In this document: piece after piece, positions 1-64,000 of the stretch | Layout: each line of letters begins with the position of its first letter | How positions within the stretch are numbered: the stretch's first letter is position 1 | Source of the DNA: Opitutia bacterium Tous-C1TDCM | Lineage (GTDB): Bacteria > Verrucomicrobiota > Verrucomicrobiia > Opitutales > Opitutaceae | Length of the DNA: 64,000 nt | Assembly (NCBI GenBank): GCA_002288455.1 | Contig: NEUS01000003.1 | Span: forward strand, 1-64,000 | Reading direction: 5' to 3' | Notes under the pieces: generated by a model | Databases searched by the model: none | Told to the model about the DNA's origin: nothing | The model's input: the letters and a program-made list of their open reading frames with translations, nothing else | Translations under genes and position numbers: made by a program

Positions 1-410
1 TCGACGGTGAGGCCGAGATGCCATTTGCCGAATGCGCCGCTGACGTAGCCGGCGGGTTTCATGAAGGTCGGAAATATTTTTTCCGTTTGCGCGATGCCGC
101 GGCCGCCTTCGCCGGCCGTGTAAACGCCCGCGCGCTGCTGGTAGCGGCCGGTGAGCAGGCCGGCGCGCGTGGGCGAGCAGACATTGCCGGTGATGTAGGC
201 TTGGGAAAACCAGACGCCTTCGCGCGCGAGGGCGTCGAGGTGCGGGGTGGAGACTTCCTTCGGGTGGTGCGGGTTGAAACCGATATCGGCGTAGCCCTGG
301 TCGTCGGTGAGAATGACGACGACGTTGGGCGGGCGCGGGGCCGGGGCGGCGTGGAGGACGGCGGCGCCCAGCAAGGCGGAGAGCAGGGTGAGGAGGGCGG
401 ATAATTTCAT
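1..410 (-). CDS. Sulfatase, N-terminal part (truncated by window edge)
   Basis: Reverse strand reads MKLSALLTLL...RPPNVVVILTDDQGYADIGFN...NVCSPTRAGLLTGRYQQR...; Cys-type CxPxR formylglycine motif (CSPTR); the + ORF 18..404 is its shadow. Confidence 0.9.
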   Translation of the reverse strand, partial: MKLSALLTLLSALLGAAVLHAAPAPRPPNVVVILTDDQGYADIGFNPHHPKEVSTPHLDALAREGVWFSQAYITGNVCSPTRAGLLTGRYQQRAGVYTAGEGGRGIAQTEKIFPTFMKPAGYVSGAFGKWHLGLTV

Positions 411-421
411 GAGGATAAAGG

Positions 422-1981
422 TTACTTGGCGGCTTTGGCTTTTTTCGCAGCGCCGGCGGGTTTCGGTTCCCAGCGGAAACTCTCGCCGGCGGTGACAAGG
501 CGCAGCGCATTTGATTCCGGACCGGGCGAGGCGAAGTGCCGGGGCGCGCTCCGGCGCAGCTCGGCCATCACGGGCCGGTATTTTTCCTGCGGAGCAAGGT
601 TGTCCCATTCGTGCGGGTCTTTGACGACATCGTAGAGCTCTTCCGTGCCGTCGGCATGGTGGATGTAGCGCCACTGCTGGTTGACGATGGTATAGCCACC
701 GGGGAGCACGTCGCAAAGCAGGACGTTGCGGTCTTTGGCCTGGGCGGGTTGGCGCAGCGTGGAGGCGAGCGACTGGCCTTCGAGGCCGGCATCGGGGGCG
801 AGTCGGCAGAGTTCCGCCAGCGTAGGAAACGTGTCGATGGCGCTGACGGTTGCGTTGACGTTGGCGCCGCGCGCGATGCCGGGGCCGGACCAGATGAACG
901 GGATGTTGGCGGTGCGTTCCCAGAGCGAGTGTTTGCCCCAGTGGCCTTTCTCGCCGTGGTGATAGCCTTGGTCGCTCCAGAAGATGACAACGGTGTTGTC
1001 GCGGGCGGCGCTGGCGTCTAGGGCATCGAGCACGCGGCCGAGCATCGCATCGGCGTAGGAGATACAGGCGAGGTACGCGCGGAGCACCTGCTTCATCTCG
1101 CCGAGTTCGTTCAGCTTGTCGTGAATCGTGGCCTTGCGCCGGTCGTTGAACCGCTTGATCGCCGGCGGGAGATCGTCGGTGTCGCCGTCTTTGAGCGGCG
1201 GCAGTTTGATTTCGTCGAGCGGGTAGAGGTCGTAGTATTTTTGCGGCGCGTAGTTCGGGAAGTGCGGCGCGTAGAGGCCGAGCGCGAGGAAAAAGGGTTG
1301 GGTGTGGGCGCGCTTGAGCACGCTGATCGCCCACTCGGTTTGCCGGGTATCGGCCATGTCTTTTTCGACTTCGTCGGGGAGCGGCGCGTACTCCATGAAC
1401 GAGCGGTCCGTGCCGGCGCGGGCCTCGCGGGTAAATTTGCTGTACGGCACCGGCGTCGGGAGCGGCGCGCCCTGGCGCCAACTGTCGACCGGCCAGCCCG
1501 CGGTGCGGGTGGCGGGGGCGCGGGGATGGAACTCGGTCCAGCCGCGCAGATCGAGGTAGCCGGCCGGGTGGTGAAACACCTTGCCGGTGCCGAAGGTCGC
1601 GTAGCCGCCTTCCCGGAGCGCGACCTGCAAGGGACGCAACTCGGGGCGATCGTGGTGATAGACCTGGGTGGTGTAGGCGCCGGTGGTTGACGGATGGCGG
1701 CCCGTGAACAACGCGGTGCGCGACGGCGCGCAAAAGGTGCCGCAGGCCTGGGCGTTTTGAAAGGTCACCCCGCGGGCGGCGAGGCGGTCGAGGTGCGGGG
1801 TTTTGGCGCGGATGCCGGAATGCAGCGGGCCGACCCAGTCGTTGAGGTCGTCCGTGGCGAAGAGGATCACGTTGGGCGGCGCGGACGGTGCGGCGGCGGC
1901 GCGGCCGGGCAAGGCGGCGGCGAGCAGGAGGACGAACAGCGGGGCGGTCCGGGTCGAGCCGGAGCGGGAGAGGAGTTGCAT
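422..1981 (-). CDS. Sulfatase (iduronate-2-sulfatase-like), secreted
   Basis: MQLLSRSGSTRTAPLFVLLLAAALPG signal peptide, PPNVILFATDDLNDW, CGTFCAPSRTALFTG (CAPSR motif); ORF track start is read-through upstream. Confidence 0.92.
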   Translation of the reverse strand: MQLLSRSGSTRTAPLFVLLLAAALPGRAAAAPSAPPNVILFATDDLNDWVGPLHSGIRAKTPHLDRLAARGVTFQNAQACGTFCAPSRTALFTGRHPSTTGAYTTQVYHHDRPELRPLQVALREGGYATFGTGKVFHHPAGYLDLRGWTEFHPRAPATRTAGWPVDSWRQGAPLPTPVPYSKFTREARAGTDRSFMEYAPLPDEVEKDMADTRQTEWAISVLKRAHTQPFFLALGLYAPHFPNYAPQKYYDLYPLDEIKLPPLKDGDTDDLPPAIKRFNDRRKATIHDKLNELGEMKQVLRAYLACISYADAMLGRVLDALDASAARDNTVVIFWSDQGYHHGEKGHWGKHSLWERTANIPFIWSGPGIARGANVNATVSAIDTFPTLAELCRLAPDAGLEGQSLASTLRQPAQAKDRNVLLCDVLPGGYTIVNQQWRYIHHADGTEELYDVVKDPHEWDNLAPQEKYRPVMAELRRSAPRHFASPGPESNALRLVTAGESFRWEPKPAGAAKKAKAAK

Positions 1982-2013
1982 GGGAAAACGGTGGGCCGGG
2001 TGTGGTCCGGGTT

Positions 2014-3552
2014 TCAGGGGGCGGCCTGGCGACGCGCGGCGGCCTGCGTGCGCGCCTCGGCGAGGACTTGTCGCGCGCGCTGCACGACGGCGGCGGATCC
2101 CGGGGCGGAGGCGAGGTTGGTCCACTCGCGGGGATCGGCTTCGAGATCGTAGAGCTCGTTCACGTCCGGCCGGCCCCATTCCGTGTAGCGCCAGCGGTCG
2201 AAGCGGATCGCGGTGCCGAGCGTCTCGCCCCGTTTCACGACCGTGTAGGCCCATGGTTTGCCGGCGGCCGACGCATCGCGCAGTTGCGGCGCGAACGAGC
2301 GGCCTTGGAGATGCGCGGGCGGCTTGACCGCGCAGAGTTCCGCGAGGGTGGGGAAAAGATCCAGCATTTCGACGAGGCCGCGGGTTTGGGCGCCGCGCGT
2401 CACGCCGGGCACCCGCACGAGGAGCGGGACGCGGGCCGATTCCTCGAAGAGCAGGACTTTGCCCCACATGAAATGCTCCCCGAGGTTGTAGCCGTGGTCG
2501 CCGACGAAGACGATGATCGTGTTGTCCCACTGGCCGGCGGCGCGCACGGCATCGAGGACGATGCCGAGCTGGGCATCGATGAACGAGATGCAGGCGTAGT
2601 AGGCCTGCATGAATTCGCGGCGGCGCGCTTCGTCTGCCTGCCCGAGCGCGGGGAATCCATAGTCCTGATACTGCTTGGTCGCGGCGATGGCGGGGATGTC
2701 GCTCCAGTCGTTCTTCGGCGGGTCGACCAGTTTGAGCGATTGCGGCGGATACAATTCGAAGTAGCGGTCCGGCGCGAGGAACGGGATGTGCGGCTTGTGC
2801 AGGCCGACCGCGATGAAGAAGGGTTGGTCGCCGTGGGCGCGGTCCGCGAGCCAGCCGGCGACGCGGCGCGCGTTTTTGCCGTCGCTGTGCTGCTCGTCCC
2901 GCAGGCCGGTCGGACCGTAGCCGGGGCCGAGGCCCTTGACGCCCTGGTTCCGCGTCTGGGGCGCGACGGTGAGCAGGTGTTCGCGCCAGCGCTGCCGGTT
3001 GGCCGGGGAGGTCACCGGCCCGTGCGCGCGTTCGAACTTTTCGCGCGCGGCGCGTTCGATCGCCGTCTCGTCGTTTTCGAACCATGCCGCGAGATCCCAG
3101 GTGTTGCCGCCGGGATTGTCGCCGCGGGTGTGGAAGACCTTGCCGACCGAGGCCGTCCAATAGCCGGCGTCGCGGAACACGCGCGGCAGGTTCGGCGTGC
3201 CGGGCCGGGTTTCTTCCAGGGTGACGCGGTTGTCCAGGACGCCGGTGCTCTCGGGATACAGCCCGGAGAGAAACGAGGCGCGCGACGGGCCGCAGACGGG
3301 ATATTGGCAATAGGCGCGGCGGAACACGGTGCCCTCGGCCGCGAGCCGATCGAGGACGGGCGTCAGCACGCCCTCGTACCCGGCCGGCGAAATCCGGGCG
3401 CTCAGATCGTCGCTGACGACGAAGAGCACATTGGGCCGGCGGGCCGAGCCGGCGCCCGCGGCGGCGGCCGGGCCCGCGGTGCAGAGAAGGAGAAAGGCCG
3501 CGGCGGGGAAAAGGAAAGCGCGGGATCGTGGACGAGACGGGACAGTGGGCAT
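2014..3552 (-). CDS. Sulfatase (iduronate-2-sulfatase-like), secreted
   Basis: RRPNVLFVVSDDLSARI, YPVCGPSRASFLSGLYPESTG (CGPSR motif), 512 aa. Confidence 0.93.
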   Translation of the reverse strand: MPTVPSRPRSRAFLFPAAAFLLLCTAGPAAAAGAGSARRPNVLFVVSDDLSARISPAGYEGVLTPVLDRLAAEGTVFRRAYCQYPVCGPSRASFLSGLYPESTGVLDNRVTLEETRPGTPNLPRVFRDAGYWTASVGKVFHTRGDNPGGNTWDLAAWFENDETAIERAAREKFERAHGPVTSPANRQRWREHLLTVAPQTRNQGVKGLGPGYGPTGLRDEQHSDGKNARRVAGWLADRAHGDQPFFIAVGLHKPHIPFLAPDRYFELYPPQSLKLVDPPKNDWSDIPAIAATKQYQDYGFPALGQADEARRREFMQAYYACISFIDAQLGIVLDAVRAAGQWDNTIIVFVGDHGYNLGEHFMWGKVLLFEESARVPLLVRVPGVTRGAQTRGLVEMLDLFPTLAELCAVKPPAHLQGRSFAPQLRDASAAGKPWAYTVVKRGETLGTAIRFDRWRYTEWGRPDVNELYDLEADPREWTNLASAPGSAAVVQRARQVLAEARTQAAARRQAAP

Positions 3553-3555
3553 GGT

Positions 3556-6500
3556 TCAGTAGGAAAACGAAGTGGTGAGACGGAGGGAGCGCGGTTCCAT
3601 CAAGTCGAAGCGGCTGTAGGCGATGCCGCGGCCGCCGGGGAGATTGTAGGGCGGGATGGCGGAGAAGCGCTGGGGCAAGCGCCCGTCCTGATTGAAGAGA
3701 TTGGAGACGTTGATCTGGTAGGCGAGCGTGCCGCGAAACTTGCCCTGGCTTACGGGGTGGCGGAAGCGCAGCATCAGATCGGCGGCGGAGATCGCGCGGC
3801 CCTTGATCTCGGACCCGCTCGCGGTGCGGCCGATGATGTTGGCCATCTGCCAGCGGTAGCCGAAGCCGGTGGAGAATCCTTTCAATCGGCCTTCCGTGAA
3901 ATCGTAGGCCGTGAACATACTCATGCGGTGCGGCCGCAGGCCCCAGCGTTGTTCGTTCTGGAGTTTGTCGTCGTTGATGTCGGCGATCATGTTCCGGATT
4001 TCCTCCGCGACGGTGATGTTGCCGCTGGTATTGAGCGTCGCGAGGTTGGCGGCGGGCGCGCGGTTCCCGAGCTCGATCCATTTGGCGACGGTGCCGCCGG
4101 CGGCGAAGGCGGCCGGGTTCACGGCGAAGGTGCCGTTGGCGTTTTGGGTGACGCCTTCCTTCAGCAGTTTGCCGTCGAAGGTGTAGCCGTACCACGGGAT
4201 CGCGTCGGCGCCCGAGATGTTGGAGCGGATACGGTCGGTGTAGGAATAATTCGCGGTGAGGCGCCAGCGGGGGGTGAGGTTGGCAACGGCGCTGAACTCG
4301 TAACCCTTCGAGTCTTCGTCGAACCGGTCGGCATTCACGACCGGCGTGATGGCAGCCCGGGTCGCCGTCCAGTCGGAGGCGGCGATCGGCCGGCCCGGGC
4401 CGACAAGAACGCTTTCGAGGGCGTCGGCGATGCGGCGGTTGCGCAGGTTGTATTGCGCGTTGATGCCGCCGCTCTTGGTCTGGCCGACCTGGCTGGTCGT
4501 GAATGCCACGGCCTTGAGCGCGACGCGGTTGGAGAAGAGGTTCAGGGCGAAACCGTAGTCCTCGCCCTGCCCGCGCGTGGGATCGGGGATCGTGCCGTTG
4601 GGCAGCACCCGGTTGGTGAAGGTCGGGATGCCGATGTTGGTCGAGCGGTTGCCGAGGAGGGAAAGCCAGTCGGCGACGTGCAGCACGACGCCCTGCGAGC
4701 GGGTGATGCCCTTGAGGTGGTTGACGCTCGCCTTGGCGGGATCGCGGTCGATGCGCGGCGTCCGCAGGACGGGATCGGTCGAGTAGCCGAAGGAGGTGAC
4801 GTCGCCCTCGTCCACGCGATAGCCCACGGTCGCGACGAGCCGGCGCTGGAAGAAATGGCTCTGGGCCACGAGCAGTTTGGCGGCGAGTTCCTGCTCGGCG
4901 GCGGCGTGGTTCGTGCCGGCGTCGCCGTCGATCCAAATGAGATCATGGGTCCGGCCCGCGGCGGAGACGGTCTTGGGCAGCCGGCGCCAATCCGGGGCGA
5001 TGAAGGAGCCGGGATCGGTTTCGTCGAGGTAGGCGCGCTGGAACACGAGGTTGCTGGCGTTCTGCGGGGCGGCGTTGAACGGGGCGCCGGCGAGGCCGAG
5101 GCGGCGGGCGTTGAAGAAATCCGTGTCCTTGGAACGCGAATACATGCCGGCGAAGCGATGCGCGCCCGCCCACTTCCACTTCGGGTCGAAATCGTAGGAG
5201 AGCGAAACCCGGGACTCGCGGTAGGTGGCGTCGTGCAGCTCGCTGTACCACGGGGCGTCGAGGTAGAGCCGGCCGGCGTAGGGATTGGCGGGGCCGTTGA
5301 CGCCGAGCGTGCGGTTGGCCTCGCCGGAGATCATCGGCGTGGAGCCCTTGATCAGCGGGTTCTCGATGTTCACCTCCTGGAAGTGGTGCGAGAGGTTCAG
5401 CGTGAGCCGCGCGGCGAGGCGCCAGTCGGCGCTGAGCGTGTAGTTGGCGAGCCGGGTATCGCGGTACATCCCGGGTCCGCCGGAGTTGATTGCGTAGGGC
5501 AAGATCGCCGGATCGTGGAACGAGAGCGTGACGCCGCTGGTGCCCGGCGTGCCGTCGGGCGCGCGCACGGCGGGGTTGTTGTAGGAGCCGGTGACCATGG
5601 TGCCGCTCGAATCGAAGAAGGTGCTGTCGTTGGCGATGAGAATGAAGCGCCGCGTATTCGCGCCGGCGGCGACGTTGCGGGCCGTCACGCCGAGGGCGAT
5701 CTGGGCGGCGGTGGGGTTGGTGTTGTTGGGCGCGAAGGTGACAGCGCCGGCGCCGCGCGCGTTGCGGTGGTCGATCCAGGCCAGCGCCCCGTCGAACGCG
5801 GGGAACGGCGCGACCACGGCCCGGTGTTCGCGGCCGGTTTCGCCCATCGCGCGGATCGTGAGGCGATCGGTCGGCGTGAAGGCCACGGTGGCGAAGAGCC
5901 GGTCCTTGTCGTGGAACGCGGGCCGGCGCCAGCCGCCGTTTTCCTGGTGCACGCCGGCGACGGCGAGGGCGAGTTTCCGGGGGACGATGACCTGGTTGTG
6001 GCGGAGGGTGGAGCGGTTCGTGCCGTAGCTGCCGAGCTCGTGGCTGAGGCGTCCGCTCGTGCGGTGGGCCGTCGCGAGGATGGAACTTTGGTTGATGATG
6101 CCGCCGGCATCGCCCACGCCGAAAAGTATGCTGTTGGGTCCGCGGCTGTCGTCGTAGCGATCGATGCGGTAGCCGTCGTTGACCGTGATGCTTTTGAAGT
6201 AGTCGATGCCCTGGGCGGAGAGGATGCCGCGCACGTTGATGCGCTGGATCACGTTGGCGCCGCCGAGCATGTTGTTGGCGTTCGGCCCCGAATTGACGTC
6301 CTGGGCGTTGATCTGGGAGTTGACCGAGTAGTCGATGATTTTTTCGATTTCGTTGAGGCCGATGTCGTCGAGAAACTCGCGGGTAAAAACGGAGATCGAG
6401 GCCGGCGTGTCGCGCAGGCTGGTGTTGAGGCGGCTGCCGGCGAGGGTGTTTTCGGCGCGGTAGCCTTTGTCGGCCGTCGTGTTGACGGTGAAGGGGCTGA

Positions 6501-6648
6501 GTTCGACAACGGCCGAGTCGGCGGCCGGATTCGATGCGGGCGCCGGGGTGGGCGCGGCTTGACCGAAGAGAGGACCGGCGGCGGCCAGAACCAGGAAAAC
6601 GGATACGGCAAGCGGGGCGGGGTGCGGACGTAGGGACGGGGTATTCAT
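3556..6648 (-). CDS. TonB-dependent outer-membrane receptor
   Basis: Signal peptide then VVELSPFTVNTTADKGYRAENTLAGSRLNTSLRDTPASISVFTREFLDDIG plug domain; C-terminal ...LRLTTSFSY aromatic end; internal Met at 6648 chosen. Confidence 0.93.
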   Translation of the reverse strand: MNTPSLRPHPAPLAVSVFLVLAAAGPLFGQAAPTPAPASNPAADSAVVELSPFTVNTTADKGYRAENTLAGSRLNTSLRDTPASISVFTREFLDDIGLNEIEKIIDYSVNSQINAQDVNSGPNANNMLGGANVIQRINVRGILSAQGIDYFKSITVNDGYRIDRYDDSRGPNSILFGVGDAGGIINQSSILATAHRTSGRLSHELGSYGTNRSTLRHNQVIVPRKLALAVAGVHQENGGWRRPAFHDKDRLFATVAFTPTDRLTIRAMGETGREHRAVVAPFPAFDGALAWIDHRNARGAGAVTFAPNNTNPTAAQIALGVTARNVAAGANTRRFILIANDSTFFDSSGTMVTGSYNNPAVRAPDGTPGTSGVTLSFHDPAILPYAINSGGPGMYRDTRLANYTLSADWRLAARLTLNLSHHFQEVNIENPLIKGSTPMISGEANRTLGVNGPANPYAGRLYLDAPWYSELHDATYRESRVSLSYDFDPKWKWAGAHRFAGMYSRSKDTDFFNARRLGLAGAPFNAAPQNASNLVFQRAYLDETDPGSFIAPDWRRLPKTVSAAGRTHDLIWIDGDAGTNHAAAEQELAAKLLVAQSHFFQRRLVATVGYRVDEGDVTSFGYSTDPVLRTPRIDRDPAKASVNHLKGITRSQGVVLHVADWLSLLGNRSTNIGIPTFTNRVLPNGTIPDPTRGQGEDYGFALNLFSNRVALKAVAFTTSQVGQTKSGGINAQYNLRNRRIADALESVLVGPGRPIAASDWTATRAAITPVVNADRFDEDSKGYEFSAVANLTPRWRLTANYSYTDRIRSNISGADAIPWYGYTFDGKLLKEGVTQNANGTFAVNPAAFAAGGTVAKWIELGNRAPAANLATLNTSGNITVAEEIRNMIADINDDKLQNEQRWGLRPHRMSMFTAYDFTEGRLKGFSTGFGYRWQMANIIGRTASGSEIKGRAISAADLMLRFRHPVSQGKFRGTLAYQINVSNLFNQDGRLPQRFSAIPPYNLPGGRGIAYSRFDLMEPRSLRLTTSFSY

Positions 6649-6667
6649 AAGCAGGGGTTGGAAAGGT

Positions 6668-8224
6668 CTACGGCGGCGTCGCCTGGTGGAGGGCGCGGAG
6701 TTGGTCGGCCGACAGGGCCCGATGGAAGACCGCGATTTCGTCGAGGGTGCCGTCCCAGAAGCCGGGGGTGTTGGGCTCCGGTTCGCGGCCGGCGGCGTCG
6801 AGCTTGGCCCCGAGGCCGAGGGCGGCGGCGGGGACCGGGTTGAGGCTTGCGCAGGCGGTGGCGGCGACCTCCCGGCCGTTGCGGTAGAGCCGGAGCGTCG
6901 TGCCATCGACGACAAAGGCGACGAAGTGCCATTCGCCGAGCGGGAGGGGCTCGGTTTCGCGCACGCCGACCTCTGCGCCCGCGCCGTCCCGGACGCGGAC
7001 CTCGAGTGTGCCTTCGTCGTGCCAGAGGCCGAAGTGAAATTGGCCCCCGGGGGGGCCGTTGCCGGCCTTGGCCCAGTGTTTGGCGATGGTGGCCCAGCGG
7101 GGGCGGCTTTCCGCGCGGACCCAGGCGCAGACGGTGAGGGCAGCGGACGGCGCCGGGGGAAATTCGGGCACGACGGCGTAGGTCCGGGTGGCCGGGCCGC
7201 CGAGGCGCAGACCGGCGCCGACCTTGCCGGGGGCGGACGTGCGTTCGCTCGCGCCGCGGAGAATGCGGCCGTGCAGTTGCCGGGCGGATACGTCCATGAG
7301 GTGCGCGGCATCCGGGGTGATGCGCATCCGGTAGTAGGCCACGGGCTCTTGGCTGCGGATCAGATCGCGGTAGCGGCCGCCGGGCTCGTCCAGGGTGCGA
7401 ATGAAGCGGTCGGGTCGATAGTCGATCCCGGTGGGGGTGCGGGATTGCCGGTCGATGCGGGACGCCCGGTTCTCGGCGAGCCGGAGCGAGTCCGGCTCCT
7501 GCTGGTTCCGGACGAGGACCTCGCCCTTGAACACGTGCACCTCGCTGCTTTGGGCGCCGGCGCTTACGCCGAACTCGGTGCCGAGATCGACGATCGCGCC
7601 GCTCGGCGTGTCGACCGTGAACCCGACGGCGTTTTCCGGCACGCGCGCGCTCACGTTGCCCTCGGCGAGCCACAGCGTGGTGGCGTTCCGCAGATCGAAG
7701 CGGGCCGGGGATTCGAGCACGAGCACGACGCCGCTGGGATAGGTCAGCTCGAGCAGGCCGCGGCGCAGGTGCAATTCGCCGGCGCGCAAACGGGTGCCGA
7801 CGGCGGTGTCGGCGGGAAGTTCGTCCGCGAAAAGGACGGCACCGCTGGCATTCGAAACGGTGGCGAAGGGGCCGCCGCGGGGCGGGGCGGGCGGCGCGGC
7901 AAACCGCCACGCGAGGAGCCCGGCGAGGGCGAGGCACGCGGCGGCGGCGAGCGGCCGACGCCAGCGGCGGAGGATCCGGAAAGCGGCACCGCGGGGAGGC
8001 GCCGCTGCCGGTTCGCCGGAGGTGAAGCGACTGGGCGCGTGATGCAATTCGGCGGTCAACAGCGCGAGGCCGGCAAAGGCTTCGCGGGCGGCGACGGACT
8101 CGGCGAGCAAGGTTTCGAGTTCCGCGACCTCGGCGTCGGAGAGGGTGTCGTCGCGGAGCTTTTCGGCGAGTTCGGCGAGCCGGTGGAGTTCGGCGGCGGA
8201 GAGCGCGGGCGGTTCATCGCTCAT
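6668..8224 (-). CDS. FecR-domain membrane protein with C-terminal LamG/concanavalin-A-like domain (putative anti-sigma/sensor)
   Basis: MSDEPPALSAAELHRLAELAEKL... TM segment LAAAACLALAGLLAW, FecR-like VGFTVDTPSGAIVDLGTEFGVSAG...VHVFKGEV, then LamG-like VCAWVRAESRPRW...; ATGA overlap with the sigma gene. Confidence 0.85.
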   Translation of the reverse strand: MSDEPPALSAAELHRLAELAEKLRDDTLSDAEVAELETLLAESVAAREAFAGLALLTAELHHAPSRFTSGEPAAAPPRGAAFRILRRWRRPLAAAACLALAGLLAWRFAAPPAPPRGGPFATVSNASGAVLFADELPADTAVGTRLRAGELHLRRGLLELTYPSGVVLVLESPARFDLRNATTLWLAEGNVSARVPENAVGFTVDTPSGAIVDLGTEFGVSAGAQSSEVHVFKGEVLVRNQQEPDSLRLAENRASRIDRQSRTPTGIDYRPDRFIRTLDEPGGRYRDLIRSQEPVAYYRMRITPDAAHLMDVSARQLHGRILRGASERTSAPGKVGAGLRLGGPATRTYAVVPEFPPAPSAALTVCAWVRAESRPRWATIAKHWAKAGNGPPGGQFHFGLWHDEGTLEVRVRDGAGAEVGVRETEPLPLGEWHFVAFVVDGTTLRLYRNGREVAATACASLNPVPAAALGLGAKLDAAGREPEPNTPGFWDGTLDEIAVFHRALSADQLRALHQATPP

Positions 8225-8754
8225 GGCCGGGCGGATTGCAGTTTGGAATTGATGCAGGCCAGCAGGCGCACGTGGAGCCGCGAGAGAGCCTTGTAGATCG
8301 CGTCGACCGTGCGGCCGAGGCCGGCGGCGATCTCGGCGATGCTTTCGCCGGCGTGATAGCGCCGCCGCACGAGATCGAACTCGCGTTCCTTCAGTTGGCC
8401 GACGCACGCGTGCAGGGCCTCGGCGCGATCGGAGGCGGCCCAACGCGGCTCGGCGAGCGTATCGGCGATGGCCTCGATGGTTTCGTCGCTCAGGCGGGCC
8501 TGCGCGCGTTTCCGGCGATCATAATAGCTCAGCACCTGAAAGCGCGCGATGCGCAGCGCCCAGGCGCCGAAATCGGTGCCGGGCTGAAAGTCGCCGAATT
8601 TCCGCCACAGCACCGCGGAGGTTTCCTGCATGACATCGTCGGCATCGGGACCGCGCGGCACGAGGGAACCGATCAGGCCGGAGATGCGGCGATGGTTTTG
8701 CAGCAGCAGGCGGGTGAACGCTTCGCCGTCGATCGGCCGGGGTGGAAGGGGCAT
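8221..8754 (-). CDS. ECF RNA polymerase sigma factor, sigma-70 family (Rhodopirellula/Verrucomicrobium-type)
   Basis: 177 aa; ...DADDVMQETSAVLWRKFGDFQPGTDFGAWALRIARFQVLSYYDRRKR... and ...GESIAEIAAGLGRTVDAIYKALSRLH HTH. Confidence 0.92.
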   Translation of the reverse strand: MPLPPRPIDGEAFTRLLLQNHRRISGLIGSLVPRGPDADDVMQETSAVLWRKFGDFQPGTDFGAWALRIARFQVLSYYDRRKRAQARLSDETIEAIADTLAEPRWAASDRAEALHACVGQLKEREFDLVRRRYHAGESIAEIAAGLGRTVDAIYKALSRLHVRLLACINSKLQSARP

Positions 8755-8887
8755 GCTCGAACGCGCAGCCGCAGGCGGCGCATCGGGGTAATTCGGCGAC
8801 CCGCCGGAAATCGGACAAGAATCTTCGCCGAAGGTCTCGCCCGCGAGTTGCCCGGCGGGGTGCGAGGGTTGGTCCGAAACTGAACCG

Positions 8888-8907
8888 GCGGCCGGGAAAC
8901 CGGCCGC
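8888..8907. promoter_or_regulatory. Perfect 8-bp stem hairpin with GAAA loop in a divergent intergenic region
   Basis: GCGGCCGG-GAAA-CCGGCCGC. Confidence 0.45.
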
Positions 8908-8996
8908 GGCGGGAAACTTAGGCTGGCGGAAGCGGCGCGAAGCGTTTGCTTCGGAGGAGAAACGCCCTGCGTTCCCGTACCCCGAATCCCGCTCCG

Positions 8997-11900
8997 ATGC
9001 GCCGCTCCCTTTTAATTTTCCTTGCCGTATCCGCTTGGGCGGGCGCGCGGGCGGCGGCCGTCGATTTCAACCGCGAGGTGCGGCCGATCCTGTCGGACAA
9101 ATGTTTCCATTGCCACGGGCCCGACGAGACGGGCCGCAAGGGCAAGCTGCGGCTCGATACGCCGGAAGGCGCGACGCGTTTCCGCAACGGCTTCGCCGCC
9201 GTCGTGCCGGGCAAGCATGGCGAAAGCGAAATGATCGCGCGGGTGACGAGCGCCGATTCCGAGGAAGTCATGCCGCCGCCGGAGGCGAAAATCGGACAGC
9301 TGAGCGCGGCGGAAGTGGAGACCTTGAAGCGTTGGATCGACGAAGGCGCGGCCTACCAGTCGCACTGGTCCTTTGCGCCGCTCGCGCCCGGGCCGGTGCC
9401 GGCGCGGGCGGCCGGGACCGCGGCGACGAATCCGATCGACCACTACGTTTACAGCGCCTTGGCGAAACGGAAAATTGCCCCGCAGCCGGAGGCGGACCGC
9501 GCGACCTTGATCCGGCGGGCGACCTTCGATCTCACGGGCCTGCCGCCGACGCCGGCGGAGGTCGCGGCCTTTGTCGCGGACCGCGAGCCGCAGGCCTACG
9601 AGCGGCTGCTCGACCGCCTGTTGCAGTCGCCGCGCTACGGCGAGCGCATGACGGCGGACTGGCTCGATCTGGCGCGCTACGCGGACAGTTTCGGTTTCCA
9701 GGTCGACCGCGACCGCCCGATGTGGCCGTGGCGCGATTGGGTCATCAAGGCCTTCAACACAAATTTGCCGTGGGACCAATTCGTGACGTGGCAGCTCGCC
9801 GGCGATCTCCTGCCGGGCGCGACGCCGGAGCAGATTCTCGCCACCGCCTTCAATCGCTTGCATCCGCAGGAAGCGGAAGGCGGCTCGGTCGAGGAGGAAT
9901 ACCGCGTCAACTACGTCAACGACCGCGTCACAACCTTCGGCACCGCCTTCCTCGGCCTGACGCTCGAGTGCGCGCGGTGCCACGACCACAAGTTCGATCC
10001 GGTTTCGCAGCAGGACTACTACCGGTTCTTCGCGTTCTTCGACGACATCGACGAGGCGGGGCTGTATTCGTTTTTCACCAACGCGGTGCCGACGCCGGCG
10101 ATGCGGGCGCCGGATGCGGACTTGGAAAAACGCATCGCCGCGGCCCACGGCGCGGCGCGCGCGGCGCGGGCGACGTTGGCGGAGACGAAGGCGGCGCGGC
10201 GGGCGGCCTTCGAGACGTGGCTGGCGCAGCCGGACGGATTTCCCGTCGTGCCGGGCGGCGAGATCGCGCGCTTCGACTTCGAGCAACGGCAGGCGACGCC
10301 GAAGCCCTTGCCCGCGGCGGCCAAGCCCGCGGCGAACGGCGAACCGGCCGCGCCCGCGCCCGCGAACAGCGGCCCGGTTTTGCCCGAGCGTTTCGAGAGC
10401 CGCACCTGCCCGGAAACCTACGCGAGCACGGCGCCGGAAAACGTCTCGGTGCCCGGTCGCGACGGATTGGCGCTGCAATTGACCGGCGACCATCCGGTGG
10501 CGACGAAGGTGGGCAATTTCCACCGCTACGAACCGTTCACCGTTTCCCTCTGGTTGCAGACTCCGGACGTGAAGGAACGCGCCGTCGTGATGCACCGCTC
10601 GCGCGCGTGGACCGACGCCGGCAGCCGCGGCTACGAGCTGCTGATCGAGGACGGAAAGCCGAAGTGGTCGCTGATCCATTTTTGGCCGGGCGACGCGATC
10701 TCCGTGCGGGCCCGGGCGCCCTTGCCCGTGGGGAAATGGGTGCACGTGACGGTGACCAACGACGGCTCGAGCCGGGCCGCGGGCCTGCGGATCTACGTCG
10801 ACGGCGAGCCGGTCGCGACCGAGACGATCCGCGACCATTTGACGAAGGACATCACCGGCGGCGGCGGCGACTCGATCGTATTGGGCGAACGTTTCCGCGA
10901 CAAAGGATTCCGCGGCGGGCTGGTCGACGACCTGCGGGTTTTCCAACGCGAGCTGACGGCGCTGGAGATTCGCGACCTCGGGCAGCCCGGGACGTTGGCG
11001 GCGGCGCGGGCCCAGCCGGTGGCGGCCCTGACGGCGGGGGAACGCGAGCAGTGGTTCGCGTTTTACCTGGAAAATCACGACGAGGTTTACCGCGCGCAGC
11101 GGGCGGCGGTGCAGGCGGCCGAGGCGGCGGCGTCGAAACTCGGGGACGAGGCGCTCGAGATCATGGTGATGCGGGAATTGCCGCAGCCGAAGCCGGCCTA
11201 CGTCTTGAAACGGGGGGAATACGACCAACGCGGCGAGGCGGTCGAGGCGGGCACGCCGGATTTCCTGCCGCCGTTTCCGGCCGCGGCGCCGAAGAACCGG
11301 CTCGGGTTGGCGAAGTGGCTGACGGCGCCGGAGCATCCGCTGCTGGCGCGCGTGACGGTGAACCGTTTCTGGCAGGCGCTGTTCGGCCGCGGGCTGGTGA
11401 AGACGGCGGACGATTTCGGCAGCCAGGCGGACCGGCCGGAGTACCCGGAGTTGCTCGATTGGCTGGCGGCGGAGTTCATCCGTTCCGGCTGGGACACGAA
11501 GGCGATGCTGCGGACGATCGCGTTGTCGCAGGTTTACCGGCAGGGCAGTTTCGCGGCGGGCGACCTGATGACGGAGGATCCGGAGAACAGTTTGCTGGCG
11601 CGCGGGGCGCGGTACCGGTTGCCGGCGGAAATGATCCGCGACCACGCGCTGGCGGCGAGCGGGTTGCTCGTCGAGCGAACCGGCGGGGCGCCGGTCTTTA
11701 CTTACGACCATCCGGAGTCGTTCAAGCCGTCGCCGGCGGGCAAGGGCGAGCAGTTGTATCGCCGCAGCCTGTACACCTTCTGGCGGCGCAACGGGCCCGC
11801 GCCGGTGCTCGAGGCCTTCGACGTGCCGAAACGCGTGGTTTGCACGGCGCGGCGCGACACGACGAACACGCCGCTCCATGCCTTCGTGCTGCTGAACGGC

Positions 11901-12215
11901 CCGCAGTTCGTCGAGGCGGCGCGCGTGCTCGGGGAAACGGTGCACCGGGAGACGGGCGGGCGGCGGGACGAGCTCGCGACGGCGGCCTTTGTCCGGTTGC
12001 TGGGCCGGGCGCCGACCGCGGCCGAGCACGGCGTGCTGGTCCGGCTCTACGACGAGCAGCTCGACTGGTACCGGCGGAATCCGGCCCAGGCCGAGGCGTA
12101 TTTGAAAATCGGCGACACGCCGCGCGACGCGGCCCTGCCGGCGGCGGAAATCGCCGCCGCGGCGGTGCTCGCGAACACCCTGATGAACCACGACGGCTTC
12201 GTCGTGAAACGCTGA
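8997..12215 (+). CDS. PSD1 / DUF1549-DUF1553 (planctomycete cytochrome C) protein with internal LamG domain
   Basis: Signal peptide; VDFNREVRPILSDKCFHCHGPDE (CxxCH), DUF1549-like LIRRATFDLTGLPPTPAEV, LamG-like middle, DUF1553-like C-terminus (LLARVTVNRFWQALFGRGLV). Confidence 0.93.
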   Translation: MRRSLLIFLAVSAWAGARAAAVDFNREVRPILSDKCFHCHGPDETGRKGKLRLDTPEGATRFRNGFAAVVPGKHGESEMIARVTSADSEEVMPPPEAKIGQLSAAEVETLKRWIDEGAAYQSHWSFAPLAPGPVPARAAGTAATNPIDHYVYSALAKRKIAPQPEADRATLIRRATFDLTGLPPTPAEVAAFVADREPQAYERLLDRLLQSPRYGERMTADWLDLARYADSFGFQVDRDRPMWPWRDWVIKAFNTNLPWDQFVTWQLAGDLLPGATPEQILATAFNRLHPQEAEGGSVEEEYRVNYVNDRVTTFGTAFLGLTLECARCHDHKFDPVSQQDYYRFFAFFDDIDEAGLYSFFTNAVPTPAMRAPDADLEKRIAAAHGAARAARATLAETKAARRAAFETWLAQPDGFPVVPGGEIARFDFEQRQATPKPLPAAAKPAANGEPAAPAPANSGPVLPERFESRTCPETYASTAPENVSVPGRDGLALQLTGDHPVATKVGNFHRYEPFTVSLWLQTPDVKERAVVMHRSRAWTDAGSRGYELLIEDGKPKWSLIHFWPGDAISVRARAPLPVGKWVHVTVTNDGSSRAAGLRIYVDGEPVATETIRDHLTKDITGGGGDSIVLGERFRDKGFRGGLVDDLRVFQRELTALEIRDLGQPGTLAAARAQPVAALTAGEREQWFAFYLENHDEVYRAQRAAVQAAEAAASKLGDEALEIMVMRELPQPKPAYVLKRGEYDQRGEAVEAGTPDFLPPFPAAAPKNRLGLAKWLTAPEHPLLARVTVNRFWQALFGRGLVKTADDFGSQADRPEYPELLDWLAAEFIRSGWDTKAMLRTIALSQVYRQGSFAAGDLMTEDPENSLLARGARYRLPAEMIRDHALAASGLLVERTGGAPVFTYDHPESFKPSPAGKGEQLYRRSLYTFWRRNGPAPVLEAFDVPKRVVCTARRDTTNTPLHAFVLLNGPQFVEAARVLGETVHRETGGRRDELATAAFVRLLGRAPTAAEHGVLVRLYDEQLDWYRRNPAQAEAYLKIGDTPRDAALPAAEIAAAAVLANTLMNHDGFVVKR

Positions 12216-12217
12216 CC

Positions 12218-13693
12218 ATGGACACTCCCGACGCGGCCCGGAATCCCCTCTGCACCGGCCCGGAACCCTGGTTCCGGATGAGCCGGCGCGAATGCCTCAA
12301 CCGCCTGGCGCTCGGGCTCGGCGGCATGGCGTTGGCGGAATTGCTCGGGACCAAGGCGGTCGCGGCGCCGGCGGCCGCCCCGAAAGGGCTGCCCGGGTTG
12401 CCGCACTTTGCGCCGAAGGCGAAGCGGATCATTTATCTGTTCCAATCGGGCGGGCCGTCGCAGCTCGACCTCTTCGACTACAAGCCGCTGCTCAACCGGA
12501 AGCACGGCGAGCAATTGCCGGAGACGGTGCGCGGCGGCCAGCGGCTGACGGGGATGTCGGGCAACCAGAGTTCGATCCCGATCGCCGGCTCGCCGTTCAA
12601 GTTCGCGCAGCACGGGCAGAGCGGTGCGTGGGTTTCCGACGCGCTGCCGTACACGGCGAAGATCGCGGACGACCTTTGCATCATCCGCTCGATGCACACG
12701 GAATCGATCAACCACGGGCCGGGCGTGACGTTCATGCAGACGGGCTCGCAGATCCCGGGGCGGCCGAGTTTCGGATCGTGGCTCGATTACGGACTCGGCA
12801 GCGCGAATGCGGATTTGCCGGCGTTCGTCGTGCTGCTGACGAAGGACAAGAAGGGCCAGCCGTTGATGTCGCACCTGTGGGGCGCGGGTTTTCTGCCGGC
12901 GAAACACCAAGGCGTGCGGTTCCGTTCCGGCGGGGATCCGGTGTTGTATCTGGGCAATCCGGCCGGAGTGGCGCCGGAGAACCGGCGGCTCGCGCTCGAT
13001 CGCCTGCGGGAATTGCACGAACAGCAATTTGCCGGGACGCCCGATGCGGAGATCGCGGCGCGGATCGCGAACTACGAGATGGCGTTCAACATGCAGACGA
13101 GCGTGCCGGAGGTCGCCGATTTCAAGGACGAGCCCGAGCACGTCGTCGCCGAGTACGGGCCGGACGCGCGGACGCCGGGGACCTTTGCGGCGAATTGCCT
13201 GCTGGCGCGCCGGTTGGCGGAGCGGGGCGTGCGGTTTATCCAGCTGTATCACCAGGACTGGGACCACCACGCGGGATTGCCGGGCGGCCTGAAACGCGAG
13301 TGCCTGCAGACGGACCGGGCGGCGGCGGCGTTGGTGACGGATCTGAAGCGGCGCGGTATGCTCGACGACACGCTGGTGGTGTGGGGCGGAGAATTCGGCC
13401 GGACCAATTATTGCCAGGGGCTGATGACGGCGGGCAATTTCGGCCGCGACCACCATCCGCGTTGTTTCTCGGTGTGGCTGGCCGGCGGCGGCACGAAGCC
13501 CGGCATGACTTACGGCGAGACCGACGAGTACGGCTACAACGTCGCGCAGAATCCGGTGCACATCCACGATCTGCACGCGACGATCATGCACCTCTTCGGC
13601 ATCGATCACGAGCAGCTGACCTACAAATTCCAAGGTCGCCGCTACCGCCTGACCGACGTGCACGGGCACGTCGTGAAGGACGTGATTGCCTGA
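12218..13693 (+). CDS. DUF1501 domain-containing protein
   Basis: MSRRECLNRLALGLGGMALAELLG leader; IIYLFQSGGPSQLDLFDYKP; 2 nt after the upstream stop. Confidence 0.93.
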   Translation: MDTPDAARNPLCTGPEPWFRMSRRECLNRLALGLGGMALAELLGTKAVAAPAAAPKGLPGLPHFAPKAKRIIYLFQSGGPSQLDLFDYKPLLNRKHGEQLPETVRGGQRLTGMSGNQSSIPIAGSPFKFAQHGQSGAWVSDALPYTAKIADDLCIIRSMHTESINHGPGVTFMQTGSQIPGRPSFGSWLDYGLGSANADLPAFVVLLTKDKKGQPLMSHLWGAGFLPAKHQGVRFRSGGDPVLYLGNPAGVAPENRRLALDRLRELHEQQFAGTPDAEIAARIANYEMAFNMQTSVPEVADFKDEPEHVVAEYGPDARTPGTFAANCLLARRLAERGVRFIQLYHQDWDHHAGLPGGLKRECLQTDRAAAALVTDLKRRGMLDDTLVVWGGEFGRTNYCQGLMTAGNFGRDHHPRCFSVWLAGGGTKPGMTYGETDEYGYNVAQNPVHIHDLHATIMHLFGIDHEQLTYKFQGRRYRLTDVHGHVVKDVIA

Positions 13694-13723
13694 GGCGGCG
13701 GGGGCGGCCTACAACAGCCGCGC

Positions 13724-14425
13724 ATGAATCTGCGCACCCCGTTGTTCACCCTTGCCCTTTCGTTGCTCGCGGCGCCGCTCTTCGGCGCGGAGCCCAACAC
13801 GCTGACGGCCGCGGAAAAATCCGCCGGTTGGAAACTGCTCTTCGACGGCACCTCGCTGAACGGCTGGCGCGGCTACAAGACCGAGGCGATCGGCGCCGGC
13901 TGGAAGGCCGAGGGCGGCACGCTGACGCTGACGGCGGCGAAATCCGGCGACGTGATGACGAAGGACGAATTCGCCGATTTCGAACTCAGCTTCGAGTGGA
14001 AGATCGCCGCCGGCGGCAACAGCGGCGTCATTTACCGCGTCGGTCTCGGCGAGAGCGCGAGCCACCGCACGGGACCGGAGTACCAGATCCTCGACAACGT
14101 CGCGGCCAAGGACAACAAGCTCGGCAACCACCTCGCCGGTTCGCTCTACGACATCGGCAAGGAAGCGCCCCGCGATCTCGTGAAGGCGGTCGGCGAGTGG
14201 AACCAGAGCCGCCTGATCGTGCGCGGCTGGAAGGTCGAGCATTGGCTCAACGGCAAGCAGGTCATCGCCCTCGACCTCGGCGGCGCCGAAGGCAAGGCGG
14301 CGATCGCGCAGAGCAAATTCAAAGACCTGAAGCAGTTCGCGTCGCTGGCCAAGGGCCACATCGCGTTCCAGGACCACGGCGACGTCGTCAGTTACCGTTC
14401 CATCAAGATCCGGAATCTGAAGTAA
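13724..14425 (+). CDS. DUF1080 / 3-keto-disaccharide hydrolase domain protein, secreted
   Basis: WKLLFDGTSLNGWRGYKTEAIGAGWKAEGGTLTL...NSGVIYRVGLGE. Confidence 0.9.
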   Translation: MNLRTPLFTLALSLLAAPLFGAEPNTLTAAEKSAGWKLLFDGTSLNGWRGYKTEAIGAGWKAEGGTLTLTAAKSGDVMTKDEFADFELSFEWKIAAGGNSGVIYRVGLGESASHRTGPEYQILDNVAAKDNKLGNHLAGSLYDIGKEAPRDLVKAVGEWNQSRLIVRGWKVEHWLNGKQVIALDLGGAEGKAAIAQSKFKDLKQFASLAKGHIAFQDHGDVVSYRSIKIRNLK

Positions 14426-14459
14426 GCGCCCGGCCGGTTGGTGCCGGCGGCGATTTCGA

Positions 14460-14485
14460 GGCGGGCCTGCGGGCCCGCCTTTTTT
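14460..14485 (+). terminator. Rho-independent terminator
   Basis: GGCGGGC-CTGCGG-GCCCGCC followed by TTTTTT. Confidence 0.85.
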
Positions 14486-14492
14486 GCGGGCG

Positions 14493-15203
14493 CTAGAGCG
14501 GGCCGGCGGTTTCGGCGCGCAACGTGGCCAGGCCGGCGCGGGCGGCGGCTTCTTCGGCGGCTTTTTTGGAGGAGCCTTTGCCGGTGCCGAGCTGACGGCC
14601 GAGCAGGGAAACGGCGACCTCGTATTCGCGGGCGTGGTCTTCGCCGGTGAACTGGAGCACGTCGTAACGCAGGGCCTGGTTGCCGTGGCGCGGTTGGACC
14701 AGTTCCTGGAGGCGGCCCTTGGGGTTTTCCAAATCCTCCACGGCGGCGAGCCGTTCGGGCAACGGGCCGTAGAGCGCGAGCAGGGCGGCGGAGACGGTCG
14801 CGAGATCCGCGTCGAGGTAGATGGCGCCGAGCGTCGCCTCGAAGGCATCCTCGAGGGCGGCGGAGCGTTGGCGGCCGCCGGTGGATTCCTCGCTGGTGCC
14901 AAGGAGCAAAGCGGCGTCGAGGCCGATCTGGCGCGCGAGGCCGGCGAGGCAGGCGCCGTTGGCGAGGGCGGCGCGGCGTTTGCTGAGGACGCCCTCGCGT
15001 TCGCCCGGGTAAAGTTTGAAGAGCGCTTCCGTCAGGACGAGCTGCAGCACCGCATCGCCGAGGAACTCGAGACGCTGGTTGGTTTCGCCGATGTCCGGGA
15101 AATCGGAGAGGACGGACGGGTGGGTGAGGGCGCGCCGCAGGAGCGAACGGTCGCGGAAGCGGTGGCCGAGCCGGGCTTCGAGGGCGGCGAGATCGGCGTT
15201 CAT
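14493..15203 (-). CDS. rnc: Ribonuclease III
   Basis: NQRLEFLGDAVLQLVLTEALF signature, C-terminal dsRBD (KGRLQELVQPR...GKGSSKKAAEEAAARA). Confidence 0.96.
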   Translation of the reverse strand: MNADLAALEARLGHRFRDRSLLRRALTHPSVLSDFPDIGETNQRLEFLGDAVLQLVLTEALFKLYPGEREGVLSKRRAALANGACLAGLARQIGLDAALLLGTSEESTGGRQRSAALEDAFEATLGAIYLDADLATVSAALLALYGPLPERLAAVEDLENPKGRLQELVQPRHGNQALRYDVLQFTGEDHAREYEVAVSLLGRQLGTGKGSSKKAAEEAAARAGLATLRAETAGPL

Positions 15204-15997
15204 GAACTGGCGCTGGAGTAGCGGCGGATGCCGCGGTGGAAGACGAAGACCGCGAGCGCGAACCAGAGCGCGGCGAAGAGGAACGGGCCGGCGATCCAGC
15301 GCCAATCCTCGCCGAAGCGGCCGATCAGCACGCGGGCGGGGGCGTTGCTCACGACGACGACGGGCAGCAGCCAGACGAAGAGCATCTGGCTGACGACGCC
15401 CTTGAAGGCCTCGCGCGGCAGGCGGGAGAATTCCGTCAACGTGAAGTACGTGCCTTCGACGCCCTGCGCGCTCGTGAGCCAGAACACGAGGGAGATCGAG
15501 ATCACGAGCACGCTGTAGTGGATCACGAGGCCGCAGCCGACCATGGCGGCGTAGAGGGCGACATCGAGGAAGCTCGGCTGCAGGTCGAGTTTGCCGGCGG
15601 CATAGACGATGACGCCGACGGCGATGACGGCGTTGACGAGGCCGTCGGGGTCGAGTTTCCGCGTCGTGGCCATGAACATGACGTTGCCGGGCTGGGCCAA
15701 GAAGAAGTCGAAGTTGCCGGTGCGGACATTGCGGCCCATCTCGAAAATGCTGCTCCAGAAGAAGCCCATCAAAAAGCGCTGGATCAGCATCGAGGTGCCG
15801 ACGAGGAGCATCATCTCGTATTGGTTCCAGCCGGCGATGTTGTCGGTGTGCCGGTAGATGACGGAGACGAGGAGCAGATTGACCGTCATCCAGAACAGCT
15901 CGACGAGGGACCAGACGATGAAGTCGCCGCGAAACATCATGGTCCGCGTGATCGAGTAGCGCGCGCTCGCGAGCCAGATCCGGAAGTAGTGAAGCAT
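15200..15997 (-). CDS. ABC-2 family transporter permease (DUF990-like)
   Basis: 265 aa, about six hydrophobic segments, MMFRGDFIVWSLVELFWMTVNLLLVSVIYRHT; ATGA overlap with rnc. Confidence 0.85.
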   Translation of the reverse strand: MLHYFRIWLASARYSITRTMMFRGDFIVWSLVELFWMTVNLLLVSVIYRHTDNIAGWNQYEMMLLVGTSMLIQRFLMGFFWSSIFEMGRNVRTGNFDFFLAQPGNVMFMATTRKLDPDGLVNAVIAVGVIVYAAGKLDLQPSFLDVALYAAMVGCGLVIHYSVLVISISLVFWLTSAQGVEGTYFTLTEFSRLPREAFKGVVSQMLFVWLLPVVVVSNAPARVLIGRFGEDWRWIAGPFLFAALWFALAVFVFHRGIRRYSSASS

Positions 15998-16002
15998 GGA
16001 TA

Positions 16003-16118
16003 AATGCGGATTTCGGAATGCGGATTGCGGAGTGGGAAAGGCAGATGAGGAATGAAAAACGCGCCGTGGATCGGTCAGTTGTCCGGCACTCCGCATTCCG
16101 CACTCCGCATTCCGCAAT
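16003..16118. repeat. Heptad array R1: inverted arms of degenerate ANTGCGG units
   Basis: Left AATGCGG ATTTCGG AATGCGG ATTGCGG AGTGGGA (16003-16037); right CCGCATT CCGCACT CCGCATT CCGCAAT (16091-16118); core about 16038-16086. Confidence 0.85.
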
Positions 16119-16125
16119 TATCCCC

Positions 16126-16935
16126 TCAGCCTCCCACCGCCGTGTGGCGGCGCAGGCCGCGGAGCCAGAGGCCGTGGCCGACGGTGAGCAGAATGCCGAC
16201 CCAGCAGGCCTGGATACCGAGGCACCAGAGCGATTCCTCGAAGCCGAAGCGGCCGGTGAAGATCGCGGCCGGGAAGTACATCTGGTACGGATACGGCAGG
16301 AGCATCGAGGCGGCGAAGAGGTCGGGCGACATCAGGTCGAGCGGGAAGATCTGGCCGCCGAGCACGGCCTCGATCGCGAGGGAGAGGATGACGAAGCCCT
16401 GGATTTCGAGAAACCAGAACGTCAGCATGCCGAAGCAGTAGGCGATGCAGAACTGGATCAGGGCGGAGAGCAGGACGGCGGGCAGGCCGACGGCGAGGCG
16501 CCAGGGCTCGGCGGGGAAGGTGAGGTAGTCGCCGATGACGGGCAGGGCGAAGAGCAGCGGGATCAGAATGAGGGTGCCGGAAACGAGGCGGGCCGCGACG
16601 AAGATGCTGAAGCGGTAGGCGAAGTAGTTGATCGGCTTGAGCAGGAACTGGTTGATCAGGCCGTTGCGGATTTCCTCGCTGATCTGGTAGTCCTCGTTGA
16701 ACGCGCTGACGAGAAACTGGAGCGCGAGGATCGTGATGAAGTAGGTGAGGGTCTGCCGCAGGTCGAAGCCGCCGATGTTCCCCGCGCCCTCGAAGGCCGC
16801 GCCCCACAGAATGAAGACGACGGCGAGATGGAAGAGGGAGAAGAACCCGCGGATGGCGAAATTCCAGCGGTACACCAGATTGCTCTGGAGGCCGACGAGG
16901 AAGGCCTGGCGGTATTTTTCGAGGGCGGGAAACAT
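16126..16935 (-). CDS. ABC-2 family transporter permease (DUF990-like)
   Basis: MFPALEKYRQAFLVGLQSNLVYRWNFAIRGFFSLFHLAVVFILWG...; paired with 15200-15997. Confidence 0.85.
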   Translation of the reverse strand: MFPALEKYRQAFLVGLQSNLVYRWNFAIRGFFSLFHLAVVFILWGAAFEGAGNIGGFDLRQTLTYFITILALQFLVSAFNEDYQISEEIRNGLINQFLLKPINYFAYRFSIFVAARLVSGTLILIPLLFALPVIGDYLTFPAEPWRLAVGLPAVLLSALIQFCIAYCFGMLTFWFLEIQGFVILSLAIEAVLGGQIFPLDLMSPDLFAASMLLPYPYQMYFPAAIFTGRFGFEESLWCLGIQACWVGILLTVGHGLWLRGLRRHTAVGG

Positions 16936-16964
16936 CGTCCGGGGACGGCGCGCGGCCGGCGGGC

Positions 16965-17747
16965 TCAGGCCTTGAGGCCGAAGCGCTCGATCACCTCGGC
17001 GGCGAGGGCGCGGTAGGCGACGGAGCCGGGTCCGTTGGGATCGTAGGCGAGGATCGGTTTGCCGAAGCTCGGGGCTTCGCTGAGCCGCACGGTGCGGGGG
17101 ATGACGGCCTTGAAGATTTTCTCCGGCAGATGCTGGCGGACCTCGTCGACGACCTGCTTGGCCAGATTGATGCGGGAATCGAACATCGTCATGATGACGC
17201 CGCCGAGCTGGAGGTGGTCGTTCACGTGGGCCTCCTTGAGGCGTTCGAGGTTGCGCAGGATCTGGCCGAGGCCCTCGAGGGCGAGGTACTCGCATTGCAG
17301 CGTGATCAGCAGGTGGTCGGCGAAGGCGAGGCTGTTCATCGAAAGCATGCCGAGGGCGGGCGGGCAATCGATGATGATGGCGCGGTAGCCGTTGGAACGG
17401 CGGACCGGATCGAGGACGGTGCGGAGGCGGGCGAGATAGTTTTCCGTCTGGGCGAGCTCGATTTCGGCCGCGGCGAGGTCCTCTTCGCTGGGGATGAGGG
17501 CGAGGTGCTCGTAGGCGGTGGGCACGATCATCTCGAAGGCGCTGCCTTCGCCGCGGAGGGGGCCGTAAAGACTGCGGCCGGCCTGCTTCTCGACGCCGAC
17601 GGCGCTGGTGGCGTTGGCCTGGGGGTCGAGATCGATCAACAAAGTGTGGATCTTCTTCTCGGCCAAGGCGGCGGCGAGGTTGACGGCGGTGGTGGTTTTG
17701 CCGACGCCACCTTTTTGGTTGGCGATGGTAAAGACGGTGGTGGCCAT
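16965..17747 (-). CDS. ParA/Soj family ATPase
   Basis: MATTVFTIANQKGGVGKTTTAVNLAAALA (deviant Walker A), IIIDCPPALG, full length. Confidence 0.94.
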   Translation of the reverse strand: MATTVFTIANQKGGVGKTTTAVNLAAALAEKKIHTLLIDLDPQANATSAVGVEKQAGRSLYGPLRGEGSAFEMIVPTAYEHLALIPSEEDLAAAEIELAQTENYLARLRTVLDPVRRSNGYRAIIIDCPPALGMLSMNSLAFADHLLITLQCEYLALEGLGQILRNLERLKEAHVNDHLQLGGVIMTMFDSRINLAKQVVDEVRQHLPEKIFKAVIPRTVRLSEAPSFGKPILAYDPNGPGSVAYRALAAEVIERFGLKA

Positions 17748-17826
17748 GAAGAGTCTTTGGTCAATGAGGCCGCGCCAACCGGGCCGCAAGCGCAGCTTCC
17801 AGTTTGCTGAAATCCGCCGGGGGGCG

Positions 17827-17841
17827 GCGCGAAATTCGCGC
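17827..17841. promoter_or_regulatory. 15-bp palindrome, possible operator upstream of rpmJ-rpmE
   Basis: GCGCGAA-A-TTCGCGC; a TTGACA hexamer follows at about 17880. Confidence 0.3.
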
Positions 17842-17917
17842 GCGGCAAGCGGCGCGCAGGAATCGCGGAGAAATTCCGTTGACAGCGGCGGGGCCGAGCG
17901 ATGCTTTGGCGCCTTTT

Positions 17918-18043
17918 ATGAAAGTCGTTTCCTCCATCAAGTCGGCCAAGAAGCGTCACCCGGCGTGCCAGGTGGTTCGCCGCAAGGGCAAGATTTACGT
18001 GATCAACAAGGTCGAGCCGCGCTACAAGGCTCGCCAAGGTTAA
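17918..18043 (+). CDS. rpmJ: 50S ribosomal protein L36 (Cys-poor / zinc-independent form)
   Basis: [41 protein letters not shown]; resembles YkgO-type L36. Confidence 0.93.
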
Positions 18044-18058
18044 CCTCCTCTTACCGCG

Positions 18059-18313
18059 ATGAAAGCCGAAGGCCATCCCTCTCTCAACAACGTCTGCTTC
18101 CTCGATATCGGAACCGGCCGTCGTTACCTCACCAAGTCGACCATGAAGTCCGCCCGCAAGGAGCAGATCGACGGTCAGGAGTTCTTCGTCATCGCCCGCG
18201 ATGTGACGATGGACTCGCACCCGGCCTACACCGGCGAGAAGCGTCTCGTCGACACGGCCGGCCGCGTCGAGAAGTTCACGACGAAGTTCAAGCGCGGCAC
18301 CGGCAAGAAGTAA
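18059..18313 (+). CDS. rpmE: 50S ribosomal protein L31 type B
   Basis: MKAEGHPSLNNVCFLDIGTGRRYLTKSTMKSARKE...; no CxxC pair. Confidence 0.9.
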   Translation: MKAEGHPSLNNVCFLDIGTGRRYLTKSTMKSARKEQIDGQEFFVIARDVTMDSHPAYTGEKRLVDTAGRVEKFTTKFKRGTGKK

Positions 18314-18335
18314 GCCGCGCCCGTTTTTCACTTTC

Positions 18336-18367
18336 GAGGCCCGCCTATCCGGCGGGCCTCTTTTTTT
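18336..18367 (+). terminator. Rho-independent terminator
   Basis: GAGGCCCGCC-TATCC-GGCGGGCCTC-TTTTTTT. Confidence 0.92.
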
Positions 18368-18468
18368 GCCCGGCGCCCGGCGCATGACGCGGGCGGCCTC
18401 GGGGCGGGCGGATTTTTTCCGTGTGTTCGCGGCGCGGGCCGGGCAATTCTGACCGCTTTCCTTCCGTC

Positions 18469-19683
18469 ATGCGTATCCATCCGTTCCAAGGTCTTGTTCC
18501 TCCGCCGGCCCACGCGCCCACCGTCGCCTGCGTCCCGTACGACGTCGTGAATGCCGCCGAAGCGGCCGCGCTCGCCGCCGGCAAGCCGGACAGCCTGCTG
18601 CACGTCGACCGCGCCGAGATCGACCTGCCGCCGGGGACCAATCCGTATGCGGATTCCGTGTACGCCAAGGCCCGGGAAAACTTTCTCGCGCTCCAGCAGC
18701 GCGGCGTGCTCGTGCGCGAGACCGAGCCGTGCCTCTATGTTTACCAGCAGCAGATGGGCGACCACGTGCAGCGCGGCCTGATCGCCGGCTGCCATGTCGA
18801 GGATTACGACCGCGAGCTGATCAAGAAGCACGAGAAGACGCGGAAGGACAAAGAGGACGACCGCACCAAGCTGATCGACACCCTCGGCGCGGATACCGGT
18901 CCCGTTTTCCTCACGTACCGGGACAACAGCGCCGTCACGGCGCTGGTAAACGCGAAGACGCAGGAAAAACCGCTGCACGATTTCACCGCGCCCGACGGCA
19001 TCCGGCATACGGTCTGGCGGATTCCGGGCGGTGCCGAATGGGTGCAGGCTTTTGCGGCCGTGCCCGTCACGTACATCGCGGACGGCCACCACCGGGCGGC
19101 CAGCGCGGCGCGCGTGGCGCGGCTGCGGCGCGAGCGCAACCCGGCGCACACGGGCCACGAGGATTACAACTGGTTCCTCTGCGTGCTGTTTCCGGCGAGC
19201 GAACTGAAGATCCTCCCTTACAACCGCATCGTCGTCGATCTGCACGGCCTGGCGCCGGCCGACTTCCTGGCGAAGGTGAAAGCCTTGTTCGGGTTGACGG
19301 AGAACGCCGTCCCGGCGCCGACGGCGGTCGGGCAGGTGAGCATGTACCTCGGGGGCAAGTGGTACGGCCTGACGATGCCGGCGGACCCGCAGGCGGACCC
19401 GGTGTCGCGGCTGGATGTGAGCGTGTTGCAGGACCGCCTGCTGGCGCCGGTCTTGGGAATCCACGATGTGCGGACGGACAAGCGCATCGATTTCGTCGGC
19501 GGCATCCGCGGCCCCGGCGAGTTGGTGAAACGCATCGATGCCGACGGCGGCGTGGCCTTCTCTATGTACCCGGTGACGCTGGCGCAGCTCATGGACATTG
19601 CCGACGCGGGCCAGATCATGCCGCCGAAGAGCACGTGGTTCGAGCCGAAGCTGCGGTCGGGGCTGGTGGTGCACACGTTTTGA
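18469..19683 (+). CDS. DUF1015 family protein
   Basis: MRIHPFQGLVPPPAHAPTVACVPYDVVN..., VTYIADGHHRAASAARV. Confidence 0.9.
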   Translation: MRIHPFQGLVPPPAHAPTVACVPYDVVNAAEAAALAAGKPDSLLHVDRAEIDLPPGTNPYADSVYAKARENFLALQQRGVLVRETEPCLYVYQQQMGDHVQRGLIAGCHVEDYDRELIKKHEKTRKDKEDDRTKLIDTLGADTGPVFLTYRDNSAVTALVNAKTQEKPLHDFTAPDGIRHTVWRIPGGAEWVQAFAAVPVTYIADGHHRAASAARVARLRRERNPAHTGHEDYNWFLCVLFPASELKILPYNRIVVDLHGLAPADFLAKVKALFGLTENAVPAPTAVGQVSMYLGGKWYGLTMPADPQADPVSRLDVSVLQDRLLAPVLGIHDVRTDKRIDFVGGIRGPGELVKRIDADGGVAFSMYPVTLAQLMDIADAGQIMPPKSTWFEPKLRSGLVVHTF

Positions 19684-19697
19684 GCCGGGCGGGACGG

Positions 19698-19723
19698 CAG
19701 TTGAAGGTTGAAAATTGAAGGTG
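19698..19723. repeat. Heptad array R2 (short)
   Basis: CAG TTGAAGG TTGAAAA TTGAAGG (19701-19721). Confidence 0.7.
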
Positions 19724-19794
19724 CGGCGGAAAATCGGCGCGGCAACGGACGGGCCGGCTTGCAGAAGCCGGCGCCGGCGGTTTGCTCCGCGGGA

Positions 19795-21327
19795 ATGATT
19801 TTCGCGCGCTTTTCCCGGCTTCGTTGGTGGCTGGTCCTTGGGCTGATGACGGCGGCGGCGTGGGCGGCGGAGCCGGCGGGCGACGCCGCGCCGTTCCCGC
19901 GTCCGTTGGCCGGATACGCGGCGACGGACCGGCCGGAGCTGGTCGCGACGCTGCTGGCGCGGGCGCAGGCGGAACCGTTCAACGTCGTGGCGTCCGTGAT
20001 TTTCCTGCTCGCGATCGGGCACACGTTTCTGACCGCGAAGTTCCGGCACCTGGCGCACGAGGCGGAGGAGGAGCATCTGAAAGCCGTGGCCGCGCGCGGC
20101 GAGACGGCGGGGATCACCGATGAAGACGGGGACGGCCGCCCGGACGAGGTGAGTTTCAAGGGGCAGCTGTACCATTTTCTCGGCGAGGTGGAGGCCGTGT
20201 TCGGCATCTGGGCGCTGGCGCTGGTCGGGGCGATCACCTGGTTCCACGGCTGGGGCACGGTGCTCGCCTACGTGGGGAACCGCGTGAACTTCACGGAGCC
20301 GATGTTTGTCGTCGTGATCATGGCGATGGCGGCGACGCGCCCGGTGCTGCGGGTGGCGGAGGCCTGCCTGCGGGTGTTCGCGCAGCTCGGCCGCGGCACG
20401 GCGGGGGCGTGGTGGCTGGCGATTCTGATCGTGGCGCCGGTGCTGGGCTCGTTCATCACGGAGCCGGCGGCGATGACGATCGGCGCGCTGCTGCTGGCGC
20501 GGCAGTTCTACGAATTGAAGCCGTCGCCGCGGTTCGCGTACGCGACGATCGGGCTGCTCTTCGTGAACATCTCGGTCGGCGGGACGTTCACGCATTTCGC
20601 GGCGCCGCCGGTGCTGATGGTGGCCGGTCCTTGGAATTGGGATACGGCGTTCATGTTCGAGCATTTCGGCTGGAAGGCGCTGATCGGGATCGTCGCGTCG
20701 ACGGTGGGCTACTACCTGTTTTTCCGCGGCGAGTTCGCGGCGCTGGAGCAAAAGCGGCTGGCCGCGGCGGCGGCGGCCCCGGTGCAGGCGGACCGGCCGG
20801 TGCCGGTCTGGGTCACGGCGGTGCAGCTCGGGTTCATGGCGTTCACGGTGTTTGTCGCGCACTATCCGGCGCTCTTCATCGGCGGGTTCCTGTTCTTCCT
20901 GGCGTTCACGCAGGCGACGGCGCACCACCAGGGCAAACTGGAGCTGAAGTCGCCGCTGCTGGTCGGGTTTTTCCTCGCGGGCCTGGTGGTGCACGGCGGG
21001 TTGCAGGGCTGGTGGATCGAGCCGGTGCTGACGCGGCTGGGCGAAGTGCCGCTCTTCCTCGGAGCGACGGTGCTGACCGCGTTCAACGACAACGCCGCGA
21101 TCACCTACCTCGCGACCTTGGTCCCGGGTTTCACGGATCCGCTGAAGTATGCGGTCGTGGCCGGGGCCGTGACGGGCGGCGGCCTGACGGTGATCGCCAA
21201 CGCGCCGAATCCGGCGGGCCAGAACATCCTCCAGCGTTTTTTCCCCGAAGGCGTGAGTCCGCTCGGACTGCTGGCCGGGGCCTTGCTGCCGACGGTGATG
21301 ATGGGGCTGGCGTTTATGTTGCTGTGA
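19795..21327 (+). CDS. Putative Na+/H+ antiporter (Na_H_antiport_3-like)
   Basis: Multi-TM; AEPFNVVASVIFLLAIGHTFLTAKFRHLAH..., TEPAAMTIGALLLARQFYEL; start estimated from ORF frame. Confidence 0.8.
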   Translation: MIFARFSRLRWWLVLGLMTAAAWAAEPAGDAAPFPRPLAGYAATDRPELVATLLARAQAEPFNVVASVIFLLAIGHTFLTAKFRHLAHEAEEEHLKAVAARGETAGITDEDGDGRPDEVSFKGQLYHFLGEVEAVFGIWALALVGAITWFHGWGTVLAYVGNRVNFTEPMFVVVIMAMAATRPVLRVAEACLRVFAQLGRGTAGAWWLAILIVAPVLGSFITEPAAMTIGALLLARQFYELKPSPRFAYATIGLLFVNISVGGTFTHFAAPPVLMVAGPWNWDTAFMFEHFGWKALIGIVASTVGYYLFFRGEFAALEQKRLAAAAAAPVQADRPVPVWVTAVQLGFMAFTVFVAHYPALFIGGFLFFLAFTQATAHHQGKLELKSPLLVGFFLAGLVVHGGLQGWWIEPVLTRLGEVPLFLGATVLTAFNDNAAITYLATLVPGFTDPLKYAVVAGAVTGGGLTVIANAPNPAGQNILQRFFPEGVSPLGLLAGALLPTVMMGLAFMLL

Positions 21328-21358
21328 GGCGGGGCCGGCGATTCGCTGCCGGTTTTCC

Positions 21359-22684
21359 ATGCTGCCCCTGTTTCCCCTGGCCGCCGCGGCGAGCGGCGAT
21401 GTTCCCCTTTGGCTGATCGGGCCGTTTGCGCTGCTGCTGTTGCTGATCGCGACGATGCCGCTGACGCCGCCGCGGATCAAACACCTGTGGGAGCACTACT
21501 ATCCGCACATCTCGGTCGCGCTCGGCGCGGCGGTGGCGGTCTATTATGTGCTGCGGATGCCGGGGGGCGGCGCGGTGCTCGGGCACACGATGCTCGAATA
21601 CGTTTCCTTCATCGTGCTGATCGGATCGCTCTTTGTGGTTTCGGGCGGAATCCACCTCAAGGTGAAGGGCGGGGCGACGCCTTGGGAAAACGTGATCTTC
21701 CTCGCGGTGGGTGCGGTGGCGGCGAATTTCATCGGCACGACGGGGGCGTCGATGGTGCTGATCCGGCCGTGGATCCGGATGAACAAGGTCCGCATCAGCG
21801 CCTACCATATCGTTTTCTTCATCTTCATTGTCTCGAACATCGGCGGCGCGCTGACGCCGATCGGCGATCCGCCCTTGTTTCTGGGGTATTTGCGCGGCGT
21901 GCCGTTTTTTTGGCTGCTCGAACACGTGGTGGCGGAGTGGTTGTTCACGCTCGGGGCGGTGCTGGCGGCGTTCTGGGTTTTCGACCGCCGCAGTTTCGCG
22001 CGGATGCCGGCGCCGCTGCAGCGTTCGGCCGAGGGCGAGGACGTGTGGCAATTCAGGGGCGCGATCAACGGGCTCTTTCTGCTCGCGATCATCGGGGCGG
22101 TCTTTTTGCCGGAGACCTATTTCATCCGCGAACTGACGATGCTGGCCGCAGCGGTCGCGAGCTATCGGCTGACGCCGAAACGCATCCACGAGGAAAACGC
22201 GTTCGGCTTCGGGCCGATCAAGGAGGTGGCGTTTCTCTTCGTCGGCATTTTCGCCACGATGATGCCGGCGCTCGGGTACCTCGCGCAGCACGGCACGGAA
22301 TTCGGTTTCACGAAGCCGCTGCAGTACTACTTCGCGTCGGGCTCGCTCTCGGCGGTGCTGGACAACGCGCCGACCTACGTGAACTTCCTGCAACTCGCGC
22401 AGACCACGGCGGCGGCCGCGAATCCGGCGGCGTTTGCCGGGGCGTCGGGTCCGGCGGCGGTGCGGGTGTTGCTCGAACAGCAACCGCTGTACGTCGTGGC
22501 GGTGAGCCTGGGCGCCGTGTTTTTCGGCGCGATGACCTACATCGGCAACGGCCCCAACTTCATGGTGAAGTCGATCGCGCAGGACGCCGGCGTACATTGC
22601 CCGAGCTTTTTCGGCTACGTCTTCCGCTTCAGTTTGCCGATCTTGCTGCCGATTTTGGCGCTCGGGGGATGGATCTTTTTATAA
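21359..22684 (+). CDS. Sodium:proton antiporter / CitMHS_2-like ion transporter
   Basis: Multi-TM; FIGTTGASMVLIRPWIRMNK, SNIGGALTPIGDPPLFLGYLRGVPFFW. Confidence 0.83.
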   Translation: MLPLFPLAAAASGDVPLWLIGPFALLLLLIATMPLTPPRIKHLWEHYYPHISVALGAAVAVYYVLRMPGGGAVLGHTMLEYVSFIVLIGSLFVVSGGIHLKVKGGATPWENVIFLAVGAVAANFIGTTGASMVLIRPWIRMNKVRISAYHIVFFIFIVSNIGGALTPIGDPPLFLGYLRGVPFFWLLEHVVAEWLFTLGAVLAAFWVFDRRSFARMPAPLQRSAEGEDVWQFRGAINGLFLLAIIGAVFLPETYFIRELTMLAAAVASYRLTPKRIHEENAFGFGPIKEVAFLFVGIFATMMPALGYLAQHGTEFGFTKPLQYYFASGSLSAVLDNAPTYVNFLQLAQTTAAAANPAAFAGASGPAAVRVLLEQQPLYVVAVSLGAVFFGAMTYIGNGPNFMVKSIAQDAGVHCPSFFGYVFRFSLPILLPILALGGWIFL

Positions 22685-22843
22685 GTGCGGATTGCGGAAT
22701 GCGGATTGCGGAGTGCCGGAATAATCCAAGCGCGGCCGGTCGGTTAAAGTGGGTCTACGCATTTCCGATTTTTGGATTTCTGGTTTTCCAATTCGCAATC
22801 CGCAATCCGCAATCCGCGATCCGCAATTGGCAGATCCGCAATT
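22684..22843. repeat. Heptad array R3: inverted arms filling a convergent gap
   Basis: Left AGTGCGG ATTGCGG AATGCGG ATTGCGG AGTGCCGG (22684-22719); right 22758-22842, about 12 units such as CCGATTT, TTGGATT, TCGCAAT, CCGCAAT x2, CCGCGAT, GGCAGAT, CCGCAAT. Confidence 0.9.
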
Positions 22844-24019
22844 TTATGGGAGTGGGCGGACGTGGAGGTTCATGAAGGCGCCTTTGGCGCCGGCGGGGGC
22901 GAGGCCGAAGTGGCCGCGGGGCGGGGTGCCGGGCGGGAGGGTGACTTCGACGGCGTCGGCGCCGTTGCGTTGCCATTTCAGGGAGGCGCCCTGGACGGTC
23001 ACGGTGTAGCGGTGGAATTTCGCGTCGGCGGGCACGGGAATCGCGGCGGCGCGGGGTGAGGCGCCGTCGCCGCGGACGAGCACCGTGAGCGGCGCGACTG
23101 GGCCGGCCGCGGTTTTCTCGGCGCGATAATCGAAGACAAATTCCGCGGCGCCGTACTCGGCGGCGGTCCAGAGCGGGGCCGCCAAGGCCGGGCCGGTGTG
23201 GGTGATTTTCTCGCCGGCAACGGACCAGAGGGCGGGCGCGGACGCGGGGGGCGTCCAGCCGCGGAGGTCGAGGCCGGTGAACAGCGGCATCCAGCCCGGG
23301 TCGAGGGGAGCGGAGACGTCGGGGCCGGCGCCGGTCGAGGGGAGTTCCTTGATCCGGACGTTGCGGAATTCGACGCGGGCGCCTTCGGATTCGAGGGCGA
23401 GGTAGCCTTTGCGGTAAACGATGTCGTCGCCGCCGCTGACCTCGCGGCCGTTGACGTGGAGGCGGATCGAGCCGTGGCGGGCTTCGATGCGGTAGTGGTT
23501 CCACTCGGGCGAAGGTTTGCTGCGGTTCTCGCGCGGGAAGCCGCGTTTGCCGTTGGTCGGCGGGAGCGGTTTCATGGAGGCGCCGTGGATCGCGAACACG
23601 TCGCCGTGCACGGTGAACCAGTCGGATTTCTTGCCGTTCTTCTTTTCGAAGTCTTCGGCGTAGCCGTGGTCGAGGGCCTGGATCTCGATGCCGCGGAGGA
23701 AGGGCACGCCGGGGGCGCTGATGGGGGTGCCCCAGACGAAGATGCCGGAGTTGCCGCTGCGCTGGAGGTGGCGCCACTCGGCCTCGAGGATGAAGTTTTC
23801 GTATTGGCGCACGGTGCGGAGGGCGCCGACGGGTTTGCCGGTGCACGCGATGACGCCGTCGCGCACCGACCAGGTTTCCGGGGCGCAGTTGATGTTGATC
23901 CAGCCGTCGAGATTGCGGCCGTTGAAGAGGGGGACGAAGCCGTCGGCATCGGCGGCGGGCGTGACGGCGCGGCAGGAGCAGAGCAAAATCAGGCACGCGA
24001 GCAGGGGCAGGGAACGCAT
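22844..24019 (-). CDS. Two-domain DUF1080 / 3-keto-disaccharide hydrolase family lipoprotein
   Basis: MRSLPLLACLILLCSCRA lipobox-like; GFVPLFNGRNLDGW and a second WMPLFTGLDLRGW repeat. Confidence 0.88.
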   Translation of the reverse strand: MRSLPLLACLILLCSCRAVTPAADADGFVPLFNGRNLDGWININCAPETWSVRDGVIACTGKPVGALRTVRQYENFILEAEWRHLQRSGNSGIFVWGTPISAPGVPFLRGIEIQALDHGYAEDFEKKNGKKSDWFTVHGDVFAIHGASMKPLPPTNGKRGFPRENRSKPSPEWNHYRIEARHGSIRLHVNGREVSGGDDIVYRKGYLALESEGARVEFRNVRIKELPSTGAGPDVSAPLDPGWMPLFTGLDLRGWTPPASAPALWSVAGEKITHTGPALAAPLWTAAEYGAAEFVFDYRAEKTAAGPVAPLTVLVRGDGASPRAAAIPVPADAKFHRYTVTVQGASLKWQRNGADAVEVTLPPGTPPRGHFGLAPAGAKGAFMNLHVRPLP

Positions 24020-24078
24020 GCTTCGGGGATACCGGCAGAAATCTGGTCTTCGATGTTTTTTCGCTCCACGGTGGGAAA

Positions 24079-25140
24079 ATGAATCCGTCCGCCCCGCGTT
24101 TTCCCGAAGTCCAACGTCGTCGTTTTCTGGCTGCCGGCGCGGTGGCGGCGGGGGCGGCGGCACTGGGGATGAAGGCGCAACCGGTGACGGCGGCGCCGGT
24201 GCTGGGGCAGGGGAAATTCCGTTTCCGGCAAGTGGTTGGTTGGGGGCAACTCGGCGAGGCGACGCCGGTGAACGATTGCCACGGGCTCGTGTGCGACCGC
24301 GAAGGGCACGTGATTTTGCTGACGAACCACGTCGCGAACAACGTGATCGTGTACGACCGCGCCGGGAAATTGGTGCACAAGTGGACGCGCGGTTGGGCCG
24401 GGGCGCACGGGTTGTCGATTGTGACCGAAGGCGCGCGCGAAGTGCTGTATGTGACGGACCTCGCGAGTTACCGGGTGATGAAGACGACGTTGGACGGCAC
24501 GGTGTTGAACGAATGGCGTTGGCCGGAGCACACGGGGAAGTACGAGAAGGAGAACCAGTACCGGCCGTCGTGGACCTTGCACCTGCCGAACGGGGAATTC
24601 TTCATTCTCGACGGGTACGGGCGGGATTTCATCGCGCACCACGCGGCGGACGGGACGTTTCGCCGGATCTTCGGCGGGGCGGAGGGCGGCATCGTGCATT
24701 GGGGGCCGCACGGCGGGATGGTGGATGCGCGGCGGCCGGAGGCGCCGACTTTGTTGATCGCGATGAGCGACCAGCAGCACCTGTTGCGGCTGGGGTTGGA
24801 CGGAGCGAAATTGGCGCAGACGGATTTGCCCGGCGGGAATCCGCGGCAGATCCGGGCGCACGGCGGACATTTCTACGTCGCGCACCTGGCGGACAATTGG
24901 CCGAAGGACCGGAGCAGCCGGGGCTTCGTCTCGATTTTGGATGCGGAGTTGCGCGTCGTTTCGAATCTGGCCGGAACGGCACCGGAGTACGGCGACGACG
25001 GCAAGTTGCGGCCGATGCGGAACGACGGCGGGATCTTCAACCACCCGCATGACGTGACGGTGGACCGGGACGGCTGCGTGTACGTGGCGCAGTATGCCTC
25101 GGGGAAGACGTATCCGCTGAAGTTCGAGCCGGCGGGATGA
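24079..25140 (+). CDS. NHL/6-bladed beta-propeller protein with Tat-like leader
   Basis: QRRRFLAAGAVAAGAAALG leader; repeated GxxxV(F/Y)VTD-like blades (VLYVTDLASYRVMK, HDVTVDRDGCVYVAQYASGK). Confidence 0.8.
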   Translation: MNPSAPRFPEVQRRRFLAAGAVAAGAAALGMKAQPVTAAPVLGQGKFRFRQVVGWGQLGEATPVNDCHGLVCDREGHVILLTNHVANNVIVYDRAGKLVHKWTRGWAGAHGLSIVTEGAREVLYVTDLASYRVMKTTLDGTVLNEWRWPEHTGKYEKENQYRPSWTLHLPNGEFFILDGYGRDFIAHHAADGTFRRIFGGAEGGIVHWGPHGGMVDARRPEAPTLLIAMSDQQHLLRLGLDGAKLAQTDLPGGNPRQIRAHGGHFYVAHLADNWPKDRSSRGFVSILDAELRVVSNLAGTAPEYGDDGKLRPMRNDGGIFNHPHDVTVDRDGCVYVAQYASGKTYPLKFEPAG

Positions 25141-25144
25141 GGGG

Positions 25145-25316
25145 AAACCGGAGTTCGGAGACCGGAGTGCGGAAACCGGAGACCGGAAATCGGATACCGG
25201 AAGACTGAGACCGGAAGGCAGAATGCTGAAGGAGGAGGCCGGGAATGGAGGATTCCGAGATTGGTCTCCGGTTTCCGAATTCCGAATTCCGGTTTTGGCA
25301 CTCCGCAATTGGCCGT
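25145..25316. repeat. Heptad array R4: longest array, inverted arms
   Basis: 14 consecutive heptads 25145-25242 (AAACCGG AGTTCGG AGACCGG AGTGCGG AAACCGG AGACCGG AAATCGG ATACCGG AAGACTG AGACCGG AAGGCAG AATGCTG AAGGAGG AGGCCGG); right arm 25255-25316 (CCGAGAT, CCGGTTT, CCGAATT x2, CCGGTTT, TGGCACT, CCGCAAT, TGGCCGT). Confidence 0.92.
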
Positions 25317-25348
25317 TGCTTCACGGGGAGCTTGCCTCTCGGGCTCGG

Positions 25349-26002
25349 GTGTACCGACAGTGGGGGGTGCGTTTACCCCTTTGGATCTTGCGCTACTTGC
25401 ACCGCGGGAGGCTCTCGCGGAGCCGGATGCGGGGCACGTTTCTGCACAATTGGCTGGGGGACAAGATTCTCGACAAGTCGCTGTGGATCCCGACGCGGGC
25501 CTCGGTGGCGCGGGCTTGGCTGGTCGGCTGGCCGATCACGGTGATTCCGTTTTTGCCGGGGCAATCGATCTTCGCGTGCATCGCGGCGCTGTGCGTGCGG
25601 GGCAATCTGTTGCTGGCGATCGGGCTACAGTTTCTGTCGACGCCGTTGACGGCGCCGGTGCACCTGCCGGCGTGCTATCTCGTCGGCGAGGTGGTGCGCG
25701 GGGCGAGTCCGAAGGCAGTCTGGCGCGAGGTGCGGAGCAAGCCGGCGCATTTGCTGACGGGCAGTGCGGTGACGTCGTTGTACCTGGGCGCGGCGGTGAT
25801 CGGCATCGTGGTCGGCGCGGCGGGTTACGCGATTTTGCAGGGCACGTGGAAAGACAAACCGCGGGCCCGCCGCCGGAGCGACACGGCGCCGGGTTTCTTG
25901 GTCGGGGAAGGCGAGGCCGATTCCCGGCCGCCGGTCGACGGTTCGGTGCCGCCGGTGCCGGTGAAGCCGCCGTTGGGGCAGCACGATCACCCGGTGCCTT
26001 GA
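25349..26002 (+). CDS. DUF2062 domain-containing membrane protein
   Basis: VYRQWGVRLPLWILRYLHRGRLSRSRMRGTFLHNWLGDKILDKSLW...; the ATG at 25223 used by the ORF track lies inside array R4, so GTG 25349 is proposed. Confidence 0.7.
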   Translation: MYRQWGVRLPLWILRYLHRGRLSRSRMRGTFLHNWLGDKILDKSLWIPTRASVARAWLVGWPITVIPFLPGQSIFACIAALCVRGNLLLAIGLQFLSTPLTAPVHLPACYLVGEVVRGASPKAVWREVRSKPAHLLTGSAVTSLYLGAAVIGIVVGAAGYAILQGTWKDKPRARRRSDTAPGFLVGEGEADSRPPVDGSVPPVPVKPPLGQHDHPVP

Positions 26003-26040
26003 CCGGATGAACCGGGTTCCGGGAGCCGGTGCCGGGACGC

Positions 26041-26066
26041 AAAAAAGGCGCCGAAAAATCGGCGCC
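26041..26066 (-). terminator. Rho-independent terminator for minus-strand genes
   Basis: minus strand: GGCGCCGA-TTTT-TCGGCGCC-TTTTTT. Confidence 0.8.
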
Positions 26067-26099
26067 TGAAGGAGCATCGCTCCGCCGCGCTCAGGCGAG

Positions 26100-26235
26100 G
26101 GCATGCAGTTGAGAGTTGAAAGTTGAAGGTTGAGAGAACGATCCGTCGAGAAACGGAAAATACAATCGCAGCCCCGGACCTGAAAAACCGAGCGGTTCTG
26201 CTCTCAACGCTCAACCAAGCTCGCTCAACTGCATG
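26100..26235. repeat. Heptad array R5: GTTGARR inverted arms with core
   Basis: GTTGAGA GTTGAAA GTTGAAG GTTGAGA (26108-26135), core GAACGATCCGT..., right TCTCAAC GCTCAAC CAAGCTC GCTCAAC (26202-26229); outer ends GCATGCAGTTGAG / CTCAACTGCATG. Confidence 0.88.
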
Positions 26236-26242
26236 AGTCCGC

Positions 26243-27532
26243 TCAGGCGGTGAGGATTTTGCGCTGCTTGGCGTCGTAGGTCGTCTTCTTGCCGGTGTCG
26301 TAGGAGATGACGGCCATGAGGACGGCGACGGCGTGCTGGTAGCCGGCGTCGATCGACGCGTGCGGGGTCTCGCCGCTGCGCATGCACTGGAGCCAATTCA
26401 GGAAATGGTCGGGGCGCTCGACCGGCACGACTTCCTGTTTGCCGCGGATCTTGCCGTCGCGTTTCGGGCCGCCCTCGGCGCTGTAGGTCGGGGCGTTCCA
26501 ATTGCCGACGTCCAAGGTGCCCTTGTCGCCGAAGAATTTCCGCAGGCTGCCGGAGCTGTTGCCGAAGTTGTTCGAACTCGTGACCATCATGCCGGCCGGG
26601 TACATCCAGGTGGCCATGACGTTGTCGGGGGTGGTGAATTTGTTGTCGTCCTTCCAGTAGGTGACGCCGCCGATGCACATGCAGGATTCGGGCATGCCGC
26701 AATCCGTGACGTAGTGCATGAGATCGAGGAAGTGGGCGCCCCATTGCGGGACCGGGCCCTGGCAGAATTCATAGTAGCCGTACCAGGCGGCGTATTGGCG
26801 GGCGTCGAAGGCGCGGGGTTTGCGGTCGCCGAGGAAGGCCTTCCAATCGCAGTCGGCTTCCTTCACGTCGCGGCCGAGGTAGCTGTACCAGTAGGGCTTC
26901 TCGGCGTTGCGGGTTTCGTCGACGCGGGTGATTTTGCCGAGGATGCCGCTCTTCACGAGTTCGCGGGCGCCGGCGATGCCGGGGAGGCTGCGGAGCTGGG
27001 TGCCGACCTGGATGATGCTGCCCTTGGCCTGCGCGGCCTTGGCGGCGTCGAAGGCGCGGACGAGTTTGTCCATTTCCGTGGCGAGCGGCTTCTCGATGTA
27101 GATGTGTTTGCCGGCTTTGGCGCAGGCCTCGAGGTGCTCGGTGTGAAGGTGGTCGGGGGTGGCGACCATGACGGCGTCGATGCCGTCCATGGCGAGCAGC
27201 TCGCGGTAGTCGGTGAACTTCTTCGGCTCCTTGCCGGACCAGCCTTTTGCCTTGGCGGCGGCCTGGTCGCGGTGCGTTTTCCAGGTATCGCAGACGGCGA
27301 CGATATCGAAATTGGCGGCGGCGGCATGCTTGTGGATGCCGGTCATGTGGGCGGTCTGGCCGCGGCTGCCGCAGCCGAGCTGGGCGATGCGGATGCGGGA
27401 ATTGGCGCCGATGACGCGCTTGTTTTCGGCGGCGCTGAGACCGGCGGGCGTGGCGGCGGCGAGGGCGGCGCCGGCGGCGAGGGTCGCGGACGATTTCAGG
27501 AATTCACGACGGGGTTGGGAGGACGGGTTCAT
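26243..27532 (-). CDS. Gfo/Idh/MocA family oxidoreductase
   Basis: RREFLKSSATLAAGAALAAATPAG leader, RIRIAQLGCGSRGQ, YIEKPLATEMD. Confidence 0.92.
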   Translation of the reverse strand: MNPSSQPRREFLKSSATLAAGAALAAATPAGLSAAENKRVIGANSRIRIAQLGCGSRGQTAHMTGIHKHAAAANFDIVAVCDTWKTHRDQAAAKAKGWSGKEPKKFTDYRELLAMDGIDAVMVATPDHLHTEHLEACAKAGKHIYIEKPLATEMDKLVRAFDAAKAAQAKGSIIQVGTQLRSLPGIAGARELVKSGILGKITRVDETRNAEKPYWYSYLGRDVKEADCDWKAFLGDRKPRAFDARQYAAWYGYYEFCQGPVPQWGAHFLDLMHYVTDCGMPESCMCIGGVTYWKDDNKFTTPDNVMATWMYPAGMMVTSSNNFGNSSGSLRKFFGDKGTLDVGNWNAPTYSAEGGPKRDGKIRGKQEVVPVERPDHFLNWLQCMRSGETPHASIDAGYQHAVAVLMAVISYDTGKKTTYDAKQRKILTA

Positions 27533-27533
27533 G

Positions 27534-27621
27534 AAAATTGGGAAAACGGAAAATTGGAAAATCGGGAAATTGGAAAAGCGGGAAACGGGGAAAGCGGAAA
27601 ATTGGGAAACGGGAAACGGCG
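27534..27621. repeat. Octad array R6: 10 consecutive RAAANNGG units
   Basis: AAAATTGG GAAAACGG AAAATTGG AAAATCGG GAAATTGG AAAAGCGG GAAACGGG GAAAGCGG AAAATTGG GAAACGGG (27534-27613). Confidence 0.93.
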
Positions 27622-27622
27622 G

Positions 27623-28531
27623 TCAGAGCGCGAGGATGCGGTCGAGTTTGCCGGAGATTTCGGCGAGGTACTGTTCGTCGGTGAGGTTGGGGGAACGGTA
27701 TTGTTCGGTGATCATCCAGCCGGCGTACTTCTGGCGGTCGAGGGCGGCCATGACGGCGGGCCAATCGCTGTCGCCGGTCATGAGGTCGGATTGGAAACCG
27801 GCGCGCGCGCCTTTTTCGCCGGCGAGTTTGCGGCTGAATTCCTTCACGTGGACGGCGGCGATGCGGGAGCCGAGGACGTCGATCCAATGCTGGGGCCAGC
27901 CGGTGTTGACGATGTTGCCGACGTCGAAATGCCAGCGGACGAACGGGGACTTGAACTGGTCGACGTAGGCGGCGGCCTCGAGGGGGCTGAGGAGGAAACT
28001 GTTCCAGACGTTTTCGATCGCGATGGCGACGCCGAGTTCTTCGGCGAGGGGCACGGCCTTGCGGATTTCGGCGACCGAGCGGGCGTAGGCGTCGGGGTAG
28101 GAGATGTCCTTGTTGACGACACCCGGGACGAGGAGAACGGATTTGGCACCGTAAGCTTTGGCGTCGCGGAGACCGTGGAGCAGGCCATCGAGGCCGATCT
28201 GGCGTTCGGAGATGCTGGGGTGGGAGAGGGGCTTCGCCCAATGCGTGCTGATGACGACGCTCGGGATTTCGAGCCCGTGGGCATCGCGGGCGGCGAGGAC
28301 CTCGGTCTGGTTCATCGCGCTCATGACCTCGACGCCGTGGAAACCGGCGGCGCGGAGCAGTTTGAACTTTCCGTCGACGCTCAAGTTTTTCGCCGTGGGG
28401 CTGTTGAGCGTGGAGTACATGAAGCCCTTCTTCAGTTTGCGGCCCGGGGCGGCGCCGTCGGCGGCGCGGAGGGACACGGCGCCGGCGGCGGCGAGGAGGG
28501 CGGAAGAATGGAGAAACGTGCGGCGGTGCAT
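27623..28531 (-). CDS. Sugar phosphate isomerase/epimerase (xylose isomerase-like TIM barrel)
   Basis: MHRRTFLHSSALLAAAGAVSL leader; LLRAAGFHGVEVMS, VAIAIENVWNSFLLSP, WHFDVGNIVNTGWP. Confidence 0.9.
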   Translation of the reverse strand: MHRRTFLHSSALLAAAGAVSLRAADGAAPGRKLKKGFMYSTLNSPTAKNLSVDGKFKLLRAAGFHGVEVMSAMNQTEVLAARDAHGLEIPSVVISTHWAKPLSHPSISERQIGLDGLLHGLRDAKAYGAKSVLLVPGVVNKDISYPDAYARSVAEIRKAVPLAEELGVAIAIENVWNSFLLSPLEAAAYVDQFKSPFVRWHFDVGNIVNTGWPQHWIDVLGSRIAAVHVKEFSRKLAGEKGARAGFQSDLMTGDSDWPAVMAALDRQKYAGWMITEQYRSPNLTDEQYLAEISGKLDRILAL

Positions 28532-28536
28532 GGGGC

Positions 28537-29931
28537 TCAGAGTTCCTTGATCGCGAGATCCTTGAAGTGCACCGGGTCGGTGTGGCCGGCGAGACCGAAG
28601 AAACCGCGGGTCCGGTCTTTGCCCGGATGCGTTTTCTTGTCCATCACGGTGGCGAGGTCGACCTGGCTGAGGTCGGTGTCGAGGATGACGGTGCCGTTGA
28701 GTTCGACCTTGATCGTCGAGCCCTTGACGGTGACTTCCTCGAAATTCCATTCGCCGATCGGGCGTTGGTAACCGGGGAGGGCGGCGACCATGCCGTAGAC
28801 CGAGCCGTGTTGTTGGCGCGGATCCAGTTTCTTGTCCGGCTGTTTGCGGGCACCGTAGTAGTTTTCGTCGATGACCTGGAGTTCGGTCATGCCGTCGTAG
28901 GCGGCGTTGCCCTTGCCGGGGTAGCGGATGGCGAGGCCGTTGTTGCCGCCGGGGGGCAGCTTGAATTGGACGCGGGCCTGGAAGTCGCCGAGTTCCTTGT
29001 TCCAATACGGGGTGCCGCCGCGGCCGGCGCGCCAGACGAGGGTGCCGTCCTTGATGTCCATGACATCGGCGGGCGTTTTGACCGGGGCCTTTTCCTCGAT
29101 GACCCAACCGGCGAGGGATTTGCCGTCGAAGATGGATTTGAAGCCGGTCTGGCCGCGGTCGGCGAGCCAGCGGTTGGCTTCTTCGGAGCCGAGTTCGCGG
29201 AGGTTGAGGTTGCGCCAATGCGTGGCGCCGCCGTGGGTCTGGAGCTGGATGGGGCCGCGGGCCGGCACGGGGCGGCGCTCGGCGGGCTTCAGCTTCTTGT
29301 CGTTCTTGTCGTAGTAGTTTTCGAGGATGACGTGGTCGACGACGGCCTTGTGGTTGAGCCAGACGCTGACGCGGCTGCCGACCATCACGACGCGGAGGTG
29401 ATTCCATTCGCCGACGGGTTTGTCGGCCTTGACGAGGGGATCGCGGCCGGGCGTGCCCTTGGTGTTGTTCCAGAGACCGCCGGAGCCCTTGGCGTAGCCG
29501 ATGTCCTTGGTATCGGGAATCGCGGTGTCCCAGATCTGGACCTGCGGCACGCCGCGCAGGTAGACGCCGGAGTCGGCGCCTTTGGCGATCTTGTATTCCA
29601 GCTGCAGCTCGAAATCGCCGTAGTCCTTTTCGGTGGTGGCGTAGCCGCCGAGACCGTCGTTGACGAGCACGCCGCCTTCGGCGCGCCAATGCGGTTGGCC
29701 GTCCTTCAATTCGGTGAGACTGGCGGTCCACTTGGCGACAAGCGCGGCGCGTTCGGCCGCGGGCAACTCGAGCAGCTTGCGGTGATCGTAAGTGGTGCCG
29801 CCGCGCCAGCCGGAGAGATCGCGGCCGTTGAAGAGCGAAGTGAAACCGGCGGGCGGCTGGGCGGCGCGGGCCGCGAGCGCGAGCAGGGAGACGGTTCCGA
29901 GGACAAGCAGGCGGGAGATCAGACAGGGCAT
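28537..29931 (-). CDS. Two-domain DUF1080 / 3-keto-disaccharide hydrolase family protein, secreted
   Basis: GFTSLFNGRDLSGWRGG... and second GFKSIFDGKSLAGWVIEE... Confidence 0.9.
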   Translation of the reverse strand: MPCLISRLLVLGTVSLLALAARAAQPPAGFTSLFNGRDLSGWRGGTTYDHRKLLELPAAERAALVAKWTASLTELKDGQPHWRAEGGVLVNDGLGGYATTEKDYGDFELQLEYKIAKGADSGVYLRGVPQVQIWDTAIPDTKDIGYAKGSGGLWNNTKGTPGRDPLVKADKPVGEWNHLRVVMVGSRVSVWLNHKAVVDHVILENYYDKNDKKLKPAERRPVPARGPIQLQTHGGATHWRNLNLRELGSEEANRWLADRGQTGFKSIFDGKSLAGWVIEEKAPVKTPADVMDIKDGTLVWRAGRGGTPYWNKELGDFQARVQFKLPPGGNNGLAIRYPGKGNAAYDGMTELQVIDENYYGARKQPDKKLDPRQQHGSVYGMVAALPGYQRPIGEWNFEEVTVKGSTIKVELNGTVILDTDLSQVDLATVMDKKTHPGKDRTRGFFGLAGHTDPVHFKDLAIKEL

Positions 29932-30092
29932 AGAAGAAGAGGATCCGGGGCGGGACCGCGGGGAACGGCCGGGGTCGCAAGTGACTAGGCGGTTACCTGG
30001 GCACCGCAAACCGAAACTCGGTCCGCGTTCCGAAAACGTCGCGGCCTTTCCGACTCGGCAGTTGGAGTTGGGGCACGGCTTGCCCGCGCCCG

Positions 30093-30158
30093 AGGAGGCG
30101 AGAGGAGGCCCGAGGGGCGCACGAGGCGTCCGTGGGCGCGCACGAGGCGCGCCCCTGC
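30093..30158. repeat. GGGCGC(G)CACGAGGCG repeat element E1
   Basis: Contains GGGCGCGCACGAGGCGCGCCCCTGC (30134-30158), identical to 38678-38702. Confidence 0.8.
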
Positions 30159-30239
30159 GGGACAACGTCGCGGCCGCGGCGCAGTCCGGGCTTCCCATCG
30201 CGCCGACGACCCGCAAGTTCTCCGTTTCCCCTCTCCGTC

Positions 30240-33200
30240 ATGCTTTCCCTCCGTTTGCTCCCGGTCCTGTCGTCCCTGCTGGCTGCGTGGCTCGTGGCCG
30301 TCGCGCCTCTCGCGCGCGCCGCCGAATCCGCGACGCCCTTCGAACTGCGCGCGGGCGACCGCGTCGTGTTCCTCGGCGACACCGTCGTCGAGCGCGAGCA
30401 GCAGCAGGGCTGGATCGAGCTGATGTTGACGGCGCGGTTCCCGGACCGGGCGGTGACGTTCCGCAACCTCGGCTGGAGCGCGGACACGCCGGCGGGCGAT
30501 TCGCGTTTCGGCCTCAGCCTGCTGCAGGCGGGCCGCGAGCCGGCCGACGAAGGCTGGCAGAATCTCGTGAAGCAGCTCGAGGAAACGAAACCGACGGTGG
30601 CGTTTCTCGGCTACGGCATGGCGAGTTCGTTCGACGGCGAGGCCGGCTTGGCGAAGTTCAAGGCGGACTACGGCCGCCTGCTCGACACCCTGAACCGCGT
30701 GTCGCCCGGCGTGCGGCTCGTGCTGCTGACGCCGTTGCCGCAGGAGTCGCCCGGGGCGCCGTGGCCGGCCGCGGGCGCGCGCAACACCGAGATCGCGGCG
30801 TATGCGCGGACCGTGACGGAACTCGCGGCCGAGCGCCGCGCAACGGCGGTGCCGCTCTTCGAATTGCTGAAGGCGCGGTCGTCCGCGGCCGGCGCCGCCC
30901 CGCTCACGGCCAACGGCATCCACCCGACGCCGGCGGGCTACCGCGCGATCGCGGAGACGTTGGAGGATTCCCTGTTCGGGGCGGGCAAACCGGGCCCGTG
31001 GCGCACGAGCACGCAGACCGAAGCGCTGCGCCGCGCGATCGTGCAGAAGAACGAGTGGTACTTCCACCGGTCGCGTCCGGCCAACATGGCCTACATTTTC
31101 GGTTTCCGGAAACGCGAACAGGGAAAGAACGCGACCGAGGTACTGCAATTCGACGAAGCCATTGTCCGCGAGGAGCAGCGCATCGCGCAGTTGCGCGGCC
31201 TGCAGTTGGTCAACGTGCCCGAGATCCCGCGCCGGGTCGGCAACGTGGCGGCGAAGTTCACGCCGCAGCCGCATCCGCAATTTGAAGTGGCCGAAGGCTT
31301 CGAGGTCACGCTGTGGGCCGAAAACCCGATGTTGAACAAGCCGATCCAGATGAACTTCGACGCCCGCGGCCGCCTCTGGGTCGTGAGTTCGGAGCTGTAT
31401 CCGCAGATCGAGCCCGGCCAGGCGGCGACGGACAAAATCATCGTCCTCGAGGACACGACCGGCGCGGGCCGGGCGGACAAGGCGACGGTGTTTGCCGACG
31501 GCCTGCTGATTCCCACCGGTATCGAGGTCGGCGACAGCGGCGCGTATGTGGCGCAGAGCACGGAGCTCATCCATTTCAAGGATACGGACGGCGACGGAAA
31601 ATCCGACGTGCGCACGACGGTGCTGAGCGGTTTCGGCACCGAGGACACGCACCACAATCTGCACACGTTGCGCTGGGGGCCGGACGGCCGGCTGAATTTC
31701 AACCAGTCCGTGTACACGCGCACCGACACCGAGACGCCGCACGGCGTGGTCCGGCTCAAGGCCGGCGGTATCTTCCGCTTCGACCCGCGCGACCAGCGGA
31801 TGGAAATTCTCTTCCGCGGCCTGATCAACGGCTGGGGCCACCAGTTCGACGACTACGGCCAATCGTTCATGACCGACGGCGCCGGCTTCCAGGGCATCAA
31901 CTGGGGCGTCCTCGGCGCGACCTTCCGCACGCTCGCGCCGGCGCGGCGCCAGCTCGAGAGCGTGAGCCCGGGCACGTATCCGAAATTCTGCGGTTTGGAG
32001 ATCGTGCGCAGCCCGCTGTTTCCCGCCGATTGGCAGGGCGACATGGTGACGGCGGATTTCCGCGCGCACCGCATCGTGCGTTTCAAGATTTCCGAACAGG
32101 GCTCGGGTTACGTAACGAAGGAAATGCCGGACATCATCCGGACGACGGCGTCGACTTTCCGTCCGATCGACCTGCGCATGGGGCCGGACGGCGCGCTGTA
32201 CATCGCGGACTGGAGCAACCCGATCATCCAGCACGGCGAAGTCGATTTCCGCGATCCGCGCCGCGACAAGGCCCACGGCCGCATCTGGCGCATTGCGCCC
32301 GTCGGCCGCAAAGCGGCGCCGCGGACCGATCTCGCGGCGCGGACCACCGCCGCGCTCCTGCAGGGCGTGCTCTCGCCCGAGGGTTACGTGGCGGAGCAGT
32401 CCCGCCGCCTGCTGACCGAGCGCGGGGCGGCGGCCGTGCGGCCGGAGCTCGACCGTTGGTTCGCGGCGCTGCCGCGCACGGACGAGCGCGCCCGGCTCAA
32501 CGCGCTGTGGCTGTATCAGACTTTCAATGTCGTGCCGGACGGCTTGGTCGGCGAATTGCTTGCGGCCAATGATGCGCGGGTGCGGGCCGCGGCGGTGCGG
32601 GCGATCGCGCCGGCGGACGCGGCCGCGGCGTTGGAACGGCTGGTGGCCGATCCGCACCCGCGGGTCCGGCTCGAGGCCGTACGCGCGCTCGGGCGTCTGG
32701 GCACGGCGCGGGCGGCGGAACTCGCATTGGGTGTTTTGGAACGGCCGATGGATACCTACCTCGATTACGCGGTGTGGCTGACGATCAACGAACTCGCCGA
32801 TCCGTGGATCGCGGCGGTGAAGTCGGGCGCGTGGAAAACCGAAGGTCGCGAGAAGCAGCTCGAGTTTGCCCTGAAGGCGGTCGAGCCGGCGCGGGCCAGC
32901 GAGGTGCTCGGGCAATTGTTGGCGACGCGCGGCCTGGCCCGCGACGGCTCCGGCCCCTGGATCGAATTAATCGGGGCGGCCGGCGGACCGCCGGAACTGC
33001 GGCTCCTGCTGGATGCGGCGTTGAAGGGTGGACTCGCGGATCCGGCGATCGGCCGCGCGCTGGGGGCGCTGGCGGCGGCAGCGCGGTTGCGCGCGACGCG
33101 CCCGGCCGGCGATCTCGCCGGCATCGCGCCGTGGCTGCGGGCGACGGACGCCAAGGTGCAGGCCGCGGCGCTGGGTCTCGCCGGGGCGTGGAAACTCGGC

Positions 33201-34538
33201 GCGGTGCGCCCGGCGTTGCTGGAAATTGCGGGCGCGGCGGAGACGACCGCGGCGGCGCGGACCGCGGCCTTCGCGGCGCTGCGCGACCTCGGCGGGGCGC
33301 CGACGATCGCGGCGCTGAAGAAACTGGCGCGCGAAGCGACGCTGCCGGTGGTGCGGCGCGAGGCTGTGGTCGTGCTGGCCGCGTTGGAACTGCCGACCGC
33401 GGCGCCCGAAATCATCGCGGTGCTGCAGGCGACGGCGGACGAAGCCGCCGCCCAGGCGCTGTGGCGCGCGTTGCTCAGCGTGCGCGGCGTGAGCGCGCGG
33501 CTCGCGGCCGATCTGCCGGCGGCCGGCTTGCCGAAGAGCGTGGCCCAGGCGGGCCTGCGCCCGGCCCGCGAAGGCACGCAGCACCAGGCCCTCGTGCCGG
33601 TGCTCGTGAAACTGGCGGGGCTGACGTTGTCGGATACGCAGCTGACGCCGGCCGAATTGCAGCAGTTGGCCCGCGACGCTTTGGCGCAGGGCGACGCGGC
33701 GCGCGGCGAACGCATTTACCGGCGCACCGAATTGGCCTGCGTGGCCTGCCACGCCATCGGCGGCGCCGGCGGCAAGCTCGGGCCCGATCTCACCAGCATC
33801 GGCGCGAGCGCGCCGGCGGACTACCTCGTGGAGGCGCTGCTCTACCCCAACGCCAAGATCAAGGAAGGCTACCACTCCGTGATGATCGCGACCAAGGACG
33901 GCCGCGAACTCAACGGCATGATCGTGCGCGAGACCGGCACCGAGGTCCTGCTGCGCGATGCGGCCAACCAGGAAATTTCCATTCCCGCCGCGTCGATCGC
34001 GCGGCGCACGAGCGTGGGTTCGCTGATGCCCGCCGGTTTGCTCGACGGCCTCGTGCCCGAGGAGCGCGCCGATCTCTTCAAGTTCCTCGCCCAACTCGGC
34101 AAGCCGGGCGACTACGATGCCGGCAAGGGCGGCGTCGCCCGCGGCTGGAAGCTCTACCTCGTCGTCAGCGCCAACCAGCACCTCGGCGTCGAGCGCGTGA
34201 TCCAGGGCGACCCGACGCTCGCCTCGTGGGTCCCGGTTTTCTCCCTCGTGAACGGCAACCTGTCCCGCGACCTGATCGAGGCGGCCTATCCCAACCGCGG
34301 CAACAGCCGCGGACTGTTCGCCGCCACCCAGTTCGAGGCCGCAAAGGCCGGCGAGGCCGCCTTCCGGCTTTCCGGCCAAGTCCTGGCCGCGTGGATCAAC
34401 GGCGAGAAGGTCCGCCCGGGCCCGGAGTTCGCCGCGAAGGTCCGCGCCGGCACCAACACCGTCGTGCTGCAATTGCCCGCGGAGCCGCTGCCGGCAGCGG
34501 TGCGGCTGGGCGGCGACGTCGCGTTCGCGCTGCCTTGA
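30240..34538 (+). CDS. SGNH/GDSL-like hydrolase fused to PVC-type dehydrogenase propeller, HEAT-like repeats and CxxCH heme domain
   Basis: RAGDRVVFLGDTVVEREQQQGWIELM; EVTLWAENPMLNKPIQMNFDARGRLWV; HEAT-like Ala-rich repeats; LACVACHAIGGAGGKLGPDLTSIG. Confidence 0.88.
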   Translation: MLSLRLLPVLSSLLAAWLVAVAPLARAAESATPFELRAGDRVVFLGDTVVEREQQQGWIELMLTARFPDRAVTFRNLGWSADTPAGDSRFGLSLLQAGREPADEGWQNLVKQLEETKPTVAFLGYGMASSFDGEAGLAKFKADYGRLLDTLNRVSPGVRLVLLTPLPQESPGAPWPAAGARNTEIAAYARTVTELAAERRATAVPLFELLKARSSAAGAAPLTANGIHPTPAGYRAIAETLEDSLFGAGKPGPWRTSTQTEALRRAIVQKNEWYFHRSRPANMAYIFGFRKREQGKNATEVLQFDEAIVREEQRIAQLRGLQLVNVPEIPRRVGNVAAKFTPQPHPQFEVAEGFEVTLWAENPMLNKPIQMNFDARGRLWVVSSELYPQIEPGQAATDKIIVLEDTTGAGRADKATVFADGLLIPTGIEVGDSGAYVAQSTELIHFKDTDGDGKSDVRTTVLSGFGTEDTHHNLHTLRWGPDGRLNFNQSVYTRTDTETPHGVVRLKAGGIFRFDPRDQRMEILFRGLINGWGHQFDDYGQSFMTDGAGFQGINWGVLGATFRTLAPARRQLESVSPGTYPKFCGLEIVRSPLFPADWQGDMVTADFRAHRIVRFKISEQGSGYVTKEMPDIIRTTASTFRPIDLRMGPDGALYIADWSNPIIQHGEVDFRDPRRDKAHGRIWRIAPVGRKAAPRTDLAARTTAALLQGVLSPEGYVAEQSRRLLTERGAAAVRPELDRWFAALPRTDERARLNALWLYQTFNVVPDGLVGELLAANDARVRAAAVRAIAPADAAAALERLVADPHPRVRLEAVRALGRLGTARAAELALGVLERPMDTYLDYAVWLTINELADPWIAAVKSGAWKTEGREKQLEFALKAVEPARASEVLGQLLATRGLARDGSGPWIELIGAAGGPPELRLLLDAALKGGLADPAIGRALGALAAAARLRATRPAGDLAGIAPWLRATDAKVQAAALGLAGAWKLGAVRPALLEIAGAAETTAAARTAAFAALRDLGGAPTIAALKKLAREATLPVVRREAVVVLAALELPTAAPEIIAVLQATADEAAAQALWRALLSVRGVSARLAADLPAAGLPKSVAQAGLRPAREGTQHQALVPVLVKLAGLTLSDTQLTPAELQQLARDALAQGDAARGERIYRRTELACVACHAIGGAGGKLGPDLTSIGASAPADYLVEALLYPNAKIKEGYHSVMIATKDGRELNGMIVRETGTEVLLRDAANQEISIPAASIARRTSVGSLMPAGLLDGLVPEERADLFKFLAQLGKPGDYDAGKGGVARGWKLYLVVSANQHLGVERVIQGDPTLASWVPVFSLVNGNLSRDLIEAAYPNRGNSRGLFAATQFEAAKAGEAAFRLSGQVLAAWINGEKVRPGPEFAAKVRAGTNTVVLQLPAEPLPAAVRLGGDVAFALP

Positions 34539-34593
34539 GCGCCGCGGCCGCGGCGGAGTTGACGGGTAACCGGGGAGTTACCACGTTGCCGCC

Positions 34594-37500
34594 ATGGCTT
34601 TCAAGACGGCTCTCATCGCGGCGGGGTGCGGACTGGCGGCGGTCGCGCTTGCGGCGGAAAAAAAGGTCGAGCACCTCAATTCCTACACCAAGGCGTACGG
34701 GGAATCGAAGGGGGCGCTCGCCGTGGATCCGGCGAAGGATCTGCCGAGCTACGCCCCCGTCGAGGCCAAGGACGCCGTCGGCACCTGGCAGGTGAAGCGC
34801 GGCTTCAAGCTGGAGTTGGCCGCGCACGAGCCGCAGGTGCGCGACCCGATCGCGATCAGCTTCGACGAAAACGGCCGCATGTTCGTCTGCGAGATGGTCG
34901 ATTATTCCGAGGAACGGGACCACCAGCCGCATCTCGGCCGCATCTCCGTGCTCGAGGACCGGGACGGCGACGGCCGTTACGAAACCAGCAAGGTGTTTGC
35001 CGACAATCTGCCTTGGCCGACGGGTTTGATCTGGGCCAACGGCGGGCTTTTCGTCGGCGCGACGCCCGATATCTGGCGCCTTGAAGATCGGGACGGCGAC
35101 GGCGTCGCTGAGTTCCGCGAGGTCGTGTTCACCGGCTTCGGCAGCGGCCTCGCGCGGCTCAACGTGCAGGCCATGCTCAACAGTTTCGCGTGGGGGCAGG
35201 ACAACCGTATCCACGTGCAGAGCTCCGTCGGCAACCGCGGCAAGATCCGTTCGCCGAAACGGCCGGACTTGCCGGAAGCGGAATTGGCGGCGCGGGATTT
35301 CTGGTTCGACCCGAAGACCTACGAGTTCGGCTTCGAGGCCGGCGGCGCGCAGTACGGCATGAGTTTCGACGACTGGGGACGGAAGTTCGGCTGCTCCAAT
35401 TCCGACCATCTGCAATATTGGCTCTTCGACGACCGTTACGCCGGGCGCAACCCGTACTTCAATCTGCCCGGCCCGCGCCAGAGCATCGCGGCGGACGGCG
35501 GCGCGGCGGAGGTTTTCCGGATCAGCCCCGATGAACCCTGGCGGATTATCCGCACGCGGTGGCGCATCGGCGGCGTGGTCAAGGGTGTGGTCGAGGGTGG
35601 CGGGCGCGTGAGCGGGTATTTCACCGGCGCGACCGGAACGACGATTTTCCGCGGCGACGCCTACGGGCCGGAGTTCGTGAACAACTCCTTCACTGGCGAC
35701 GCCGGCGGCCAACTTGTGCACCGCAAGCAGATCGCGGCCGACGGCGTCTCCCTCGTGGGCCGGCGGCCCGCGGACGAGCAAGGCGTGGAATTCGCGGCCA
35801 GTCGCGACACCTGGGTCCGGGTCGTCAATTTTGCCAACGCGCCCGACGGCACGCTGCACGTGTGCGACATGTACCGCGAAGTGATCGAGCACCCGTGGAG
35901 CATCCCGGAGGAAATCAAAAAGCATCTCGACCTGAACCATGGCCGGGACCGCGGCCGCATCTACCGCGTCGTGCCCGATCAGCCGGGTTGGACGCGCCGG
36001 AACCAAGTGGCGCTGGGCCGCGCGACGACGGCGGAATTGGTCGCGACGCTCGAGCATCCGAACGGATGGCACCGGGACACGGCGTCGCGTTTGCTTTATG
36101 AACGCCAGGATCCGGCGGCGCCGGCGTTGCTCGCGAAATTGATCGCGGCGACGAAGTCGCCCGTGGCGCGCCACCAGGCCCTCGGCGTGCTCGACGGCCA
36201 GCGCGCGCTCGACGAAGCGGCGGTGCTGACGGCGCTGCGCGATGCGCACCCGCGGGTGCGTGAACGCGGCATCGTGCTGGCGGAGAAATTGCTCGCGCAG
36301 GGCAAGACTTCGGCGCGGCTGCACGAAGCGCTGGCCGCGTTGGCCGGCGATGCGGAAGCGCGGATCCGTTTCCAGTTGGCGTTTTCATTGCCCGCGGGCC
36401 TGAGCGCCAAGGACGGCACCGGCCCGGCGCCGCTGGCCGCCGCGCTGGTGCGACTCGCGTTGCGCGATGCCGGCGACACCTGGATCGCGGCGGCCTTACT
36501 CTCGGCGCCGCCCGCGGTGCTGAACACCGTGATTTTCCCCGCGCTGACGCGCGATCCCGCGGTCGGTGCGAAGTCGGCCGACTTTGTGGCGAAGCTCATC
36601 GAGACGGCGGCGGCCAGCCAGCGCGGCGAAGCGCTGCGGCCGCTCTTCGATCTCGTGGGCCGCGCCGGCGCGAGCCCGCTGTGGCTGCGCGCGCTGGGCG
36701 AAGGCCTGCGTCGGTCCGGTGGGTCCGTGGAACAGGCGGACCGCGAGGGCAAACTGGCCGCGGTTTTCGCGCGGGCCGCGACGACGGCGGCCGATGGCGC
36801 CGCTCCGGCGGCGGCGCGGCTGGCGGCGATCGAAGTGCTGGCGTCGGCGCCGTTTGCGCAGGGCCGGCCGGCGTTGGTGGCGGCGCTCGCTGCCGGCCAA
36901 GCGGCCGAGGTCCAACTCGCGGCGCTGCGCGTGCTCGCGACCGCGGCGCGGCCCGAAGTGACGCAGGCGTTGCTTGCGGCGTGGCCCGGTCTCGGCGAGA
37001 GCGGCCGGACGGCGGCGCTGGCGGCGATGCTGGCGCGCGAAGACCGGACGACGGCGCTTTTGCAGGCGGTGCAGGCTGGCAAGGTGGCGCCGGCGTTGTT
37101 CAGTGCGGCGCAGGTGCAGGCCTTGGTCCGGCACCGGACGCCGGCGATTGCGGCGCTCGCCAAGCAAGCGCTCGCAAGCGTGATCCCGCCCTCGCGCGAG
37201 GAAGTGGCGGCGAAATTCAAGGCCGCCGCAACTGCGACCGGGGATGCGGCGCGCGGCCGGGCGCAGTACCAGGCGCGTTGCCTGATTTGCCACAAAGCGG
37301 AAGGGGCCGGCATGGAACTCGGGCCCGATTTGATTTCGGTGAAGACGCGCGGCCGGGACGGTTTGCTGACGGCGATTCTCGAGCCGCACAAAGAGGTCGC
37401 GCCGCAGTACGTCGCGTACGATGTGTCGACGAAGGATGGCCAATCCTACACCGGCATGATCGCCCGCGACGATGCGACGAGCCTGACCCTGAAGATCATG

Positions 37501-37644
37501 GGCGGGGCGGAAATCGCGATCCCGCGGGCCAACGTCAAAGGCAGCCAATCCGCCGGGAAGAGCCTGATGCCCGAAGGGCTCGAAGCCGGCATGTCCGTGC
37601 AGGACATGGCCGACCTGCTGACCTTCATCGAGGAATTGAAGTAA
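34594..37644 (+). CDS. PVC-type dehydrogenase/HEAT-like/CxxCH heme protein
   Basis: FKLELAAHEPQVRDPIAISFDENGRMFVCEM...; CLICHKAEGAGMELGPDL. Confidence 0.9.
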   Translation: MAFKTALIAAGCGLAAVALAAEKKVEHLNSYTKAYGESKGALAVDPAKDLPSYAPVEAKDAVGTWQVKRGFKLELAAHEPQVRDPIAISFDENGRMFVCEMVDYSEERDHQPHLGRISVLEDRDGDGRYETSKVFADNLPWPTGLIWANGGLFVGATPDIWRLEDRDGDGVAEFREVVFTGFGSGLARLNVQAMLNSFAWGQDNRIHVQSSVGNRGKIRSPKRPDLPEAELAARDFWFDPKTYEFGFEAGGAQYGMSFDDWGRKFGCSNSDHLQYWLFDDRYAGRNPYFNLPGPRQSIAADGGAAEVFRISPDEPWRIIRTRWRIGGVVKGVVEGGGRVSGYFTGATGTTIFRGDAYGPEFVNNSFTGDAGGQLVHRKQIAADGVSLVGRRPADEQGVEFAASRDTWVRVVNFANAPDGTLHVCDMYREVIEHPWSIPEEIKKHLDLNHGRDRGRIYRVVPDQPGWTRRNQVALGRATTAELVATLEHPNGWHRDTASRLLYERQDPAAPALLAKLIAATKSPVARHQALGVLDGQRALDEAAVLTALRDAHPRVRERGIVLAEKLLAQGKTSARLHEALAALAGDAEARIRFQLAFSLPAGLSAKDGTGPAPLAAALVRLALRDAGDTWIAAALLSAPPAVLNTVIFPALTRDPAVGAKSADFVAKLIETAAASQRGEALRPLFDLVGRAGASPLWLRALGEGLRRSGGSVEQADREGKLAAVFARAATTAADGAAPAAARLAAIEVLASAPFAQGRPALVAALAAGQAAEVQLAALRVLATAARPEVTQALLAAWPGLGESGRTAALAAMLAREDRTTALLQAVQAGKVAPALFSAAQVQALVRHRTPAIAALAKQALASVIPPSREEVAAKFKAAATATGDAARGRAQYQARCLICHKAEGAGMELGPDLISVKTRGRDGLLTAILEPHKEVAPQYVAYDVSTKDGQSYTGMIARDDATSLTLKIMGGAEIAIPRANVKGSQSAGKSLMPEGLEAGMSVQDMADLLTFIEELK

Positions 37645-37667
37645 GCCGGAAACGCGGCGGGGCGGGG

Positions 37668-38519
37668 CTACTTGCCGCTGCGCTTCATCAACCCCTCGCG
37701 GGCGGCTTCGAGCTTGGCGCGTTCCGGCTTGGTCAAGCTGTTGATTCCCGAAGTCGCAATCTTGTCCAGCAAGGCGTCGATTTCCGCCATCGAGGTCGGG
37801 GCTCCGGCCGCAGTGGCGACGGGGGCTTCGGGCCGGTCGGGCTTGAATCCGGGGATGACGGTGAGTTTCGGCGCGCGGCGGCGCAGCCGGAATTTCGGCC
37901 ACGTCAGCAGTCCTTGCTGGTGCCGCACAAAGGCCCACGCGAAACCGGAGGTGCCGAGCAACGTGATCAACGCGACGACATCGCGGGCGGCGACGGCCAT
38001 CAGGGCAAAGATCGCGACGAGGATCGCGGCGACCCATTTCGCGAGCAAATTGAACAGCATCGGCAGGTCCGGGTGCAGCGTGGCCACGGCGATGAAGAGC
38101 GCGAAGGCGCCGGTCTGGCCGGCTAGCTGCGTCGGCCGCACGAAGCCGAGGAACGTGAGCAGCACGGGCGTGAGCAAATAGAGACTGCCGTAAAGGGTGA
38201 GGAACACGCGGCGGCCGAAGAAGCGTTCCAGTTCGCGGCCGAACCAGACGATCATGAACATATCGACCACGAACCAGAGGCTCGGCGGATTGTTCAGGCC
38301 GTAGGTGAAGAGACGCCAAATCTGGCCGCGCAGCACGGTCTCGCTCGAAAAGGAAAGCCACGCGAGCCCCCCGCCGAAGTTGGTCGCGAGCAGCAGGGTC
38401 GAAACCACCATCGATGCGACCAGTCCGGCGACGATCATGTGCGCTGCGTACAGGGGATAGCCGCGCACCCACGTGATGGGTTGCTGTTCCTGCGAGTACG
38501 CGTTGCCGAATCCACTCAT
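37668..38519 (-). CDS. Rhomboid-family membrane protein (probable pseudoprotease)
   Basis: GQIWRLFTYGLNNPPSLWFVVDMFMIVWFGRELERFFGRRVFLTLY; GQTG in place of GxSG. Confidence 0.8.
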   Translation of the reverse strand: MSGFGNAYSQEQQPITWVRGYPLYAAHMIVAGLVASMVVSTLLLATNFGGGLAWLSFSSETVLRGQIWRLFTYGLNNPPSLWFVVDMFMIVWFGRELERFFGRRVFLTLYGSLYLLTPVLLTFLGFVRPTQLAGQTGAFALFIAVATLHPDLPMLFNLLAKWVAAILVAIFALMAVAARDVVALITLLGTSGFAWAFVRHQQGLLTWPKFRLRRRAPKLTVIPGFKPDRPEAPVATAAGAPTSMAEIDALLDKIATSGINSLTKPERAKLEAAREGLMKRSGK

Positions 38520-38581
38520 GCCCGCACCTTGGCGCCCGCGCCGTTGGGCCGCAAGTCGCGACCTCGGGCGGAAACTGCGCA

Positions 38582-38702
38582 GTAGGGGCGCGGCTCGTCC
38601 GCACCCGTTCGGGCAGGGCGCGCACGGTCCGGATCGGTCGGACACAAGATTCGGATCGGGCGCACGAGGCGATGATCGGGCGCGCACGAGGCGCGCCCCT
38701 GC
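38582..38702. repeat. GCAGGGGCG-type inverted repeat element E2
   Basis: Left GTAGGGGCGCGGCTCGTCCGCACCC; right GGGCGCGCACGAGGCGCGCCCCTGC (38678-38702). Confidence 0.8.
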
Positions 38703-38786
38703 GCCGAGTTGCGCCCGGAACGCGGAATCCGCGCCGGCGGTCTTGCCTTCGCGGTTCGCGCCGGGCGAGGCTGTCCGCGTTACCCC

Positions 38787-40370
38787 ATGAAAAAATCCGC
38801 CTTCCTCGCGGCCGCATGGCTGCTGCTCGCGCTCGCCGCCCGCGCCGAATTGAAAATGCCCGCCGTCTTCGGCGACTTTATGGTCCTGCAGCAGAAGCAG
38901 GCCAATCCGGTGTGGGGTTGGGACGACCCGGGCACCAAGGTCACCGTCACCTTTGCCGGCCAAACCTATCCCGCCACCGCGGGCGCCGACGGGCGTTGGC
39001 AGGTGAAACTCGCCGCCGCGGCCGCCAACAAAAACGGCCAGGTCCTCGCCGTCGCGACCGCGAAGGAAAAGCGCGAATTCAAAGACGTGCTGATCGGCGA
39101 AGTCTGGATGTGCTCCGGCCAATCCAACATGCAGTGGTCGCTCGGCCAGACCTACACGGGCGATCTCGAAGGCGCCGGCGCGCGCCGCAGCCATCTCCGC
39201 ATCATCTCCGTCCCCCAGGTCGGCACGCAGGAACTGAAGACCGATTTCAAGGGCCGTTGGGAAATCGCGAATCCGGAAAACGCGAAAGGCTTCAGCGCCA
39301 TCGGCTATCTCTACGGCCGCTACCTCCACGATATCCTCGACGTCCCGGTCGGCCTGATCGACAACGCTTGGGGCGGTTCCGCCGCCGAGGCCTGGATCCG
39401 CCGCGAGACCGTCGAAAAAGATCCGCGTTTCGCGACCCTCATGGCCAACACCCGCAGGCGCGAAGCCGACGTGCAGACGGAGAAGTCCAAAGCCGACTTC
39501 GCCGCCGCGCAGGCCAAGTGGAAGGAAAACGCCGAGAAGGCCAAGGCCGCCAAAAAGGCGGCGCCGGCCGCGCCCGTCGCCCCGACCGCCTGGCTCACCG
39601 GCAACGCCCGCCCCGGCAACATCTTCGCCGGCGTCGTGCATCCGACGCTCGGTTACGGCCTCCGCGGCGTGATCTGGTACCAGGGCGAGTCCAACGCCTC
39701 CCGCGCCCACGAGCACCGCGAGCTCTTCCCGTTTTTGATCGAGCAATGGCGCAAGGAACAGGGGCAGGGCGATTTCAGCTTCTACTGGGTCCAGCTTGCC
39801 GATTTCCGCGCCGAGAAGGCCGAGCCGGGCGAAAGCGACTGGGCCGAACTCCGCGAATCCCAGACCAAGACCCTGCGCCTGCCGAAGACCGGCCAGGCCG
39901 TCATCATCGACGTCGGCGAGGGCCGCGACATCCACCCGCGCAACAAATATGACGTCGCCTCCCGCCTCGTCCGCTGGGCCCTCGTGCAGGACTACGGCCT
40001 GAAGTTCCCGTACCGCAGTCCCGAATACAAGAGCGTCGCCTTCGACGGCGCCAAGGCGACCGTCACGCTCGACACCTTCGGGAGCTCGCTGCGCGCCTTC
40101 GACATCAACGAGGCCCGCGGCTTCGCGGTCTGCGGCGCCGACCGCGTCTGGCACTGGGCCACCGGCAAGATCGTCGGGCCCAACCAGGTCGAAGTGACGA
40201 GCGACAAGGTCGCCGCCCCCGTCGCCGTCCGCTATGCCTGGGCCGACAACCCGGTTTGCAACCTCTACTCGGCCGACGGCCTGCCGGTGACGCCGTTCCG
40301 CACCGACGATTTCGACTACACGACGAAGCCCAAGCCGCCCGCGCCCGCCGCGGTCGCGCCGAAATCCTGA
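38787..40370 (+). CDS. Sialate O-acetylesterase-like protein, secreted
   Basis: ELKMPAVFGDFMVLQQKQANPVWGWDDPG; WMCSGQSNMQWSL; GVIWYQGESNA. Confidence 0.93.
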   Translation: MKKSAFLAAAWLLLALAARAELKMPAVFGDFMVLQQKQANPVWGWDDPGTKVTVTFAGQTYPATAGADGRWQVKLAAAAANKNGQVLAVATAKEKREFKDVLIGEVWMCSGQSNMQWSLGQTYTGDLEGAGARRSHLRIISVPQVGTQELKTDFKGRWEIANPENAKGFSAIGYLYGRYLHDILDVPVGLIDNAWGGSAAEAWIRRETVEKDPRFATLMANTRRREADVQTEKSKADFAAAQAKWKENAEKAKAAKKAAPAAPVAPTAWLTGNARPGNIFAGVVHPTLGYGLRGVIWYQGESNASRAHEHRELFPFLIEQWRKEQGQGDFSFYWVQLADFRAEKAEPGESDWAELRESQTKTLRLPKTGQAVIIDVGEGRDIHPRNKYDVASRLVRWALVQDYGLKFPYRSPEYKSVAFDGAKATVTLDTFGSSLRAFDINEARGFAVCGADRVWHWATGKIVGPNQVEVTSDKVAAPVAVRYAWADNPVCNLYSADGLPVTPFRTDDFDYTTKPKPPAPAAVAPKS

Positions 40371-40382
40371 TTGCGGATTTTT

Positions 40383-40481
40383 GACCACGGATGGCACGCA
40401 TGAACCCGGCTCAAGCCGGATTCATGCAGTCGAGAGTTGAAAGTTGAGAGTTGAGAGATCGATCCGTGACATCCGTGGTCC
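40383..40481. repeat. Composite repeat R7: GACCACGGATG inverted ends enclosing a hairpin and a GTTGARA heptad array
   Basis: GACCACGGATGGCACG ... CGTGACATCCGTGGTC; GTCGAGA GTTGAAA GTTGAGA GTTGAGA (40429-40456) then GATCGATCCGT. Confidence 0.85.
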
Positions 40482-40515
40482 TCTGCTTTTGTCCGAAAAC
40501 CCCGCTATCCCCGCC

Positions 40516-41859
40516 ATGAACCTGCGCCGCTTCCTTGTTTCGATGCTCGTCGCTGTCGCCGCGTCCGCGGGCGCGTCCGCCGCCGAACGCCGCCCCAACA
40601 TCATTCTGATCATGGCCGACGATTTCGGCTACGAGTGCGTCACCGCCAACGGCGGCGAGTCGTACCGCACGCCGCAACTCGACCGGCTGGCGGCCACGGG
40701 CGCGCGGTTCGAGCAGTGCTACGTCCAGCCGCTGTGCACGCCGACGCGCGTGCAGCTGATGACCGGCCTGTACAATGTCCGCAACTACATCGACTTCGGC
40801 ACACTCGATCCGCAGGCGACGACCTTCGGCCACCTGTTCAAGCGCGCGGGCTATGTCACCGGTGTCGCCGGAAAATGGCAGCTCGGCGCGGGGGCGGACC
40901 TGCCGCAGCGCTTCGGTTTCGACGAAGCCTACCTGTGGCAGCACACGCGCGAGGGGAACGCGAAGCCCGCGCGCTACGCCAATCCCGGTCTGGAACACAA
41001 CGCGCGCGAGCTCGACTTCACCCGGGGCGAATACGGTCCGACCCTCGTCAACGACTTCGCCCTCGATTTCGTGGCGCGGCACCGGGAAAAGCCGTTCTTC
41101 CTCTACTACCCGATGATCCTGACGCACGACCCGTTCCAGCCGACGCCGGACAGCGGGGATTGGGATCCGAAAACCAAGGGCGAGCGCGAGAAGCGGGACC
41201 TGAAGCACTTCGCGGACATGACCGCTTACATGGACAACCTCATCGGCCGACTCGTCGCCAAGCTCGAGGCGCTTGGGCTGCGCGACAACACGCTGCTCGT
41301 CTTCATCGGCGACAACGGCACCCACTCCTCCGTCACCTCGCAGTTCAAGGGCAAGCCGTACCAAGGGGGCAAGGGCACGCGCACGGCGCGCGGCAACCAT
41401 GTGCCGTTGATCGTGAATTGGCCGGGCCGGGTGCCGGCGGGCACGGTCAACGCCGACCTCGTCGCGAGCGTGGATTTTCTGCCGACGATCTGCGCGGCGG
41501 CGGGCATTCCGCTGGCGAAGGATTTCGCCACCGACGGCGTCAGTTTCTGGCCGCAGGCCCGCGGCGAAAAGGGCACGCCCCGCGAAACGCTCTACACCTG
41601 GTATGTGCGCAACGGCGGCCCGACGCCGCAGTGGGAATTCGCGATGAGCCGGACGCACAAACTTTACCGCGACGGCGCCTTCGTCGACCTGCGGGCGGAT
41701 CCTTTCGAGGAACGCCCGCTCCGGGTCGAGCAACAGACGGGCGCGGCGGCGACCGAAGCCGTGAAACTGCAGGCCGAGCTGGACCGTTTCCGCACCGCGC
41801 GGCCCGCCCATTTGCTCAAGCCGATCGTGCGGCCCGCGGCGAAGAAAACGGGAGAATGA
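40516..41859 (+). CDS. Sulfatase (arylsulfatase-like), secreted
   Basis: RRPNIILIMADDFGYECVTANGG; QPLCTPTRVQLMTG (CTPTR motif). Confidence 0.94.
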   Translation: MNLRRFLVSMLVAVAASAGASAAERRPNIILIMADDFGYECVTANGGESYRTPQLDRLAATGARFEQCYVQPLCTPTRVQLMTGLYNVRNYIDFGTLDPQATTFGHLFKRAGYVTGVAGKWQLGAGADLPQRFGFDEAYLWQHTREGNAKPARYANPGLEHNARELDFTRGEYGPTLVNDFALDFVARHREKPFFLYYPMILTHDPFQPTPDSGDWDPKTKGEREKRDLKHFADMTAYMDNLIGRLVAKLEALGLRDNTLLVFIGDNGTHSSVTSQFKGKPYQGGKGTRTARGNHVPLIVNWPGRVPAGTVNADLVASVDFLPTICAAAGIPLAKDFATDGVSFWPQARGEKGTPRETLYTWYVRNGGPTPQWEFAMSRTHKLYRDGAFVDLRADPFEERPLRVEQQTGAAATEAVKLQAELDRFRTARPAHLLKPIVRPAAKKTGE

Positions 41860-41860
41860 C

Positions 41861-41912
41861 GCAGGGGCGTCGCTGGCCGACGCCCGTGGGCGCCGACGAG
41901 CGACGCCCCTGC
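41861..41912. repeat. Hairpin element E3, same family as E1/E2
   Basis: GCAGGGGCGTCGCT (41861-41874) and AGCGACGCCCCTGC (41899-41912), perfect 14-bp inverted repeat. Confidence 0.8.
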
Positions 41913-42000
41913 CCAAGCCGGTACACCGTGCGGTGCGGTGCGGCGGAATTTCCGTTTGCTCCCCGTGGGGCCGCGCTTCACGGTGCCCGGTTACGTTTCC

Positions 42001-43482
42001 ATGAGCGACCTTCCCCCCGACATCTCCCATGACCAGCACGCGGTCCGCCGGCAAAAGCTGGCCGAAATGCGCGCCGCCGGTTCCGATCCGTTTCGCGCCA
42101 ACGTCGCGACCACGCACTTCTCGGGAGACGCGCTCAAAGCCTACGTCGAGGGCCAGGAAAACACCGTCCCGGTCACCGTCGCCGGCCGCCTCGTCGTCAT
42201 CCGCGACATGGGCAAAAGCCAATTCGTCAAGATTCTCGACCAGCAGGGGCAGATCCAGCTCTACGTGAAGAAGGACGTCGTGGGCGAGGCCGCCTACGTC
42301 GCGTTCAAGAAGCTCGATCTCGGCGACATCGTCGGCGCCACCGGCACGCTCTTCAAAACCAAGACCGGCGAGGTCACGGTGCGCGTCGACCGCTATGTGC
42401 TCGTGGCCAAGGCGCTCCGGCCCTTGCCGGAAAAATGGCACGGCCTGAGCGATGCGGAGACGGTTTACCGGCAGCGTTACCTCGACGTGATTGTGAATCC
42501 GGAATCGCGCGCGCGCCTGATGCTGCGTTCGAAGATCGTCTCGCACGTGCGGCGTTTCCTCGAGGACCGGCAGTTTCTCGAAGTCGAGACGCCCGTGCTC
42601 GAAGCCACCGCCGGCGGCGCCGCGGCCCGGCCCTTCGTCACGCACCACAACGCCCTCGACGTCGATTTCTTCCTGCGCATCGCGACGGAGCTGCGGCTCA
42701 AGCGCATGCTGGTCGGCGGCTTCGACCGCGTGTTCGAGATCGGGCGGATCTTCCGCAACGAAGGCGTTTCCCGCCGCCACAATCCCGAATTCACGATGCT
42801 CGAGGTTTACCAGGCCTACAGCGATTACCGCGGGATGATGGGGCTGATCCGCGATTTGATGACCTCGCTCGTGCGCGAGGTGATCAAGCCGGCCGACGGT
42901 TCCCTCAAGATCAAGCACGCCGCGAGCGGGCAGGACATCGACTTCGGCGGCGAATGGCGCGAGGTGAAGTACAAGGACCTGATCCGCGAGGCCACGGGCG
43001 ACGCGGAGTGGTTCGCGCGCTCCGAGGCGGAAAAGATCGCGAAAGCCGAAGCGATGGGCCTCGGCGTCAACCCGGCCTGGGAGGAATTCGAAATCACCAA
43101 CGAGATCTTCTCGAAACGCATCGAGCCGACCTTGATCCAGCCGACCTTCGTCACGCACCTGCCGAAGGAACTTTGCCCGTTGGCCAAGATCACGCCGGAC
43201 GACCCGACGACAATCGATGTCTTCGAGCTCACGATCGGCGGCATGGAAGTGGCGCCGGCGTATTCGGAACAGAACGACCCCGACGTGCAGCGCCAGATGT
43301 TCGAGGCGCAGGCCGGCGAGGAAAAGCAGAACATCGACCACGATTTCCTGCTCGCCCTCGAGCACGGCATGCCGCCCGCCGGCGGCATGGGCGTCGGCAT
43401 CGACCGCCTCTGTATTTTGCTCACCGGCGCGGAAAGCATCCGCGACGTGATCCTCTTCCCGCAGCTGAGGCCGGGAAGCTGA
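42001..43482 (+). CDS. lysS: Lysyl-tRNA synthetase (class II)
   Basis: Full length; VEGQENTVPVTVAGRLVVIRDMGKSQF, RIFRNEGVSRRHNPEFTMLEVYQAY, GMGVGIDRLCILLTG. Confidence 0.97.
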   Translation: MSDLPPDISHDQHAVRRQKLAEMRAAGSDPFRANVATTHFSGDALKAYVEGQENTVPVTVAGRLVVIRDMGKSQFVKILDQQGQIQLYVKKDVVGEAAYVAFKKLDLGDIVGATGTLFKTKTGEVTVRVDRYVLVAKALRPLPEKWHGLSDAETVYRQRYLDVIVNPESRARLMLRSKIVSHVRRFLEDRQFLEVETPVLEATAGGAAARPFVTHHNALDVDFFLRIATELRLKRMLVGGFDRVFEIGRIFRNEGVSRRHNPEFTMLEVYQAYSDYRGMMGLIRDLMTSLVREVIKPADGSLKIKHAASGQDIDFGGEWREVKYKDLIREATGDAEWFARSEAEKIAKAEAMGLGVNPAWEEFEITNEIFSKRIEPTLIQPTFVTHLPKELCPLAKITPDDPTTIDVFELTIGGMEVAPAYSEQNDPDVQRQMFEAQAGEEKQNIDHDFLLALEHGMPPAGGMGVGIDRLCILLTGAESIRDVILFPQLRPGS

Positions 43483-43587
43483 AAATCGGGAAAGCGCAAA
43501 ATCGGAAAAGCGGAAAACTCGACCCGCTGATTTCAGGCTGCATCGCCGTTTCCCGCTTTCCCAATTTCCCGCTTTTCCACTTTTCTG
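43482..43587. repeat. Octad array R8: inverted arms of RAAANNGG units
   Basis: AAAATCGG GAAAGCGC AAAATCGG AAAAGCGG (43482-43513); right CCGCTTTC CCAATTTC CCGCTTTT CCACTTTT (43553-43584). Confidence 0.92.
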
Positions 43588-43590
43588 TCG

Positions 43591-44823
43591 ATGCCCTGGT
43601 TCCTCTACCTCGCCTTCAAGCAGCTCTTTCCGACGGGGCGGAGGTTTCCGTTTTTCACGTTCATGTCGGGGCTCGGCGTGGCGGTGGGCGTCGCGTTGCT
43701 GGTCGTGACGACGTCGATCATGGGCGGCTTCGGCCAGGGGATCCGCAGCATGATCGTCGACATGCAGGGCGAGATCCAGGTCGTGCCGCTCGACGGCCTG
43801 ATCGGCGATGCGGACGCTTTGATGGCGCAGATCGAGGCCCAGCCGGGCGTCGCCGGCGTCACGCCGTACGCCAAGGGCGTCGTGGGCGTCGCCTTTGAAA
43901 ACAAGCCCGCCTATCCGGGCATTCTCGGGGTCGACCTCGCCCGCGTCGCGAAAGTCATCCCGCTCGACCGTTACCTGCTGCAAGGGCGGCTCGACGATCT
44001 CGACGACGATTCCGTGATCCTCAGCGTGATGCTGGCGCAATCGCTCGGCGCGCGCGTCGGATCGAAGCTCGAAGTCTATTCGCCCTTGCTGATCGAGAAA
44101 TTGAAACAGGACGAAGTGCTGCTGCCGCGCGAAGTAAGGGTCGCGGGTATATTCCAGATCGGCCACCAGCACCTCGACCGCAGTCTCGTGCTCGCGCCGA
44201 TGCGCCTGATGCAGGAACTCTACGGCCTTGGGAAAGGCGTGCACGGGCTCAACGTCCGCCTGCAGCCGGGCACGGACGAATTCAAAACCGCGGCGGCGCT
44301 CAACGCCGTGCTGCCGAACACGCGACGGGCGCTGACGTGGTTCGAGGCGGAGGCGGATTTCCAGAACATCATCCGGTTCGAGAAGTATATGGTGTTCTTT
44401 TTGCTCACCTTCATCGTCGTCGTCGCCGCGCTCTCGATCATGAGCTCGCTGCTCATCTCGGTGGTGCGGAAGACGCGCGAGATCGGGCTGCTCGGTGCGC
44501 TCGGCGGCAGTTCGCGGCAGGTGGCGGCCTGTTTCTGCGCGCAGGGCGTGATCCTCGGCGTCGTCGGCACGGGCGCGGGTTTGGTCATCGCGTGGCTCGT
44601 GATCGCGTTTCGCAACGACATCGTGCGCGTGCTCGCGCGGCTGACGATGGGCGAGGAAGTTTTCCAGCAGTTCTACGGTTTCGTGAATCTGCCCTCGCAC
44701 ACGAGCGGCGCGGACCTCGCGATCATCATCGTGGGCTCGATCGTCGCTTCGACGTTGGCCGGGCTCGTGCCGGCGTGGCGCGCCGCGACGCTCAAGCCGG
44801 TCGAGGCGTTACGCAGCGAGTGA
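43591..44823 (+). CDS. Lipoprotein-releasing (LolC/LolE-type) ABC transporter permease
   Basis: MPWFLYLAFKQLFPTGRRFPFFTFMSGLGVAVGVALLVVTTSIMGGF...; FtsX-type C-terminus. Confidence 0.88.
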   Translation: MPWFLYLAFKQLFPTGRRFPFFTFMSGLGVAVGVALLVVTTSIMGGFGQGIRSMIVDMQGEIQVVPLDGLIGDADALMAQIEAQPGVAGVTPYAKGVVGVAFENKPAYPGILGVDLARVAKVIPLDRYLLQGRLDDLDDDSVILSVMLAQSLGARVGSKLEVYSPLLIEKLKQDEVLLPREVRVAGIFQIGHQHLDRSLVLAPMRLMQELYGLGKGVHGLNVRLQPGTDEFKTAAALNAVLPNTRRALTWFEAEADFQNIIRFEKYMVFFLLTFIVVVAALSIMSSLLISVVRKTREIGLLGALGGSSRQVAACFCAQGVILGVVGTGAGLVIAWLVIAFRNDIVRVLARLTMGEEVFQQFYGFVNLPSHTSGADLAIIIVGSIVASTLAGLVPAWRAATLKPVEALRSE

Positions 44824-44838
44824 GGCGGTCGCGGCCGG

Positions 44839-45357
44839 TCAGGCGGATTTGCCGCGGTCGCTGTGCAGCGTGCGCGTGCGCAGTTTCAACGCCAAATCGA
44901 GCGCGCGTTTGATGCGGGTCGGTTCCTGCTTCGCGCTCGAGACATAGTACGCGAGCGAACGCTGCATCCCGAGGGTCAGGGATTCCCAACGGGTGCGGGC
45001 GGCTTCGTCCTGCGCGAGCACGAGGGCGAATTCTTCCGGAATCTCCAGGGCTTCGGGCTCCGGGTCGGGCCCGAGCACGACCTGCACGCGGCTGCCGCGC
45101 TTGAGGCCGAGATCGCGGAGCAGGACTTGGCCGAACAGCAGGAAAAAACCGCCGTCGGCGTGGCTCTGCAGGGCGCGTTTCACGGGCTGCCCGTTCAGCG
45201 TGCCGACGAGCCGGCGGATCTTGGCTTTCCGCCAAGCGGAGCCCACGGCGTCGGGCACGGGCAGCACGTGATGCCGCAGGCCGGTGTCGAGCCGGACAAT
45301 CTCGCCGACGAAGGAAACGGACTTGGTTTTCGGTCCTTTCGGAGCGGTGCGTTTCAT
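44839..45357 (-). CDS. YdeI/OmdA-like, DUF1905-type protein
   Basis: SVSFVGEIVRLDTGLRHHVLPVPDAV...GSRVQVVLGPDPEPEALEIPEEFALVLAQDEAA. Confidence 0.7.
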   Translation of the reverse strand: MKRTAPKGPKTKSVSFVGEIVRLDTGLRHHVLPVPDAVGSAWRKAKIRRLVGTLNGQPVKRALQSHADGGFFLLFGQVLLRDLGLKRGSRVQVVLGPDPEPEALEIPEEFALVLAQDEAARTRWESLTLGMQRSLAYYVSSAKQEPTRIKRALDLALKLRTRTLHSDRGKSA

Positions 45358-45465
45358 GGCGTCGGAATGAAAGGTTCGTTTCGGGCCGGCCGAGCTTGGC
45401 AATTCAGGCGAACAAAGGTGAACGGGGCCTGGGGTCTGAGAACGGCGCTGCGGTTCTCGTATCAG

Positions 45466-45507
45466 CTTTCAACTCTGAACTCCAAACCCCGAACCCTCAA
45501 CTGGCGG
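45466..45507. repeat. Heptad array R9, overlapping the 3' end of the ParB-like gene
   Basis: CTTTCAA CTCTGAA CTCCAAA CCCCGAA CCCTCAA CTGGCGG. Confidence 0.85.
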
Positions 45508-46365
45508 CGTAGCCGCCGGCGTATCCACGGATTCCGGTACGCCGGCAAGGTTGCGCTCGATCCATTGCTTGATGCGGATCAGGCCTTCGCGGCGGCGGCG
45601 CAGGTCGGGCCGCATCGTGCCGAGCAGATTCATCACCGTGATGGCGAAGTCGTCGCCGTTGGCCGTCATCATCTTTTGCAGTTCGAAGGGATTCAGCTCG
45701 CCCTTGCGCGCCATCTCGCGGGCTTCGCGTTCGAGTTCGGTGCCGGTGCCGCCGAGGGCGCCGGGGTCGCCCTTGCCTTTGGAGAAACCGCCGCCGCCGC
45801 CACCCTTGCCGCCGCCGCCGGCTTCGTCGCGGGACGAGGCCTCGGTCTTGCCGCGGGGTTGGCGTTCGATCGCCGCCGGGTGTTCTTTGCCGTCGCGGCC
45901 GACAAGCGCCTCGCGCGGGGGGAGGCGGTGGTTGCGCGTCATCTCGGAGCGCACGCGGCGCACGAGGTCGGGGGAGACGCGGCAGATTTCGGCGATGACG
46001 GGATTGGCGCGGTCGGGCCATTCCTCGAGGGCGATTTCGACCGCGTTGCGCTTGTCGGCGTTGTTGCGGTAGACGCCGTTGGTGGAGTTGGCGCCGAGGG
46101 CGTGGCGCAGCGCGTCGGTGCGGCCGCCGGCGAACACGTCCGCCTTGATCTCGGTTTTGCCGCAACGCTTGGTCGCGAGGTAGCGGTGGAAGCCGTCGGC
46201 GAGCCAGTGCGTCGCGCCGTCGAAATAGACGATGATCGGCGGGAAGACGGTCCCCTGGTTCATCTCGTCGGCATAGCTCTCGACGGCTTCGTCGGTCGTT
46301 TGCACGCGGGCCTGGGTGCCGCCGTAGATGCTGATGGCTTCGAGGGAAAGATCCTGGGTGGGCAT
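45469..46365 (-). CDS. ParB/StrR-like N-terminal domain protein with Gly-rich linker
   Basis: ISIYGGTQARVQTTDEAVESYADEM, WLADGFHRYLATK; linker EAGGGGKGGGGGGFSKGKG; C-terminal PVEGSGFGVQS encoded by array R9. Confidence 0.8.
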   Translation of the reverse strand: MPTQDLSLEAISIYGGTQARVQTTDEAVESYADEMNQGTVFPPIIVYFDGATHWLADGFHRYLATKRCGKTEIKADVFAGGRTDALRHALGANSTNGVYRNNADKRNAVEIALEEWPDRANPVIAEICRVSPDLVRRVRSEMTRNHRLPPREALVGRDGKEHPAAIERQPRGKTEASSRDEAGGGGKGGGGGGFSKGKGDPGALGGTGTELEREAREMARKGELNPFELQKMMTANGDDFAITVMNLLGTMRPDLRRRREGLIRIKQWIERNLAGVPESVDTPAATPPVEGSGFGVQS

Positions 46366-46456
46366 GGAAAAGGGAAGGGGCGCCAGTCCGGCGGGTCGGC
46401 GGCTTGCCGCAAGGGAAATTGCTGCGGAGCAATCGCGACGCCTGGCCGCGGCCCGA

Positions 46457-46498
46457 TCTCTCAACGCTCAGTTCTCTACGCTCAACTCTGCCAGTTCA
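46457..46498. repeat. Heptad array R10
   Basis: TCTCAAC GCTCAGT TCTCTAC GCTCAAC TCTGCCA (46459-46493). Confidence 0.82.
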
Positions 46499-47122
46499 GG
46501 GCTTGATCGTGACTTTGCGGATGACCGGCGCCTTGAGCGGGGAACTCTGTCCGCCATCGGGGCCGCGTTGCACGGGCGTCGCGGCGAGGGCGTCGATGAC
46601 CTCGAGGCCGCGCGTCACGCGGCCGAAGATTACGTAGCTCGGCGGCAGCGGATAATCGCGGTGCATGATGAAGAATTGGCTGCCGTTGGTGTTCGGGCCG
46701 GAGTTCGCGAGGGCGACGACGCCGCGGCGGTAGCCGGCGCGGTAGAGCGGGGAGCCCGGGTCGATCTCATCGGCGAAATTGCCGCCCCAGGCGCTCTCGC
46801 CGCCGCGGCCGTCGCCGCGCGGATCTCCGCCCTGGATCATGAAGTCCTTCACGATGCGGTGGAAGGTGAGGCTGTCGTAGTAGCCGTGCTCGGCGAGCAG
46901 GCGGAAATTCTCCGCGGCCTTGGGCGCATCTTTCGGGAGCAGGACGATCTCGATCTCGCCTTGATCGGTGGCGAGGACGGCGGTGTTGCCGCCGGAGCTC
47001 TTGGCGCCGGGCGGTACCTTGGGGTTGACCTGCGGTCCGCAGCCGGAGCCGAAGAGGACGGCCGCGGCGAGCAGCAGGCCGGCGAGGGGACGGAGCGAAG
47101 AAACGGGAAACGCAGCGCGCAT
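46496..47122 (-). CDS. Cyclophilin-type peptidyl-prolyl isomerase, lipoprotein
   Basis: LLLAAAVLFGSGC lipobox; FHRIVKDFMIQGGDPRGDGRGGESAWGG; GSQFFIMH. Confidence 0.93.
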   Translation of the reverse strand: MRAAFPVSSLRPLAGLLLAAAVLFGSGCGPQVNPKVPPGAKSSGGNTAVLATDQGEIEIVLLPKDAPKAAENFRLLAEHGYYDSLTFHRIVKDFMIQGGDPRGDGRGGESAWGGNFADEIDPGSPLYRAGYRRGVVALANSGPNTNGSQFFIMHRDYPLPPSYVIFGRVTRGLEVIDALAATPVQRGPDGGQSSPLKAPVIRKVTIKP

Positions 47123-47224
47123 CCGCCAGACCTGCGCGCCGGCGCGGACGAGTCAAGCGGAGCGGGGAGGGCGGGCGGCGAGAATGCGTTTGACGGTGTT
47201 TTCCGCCGTGGCGACGTTGGCGGT

Positions 47225-48631
47225 ATGGCAGAAAACACGGACTACGATCTCATTGTCATCGGTGGCGGCCCGGCAGGATACGCGGGCGCGATCCGGGCCG
47301 GCCAGCTCGGCAAAAAGGTCGCCTGCATCGAACTCGAGCGCGCGGGCGGGACGTGCCTGAACTGGGGCTGCATTCCGACGAAGGCGCTGCTGAAGAGCGC
47401 GGAGTTCTACCGTTCGCTGCAGAAGGCGGAGACGTTCGGGATTTCCGTGAAGGAAGCCGGTTTCGATTTCGGCAAGGTGATGGATCGCTCCCGCGGCGTC
47501 TCGAGCCAGATGGCCAAGGGCGTCGAATTCCTTTTCCGCAAGAACAAGGTCGATTACTTCGTCGGCCGCGCGCAGGTGACGGTGCCGGGCATGGTCGAGA
47601 TCACCGAGGGCGAGCACAAAGGAAAGTTCTTCAAAACGAAGAACGTGCTCCTTGCCACCGGCTGCAAACCGCGCCGCTTGCCGGACATCCCGGTCGACGG
47701 GCAGCGGGTGATGACGTCGCGCGAGGCGCTGGAGCCGCGCAAGACGCCGCCGAAGTCCATCGTCATCATCGGCGCCGGCGCGATCGGCGTGGAGTTCGCC
47801 TATTTCTTCAACGCCTTCGGCTCCAAGGTCACGCTGGTCGAGATGTTGCCGCAGGTCGTGCCGGTCGAGGACGAGGAAATCGCGAAGGCGTTGCAGCGGA
47901 ATTTCGAGAAGCAGGGCATGACCGTGCACGTGAACACGAAGGTCGAGAACGTCCGCGTCGGCAAAGACCAGGTCGAGCTCACGCTGGTGAAGGCCGGCGA
48001 GGCCAACTCGACGGAAGTCGAAGCCGAGTCGCTGCTCGTCGCGATCGGCGTGGTGCCGAATCTCGAGGGCGCGCTTTCCGCCAAGGTCAAACTCGAGCTC
48101 GAGCGCGGCTACGTGAAGGTGAACGACAATTACGAGAGCAGCGTGAAAGGCATCTACGCGGCGGGCGACATCATCGGGCCGCCGTGGCTCGCGCATGTGG
48201 CGACGTACGAGGCGGTCAACGCCGTCAACGGCATGTTCGGCCATCATCACGGCGGGCGCGTGAAGATTTTCCCCGGCGCCACGTATTGCCAGCCGCAGAT
48301 CGCGAGCACCGGGTTGACGGAAAAGGCCGCGAAGGAAAAGGGGCTGAGCTACAAGGTCGGAAAGTTTCCGTTCACCGCGTCCGGCAAAGCCGTCGCGTCC
48401 GGCGACAGCGAAGGTTTCGTGAAGGTCATCAGCGACGCGAAGACGGGCGAGATCTACGGCGCGCACATCCTCGGCAACGAGGCGCCCGAGTTGATCGCGG
48501 AGTACGTGCTCGCGATGAACCTGGAGGCGAGCGTCGACGAAGTGCACCGCGCGATCCACGCGCACCCGACCTTGAGCGAAGCCCTGATGGAAGCGGCGGC
48601 CGCGACCTCGGGCGAAGCGATCCATATCTGA
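47225..48631 (+). CDS. lpdA: Dihydrolipoyl dehydrogenase
   Basis: YDLIVIGGGPAGYAGAIRAGQLGKKVACIELERAGGTCLNWGCIPTKALL. Confidence 0.96.
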   Translation: MAENTDYDLIVIGGGPAGYAGAIRAGQLGKKVACIELERAGGTCLNWGCIPTKALLKSAEFYRSLQKAETFGISVKEAGFDFGKVMDRSRGVSSQMAKGVEFLFRKNKVDYFVGRAQVTVPGMVEITEGEHKGKFFKTKNVLLATGCKPRRLPDIPVDGQRVMTSREALEPRKTPPKSIVIIGAGAIGVEFAYFFNAFGSKVTLVEMLPQVVPVEDEEIAKALQRNFEKQGMTVHVNTKVENVRVGKDQVELTLVKAGEANSTEVEAESLLVAIGVVPNLEGALSAKVKLELERGYVKVNDNYESSVKGIYAAGDIIGPPWLAHVATYEAVNAVNGMFGHHHGGRVKIFPGATYCQPQIASTGLTEKAAKEKGLSYKVGKFPFTASGKAVASGDSEGFVKVISDAKTGEIYGAHILGNEAPELIAEYVLAMNLEASVDEVHRAIHAHPTLSEALMEAAAATSGEAIHI

Positions 48632-48658
48632 AATCCGGCGCGCCGGATTTCAGATATG
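48623..48658. repeat. 36-bp perfect palindrome overlapping the lpdA stop codon
   Basis: CATATCTGAAATCCGGCG|CGCCGGATTTCAGATATG. Confidence 0.95.
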
Positions 48659-48659
48659 A

Positions 48660-48798
48660 AGTTCGGGGTTCGGCGTTCGGGGTTCGGCGTTCGGAGTTTG
48701 GCGTTCGGAGTTGGGGCGCGGACGTTGGTTCTACGGCATTGCGCCCGAGCAGGCGGCGCGCTCTCCGGCTTTCAACTTTCAACTTCCGACTTTCAACT
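48660..48798. repeat. Heptad array R11: NGTTCGG left arm, AGTTGAA right arm
   Basis: AGTTCGG GGTTCGG CGTTCGG GGTTCGG CGTTCGG AGTTTGG CGTTCGG AGTTGGG (48660-48715); right CTTTCAA CTTTCAA CTTCCGA CTTTCAA (48769-48796). Confidence 0.93.
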
Positions 48799-50547
48799 CG
48801 CGCCGCGGCGGGCGCGGAACGGCGTGCCGCTCTTGCCGCTGGGCAAGGTGCCGTCGGCGGCCATTTCCTTGATCAGGGTCGTGAGGTAGGGAATCAGCTG
48901 CTTCTTGCGGCTGACGACGCCGGGCATGTCGAAGATCTCGTCCTGCTCGACGTGCGGGTAGCTGATTTTGCCGATGAAGGCGGCGTCGCCTTTGACCACG
49001 AGCAGCGAGTTCTGCGTGTTGATGTCGGTGATGAGCAGCGCGGCGAAGGCGAGGCGCTCGGCGTCGCGCAGTTCCTGCACGGCCGCGGCGATGGGTTTGG
49101 CGTGCTGCCAGAAGTTGCCGAAACCGAGTTCCTCGACCTGGGAGACGGCGAAACGGAGACCTTCCTCGGTGTACACCTTGAAGTCGGAGCGGACGACTTT
49201 CTCGGGCGGGTTGGCGAGGATGACGGAACCGGAATTGAAGATTTCGTCGGCGAGTTGCTTGGAATCCACGCCGGCGATCTCGGACAGCCACGCGAGCAAG
49301 ATGGCGTCTTTGCGCGTCGTGGTCGGGCCGTTGAGATGCAGGGTGTCGGAGATGAGCCCGGACATCATGATGCCCGCGATCTGGGGCGACGGCTGCAGGC
49401 CCTCGCGGCGGAACATGTCGGCGACGATGGTGCAGGTGGAGCCGACGGGCTCGTTGATGAAGAGGATCGGCTGCGCGGTGTTGATCGCGCCGAGGCGGTG
49501 GTGGTCGATGATCTCGGTGACGGTGACTTCCTCGGCGCCGGGCACGGCCTGCGTGAGCTCGTTGTGGTCGACGAGCACGAGGCGCGTCTGCACGGGCTTG
49601 AAGATGTCGGTCTTCGTCATGATGCCCGTGAGGCAGCCCTGGTCGTTGGTGACGAGGACGGCGTGGTTGGTGACGGAGAATTTCTTCCGCACATCGGCGA
49701 TGCGGGTGTCGGGATCGACGATGACGATGCTGGGGTCGATGACGCGCTCGATGTTCGAGGCGGTGCGCACGACCCAGGACGTGGTGGCGGAATCGAAGGG
49801 ACTGAGGATGAGGCTGACGCCGGCGGCTTGGGCCATCTCGACGGTTTCGTCGTCGGGCTCGAGATTGCTGGTGATGACGAGCGCGCGGATGCCGAGCTCG
49901 ATGGAGCGGCGCTGGATGTCGTGGCGGTCGCCGACGATGACGATGGATTCGTTGGCGGGGATGTTTTCCCGGACCGAGACGCTCCAGAAGGAACTGAGGT
50001 CCATGGTGCCGAGGCGCACGAAGAAATCCTGGACCTCGTCGCCGCGCACGAGGTGGATGGGCCTCGCTTTGAGCGCGGTGCAGATTGCGGCGAGGGAAGT
50101 GTGGACCTGGCGCATTATGCGCGGCGCCTTGATGCGCGGGACGAAGAAGCTGCCGAGTTGGGCGAGGGAAATGGTGCCGACGGGTTTCAATTCCGCGGTC
50201 GTGACGGGGAGGAGGGTGACGTCGTGCTGGTCGAGCAGTTCGAGCGCTTCGGCGCAGGTCGCGCTTTCGCGGACGGAGACGACGGGCGCGGTCATCAGGT
50301 CGCGGACGCGGGGCGAAACATCGCTGAGGTAGTGGGGGAGCGGTTGGTTGAAACGGCTGAGGATGGTGTCGATGCGCGCGTTGGAGTTGCCGCAGCGGGC
50401 GGCGATGTAGCCGTGTTCACCGCGCGCTTCCTTGAAGGCGGCATAGGCGATGGCGGAGCAGATCGCGTCGGCGTCGGGATTCTTGTGGCCGACGACGTAG
50501 GTAAGATTGGGGGTAGCGGGCGCGTTCGCGGCGGCGGGCGGCGTCAT
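48793..50547 (-). CDS. Putative manganese-dependent (family II) inorganic diphosphatase with CBS and DRTGG-like domains
   Basis: YVVGHKNPDADAICSAIAYA; CBS-like VRDLMTAPVVSVRES and GCLTGIMTKTDIF; VDHNELTQAVPGAEE; EIIDHHRLG. Confidence 0.92.
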   Translation of the reverse strand: MTPPAAANAPATPNLTYVVGHKNPDADAICSAIAYAAFKEARGEHGYIAARCGNSNARIDTILSRFNQPLPHYLSDVSPRVRDLMTAPVVSVRESATCAEALELLDQHDVTLLPVTTAELKPVGTISLAQLGSFFVPRIKAPRIMRQVHTSLAAICTALKARPIHLVRGDEVQDFFVRLGTMDLSSFWSVSVRENIPANESIVIVGDRHDIQRRSIELGIRALVITSNLEPDDETVEMAQAAGVSLILSPFDSATTSWVVRTASNIERVIDPSIVIVDPDTRIADVRKKFSVTNHAVLVTNDQGCLTGIMTKTDIFKPVQTRLVLVDHNELTQAVPGAEEVTVTEIIDHHRLGAINTAQPILFINEPVGSTCTIVADMFRREGLQPSPQIAGIMMSGLISDTLHLNGPTTTRKDAILLAWLSEIAGVDSKQLADEIFNSGSVILANPPEKVVRSDFKVYTEEGLRFAVSQVEELGFGNFWQHAKPIAAAVQELRDAERLAFAALLITDINTQNSLLVVKGDAAFIGKISYPHVEQDEIFDMPGVVSRKKQLIPYLTTLIKEMAADGTLPSGKSGTPFRARRGAS

Positions 50548-50600
50548 GGTGGTAATCCGGCACCTTGGCGCGGCGGCGCGGCGGGGGAAAGCGGGAAAAG

Positions 50601-50626
50601 AAAAAGCCCGGCCGAAAAGGCCGGGC
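50601..50626 (-). terminator. Rho-independent terminator downstream of the prepilin gene
   Basis: minus: GCCCGGCC-TTTTC-GGCCGGGC-TTTTT. Confidence 0.82.
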
Positions 50627-50651
50627 CGGGGGAGTGAACCTTGGCTGACGC

Positions 50652-51485
50652 TCAGGGCCCGCGCGCGGCGAGGACGCCGGCACCGGTGCCGATCATGCCG
50701 GCGGCGCCCGAAGCGGGGGCGATGCCGTAGATGCGGGCGCTGGTGGCGGCGGCGGTGGCGTTGAACGGGATCGCCTGCAGGATGTTCTGCGGGCGGGTCG
50801 TCGACGTGCTGCTGGGGTTGTTCGAGTAGAAAGGAGAATTGTTGCGCTGCACATTCGGGTAGAACGAGATATTGCCGCCGAGGAACGCGATGAAGCCCCC
50901 GGTACCCTTGTAAACACTGCTGGTCGGGCTCCAGACACCGGCGGTGGTGAGGCCCCGGGTGTAAACGACGGGGGTGGTGGCGGCATCGCTCATCTTCACG
51001 CCGCCGACGAACTCCCAGGAGGGCGAACGGCCGTTGGTGAAGGACGCGTGCAGCGAATTGCGGGCGGTGCTGGGCTGGATGATGAACTGCAGCGGGACCG
51101 CGGCGTTGAAGGCCGGGTCGTTTTTGGCGAAGTAGAACGACGGGTCCGTGAGGATGTTGTTTTTCGCGAGGATGCCGGGCCATTTCCACGCGTTCTGCGG
51201 CGCGGCGAGGGTCGCGTTGGGGATATTGATCGGGTCGGGCAGGCGGTCCTGATTGTCGCCCGCATAGATCTGCGCGGCCTTCAGGATTTCCCGCAGCTTG
51301 TTCGAGTCGACGGCCTTCTCCGCCTTTTCTCGCACCGTTCCGACGGTCGGGATCACGATCGCGGCGAGAATGCCGATGATCGCGATAACGGTGAGCAATT
51401 CGATGAGGGTGAAACCGCCGGACCGGAGATCGCGGCGCACGGGCGCTCCGGAAAAGGCGGAGCGACGGTTAGGGATAAGCATCAT
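50652..51485 (-). CDS. Prepilin-type N-terminal cleavage/methylation domain protein (pseudopilin)
   Basis: SGGFTLIELLTVIAIIGILAAIVIPTVGTVREKA. Confidence 0.9.
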   Translation of the reverse strand: MMLIPNRRSAFSGAPVRRDLRSGGFTLIELLTVIAIIGILAAIVIPTVGTVREKAEKAVDSNKLREILKAAQIYAGDNQDRLPDPINIPNATLAAPQNAWKWPGILAKNNILTDPSFYFAKNDPAFNAAVPLQFIIQPSTARNSLHASFTNGRSPSWEFVGGVKMSDAATTPVVYTRGLTTAGVWSPTSSVYKGTGGFIAFLGGNISFYPNVQRNNSPFYSNNPSSTSTTRPQNILQAIPFNATAAATSARIYGIAPASGAAGMIGTGAGVLAARGP

Positions 51486-51620
51486 GGAGAAGGGGCAGGC
51501 TGGTCGGCGCTAGACGCTGAAAACCGGGCGACAGTTTCGGTGAAAAATCGCGAGCACAAGCAGATTCTCCCCCGGCGCGGACTCGACAAAACTTTTCCGT
51601 CCGACCTACGCTGCGCGACG

Positions 51621-52487
51621 ATGAAGATCTATCTCGATGGCAAGTTCGTCGACAGCAGCGAAGCCAAAGTCTCCGTGTTCGATCATGGTCTGCTCTACGG
51701 CGACGGTGTCTTCGAGGGCATCCGGCTCTATGGCGGAAACATCTTCCGCCTCGACGAACATCTCGAGCGACTCGAGTACTCCGCCAAAGCCATCATGCTG
51801 CAATTGCCGCTGACGCGCGCGGAACTCAGCGAGGTGACCTGCGAAACTTGCCGCCAAAACGGCCTGACCGATGCCTACATCCGCCTCGTCGTGACCCGCG
51901 GCGTCGGCGACCTCGGCTTGGCGCCTTGGCTCTGCCCGAAGCCCTCGCTTTTCGTCATCGCGAGCAAGATTTCCCTCTATCCGAAAGAGCACTACGACAA
52001 CGGCCTCGCCATCGTCACGGTGCCGACCCGCCGGATCAATGCCGCCGCGCTGCCGCCGACGATCAAGTCGCTGAATTACCTCAACAACATCCTCGGCAAG
52101 ATCGAGGCCCGGCAGTTCGGCGCGCTCGAGGCGATCATGCTCAACGACCAAGGCTACGTCGCCGAGTGCACGGCGGACAACGTCTTCATCGTGCACAAGG
52201 GCGAGATCATCACGCCGTCGGCATCGCAAGGCGCGCTGAAGGGCGTCACCCGTTCCACGATCATCGACATCGCCAAGGACCTCGGCCTCCCGCTGCGCGA
52301 GGCGAATATGACGCGCTACGACATCTGGTGCGCGGACGAATGTTTCCTCACCGGCTCCGGTGCCGAGGTGATCCCGACGGTCAAGCTCGACGGCCGCGAG
52401 ATCGGCAACGGCAAGCCCGGTCCCGTCACGCAGCGCGTGCTGGCCGAATTCCGCCGCCGCGTGCTGATCGAAGGCACGCGGATCTGA
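51621..52487 (+). CDS. ilvE: Branched-chain/D-amino-acid aminotransferase family (class IV PLP)
   Basis: MKIYLDGKFVDSSEAKVSVFDHGLLYGDGVFEGIRLYGGNIFRLDEHLERL. Confidence 0.88.
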   Translation: MKIYLDGKFVDSSEAKVSVFDHGLLYGDGVFEGIRLYGGNIFRLDEHLERLEYSAKAIMLQLPLTRAELSEVTCETCRQNGLTDAYIRLVVTRGVGDLGLAPWLCPKPSLFVIASKISLYPKEHYDNGLAIVTVPTRRINAAALPPTIKSLNYLNNILGKIEARQFGALEAIMLNDQGYVAECTADNVFIVHKGEIITPSASQGALKGVTRSTIIDIAKDLGLPLREANMTRYDIWCADECFLTGSGAEVIPTVKLDGREIGNGKPGPVTQRVLAEFRRRVLIEGTRI

Positions 52488-52494
52488 GCGGGGC

Positions 52495-52516
52495 GCGGGC
52501 GGCCGTTGCCGCCCGC
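52495..52516. terminator. Terminator-like hairpin without clear U-tract
   Basis: GCGGGCGGC-CGTT-GCCGCCCGC, 8 nt after ilvE stop. Confidence 0.45.
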
Positions 52517-52683
52517 TTGCAACGGGACCGGCGACTGCGGCCTCAAGTTTTCCTTCCGCGTCACGATTGCACGGATGGCGCATTATGTCGGGACGGTTCG
52601 GCGCTGGATCGGGAGACCTTTGCCCGCACTTGCCAGCGAAGATCACTCTGGCATGTTCCGTGCAGAAACCCTTCCGACATTCC

Positions 52684-53193
52684 ATGGCGAACCCGCTCAA
52701 ATGTGATCTTTGCTCCAAGCCCGCGACGGTCCACCTCACCCAGATCGTGAACAACAAGGTTCACAAGGTGGACCTTTGCGAAGCGTGCGCGCAGGCCAAG
52801 GGCGTCACCGATCCGAGCGGTTTCTCGCTGGCCGACCTGCTGCTCAAGGCCTCGCTGAATCCCGAGCCCGAGACGCCCGCGGGGATGCGTTGCGAGAAAT
52901 GCGGCTTCACCCAGGCCGACTTCAAGAAGCACGGCCGCTTCGGTTGCCCCGTCTGCTACGAGGCCTTCAACGGCCTGGTCGAGCCGATGCTCGAAAACAT
53001 GCACAACGGCACCGCCCACGCCGGCAAGATTCCCGTCCGCGCCCTCGAGCGCAAATCCCTCTACGACCGCCTCACCAAACTCGAATTCGACCTCACCGAG
53101 GCGATCAAATCCGAGCGTTACGAAGACGCCGCCCGCACCCGCGATGAAATCAACCAGGTCAAACAAGCGTTCACCCAGCAGCCCGCGCGCTAA
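52684..53193 (+). CDS. mcsA: McsA-like zinc-finger activator protein (UvrB/UvrC motif)
   Basis: CDLCSKPATVHLTQIVNNKVHKVDLCEACA and CEKCGFTQADFKKHGRFGCPVCYEAF; C-terminal UVR motif. Confidence 0.9.
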   Translation: MANPLKCDLCSKPATVHLTQIVNNKVHKVDLCEACAQAKGVTDPSGFSLADLLLKASLNPEPETPAGMRCEKCGFTQADFKKHGRFGCPVCYEAFNGLVEPMLENMHNGTAHAGKIPVRALERKSLYDRLTKLEFDLTEAIKSERYEDAARTRDEINQVKQAFTQQPAR

Positions 53194-53197
53194 GGCC

Positions 53198-54298
53198 ATG
53201 ACGATTTCCTCGCTCATCGACACGCCTTCCGAGCTGACGGATTCCGCCAGCAGCAAGACGGCGATCGTGCTGATGACACGCGTCCGCCTCGCGCGCAATC
53301 TCGCGGGCCAATCCTTTCCGGGCTGGGCCAAGCCGCCGCAGCGCGAACAGATCCTCGCGACGTGCCGGGCCGCGGTCGCGGCGACGCCGCAGATGAAGCG
53401 CTCGCTCAACGTCGGCATCGGCGACCTCGGCGACCTCGAACGCCAGATCCTCGTCGAGCGCCACCTGATCAGCCGTGAACTCAGCGGCGCCAAGGGCGGC
53501 GCGGGTGTCGTGATCAGCCGCGATCAGGCGTTTTCCGTCATGGTCAACGAAGAGGACCACCTGCGGCTCCAGGTGCTGCGGGCAGGCTTCAATCTCCGGA
53601 AAGCCTGGCAGGCGATCAACGAACTCGATTCCGCCCTCGAAGAGAGCCTCGATTTCGCGTTTTCGCCGACGCTCGGCTACCTCACCGCGTGCCCGACCAA
53701 CCTCGGCACCGGCATGCGCGCCTCGGCCATGATGCATCTGCCGGCGCTCGTGATCTCGAGCCAGATGGAAAAGATCGTCCGCGCCGTGAACCAACTCGGC
53801 ATGGTCGTCCGCGGCCTCTTCGGCGAAGGCTCGGATGCCAGCGGCAGCATTTTCCAGATTTCCAACCAGACCACGCTCGGCGAATCCGAGGAGGACATCA
53901 TCAAGCGCCTCAGCGCCGTGCTGCAGTCCATCGTCGAACACGAACTCAACGCCCGCGAAAAACTGCTCGAAGCCGATGCCGGCAAGCTGCTCGACAAGAT
54001 CGGCCGCGCCTACGGCATTTTGCAAAACAGCCATTTGCTGAGCTCGAGCGAGGCGATGAATCTGCTCTCGCTGATCCGCCTCGGCGTCGATCTCGGTTCC
54101 TTCGCGCCCGACAGCCGTTGCATGATCGACCGCCTCTTCATCGAGGCGCAACCCGGCCATCTCCAGCACGCCCAGAAGGGCGAGTTCGAGCCCGGCCAGC
54201 GCGACGTCCTCCGCGCCGCGCGCCTGCGGGCCGAGTTTGCGAATTTCACCCGCCCGGACTTCGCTTTCGGGCATCGTCCCGCCGCCGGCCAAAACTGA
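53198..54298 (+). CDS. mcsB: Protein arginine kinase McsB
   Basis: VLMTRVRLARNLAG; CPTNLGTGMRASAMMHLPAL; RGLFGEGSDASGSIFQISNQTTLGESEEDI; RDVLRA motif. Confidence 0.93.
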   Translation: MTISSLIDTPSELTDSASSKTAIVLMTRVRLARNLAGQSFPGWAKPPQREQILATCRAAVAATPQMKRSLNVGIGDLGDLERQILVERHLISRELSGAKGGAGVVISRDQAFSVMVNEEDHLRLQVLRAGFNLRKAWQAINELDSALEESLDFAFSPTLGYLTACPTNLGTGMRASAMMHLPALVISSQMEKIVRAVNQLGMVVRGLFGEGSDASGSIFQISNQTTLGESEEDIIKRLSAVLQSIVEHELNAREKLLEADAGKLLDKIGRAYGILQNSHLLSSSEAMNLLSLIRLGVDLGSFAPDSRCMIDRLFIEAQPGHLQHAQKGEFEPGQRDVLRAARLRAEFANFTRPDFAFGHRPAAGQN

Positions 54299-54324
54299 TC
54301 CGCGACCCAACCTTTCAAAACGCC

Positions 54325-56853
54325 ATGTCCCAAGAACCGATGAACAACTTCACGCCCCGCGCGCAGCAGGTGCTCGCGTTGGCCCGCAAGGAAGCCGATC
54401 GCTTCCACCACAACTACGTCGGCACCGAGCACATTCTGCTGGGACTGATCAAGCTCGGCCAAGGCGTGGCCGTGAGCGTGCTCCAGAAGATGGGCCTCGA
54501 CTTGGAGACCGTCCGCAACGCCGTCGAAAAACAGGTCGGCACCGGCCAGGAAACCAAGGCCCAGAGCAGCATTCCCTACACGCCGCGCGTGAAGAAGGTC
54601 CTCGCCCTCGCCGGCAAGGAAGCCAAGACGCTCAACCACTCCTACGTCGGCACCGAGCACATCCTCCTCGGCCTGCTCCGCGAGGGCGAAGGTGTCGCCG
54701 CCCGCGTCCTCAAGTCCCTCGACATCGACATCGAGCGCACGCGCAACGAAATCCTCCGCGAGCTCGACCCGCAGTTCTCCGGCTCCCAGCCCGGTGAAGG
54801 CGGCGGCGAGGAAGCCGCCGCGGGCACGCCCCCGCGCGCGGGCGCGCCGGCCGAGGACAAGAAGGAAGTGAAGACTCCGGCCCTGAAGGCCTTCGGCCGC
54901 GATCTCACCGAGCTCGCCAAGAAGGGCGAAATGGATCCCGTCGTCGGCCGGAAAAACGAGATCCGCCGCGTCATCCAGATCCTTTGCCGCCGCACCAAGA
55001 ACAACCCGGTGCTCATCGGCGAAGCCGGCGTCGGCAAGACCGCCATCGTCGAGGGCCTCGCCCAGGAAATCGCCAGCGGCAACGTCCCCGAGATCCTGTT
55101 CGAGAAAAAGGTCATCACCCTCGATCTCGCCCTCATGGTCGCCGGCACCAAGTACCGCGGCCAGTTCGAGGAACGCATCAAGGCCGTGATGGACGAGATC
55201 AAGCGCGCGAAGAACATCATCCTCTTCATCGACGAGCTCCACACCATCGTCGGCGCCGGGGCCGCCGAAGGCGCCATGGACGCTTCCAATATCTTCAAGC
55301 CCGCGCTCTCCCGCGGCGAACTCCAGTGCGTCGGCGCGACCACCCTCAACGAGTACCGCAAGTACATCGAGAAGGACTCCGCCCTCGATCGCCGCTTCCA
55401 ATCTGTCAAGGTCGAGGCCCCGTCCGTCGACGACACGGTGCTCATCCTCAAGGGCATCCGCGGCAAGTACGAGGATCACCACAAGGCGATCTTCACCGAC
55501 AAGTCCCTCGAGTCCGCGGCGAAACTCTCCGACCGCTACATCACCGGCCGCTTCCTGCCCGACAAGGCCATCGACGTCATGGACGAGGCCGGCTCGCGCG
55601 CCCGCATCGGCGCCCTCAGCCGTCCGCCCGACATCGAGAATCTCGCGAAGGAAATCGAGACCGTCTGCGGCCAGAAAGAAAAGGCCATCAGCGAGCAGCA
55701 CTTCGAGGAAGCGGCCAAGTTCCGCGACCAGGAAAAGCAGCTCCGCGCCAAGCAGGAACAGGTCACGGAAGCCTGGAAAAAACAGCGGGACGAAAAGCGC
55801 ATCACGATCGACGAAGATCTGATGATGCAGGTCGTCGCCGACTGGACCGGCATCCCGCTCTCCCGCATGGAAAAGAAGGAAAGCGAGAAACTGCTCTCCC
55901 TCGAAGGCGAATTGCAGAAGGCCGTCATCGGCCAGGATCCCGCCTCCGTCGCGATCGCGCGCGCCCTGCGCCGCTCCCGCGCGGATCTCAAGGATCCCCG
56001 CCGCCCGATCGGCTCCTTTATGTTCGTCGGTCCGACCGGCGTCGGCAAAACGATGCTGGCGAAGACCCTCGCCGCGCAGATGTTCGGCAACCAGGACGCG
56101 ATCATCCAGATCGACATGTCCGAATACATGGAGAAGTTCGCCGTTTCCCGGCTCGTCGGTTCGCCTCCGGGCTACGTCGGCTACGAGGAAGGCGGCCAGC
56201 TCACCGAGGCCGTGCGCCGCAAGCCGTACGCCGTCGTGCTTTTCGACGAAATCGAAAAGGCGCACCCGGATGTCATCCAGTTGCTGCTCCAGATTCTCGA
56301 GGACGGGCGGCTCACCGACTCCCTCGGCCGCACGGTCGATTTCCGGAATACGATCATCATCATGACCTCGAACGTCGGCGCGCAACTCCTGCAGCGCCAG
56401 ACGTCGATGGGCTTCGCGGCCGCGACCTCGAGTTTCAACGACGCCGAGAAGATGCGCGAGAAGGTGCTGGAAGAGGCGAAGCGGGTCTTCAAACCCGAGT
56501 TCCTCAACCGCATTTCCGACATCATCTTCTTCCGGCCCCTCGACAAGCTGGACCTCGTCAAGATCGTCGAACTCGAGACGGCGAATTTCGCCAAGCGTCT
56601 CACCGAGCGGAAAATCACCCTCGAGTTTTCGCAGGAAGCGAAGGACCTCCTCATCGAGAAGGGCTACGACGAGAAGTACGGCGCCCGTCCGCTCCGGCGC
56701 GCGGTCGAGCACTACCTCGAGGATCCGCTGGCCGAAGCGTTGCTCCGCGGCGACGTCAAGGACGGCGAACCCGTCGTCGTGTCCCGCGACGGCGACAAAT
56801 TGATCTTCAAACAAAAGACGCCCCCCGCCGCTGCCAGCGGCGTGACGCCATAA
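54325..56853 (+). CDS. clpC: ATP-dependent Clp protease ATP-binding subunit ClpC
   Basis: Two Clp-N repeats ([11 protein letters not shown] x2), two AAA+ modules, UVR-like middle region; 842 aa. Confidence 0.96.
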
Positions 56854-56881
56854 AAAAACGACGACCACCCGTCGTCTCCCG

Positions 56882-56919
56882 AAACCCCGCGTCCCGAGAT
56901 CAAGGGACGCGGGGTTTTT
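56882..56919. terminator. Rho-independent terminator
   Basis: AAACCCCGCGTCCC-loop-GGGACGCGGGGTTTTT. Confidence 0.92.
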
Positions 56920-56986
56920 CGTTTCAGATCCGGCGGCGGCGGATTTGCGCGTTGCCGCCGGCGGTCCCGCGCGAACAACGTCGGGC

Positions 56987-58786
56987 GTGATTCCGTTCCG
57001 GCAATTGGCCGCTCTGGCGGCGGCAGCGGCGCTCGCGACGGCGGCGGCAGGCCGGCCGATTCCCGAGGCGGAGGCCCTGCAGCCGCCGACTCCCGCGCGT
57101 CTCGCCGCCGTGGCCGCCGCGGCGAAGCAGGACGGCTGGGGGCCGCAGCAGGCGGATCTGCGCGCGGCGGCCCGGCTCGCCTACGAGCGCGACAAATTGC
57201 CGGCGGCCGAAGCGTGGAACCACGTGCGGCGCTGGGCGGAATTGTTCGCGCAGACCGAGGCGGAGTTTGTTCCGCAGTGGATCGCCGCCGTGAACGCCGC
57301 GCAAGTGGGCCACCCGAACATGCCGTCGCGTTATGGGACGCGCCCCGTGCCGATCGGCGACGTGCTGGCGCCGGAATTGAAGCTTTGGCTGCTCGGCCAG
57401 ACTGAGCTTTCCGGCGAATTCCACGCGCTGGTTTCGCCGGTCGATTTCCTGCCGCGCAGCTTCGCGATTCTGCAGGAACTCTACGCCCACGATGCCGCGG
57501 TCTTCAAAAAATTCCCGGCCCTCGCGGTCGCGATCGCCCTCGTGTACGACGTGCCGCCGCCGCCGATTTGGCCGCATGCGCAGGTGACCGCGGAAGCGCT
57601 GCCGCGCCGGTTTCCCGCCCCGACCGCGGCCTTCGCGTGGTGGGCGAAGCAGGAACAACTCGGCAAGACCTACCATCGTCTGGCCCGGCTGGGGCCCGAC
57701 GAACTGAAGTTCCTCGTCGATGTCGCCGCGCCGTTTGCCGAACTCGAATGGGCGCAACTCGTGTCGAACCACCCGCTCGGCCAACTCGCGGGCGCCTACA
57801 CGATGGTGCGCTACCGCAACGACCGGCTCGCCAACCGCACGCCGATCTGGTCCGGGTCGAGCTACGCGCTGGCGGAGATCATGGCCGCGGGCGGGATTTG
57901 CGCGGACCAGGCGTATTTCGCGACGCAGGTCGGCAAGGCGCGCGGCGTGCCGACGCTGCTTTTTTCCGGCGCCGGCAACGACGGCCGCCACGCGTGGTTC
58001 GGCTACCTGGGGGCGGACGGAAAATGGAAAATGGACGCCGGCCGCTATGCCGAGCAGCGCTTCGTGACCGGCTTCGCCCGCGATCCCCAGACGTGGCGGG
58101 AAATCTCCGACCACGAACTCGCCTTTCTCGGGGAACGTTTCCGCGATCTGCCCTCGTTCCGCCAATCCCGCGTGCACGTCGCTTTCGCCGCCGATTTTCT
58201 CGCCACCGGCCTGGACCGCGCCGCCGGCACGGCCGCCCGCAAGGCGGTGAACTTCGAACGCCGCAACCAGGCCGGCTGGGAATTTCTGCTGACGGCGGCG
58301 CGACGGGAAGGCCGGGACGCCAAGGCGGTGGAAAGTTTGCTGCGCGAGGCCGCGGCGGCGTTTGCGCGCTACCCGGATCTCGAACTGCTCTACGGGAAAC
58401 GGTTGGCCGACAGTCTCCGGGCCCGCGGCGAAACCAGCCTGGCCGACGCGGAACTGCAGCGGCTGGCGGCCAAGAACCGCAGCGGGCGCAGCGATCTCAA
58501 CGTGGAGCAGGCCCGCGATGCCGTGCGGCGCGCGATCGCGACCCAGCCGCTGCCGCAGCAGCTGCTCGCGTATAACCAAGCCGTGGATACGTTCGGCCGC
58601 GGCGCCGGCGTGGCGTTTTTCGACCAGGTCGTGGCCGGTTTTGTTGAGCATCTGCTCCGGCTGGGCCGCCGGACCGAGGCCCAGCAGGCGCTGGACCGGG
58701 CGCGCCGGGCACTGCGCGTCGAGCCGAAGAGCCAGCTCGCCGCCGATTTCGAACTGCTCGGCAAGACCGTGCGGGAGACGAAGTGA
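56987..58786 (+). CDS. Transglutaminase-like/TPR-like secreted protein (GTG start proposed)
   Basis: VIPFRQLAALAAAAALATAAAG signal; MAAGGICADQAYFATQVGKARGVPT...GRHAWFGYLG Cys-His arrangement. Confidence 0.65.
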   Translation: MIPFRQLAALAAAAALATAAAGRPIPEAEALQPPTPARLAAVAAAAKQDGWGPQQADLRAAARLAYERDKLPAAEAWNHVRRWAELFAQTEAEFVPQWIAAVNAAQVGHPNMPSRYGTRPVPIGDVLAPELKLWLLGQTELSGEFHALVSPVDFLPRSFAILQELYAHDAAVFKKFPALAVAIALVYDVPPPPIWPHAQVTAEALPRRFPAPTAAFAWWAKQEQLGKTYHRLARLGPDELKFLVDVAAPFAELEWAQLVSNHPLGQLAGAYTMVRYRNDRLANRTPIWSGSSYALAEIMAAGGICADQAYFATQVGKARGVPTLLFSGAGNDGRHAWFGYLGADGKWKMDAGRYAEQRFVTGFARDPQTWREISDHELAFLGERFRDLPSFRQSRVHVAFAADFLATGLDRAAGTAARKAVNFERRNQAGWEFLLTAARREGRDAKAVESLLREAAAAFARYPDLELLYGKRLADSLRARGETSLADAELQRLAAKNRSGRSDLNVEQARDAVRRAIATQPLPQQLLAYNQAVDTFGRGAGVAFFDQVVAGFVEHLLRLGRRTEAQQALDRARRALRVEPKSQLAADFELLGKTVRETK

Positions 58787-58801
58787 CGCCGCCCGCCGCT
58801 G

Positions 58802-59683
58802 TCACCTCGCGGGGCGCAGCACCTCGAGCGCCGCGAGCATGGCGGCGTTGCGCGTCTCCAGGCCGAGCTTCTGGAAAATGTGTTCCACGTGCTTGTGCAC
58901 GGTCCGGACGTTGGCGCCGATAATGACGGCGATGTCCGGGTTGCTCTTGCCCTGGGCGATCCAATACAGGACCTCGGCTTCGCGGGTCGTGACGCCCAGC
59001 GCCAGCAGGGCGGCCGGGCCGGGCGGTGAGCCGCGCTCCTCGAGTACCAGCATCTGCAGATCGGTGCGGTCGCGCTCCGCGAAACGGCGGACCACGAGGG
59101 CCGCGCCCTCCGCCCCGAAGGCGGCCGGCAGCCGGTCCGCCGCGCGGTCGGGATGGTGTTTGTAAAGCAGATCGGCTGCGAGGCGGGTCTGGAAAACGAT
59201 GCGCCCCTGCGAATCCGCGAGAATCACGGCGCGGTCGAGCGATTGGCTGAGTTGGTTCTCCGCTTCGGTCCGCAGCGCGAGTTCGTCGGCGAGGGATTTT
59301 TGCAACAGCCGGATCTGCAGGTGCGCGGCGACTCGGGCGAGCACCTCGGGCGGATAGACCGGCTTCGTGATGTAGTCGACGGCTCCGGCTTCGAAGGCGC
59401 GGAGCTTTTGCGCCGGTTCCTCGATCGCCGTCATGAAGATCACGGGCACGTCGCGGCACTCGGGCCGGGTCTTGAGCTGGCGGCAGGTCGCGACGCCGTC
59501 GAGGCCCGGCATGATGAGATCCATCAGCACGAGATCCGGCGTGGTGTGTTCGAGCAGGCTGAGCGCGCTGCGCCCGCTCTCGGCGACCAAAATTTCGTGG
59601 TGTGCCTCCGTGAGGGCGTCGAGGAGGAGCGACAGGTTCGCCGGGGTATCGTCGACGACCAGAATGCGACCGGCGGTGGTCAT
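58802..59683 (-). CDS. Response regulator with LuxR-type HTH
   Basis: ILVVDDTPANLSLLLDAL...VLMDLIMPGLDG...TKPVYPPEVLARV; VTTREAEVLYWIAQGKSNPDIAVIIGANVRTVHKHVEHIFQKLG. Confidence 0.93.
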   Translation of the reverse strand: MTTAGRILVVDDTPANLSLLLDALTEAHHEILVAESGRSALSLLEHTTPDLVLMDLIMPGLDGVATCRQLKTRPECRDVPVIFMTAIEEPAQKLRAFEAGAVDYITKPVYPPEVLARVAAHLQIRLLQKSLADELALRTEAENQLSQSLDRAVILADSQGRIVFQTRLAADLLYKHHPDRAADRLPAAFGAEGAALVVRRFAERDRTDLQMLVLEERGSPPGPAALLALGVTTREAEVLYWIAQGKSNPDIAVIIGANVRTVHKHVEHIFQKLGLETRNAAMLAALEVLRPAR

Positions 59684-62600
59684 GGGCCGCGGGACCGGCG
59701 GCCGGCGTGGGACTCGAGGAGGGTGCGGATGTTTTCCCTACGGTAAGTCTTCGCGAGCGGCTCCAGCGCATCGGCCAACGGGTCGCCGCGCAAGTCCGCG
59801 AGGCGAAGCCGCAGCAGCGAAATTTCGCCGCGGCGGGCGATGCCGAGCAACTCGTCGATCACCGCGGGATCCAGCGCGGTACCGGCGCGGGCCGGCGCGG
59901 CGGCGGGGCCGGCGGCCGTTTCGCCGGTCCACTCGACCTGAAGCGCCATGCCGAGGCGGGCGAGCAGTTCGTCTTCGCGGAACGGTTTCGGAAGAAAATC
60001 GTCGCACCCGGCGGCAAAGGCGTCATCGCGCCCGAAGCTCAGCACCGACGCGGACATCGCGATCAGCTTCAGGCCTGAGCCGTGCGCGGCGCGGAGCCGT
60101 CGGGCGAGCGTGAAGCCGTCCATGCCGCCCATGCGCAGGTCGAGCAGGACGAGATCCGGCCGCTCGGCGGCGGCGAGCGCGAGGGCTTCCTCGCCGGTCA
60201 CAGCCTCGCTGATCTCGAAACCGAGCGGCGCCAGCAACTCGCGCAGGACGCTGCGGTTGATCGCGACGTCGTCGACGACGAGCAGGCGACGCCGCGGTCC
60301 GCGGTAGCCGGTGATCTCGCCGGCGTGGCGGCGTTCGGCGGCGGCATCGGCGGCGAGCACCGGCAGCCGGACGGCGAAGCGGAAGGTCGAACCGGCGCCG
60401 GGCGCGCTGTCGAGTTCGAGCGTGCCGCCCATCAGTTCCACCAAGCGGCGGCTGATCGCCAAGCCGAGGCCGGTTCCGGGTTCGGGCGGCCGGCCGTCGG
60501 TCGCCTGCTGGAACGGCTGGAAAAGACGGTCGCGGTCCGCGGCGGCGATGCCGACGCCGGTGTCGCGGACAACGAAGGCGACCGTTTCGGTCGCGGCATC
60601 CCGGATCGCAATTTCGAAAACGACGCTGCCGTGCGGGGTGAACTTGAGGGCGTTGCCGAGCAGGTTGTCGAGGACCTGCCGGAGCTTGATCGCGTCGCCG
60701 ATCACGAGGTCGGGCAAGTCCGGGGCCGGGGTGAAGGCGAAGGCGAGGCCCTTCTTTTCAAAGCGGTCGCTGAGGGCGGCGGCGACATCGCGCAGCAGTT
60801 GCGGCAGATGGAAGGGAGCCGGCGCCAATTCCATGCGGCCCGCCTCGATCTTCGAGAAATCGAGCACCTCGTTGATCATGCGGAGCAGATGCTCGCCGGC
60901 GGATTGCACGATCTGCACGCGTTCGCGGTTCCGCGGAGTCAGTTCCTTGTCCTTGTTCAGCACCTGCGCGTAGCCGATGACGCCGTTGAGCGGGGTGCGC
61001 AGCTCGTGGCTCATGTTCGCGAGGAAAAGGCTCTTCGCGCGGTTGGCGGTATCCGCGGCATCCTTTGCCACCTTGAGTTCGGCCGTGCGTTGCGCGACGA
61101 GCTGTTCGAGACGGGTGCGTTCGCGTTCCGCGTGGCGCAGGCGCCAGCGGATGAAGCCGGCGACGGCGGCGAGGGCGGCGACGGCGTAACCGGCGAGGGC
61201 GCCGGGGCTGCGGTGCCACGGGGGCGCGACACGGAAGGTGAGCCGGGCCGTCTTGCTGACGAAGCCGTCGGCATCGACGGCGCGCACCTCGAAGACGAAG
61301 GGGCCGCCGATGAGGTTGGTGAAGACGGTTTCGTTGCCGGCCGCCGGAGCGGACCACTCTTCGCGGAAGCCGAGCAGGCGGGTCTGGTACCGCAGCGCCG
61401 CGCCGGAGCGGTAGCGGGGTGCGGCGTAGCGGAGGGTGGTGGGCAAATTGGAAAAGGGCAGGTGCAGTTCGGTTCCCGGTGCGGTGGACCACGCGCGTTC
61501 GCCGGTCATGAAGCGCCGGATCACCGGGGTCCAAGGTGCGCCGGCCCGTTGGGTATCCAGCGTGTCCAATTCCATTCGGGCGATGGCGGTGGGACTCTTG
61601 GTCCAAAGGGCGGGCCGGTCGCCTTCCGCTTCGACCAAAATCAGTCCGGCGCCAAACCGGCCGACTCCGGCCTGCCAATGGGCCGGCGCATCCTTCCATC
61701 CGAACGACTCCGGCCCGGTCGCGCGGAAGTAGCCGAAGGGGCGCACGGCGGCGACCGTACCGGACCACGCCGCGGTCCAGGCCCGGCCGACGGCGTCGGC
61801 GATGACGGGCATGAAGCGCAATTGGTTCACGCCCTCGATCCGGTAGCGGTCATCGGCCGAGAAGGTCCTCGTGGCCGCCTGCCGCCGGTACATGCCCGTG
61901 TCTGTGAGGAAATGGAGTTCGTCGAAGAGGGAGAAAACGCCCGTCCAACTTTTCCCTTCCGGCAAGCCGGCTTGCCCGAGGGGATGGGATTCCGCCGTGA
62001 CGCGGGTCCAGGCGGCGTCGGACGGAGCCAGCCGCCAGAATCCGCTGGCGGCCGTGCCGACCCAGAGCGAGCCGTCGGCGGCTTCGGTTCCGTTCCAGAG
62101 TAGCACCCCGGGGGCAACGTGAGCAAACGCCGCGTTGAGCCATCGCGCAGGTCGAGCACGTGAACCCCGCCGTCGGCGCCGGCGACGAAGAACCGCCCTG
62201 GCGTCGCGAAGCTGGTCTTGATCATGGTGATCTTCGCCTTCGGATCCAGTACCCGGCGCCGACCCGCGGAAGTCAGGAGTTCAACATGGTCGTCGCTGCC
62301 GAAGAGCAGACCGGCCGAAGTGGAGCGGAGGTTGTCGCAGCTTTCCGGGACCCGCGGATCCGACACGAACCGCGCGGGGATGCCGGCGGCGGGCTTGCCC
62401 GCTTCGAGGCGCATGAGGCCGTGGGTGGAGCCGGCGTACAACACGCCGTCGTGGCGCACGAGCGAGCCCGAAGAGCCGATGGGGAACGCGTTGCGTTCGT
62501 CGAAGACCGTGACGCCCGGGGCGAGGTCGAGGCGGATCAGGCCGTTGGCGGTCCCGAGCCAGAGCCCGAGGTCGGCGTCCAGCGCCGCCCCGAGAATCGC

Positions 62601-63536
62601 GGGGTTGGCCAGGCCGGTCTTGGCATCGAGGACTTGCGCGCCCTGGAGCGCGGCATCGGCCAAGACCACCCCGCGGCTGTTGGCGCGGACAAAGACCGCC
62701 CGGCCGTCCGGCAACGCCAACACGCGGAGCAGCGGCACGGCGACGAGCGGATCGAGCACGGACGCGATCTTCCCGAGCCGGCCGGACACGGGGTCGAAGG
62801 TGTACAGGCCCTCGCCTTCAATCACGGCGAGCGCGGTGGCACCGGGGCGTTCCAGCAGTTGGATTTCGCGTCCGGCCGTCTGGCGCCCTTCGGCGAGCGC
62901 GCGAAAATCGCCGTCGGCGAAGACCAGCAGACCGCGGTTCGAGTCCTGCAAAAATACCTGGTCGCCGACCGTGAAAAGCTGGGCCCGGGTTTCCGGGGGC
63001 AACGGCAGCAACCGTGCGCGGTCGGCGGCAAAATGCAAAATGCCGTTGCTGGTGGCGGCGAAGACGCCGTCGCGCCCGGCGACGAGCGCTCGCATCCGGC
63101 CGAACTTGCCCTCCGCCCCCGGCAACCGGGACGTGCGGGAAACGTACCGCAGTTGGCCGTCGGCCGCGGCGGCGGCGATGATCCCGATCTCGTTGTCCCC
63201 GCCCGCCCACATTGTGCCTTCGCGGTCCCGGCAAAGCGCCGTCACGTAGGTGGCGGGGACAGCGATTTTTTCGTGGGTCACACCATCGTAGAGGATCGCG
63301 GCGTGATAGGTGCCGAAAAGGGTGAAGCCCTCGGCGGTATGCGCCACCGCCGTGACGCGGCTGAAGCCGTCGTAGTCGTCGGAGGAAAAATAACGCTGCA
63401 GCGGCAGACCGAGTTCGGCGGGCAACGCCGCGGCGGGGCCGGAGGCTTTTTCGGCGGCGCGGTGGGGTGTTGCCAAAACGGCAACCGCCGCCAGCAGGGC
63501 GGCACAAAAGGGGAAGCGGGCGCGCGGGCGGACCAC
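59680..63536 (-). pseudogene. Hybrid sensor histidine kinase (periplasmic propeller + Y_Y_Y + HisKA + HATPase + REC) with apparent -1 nt frameshift near 62106-62115
   Basis: N-terminal frame ends ...RRLLTLPPG; continuation VLLWNGTEAADGSLWVGTAASG... is in another frame; MSHELRTPLNGVIGYAQVL; RRRLLVVDDVAINRSVLRELL. Confidence 0.75.
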
Positions 63537-63544
63537 GCGCGCAG

Positions 63545-64000
63545 TCAGGCGGGCGCGCCGGGACCGGTCAACCCGCGGCGCCTGCGCAATGTCTGCACCG
63601 GCGTACGGGTTCCGGCCGCGGTGGGCGGCGGAGGACGCGTAGCCGTGGCGACGGCGAGAAACGCCGCGAGGGCCGGCGCGGGCGCGGTTTCGCCGCTCCA
63701 ACCCAGCACCAGCCGGCTTTCCGGCGCCGGGCCCTGCAAGGCGCGGAACGCGACCTCGGGCGGCAGGTGCTGCGCCTCCGAGGGCGTCATGAAGGTGACG
63801 CCGAGGCCGGCACGGACGAGACCGATGCCGTTGGCGCGCGGCCAGATTTCCTCCGCGATCCGGGGCGTGACCCCGGCGGCGGCGAAAGCGGCGAGAACCC
63901 GGTCGAAGAAACCGGGATTGTGGGAGCGCGGGAACAGGACGAAGGGAGTGGCGGCAAGCTCGCGCAACCGGAGCGTGCGCCGGGCCGCGAGCGGGTGGGC
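63545..64000 (-). CDS. LysR-family regulator, substrate-binding domain (truncated by window edge)
   Basis: AHPLAARRTLRLRELAATPFVLFPRSHNPGFFDRVLAAFAAAGVTPRIAEEIWPRANGIGLVRAGLGVTFM. Confidence 0.8.
   Translation of the reverse strand, partial: AHPLAARRTLRLRELAATPFVLFPRSHNPGFFDRVLAAFAAAGVTPRIAEEIWPRANGIGLVRAGLGVTFMTPSEAQHLPPEVAFRALQGPAPESRLVLGWSGETAPAPALAAFLAVATATRPPPPTAAGTRTPVQTLRRRRGLTGPGAPA

Follow-up and report, generated by a model that had tools for sequence, protein, structure and literature searches.

Heptad-built stem-loops at gene ends in an Opitutaceae genome: the R4 array and its genome-wide class

In the window analysed here, the whole stretch of 64,000 nt (64 kb) that opens contig NEUS01000003.1 of Opitutia bacterium Tous-C1TDCM, a run of 7-nt units begins at most 4 nt past the TGA stop codon of an NHL/SGL-like gene, with an inverted run of complementary units behind it. 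This element, designated R4, raises the question of what such an array is doing at the end of a gene, and whether it is peculiar to this site. The sequence-only reading that drew attention to it had described 14 gapless heptads at 25145-25242; we confirmed these coordinates, with 10 of the 14 units fitting ANNNCGG. Units 1-7 are AAACCGG, AGTTCGG, AGACCGG, AGTGCGG, AAACCGG, AGACCGG and AAATCGG, and units 8-14 are ATACCGG, AAGACTG, AGACCGG, AAGGCAG, AATGCTG, AAGGAGG and AGGCCGG; they hold GG, without GGG tracts. The complementary right arm that was also claimed is indeed present, in register over 25268-25309 (CCGGTTT, CCGAATT, CCGAATT, CCGGTTT, TGGCACT and CCGCAAT), and pairs with the left arm into a hairpin. 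The in-register ANNNCGG run at R4 is the longest of the window, where the best of the opposite strand has 5 units, and 60 first-order shuffles of the 64 kb gave runs of only 2-5 units versus the 10 at R4. TRF reported a period of 7/14 at 25143-25216.

R4 folds more stably than its composition predicts. The RNA fold reached -87.5 kcal/mol, as compared with -70.0 ± 4.0 in dinucleotide shuffles (z -4.4), and the single-strand DNA fold yielded a z of -4.5 against dinucleotide shuffles. Beyond the right arm, no stretch of at least five T was found, which agrees with the initial view that this is not a normal terminator; a canonical terminator function of R4 is not supported, because the element has no U-tract. 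Comparison with Rfam families returned no matches within the 64-kb window.

The start of the downstream DUF2062 gene was placed at a GTG because its relatives begin MRLPLW. A mechanical ORF from 25223 was rejected as the DUF2062 start, which would fall inside the R4 array. Other DUF2062 loci of the genus do not have the upstream neighbour of R4, and are therefore uninformative on its gain or loss.

Table 1. Coordinates of R4, its neighbours, sister elements in the window and sites of word replacement (window positions unless a locus is named; G007 is the related genome).
Feature	Position	Strand	Remarks
Upstream gene, NHL/SGL-like	24169-25140	+	ORF may begin earlier, at 24079; stop TGA 25138-25140
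R4 left arm, purine-rich	25143-25242	+	14 heptads from 25145, 10 of them ANNNCGG
R4 loop or degenerate centre	25243-25267
R4 right arm, pyrimidine-rich, inverted	25268-25309	+	in register from 25268
Downstream DUF2062 gene	25367-26002	+	start GTG 25367 inferred from relatives
GCGGATT family, two arms	15998-16125		gap between two minus-strand genes
GCGGATT family, two arms	22685-22843		gap between convergent genes
GTTGAGA family, two arms	26098-26235		gap between convergent genes
Octad GAAAATTG family, single arm	27533-27622		gap between two minus-strand genes
GTTGAGA array within CCACGGATG...CATCCGTGG inverted pair	40371-40488
Octad GAAAATCG family, two arms	43483-43590		family switch: GCGGATT hairpin in the G007 ortholog
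GTTCGGA left array and TTTCAAC right array	48655-48792		gap between convergent genes
Switch site, GAAAATCG octad versus GCGGATT	43483-43590; G007 L054 4461-4563	minus in G007	flanking genes nearly identical
Switch site, CGAAGAGG versus TAGCGAG in G007	L164 (contig C145) 1460-1568
Switch site, GCGGATT versus AGGGACC in G007	L164 (contig C145) 5032-5140
Switch site, TAAGCGG versus GGAAGACGC in G007	L164 (contig C145) 5444-5561

R4 had been treated as a single locus; it is instead one of hundreds of heptad arrays at gene ends in its genome. We worked with the genome that includes the window (G000; 4.15 Mb in 160 contigs, about 86% complete) and its nearest relative by protein search, the congeneric Opitutaceae bacterium D4_MAG_00009, which corresponds to G007 and was the sole relative that this search found in the named collection. 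A blast search with R4 alone produced 86 matches in its own genome; the search across many genomes, in which fewer candidates were scored per genome, gave 28 in G007 and 30 in G000. Motif-free autocorrelation of intergenic DNA from both genomes peaked at 7, 14 and 21 nt, and coding DNA showed no such peaks. We recovered 156 lag-7 arrays in 735 kb of G000 and 157 in 800 kb of G007, whereas the control lags yielded 2 and 9 (lag 11) and 2 and 1 (lag 13), respectively. Array densities in G000 are biased upward, because many of its contigs were chosen for R4 matches; the G007 stretches, which comprised the DNA syntenic with the window and a run of one large contig and were not chosen in this way, yielded similar figures. 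The heptad words include GTTGAGA, ACCGGAG, GCGGATT, GTTCGGA, TAAGCGG, TAGCGAG and GGTTTTG, together with octads such as GAAAATCG, and many arrays of the class carry one arm only.

Arrays of period 8-9 occur alongside the heptads, for example a two-armed element of a 9-nt-type family (ACCACAGAGACACAGAG) at L164 6336-6429. The GTTGAGA family often ends inward in GATCGATC-like sequence (26102-26136, 40423-40467 and 9754-9953 of L162, on G000 contig C110), a more fixed core than in other families.

The position of the arrays relative to genes is strongly biased. In the two genomes, arrays occupied 68 of 118 convergent gaps (58%), 115 of 405 tandem gaps (28%) and 11 of 151 divergent gaps (7%), with p = 5e-20 for convergent versus divergent gaps. 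In 86 of the 87 arm pairs the purine-rich arm came first and the pyrimidine-rich arm second; in tandem gaps, 72% of the sense purine arrays began no more than 15 nt from the stop codon of the upstream gene. The median fold z was -5.8 for two-armed convergent gaps and -3.7 for two-armed tandem gaps, as compared with 0.1 for array-free divergent gaps. Convergent gaps without arrays showed structure as well (-2.6), which indicates that hairpins are a general feature of gene ends and that arrays provide one of the ways to form them. Arms sharing a gap belonged to the same family in 29% of cases, versus 10% for random arms (permutation maximum 17%). Nevertheless, arms paired with their own partner no better than with same-family arms elsewhere (13/34), so selection on pairing at individual loci is not demonstrated beyond the sharing of a word.

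The enrichment between convergent genes could mean that the arrays serve as bidirectional terminators in place of canonical intrinsic ones, and U-tract terminators were rarer at convergent ends with an array (5/136) than at array-free ones (14/100). However, R4 has no U-tract, tandem ends with an array keep canonical terminators about as often as those without (11/115 and 35/290), and in many short co-directional gaps the element extends all the way to the following start codon, so that a new promoter would hardly fit. We thus consider this explanation unlikely. Separately, a canonical intrinsic terminator lies on the minus strand at 26045-26070 (GGCGCCGATTTTTCGGCGCC followed by TTTTTT), in the convergent gap that also holds a GTTGAGA element, indicating that arrays and normal terminators can coexist.

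The sequence of R4 is not fixed, as the ortholog in G007 shows. Place, word family and inverted arm are kept and the flanks align closely, but the units are reordered and their number differs. The left arm of either species pairs equally well with its own right arm and with that of the other species, indicating that pairing follows from the shared word. R4 thus keeps its family between the two genomes; at four other orthologous sites, conversely, both arms changed together to an unrelated word and pairing survived (Table 1). Three of these sites occupy successive gaps between co-directional genes in L164 and are two-armed hairpins. Flanks at the four sites are 92-98% identical, and own-arm duplexes (-36 to -71 kcal/mol) are more stable than cross-species ones (-23 to -32 kcal/mol), as expected if pairing is maintained. 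The four sites were picked by hand, without a fixed rule, from a list of 48 ortholog pairs, of which a dozen or so had two arms in each species, so that any rate of switching drawn from them is a rough estimate.

Length can also change in a single array: at L162 9754-9953, a GTTCGGA/TTTTGGG array adjoining a conserved GC-rich hairpin is several units longer in G007, an expansion or contraction between the species.

Two observations would fit mobile, REPIN-like elements that a RAYT/Y1 transposase moves: many sites have two inverted arms flanking a variable loop, and of the 46 two-armed cassettes, 18 match a second location along 80% or more of their length, with an identity of about 70-76%. Yet cassettes of the same family at different sites have their arm design in common and unrelated loops, for which reason we rejected recent copying of whole cassettes. 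Neither the GTAG nor the CGTC tag of REPs and REPINs occurs in 25141-25316. A RAYT/Y1 transposase is disfavoured as the mover, because match counts do not track arrays: G000 and G007, both array-rich, each have one distant Y1_Tnp match, and R4-type arrays are scarce or absent in genomes with 13-23 such matches. The evidence of tag, transposase and loops speaks against the explanation, and we regard it as highly improbable.

Within the phylum, four in-register CGGANNN units were present in 115 of 388 genomes, mostly at low counts and with a few rich genomes, and three GTTGARR units in 46 of 388, including the one-contig genome G029. The occurrence of arrays in other genomes, G029 among them, indicates that they are not an artefact of this metagenome-assembled genome. 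In 400 kb sampled from G029 the arrays were sparse (16) and their placement bias weak. A few genomes outside the family are also rich in CGGANNN heptads (for instance G120, G071, G202, G319 and G424). Plasmid records gave partial, weak matches only.

We tentatively favour the reading that R4 belongs to a class of heptad-built stem-loops at transcript ends, tolerant of slippage, which would act as RNA hairpins in the manner of REPs and are occasionally replaced whole. The purine-rich array just past a stop codon and the pyrimidine-rich inverted array of one word behind it would allow RNA from either strand to fold into a long hairpin. Slipped-strand replication would probably add, remove or reorder units, and the hairpin would be retained because pairing is possible between any two units from opposite arms. 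Its most likely role would be that of a 3' or intercistronic RNA hairpin slowing 3'-to-5' exonucleases, and it may also dampen read-through or antisense transcription between adjacent genes. From time to time a stem-loop would be replaced in its entirety by one of another word. Against a REP-like role stand the lack of an own-partner advantage in pairing, the many single-armed arrays and the sparse, weakly biased arrays of G029; moreover, the depletion in divergent gaps could be mere avoidance of promoters.

The strongest rival, which we hold to be a serious possibility, is that the arrays are neutral or selfish intergenic satellites generated and spread by polymerase slippage and template switching, which persist where they are harmless, mainly downstream of genes, with the hairpin being incidental. 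Degenerate units, the same 13/34 result with its want of locus-specific arm coevolution, the abundance of single-armed arrays, and a sporadic distribution in the phylum with very uneven counts all agree with it, and a slippage favouring 7 nt has already been proposed in print (PMC4679880, PMC4692102). Nevertheless, neither the fixed purine-then-pyrimidine order nor the strong excess folding is expected from independent neutral arrays, and nor is the joint change of word with pairing kept, unless the inverted arm is a fold-back copy.

Heptamer repeats occur in excess in many bacterial genomes, and neither a function nor an explanation for units of seven is agreed (PMC4692102); one published guess is that 7 nt may reflect the length of DNA contacted by the polymerase (PMC4679880, PMC4692102). 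The closest likeness is with the intergenic GGGAATC repeats of Xanthomonas (Rehm et al. 2015, PMC4692102), for which the authors found no function. These are also 7-nt intergenic units near stop codons, more frequent in convergent than in divergent gaps; they form 70-75 inverted pairs per genome and keep their place between species with variable length (PMC4692102), as does the class described here. However, they consist of one G-rich, G-quadruplex-forming word, whereas here one genome holds many words, mostly without G-tracts of three, and whole families are switched at orthologous sites, unlike in Xanthomonas. REPs and REPINs (tagged families, PMC3733652) are likewise hairpins in intergenic DNA, for which functions in mRNA stability and in termination have been proposed, but REPs are 20-40 bp long, tagged with GTAG/CGTC and conserved in sequence, whereas the present elements have tandem-heptad arms of many words and R4 is untagged. 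The TAACTGA heptamers of Beggiatoaceae, cyanobacteria and Bacteroidetes (PMC4679880) share the genome-wide occurrence of intergenic tandem heptamers, although they are one conserved word, mostly in direct repeats upstream of start codons. A four-heptad element is present in 49 copies in Geobacter metallireducens (PMC2700814).

A further parallel is the P6b loop of the Nostoc trnL group I intron, a stem of complementary 7-nt repeats, like R4, that varies in unit number (PMC4476775) and in which two repeat classes replace each other whole with the stem kept (PMC4476775). Such replacement with the structure preserved occurs at the four sister sites, whereas R4 retains its family; P6b is a single site within an intron, and the present class is intergenic, genome-wide and of many classes. 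One could speculate that an active process in Verrucomicrobiota rewrites intergenic stem-loops, changing both arms of an element at a fixed gene end to another 7-9 nt word of a shared repertoire, with order and pairing kept and the loop not copied, and that Nostoc P6b is another instance; we find this rather improbable.

As far as the literature searched shows, the number of families in a single genome, the genome-wide layout of hairpins at gene ends and the switching of families at several intergenic sites are new. Heptads in these bacteria are abundant, belong to many families, are tied to gene ends and paired in hairpins, with whole elements swapped from one close relative to the other. One testable idea, that a stem built of one word may slip freely with its structure intact, can thereby bring together the repeats of Xanthomonas and the intron stem of Nostoc, and ordinary RNA mapping could decide between function and neutrality of the heptad hairpins.

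Follow-up and report, generated by a model that had tools for sequence, protein, structure and literature searches.

The 64,000-nt window, that is the whole stretch of DNA analysed here, contains two neighbouring minus-strand genes whose intervening gap, read directly from the sequence, measures 90 nt (27533-27622). Upstream lies a gene for a xylose-isomerase-like TIM-barrel protein, named an epimerase in the first-pass annotation. It is followed in the same direction by a Gfo/Idh/MocA oxidoreductase gene, whose product carries an RREF-type Tat signal as judged by eye. An array of 8-nt units occupies the whole gap (Table 1). Direct reading confirms what had been annotated, namely ten consecutive octads RAAANNGG in a fixed frame with a variable dinucleotide (NN in order: TT, AC, TT, TC, TT, GC, CG, GC, TT, CG). 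The Gfo/Idh leader is indeed made of array, although the first octad starts 1 nt from the start codon and not 2 nt as first described. For both flanking genes the mRNA sense is the pyrimidine strand, with the unit CCNNUUUY. The locus carries one array arm only, with no partner arm. Neither a sigma-70-like promoter nor a terminator was found within the gap, and Rfam gave no match above gathering score anywhere in the window. At the window end, about 1.4 kb (62107-63544) contain no called gene.

Table 1. Positions of the genes, arrays and elements discussed in the text. Positions without a contig label refer to the window.
Feature	Position	Strand	Remarks
Gfo/Idh/MocA oxidoreductase	26243-27532	-	Pfam and gene calling; start codon CAT 27530-27532
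Ten perfect RAAANNGG octads	27534-27613	+ (purine strand)	Consecutive
Terminal unit GAAACGGC	27613-27620	+	Out of step with the octads
Xylose-isomerase-like TIM-barrel (AP_endonuc_2)	27623-28531	-	Pfam and gene calling; stop TCA 27623-27625
GCGGANT heptads	15998-16125	both	Convergent pair
GCGGANT heptads	22685-22843	both	Convergent pair, spans the gap stop to stop
CGGARAC-type heptad arms	25143-25310	both	Convergent
Second octad site	43482-43584 (43483-43590 in the comparison with G007)	+ arm 43482-43517; - arm 43549-43584	Convergent pair; GCGGATT heptad pair in G007
GTTCGGA heptads with GTTGAAA heptads	48661-48798	GTTCGGA +; GTTGAAA -	Convergent; two families in one gap
GTTGARR elements	26107-26133; 40428-40457; L041:16165-16453; L039:2983 (G007 L089:18393-18548)
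Perfect GAAATTGG arrays	L041:1-121; L042:1-123; L054:11010-11132		14-15 units; reach contig ends
Octad pair of different frame	G018 L208:1822-1962		GACTAAAAGACCAAGG / GTCCCTTA
Family-swapped gap	L047:2842-3004 vs L076		GTAGYGR vs CACGGAG-type convergent arrays
Family-swapped gap	L051:6255-6349 vs L088		CAAGGCGCAAAG-type vs GTAGCGG convergent arrays
Whole element gained or lost	L047:4043-4157; L047:379-552; L039:2983

The run is highly unusual for its local composition: when these 90 nt were dinucleotide-shuffled 20,000 times, the longest octad run obtained was 4, against ten observed. Other copies are plentiful. The window holds 15 matches at up to two mismatches (0.02 expected), and the source genome (G000) contains 169 three-unit RAAANNGG matches compared to 0 for a reversed-pattern control. 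The nearest relative (G007) has 107 three-unit matches and a third species 12, with few or none in the others. Nearly all octad blocks (92 of 96) are intergenic. Among the matches listed in an all-genome scan, NN-varied arrays like that at 27534-27613 come only from Opitutaceae MAGs; the other listed matches with at least three NN types are mostly plain purine-rich runs. We found no account of such arrays for Verrucomicrobia among the open-access papers searched. Stretches totalling about 1 Mb of G000 and G007 were analysed, most of them picked near octad matches, which biases the densities but not obviously the orientation tests given below.

The composition of the unit was analysed on 66 non-homogeneous arrays (308 units). 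The most frequent NN are TT (26%), TC (18%), GC (18%) and CG (10%), and the two bases are strongly interdependent (p 2e-30). The last unit is enriched in CG (16 against 6.4 +/- 2.1), and in 14 of the 66 arrays GAAACGG comes immediately after the final octad. Non-randomness of NN, which had been put forward for checking, is thus borne out for composition, but neighbouring units are not alike beyond chance (47 identical pairs against 43 +/- 4.4). Block copying of arrays was also considered and is ruled against, as three-unit words are not common to different arrays beyond chance (9 against 6.3 +/- 2.2).

Over about 40 aligned units, divergence between G000 and G007 is 0-10% for AAA and 2-6% for GG (about 5% overall), 28% for R, and 44% and 34% for the two NN positions (about 39%), where the frame value is somewhat too low because a match in G000 was the basis for selecting units, and alignment slips could inflate the NN value. 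Other aligned intergenic bases diverge by 16% and 4-fold sites by 21%. The octad frame therefore evolves about eight times slower than the dinucleotide it encloses, and the emphasis that the first-pass annotation placed on this pattern was justified.

These figures bear on a neutral origin, in which slippage or ectopic conversion grows 7/8-nt microsatellites that are tolerated between genes, any orientation being due to strand-asymmetric formation or to removal where harmful. The almost exclusively intergenic position of the octads fits such an origin, as does the absence of a known function for comparable arrays in Xanthomonas (PMC4692102). Unit number also varies: the Gfo/Idh gap measures 90 nt in G000 and 43 nt in G007, and perfect GAAATTGG arrays of 14-15 units in G000 compare to 8 perfect units in the G007 gap corresponding to L054/L041. 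However, slippage would homogenise whole units, and it explains neither a fixed frame around a free NN nor an NN that diverges faster than 4-fold sites. The hallmark of slipped-strand microsatellites (homogenised units, with neighbours most alike) is seen only in the homogeneous GAAATTGG arrays and not in the octads. At three places these perfect arrays reach contig ends, where they probably broke the assembly.

The array at the Gfo/Idh gap is not an isolated case: oriented intergenic arrays of 7/8-nt units occur across the genome and form a class to which it belongs. Over 372 kb of G000, tandem repeats between genes show periods of 7 (65 rows), 8 (26) or multiples of these, other periods being rare; repeats within genes have mainly periods 9, 12, 15 and 18. 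At least ten unit motif families can be distinguished among the intergenic arrays. An octad pair of a different frame in genome G018 shows that period 8 is not confined to RAAANNGG. Purine content drops from left to right over the gaps whatever the gene orientation, and in block counts nearly every family has its purine strand leading away from whichever gene is nearer. For octads the ratio of away to toward is 64:22, and the other main families are more strongly oriented. The exception is the GCTGANN family, which always forms the innermost block (first in 0 of 21 ordered pairs). With this family left out, the gaps with arrays on both strands are convergent in 34 cases and divergent in none. 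The orientation rule is kept in 35 of 41 arms from five further species of Opitutaceae.

Paired arms tend to belong together: in 24 of 44 pairs both arms of a gap are of the same family (6.5 expected), and strong folding is predicted for two-arm gaps (median z -4.2, compared with -0.5 in array-free gaps). Along with the constant convergence, this is what one would expect if the arrays were sites for an architectural protein or the arms of a bidirectional hairpin (a terminator or transcript stabiliser), with 27534-27613 as a half-site; the paired octanucleotide sites of Geobacter have likewise been proposed to bind IHF/HU (PMC2700814). Yet two arms sharing a gap resemble each other hardly more than arms taken from different gaps do (0.916 against 0.897), so exact base-pairing between arms is unsupported and does not appear to be selected. 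Since the Gfo/Idh gap, moreover, has a single arm and no fold, we consider a binding or hairpin element quite unlikely here.

Gene starts and gene stops favour different families. Where both flanking genes run in the same direction, the purine 5' end of octads points to the start-codon side in 55 blocks and to the stop side in 7 (p 2e-10); start-to-stop ratios are 13:0 for AAGGCGR and 11:27 for GTTGARR. Taking all gaps together, octads (71:19) and GTTGARR (11:54) differ with p 7e-15, these p-values being somewhat too small as blocks sharing a gap are not independent. Octads lie at a median distance of 27 nt from the start codon (lower quartile 10 nt). The downstream genes show no common function or functional bias among the nine examined. 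Neither this sorting nor the 34:0 convergence is predicted by neutral repeat growth, which we therefore regard as rather unlikely, though with an appreciable chance of being right. Part of the GTTGARR family occurs as elements about 45 nt long whose ends, CATGCAGTTGAGAG ... GAGATCGATCCG, are conserved; an inverted arrangement with TIR-like GCCGGACTCATGCAGTTG is frequent. Species differ in whether they carry them, which points to a mobile element of the MITE type.

Orthologous gaps show how quickly the arrays change. In G007 the Gfo/Idh protein is 97% identical and the shortened gap holds about four octads with other NN. An array at this gap is found only in the two closest genomes, and orthologues at 60-81% identity carry none. 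In the less close orthologues with the same gene order the gap is short, array-free and also without Shine-Dalgarno. The array is therefore not needed for the Gfo/Idh gene across the family; its origin and growth fall within this lineage. A comparison of 138 orthologous gaps gives a similar picture. Many array gaps keep the family and change the unit number, array length thus differing between species (one genome per species), and in some cases a whole element is gained or lost (Table 1). In three gaps both arms are of another family in G007 while the flanking genes are conserved. One of these is the second octad site of the window; at the other two the flanking proteins are 94-99% identical, and at L051:6255-6349 families beyond the ten were identified by eye alone. 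That close relatives differ in the presence of arrays and in their family would also be compatible with the neutral origin discussed above.

A further possibility is a templated writer, a putative enzyme with a short template that would extend 3' ends at breaks between genes by degenerate units of 7/8 nt, joining of the ends yielding convergent arms of the same family. It would account for convergence, for one family per pair, for an NN resembling independent draws and for the three swapped gaps. On the other hand, it leaves the start/stop preference unexplained, and the spacers of the swapped gaps align no better than chance. Without significant homology in the spacers, rewriting in place and exchange of a whole cassette are indistinguishable and fit equally. 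We consider a templated writer very improbable. In a broader form, a single system that reads sequence (such a writer, or a protein binding the repeats in steps of 7/8 nt) might maintain interchangeable families at gene boundaries, octads where genes start and GTTGARR where they stop, with whole convergent pairs being exchanged between close species. This is speculative as well, and we give it only a small chance.

What the array might do at the Gfo/Idh gap is best approached from the mRNA. Here the gap is 81% pyrimidine (C34 T39 A9 G8), shows CC every 8 nt and has a predicted fold of 0.0 kcal/mol (MFE). Octad-led initiation regions (-60..+20) have a median MFE of -2.5, against -23.1 for other leaders (p 2e-15). 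Array-free leaders also lean towards pyrimidine (outward purine 0.60 at starts against 0.50 at stops), and the last six leader bases are C-rich (0.47-0.50) in both G000 and G007. The reported lack of a Shine-Dalgarno at Gfo/Idh holds, but the array is not its cause, since the signal is absent genome-wide and in the array-free orthologues. Leaders of G000 and G007 show no Shine-Dalgarno enrichment (SD-like words 6%, against 5-7% after shuffling); a 16S gene, with its anti-SD tail, was not found in either assembly.

We tentatively favour, at somewhat less than even confidence, a single-arm, structure-free pyrimidine leader that would aid translation of Gfo/Idh, with a selected frame and a free spacer. 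An unfolded pyrimidine leader is the best-supported role because octad-led regions are weakly folded and the genome has no Shine-Dalgarno signal. Such a leader could keep the initiation region open in a genome of 67% G+C without a detectable signal of this kind, and the regular pyrimidine tract could serve as a ribosome landing site via S1-like domains or a cold-shock-type protein. The CC..UUUY frame would then be under selection either because it is contacted itself or because it keeps the tract unfolded, NN would be a free spacer, and the unit number, which shifts quickly, may tune expression. Against this reading, composition alone is enough to explain the weak folding, twelve octad blocks are in convergent gaps, where there is no start codon to serve, and stop-codon arrays of the same class must act otherwise.

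The same composition also invites a comparison with Rho-dependent control. A C-rich, G-poor, unstructured RNA could be a Rho loading site acting in operon polarity or attenuation, with antisense transcripts meeting similar tracts at 3' ends. The C/G ratio reaches 4.8 in 78 nt at the Gfo/Idh gap and has a median of 4.6 in octad gaps (1.8 in other gaps), the length and absence of structure suit a rut site (PMC6407284), and given the orientation rule any transcript entering a gene reads the pyrimidine strand. The published C spacing of every 11-13 nt is however absent from the Gfo/Idh gap and no more frequent in octad gaps than in others (0.79 against 0.80). Also, strong termination immediately ahead of the start codon would switch off the gene that follows. 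We find a Rho element improbable.

The octads had initially been described as the clearest departure from known repeats in the window. This does not hold, as they follow the same placement rules as the surrounding heptads and published arrays (PMC4692102, PMC2700814, PMC4679880). In Xanthomonas, GGGAATC arrays form convergent plus/minus pairs (Rehm et al. 2015, PMC4692102). Both these and the GGGGA(C/T)T arrays of Nostoc are intergenic, with the purine strand being the non-coding strand just upstream of ORFs and the coding strand just downstream; gene context is kept and length varies between related strains, and no function is known (PMC4692102). The array class is already known, because the Xanthomonas arrays obey the same orientation and convergence rules. 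Intergenic tandem units, a fixed purine core and the placement rule are common to all, and the octads likewise are dispersed tandem units of 7-8 nt with the purine strand away from the nearer gene and convergent neighbours. They are nevertheless not the GGGAATC family proper: the Xanthomonas and Nostoc arrays have period 7, are G-quadruplex capable and are described with one family per genome, whereas the octads have period 8, mostly GG to GGG runs and a hypervariable NN, in a genome with at least ten families and different ones at starts and stops.

Other known systems share some of these traits. The paired octanucleotide/heptanucleotide 'global regulator binding sites' of Geobacter metallireducens (GTTGCTYN octads or heptads), for which IHF/HU binding was suggested (PMC2700814), are also tandem, on opposite strands, variably spaced, present in many copies and degenerate at some positions, but the motifs differ and single arms before starts prevail here. 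The 7-nt TAACTGA direct repeats of marine Beggiatoaceae stand directly before starts, apparently replacing the Shine-Dalgarno, with S1 and CSP as candidates (MacGregor 2015, PMC4679880). Short repeats a few nt from start codons of genes of mixed function are common to both; TAACTGA, however, is an exact motif with rare variants and is not pyrimidine-rich, whereas here the units vary and the whole genome is without a Shine-Dalgarno signal. REP/BIME and MITE sequences have similar dispersed, inverted intergenic arrangements, and some GTTGARR elements have TIR-like ends, but the octad arrays vary in length and lack a conserved palindrome. New here are the start/stop sorting of families, the slow frame against a fast NN, neighbouring units that are not alike beyond chance, and the family-swapped gaps.

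For years, intergenic 7/8-nt arrays with a set orientation have been recorded from unrelated bacteria, with no function assigned to them. The Opitutaceae lineage has many families at once, allowing testable claims on translation without Shine-Dalgarno, and its close genome pairs show arrays that have grown, vanished or changed family.
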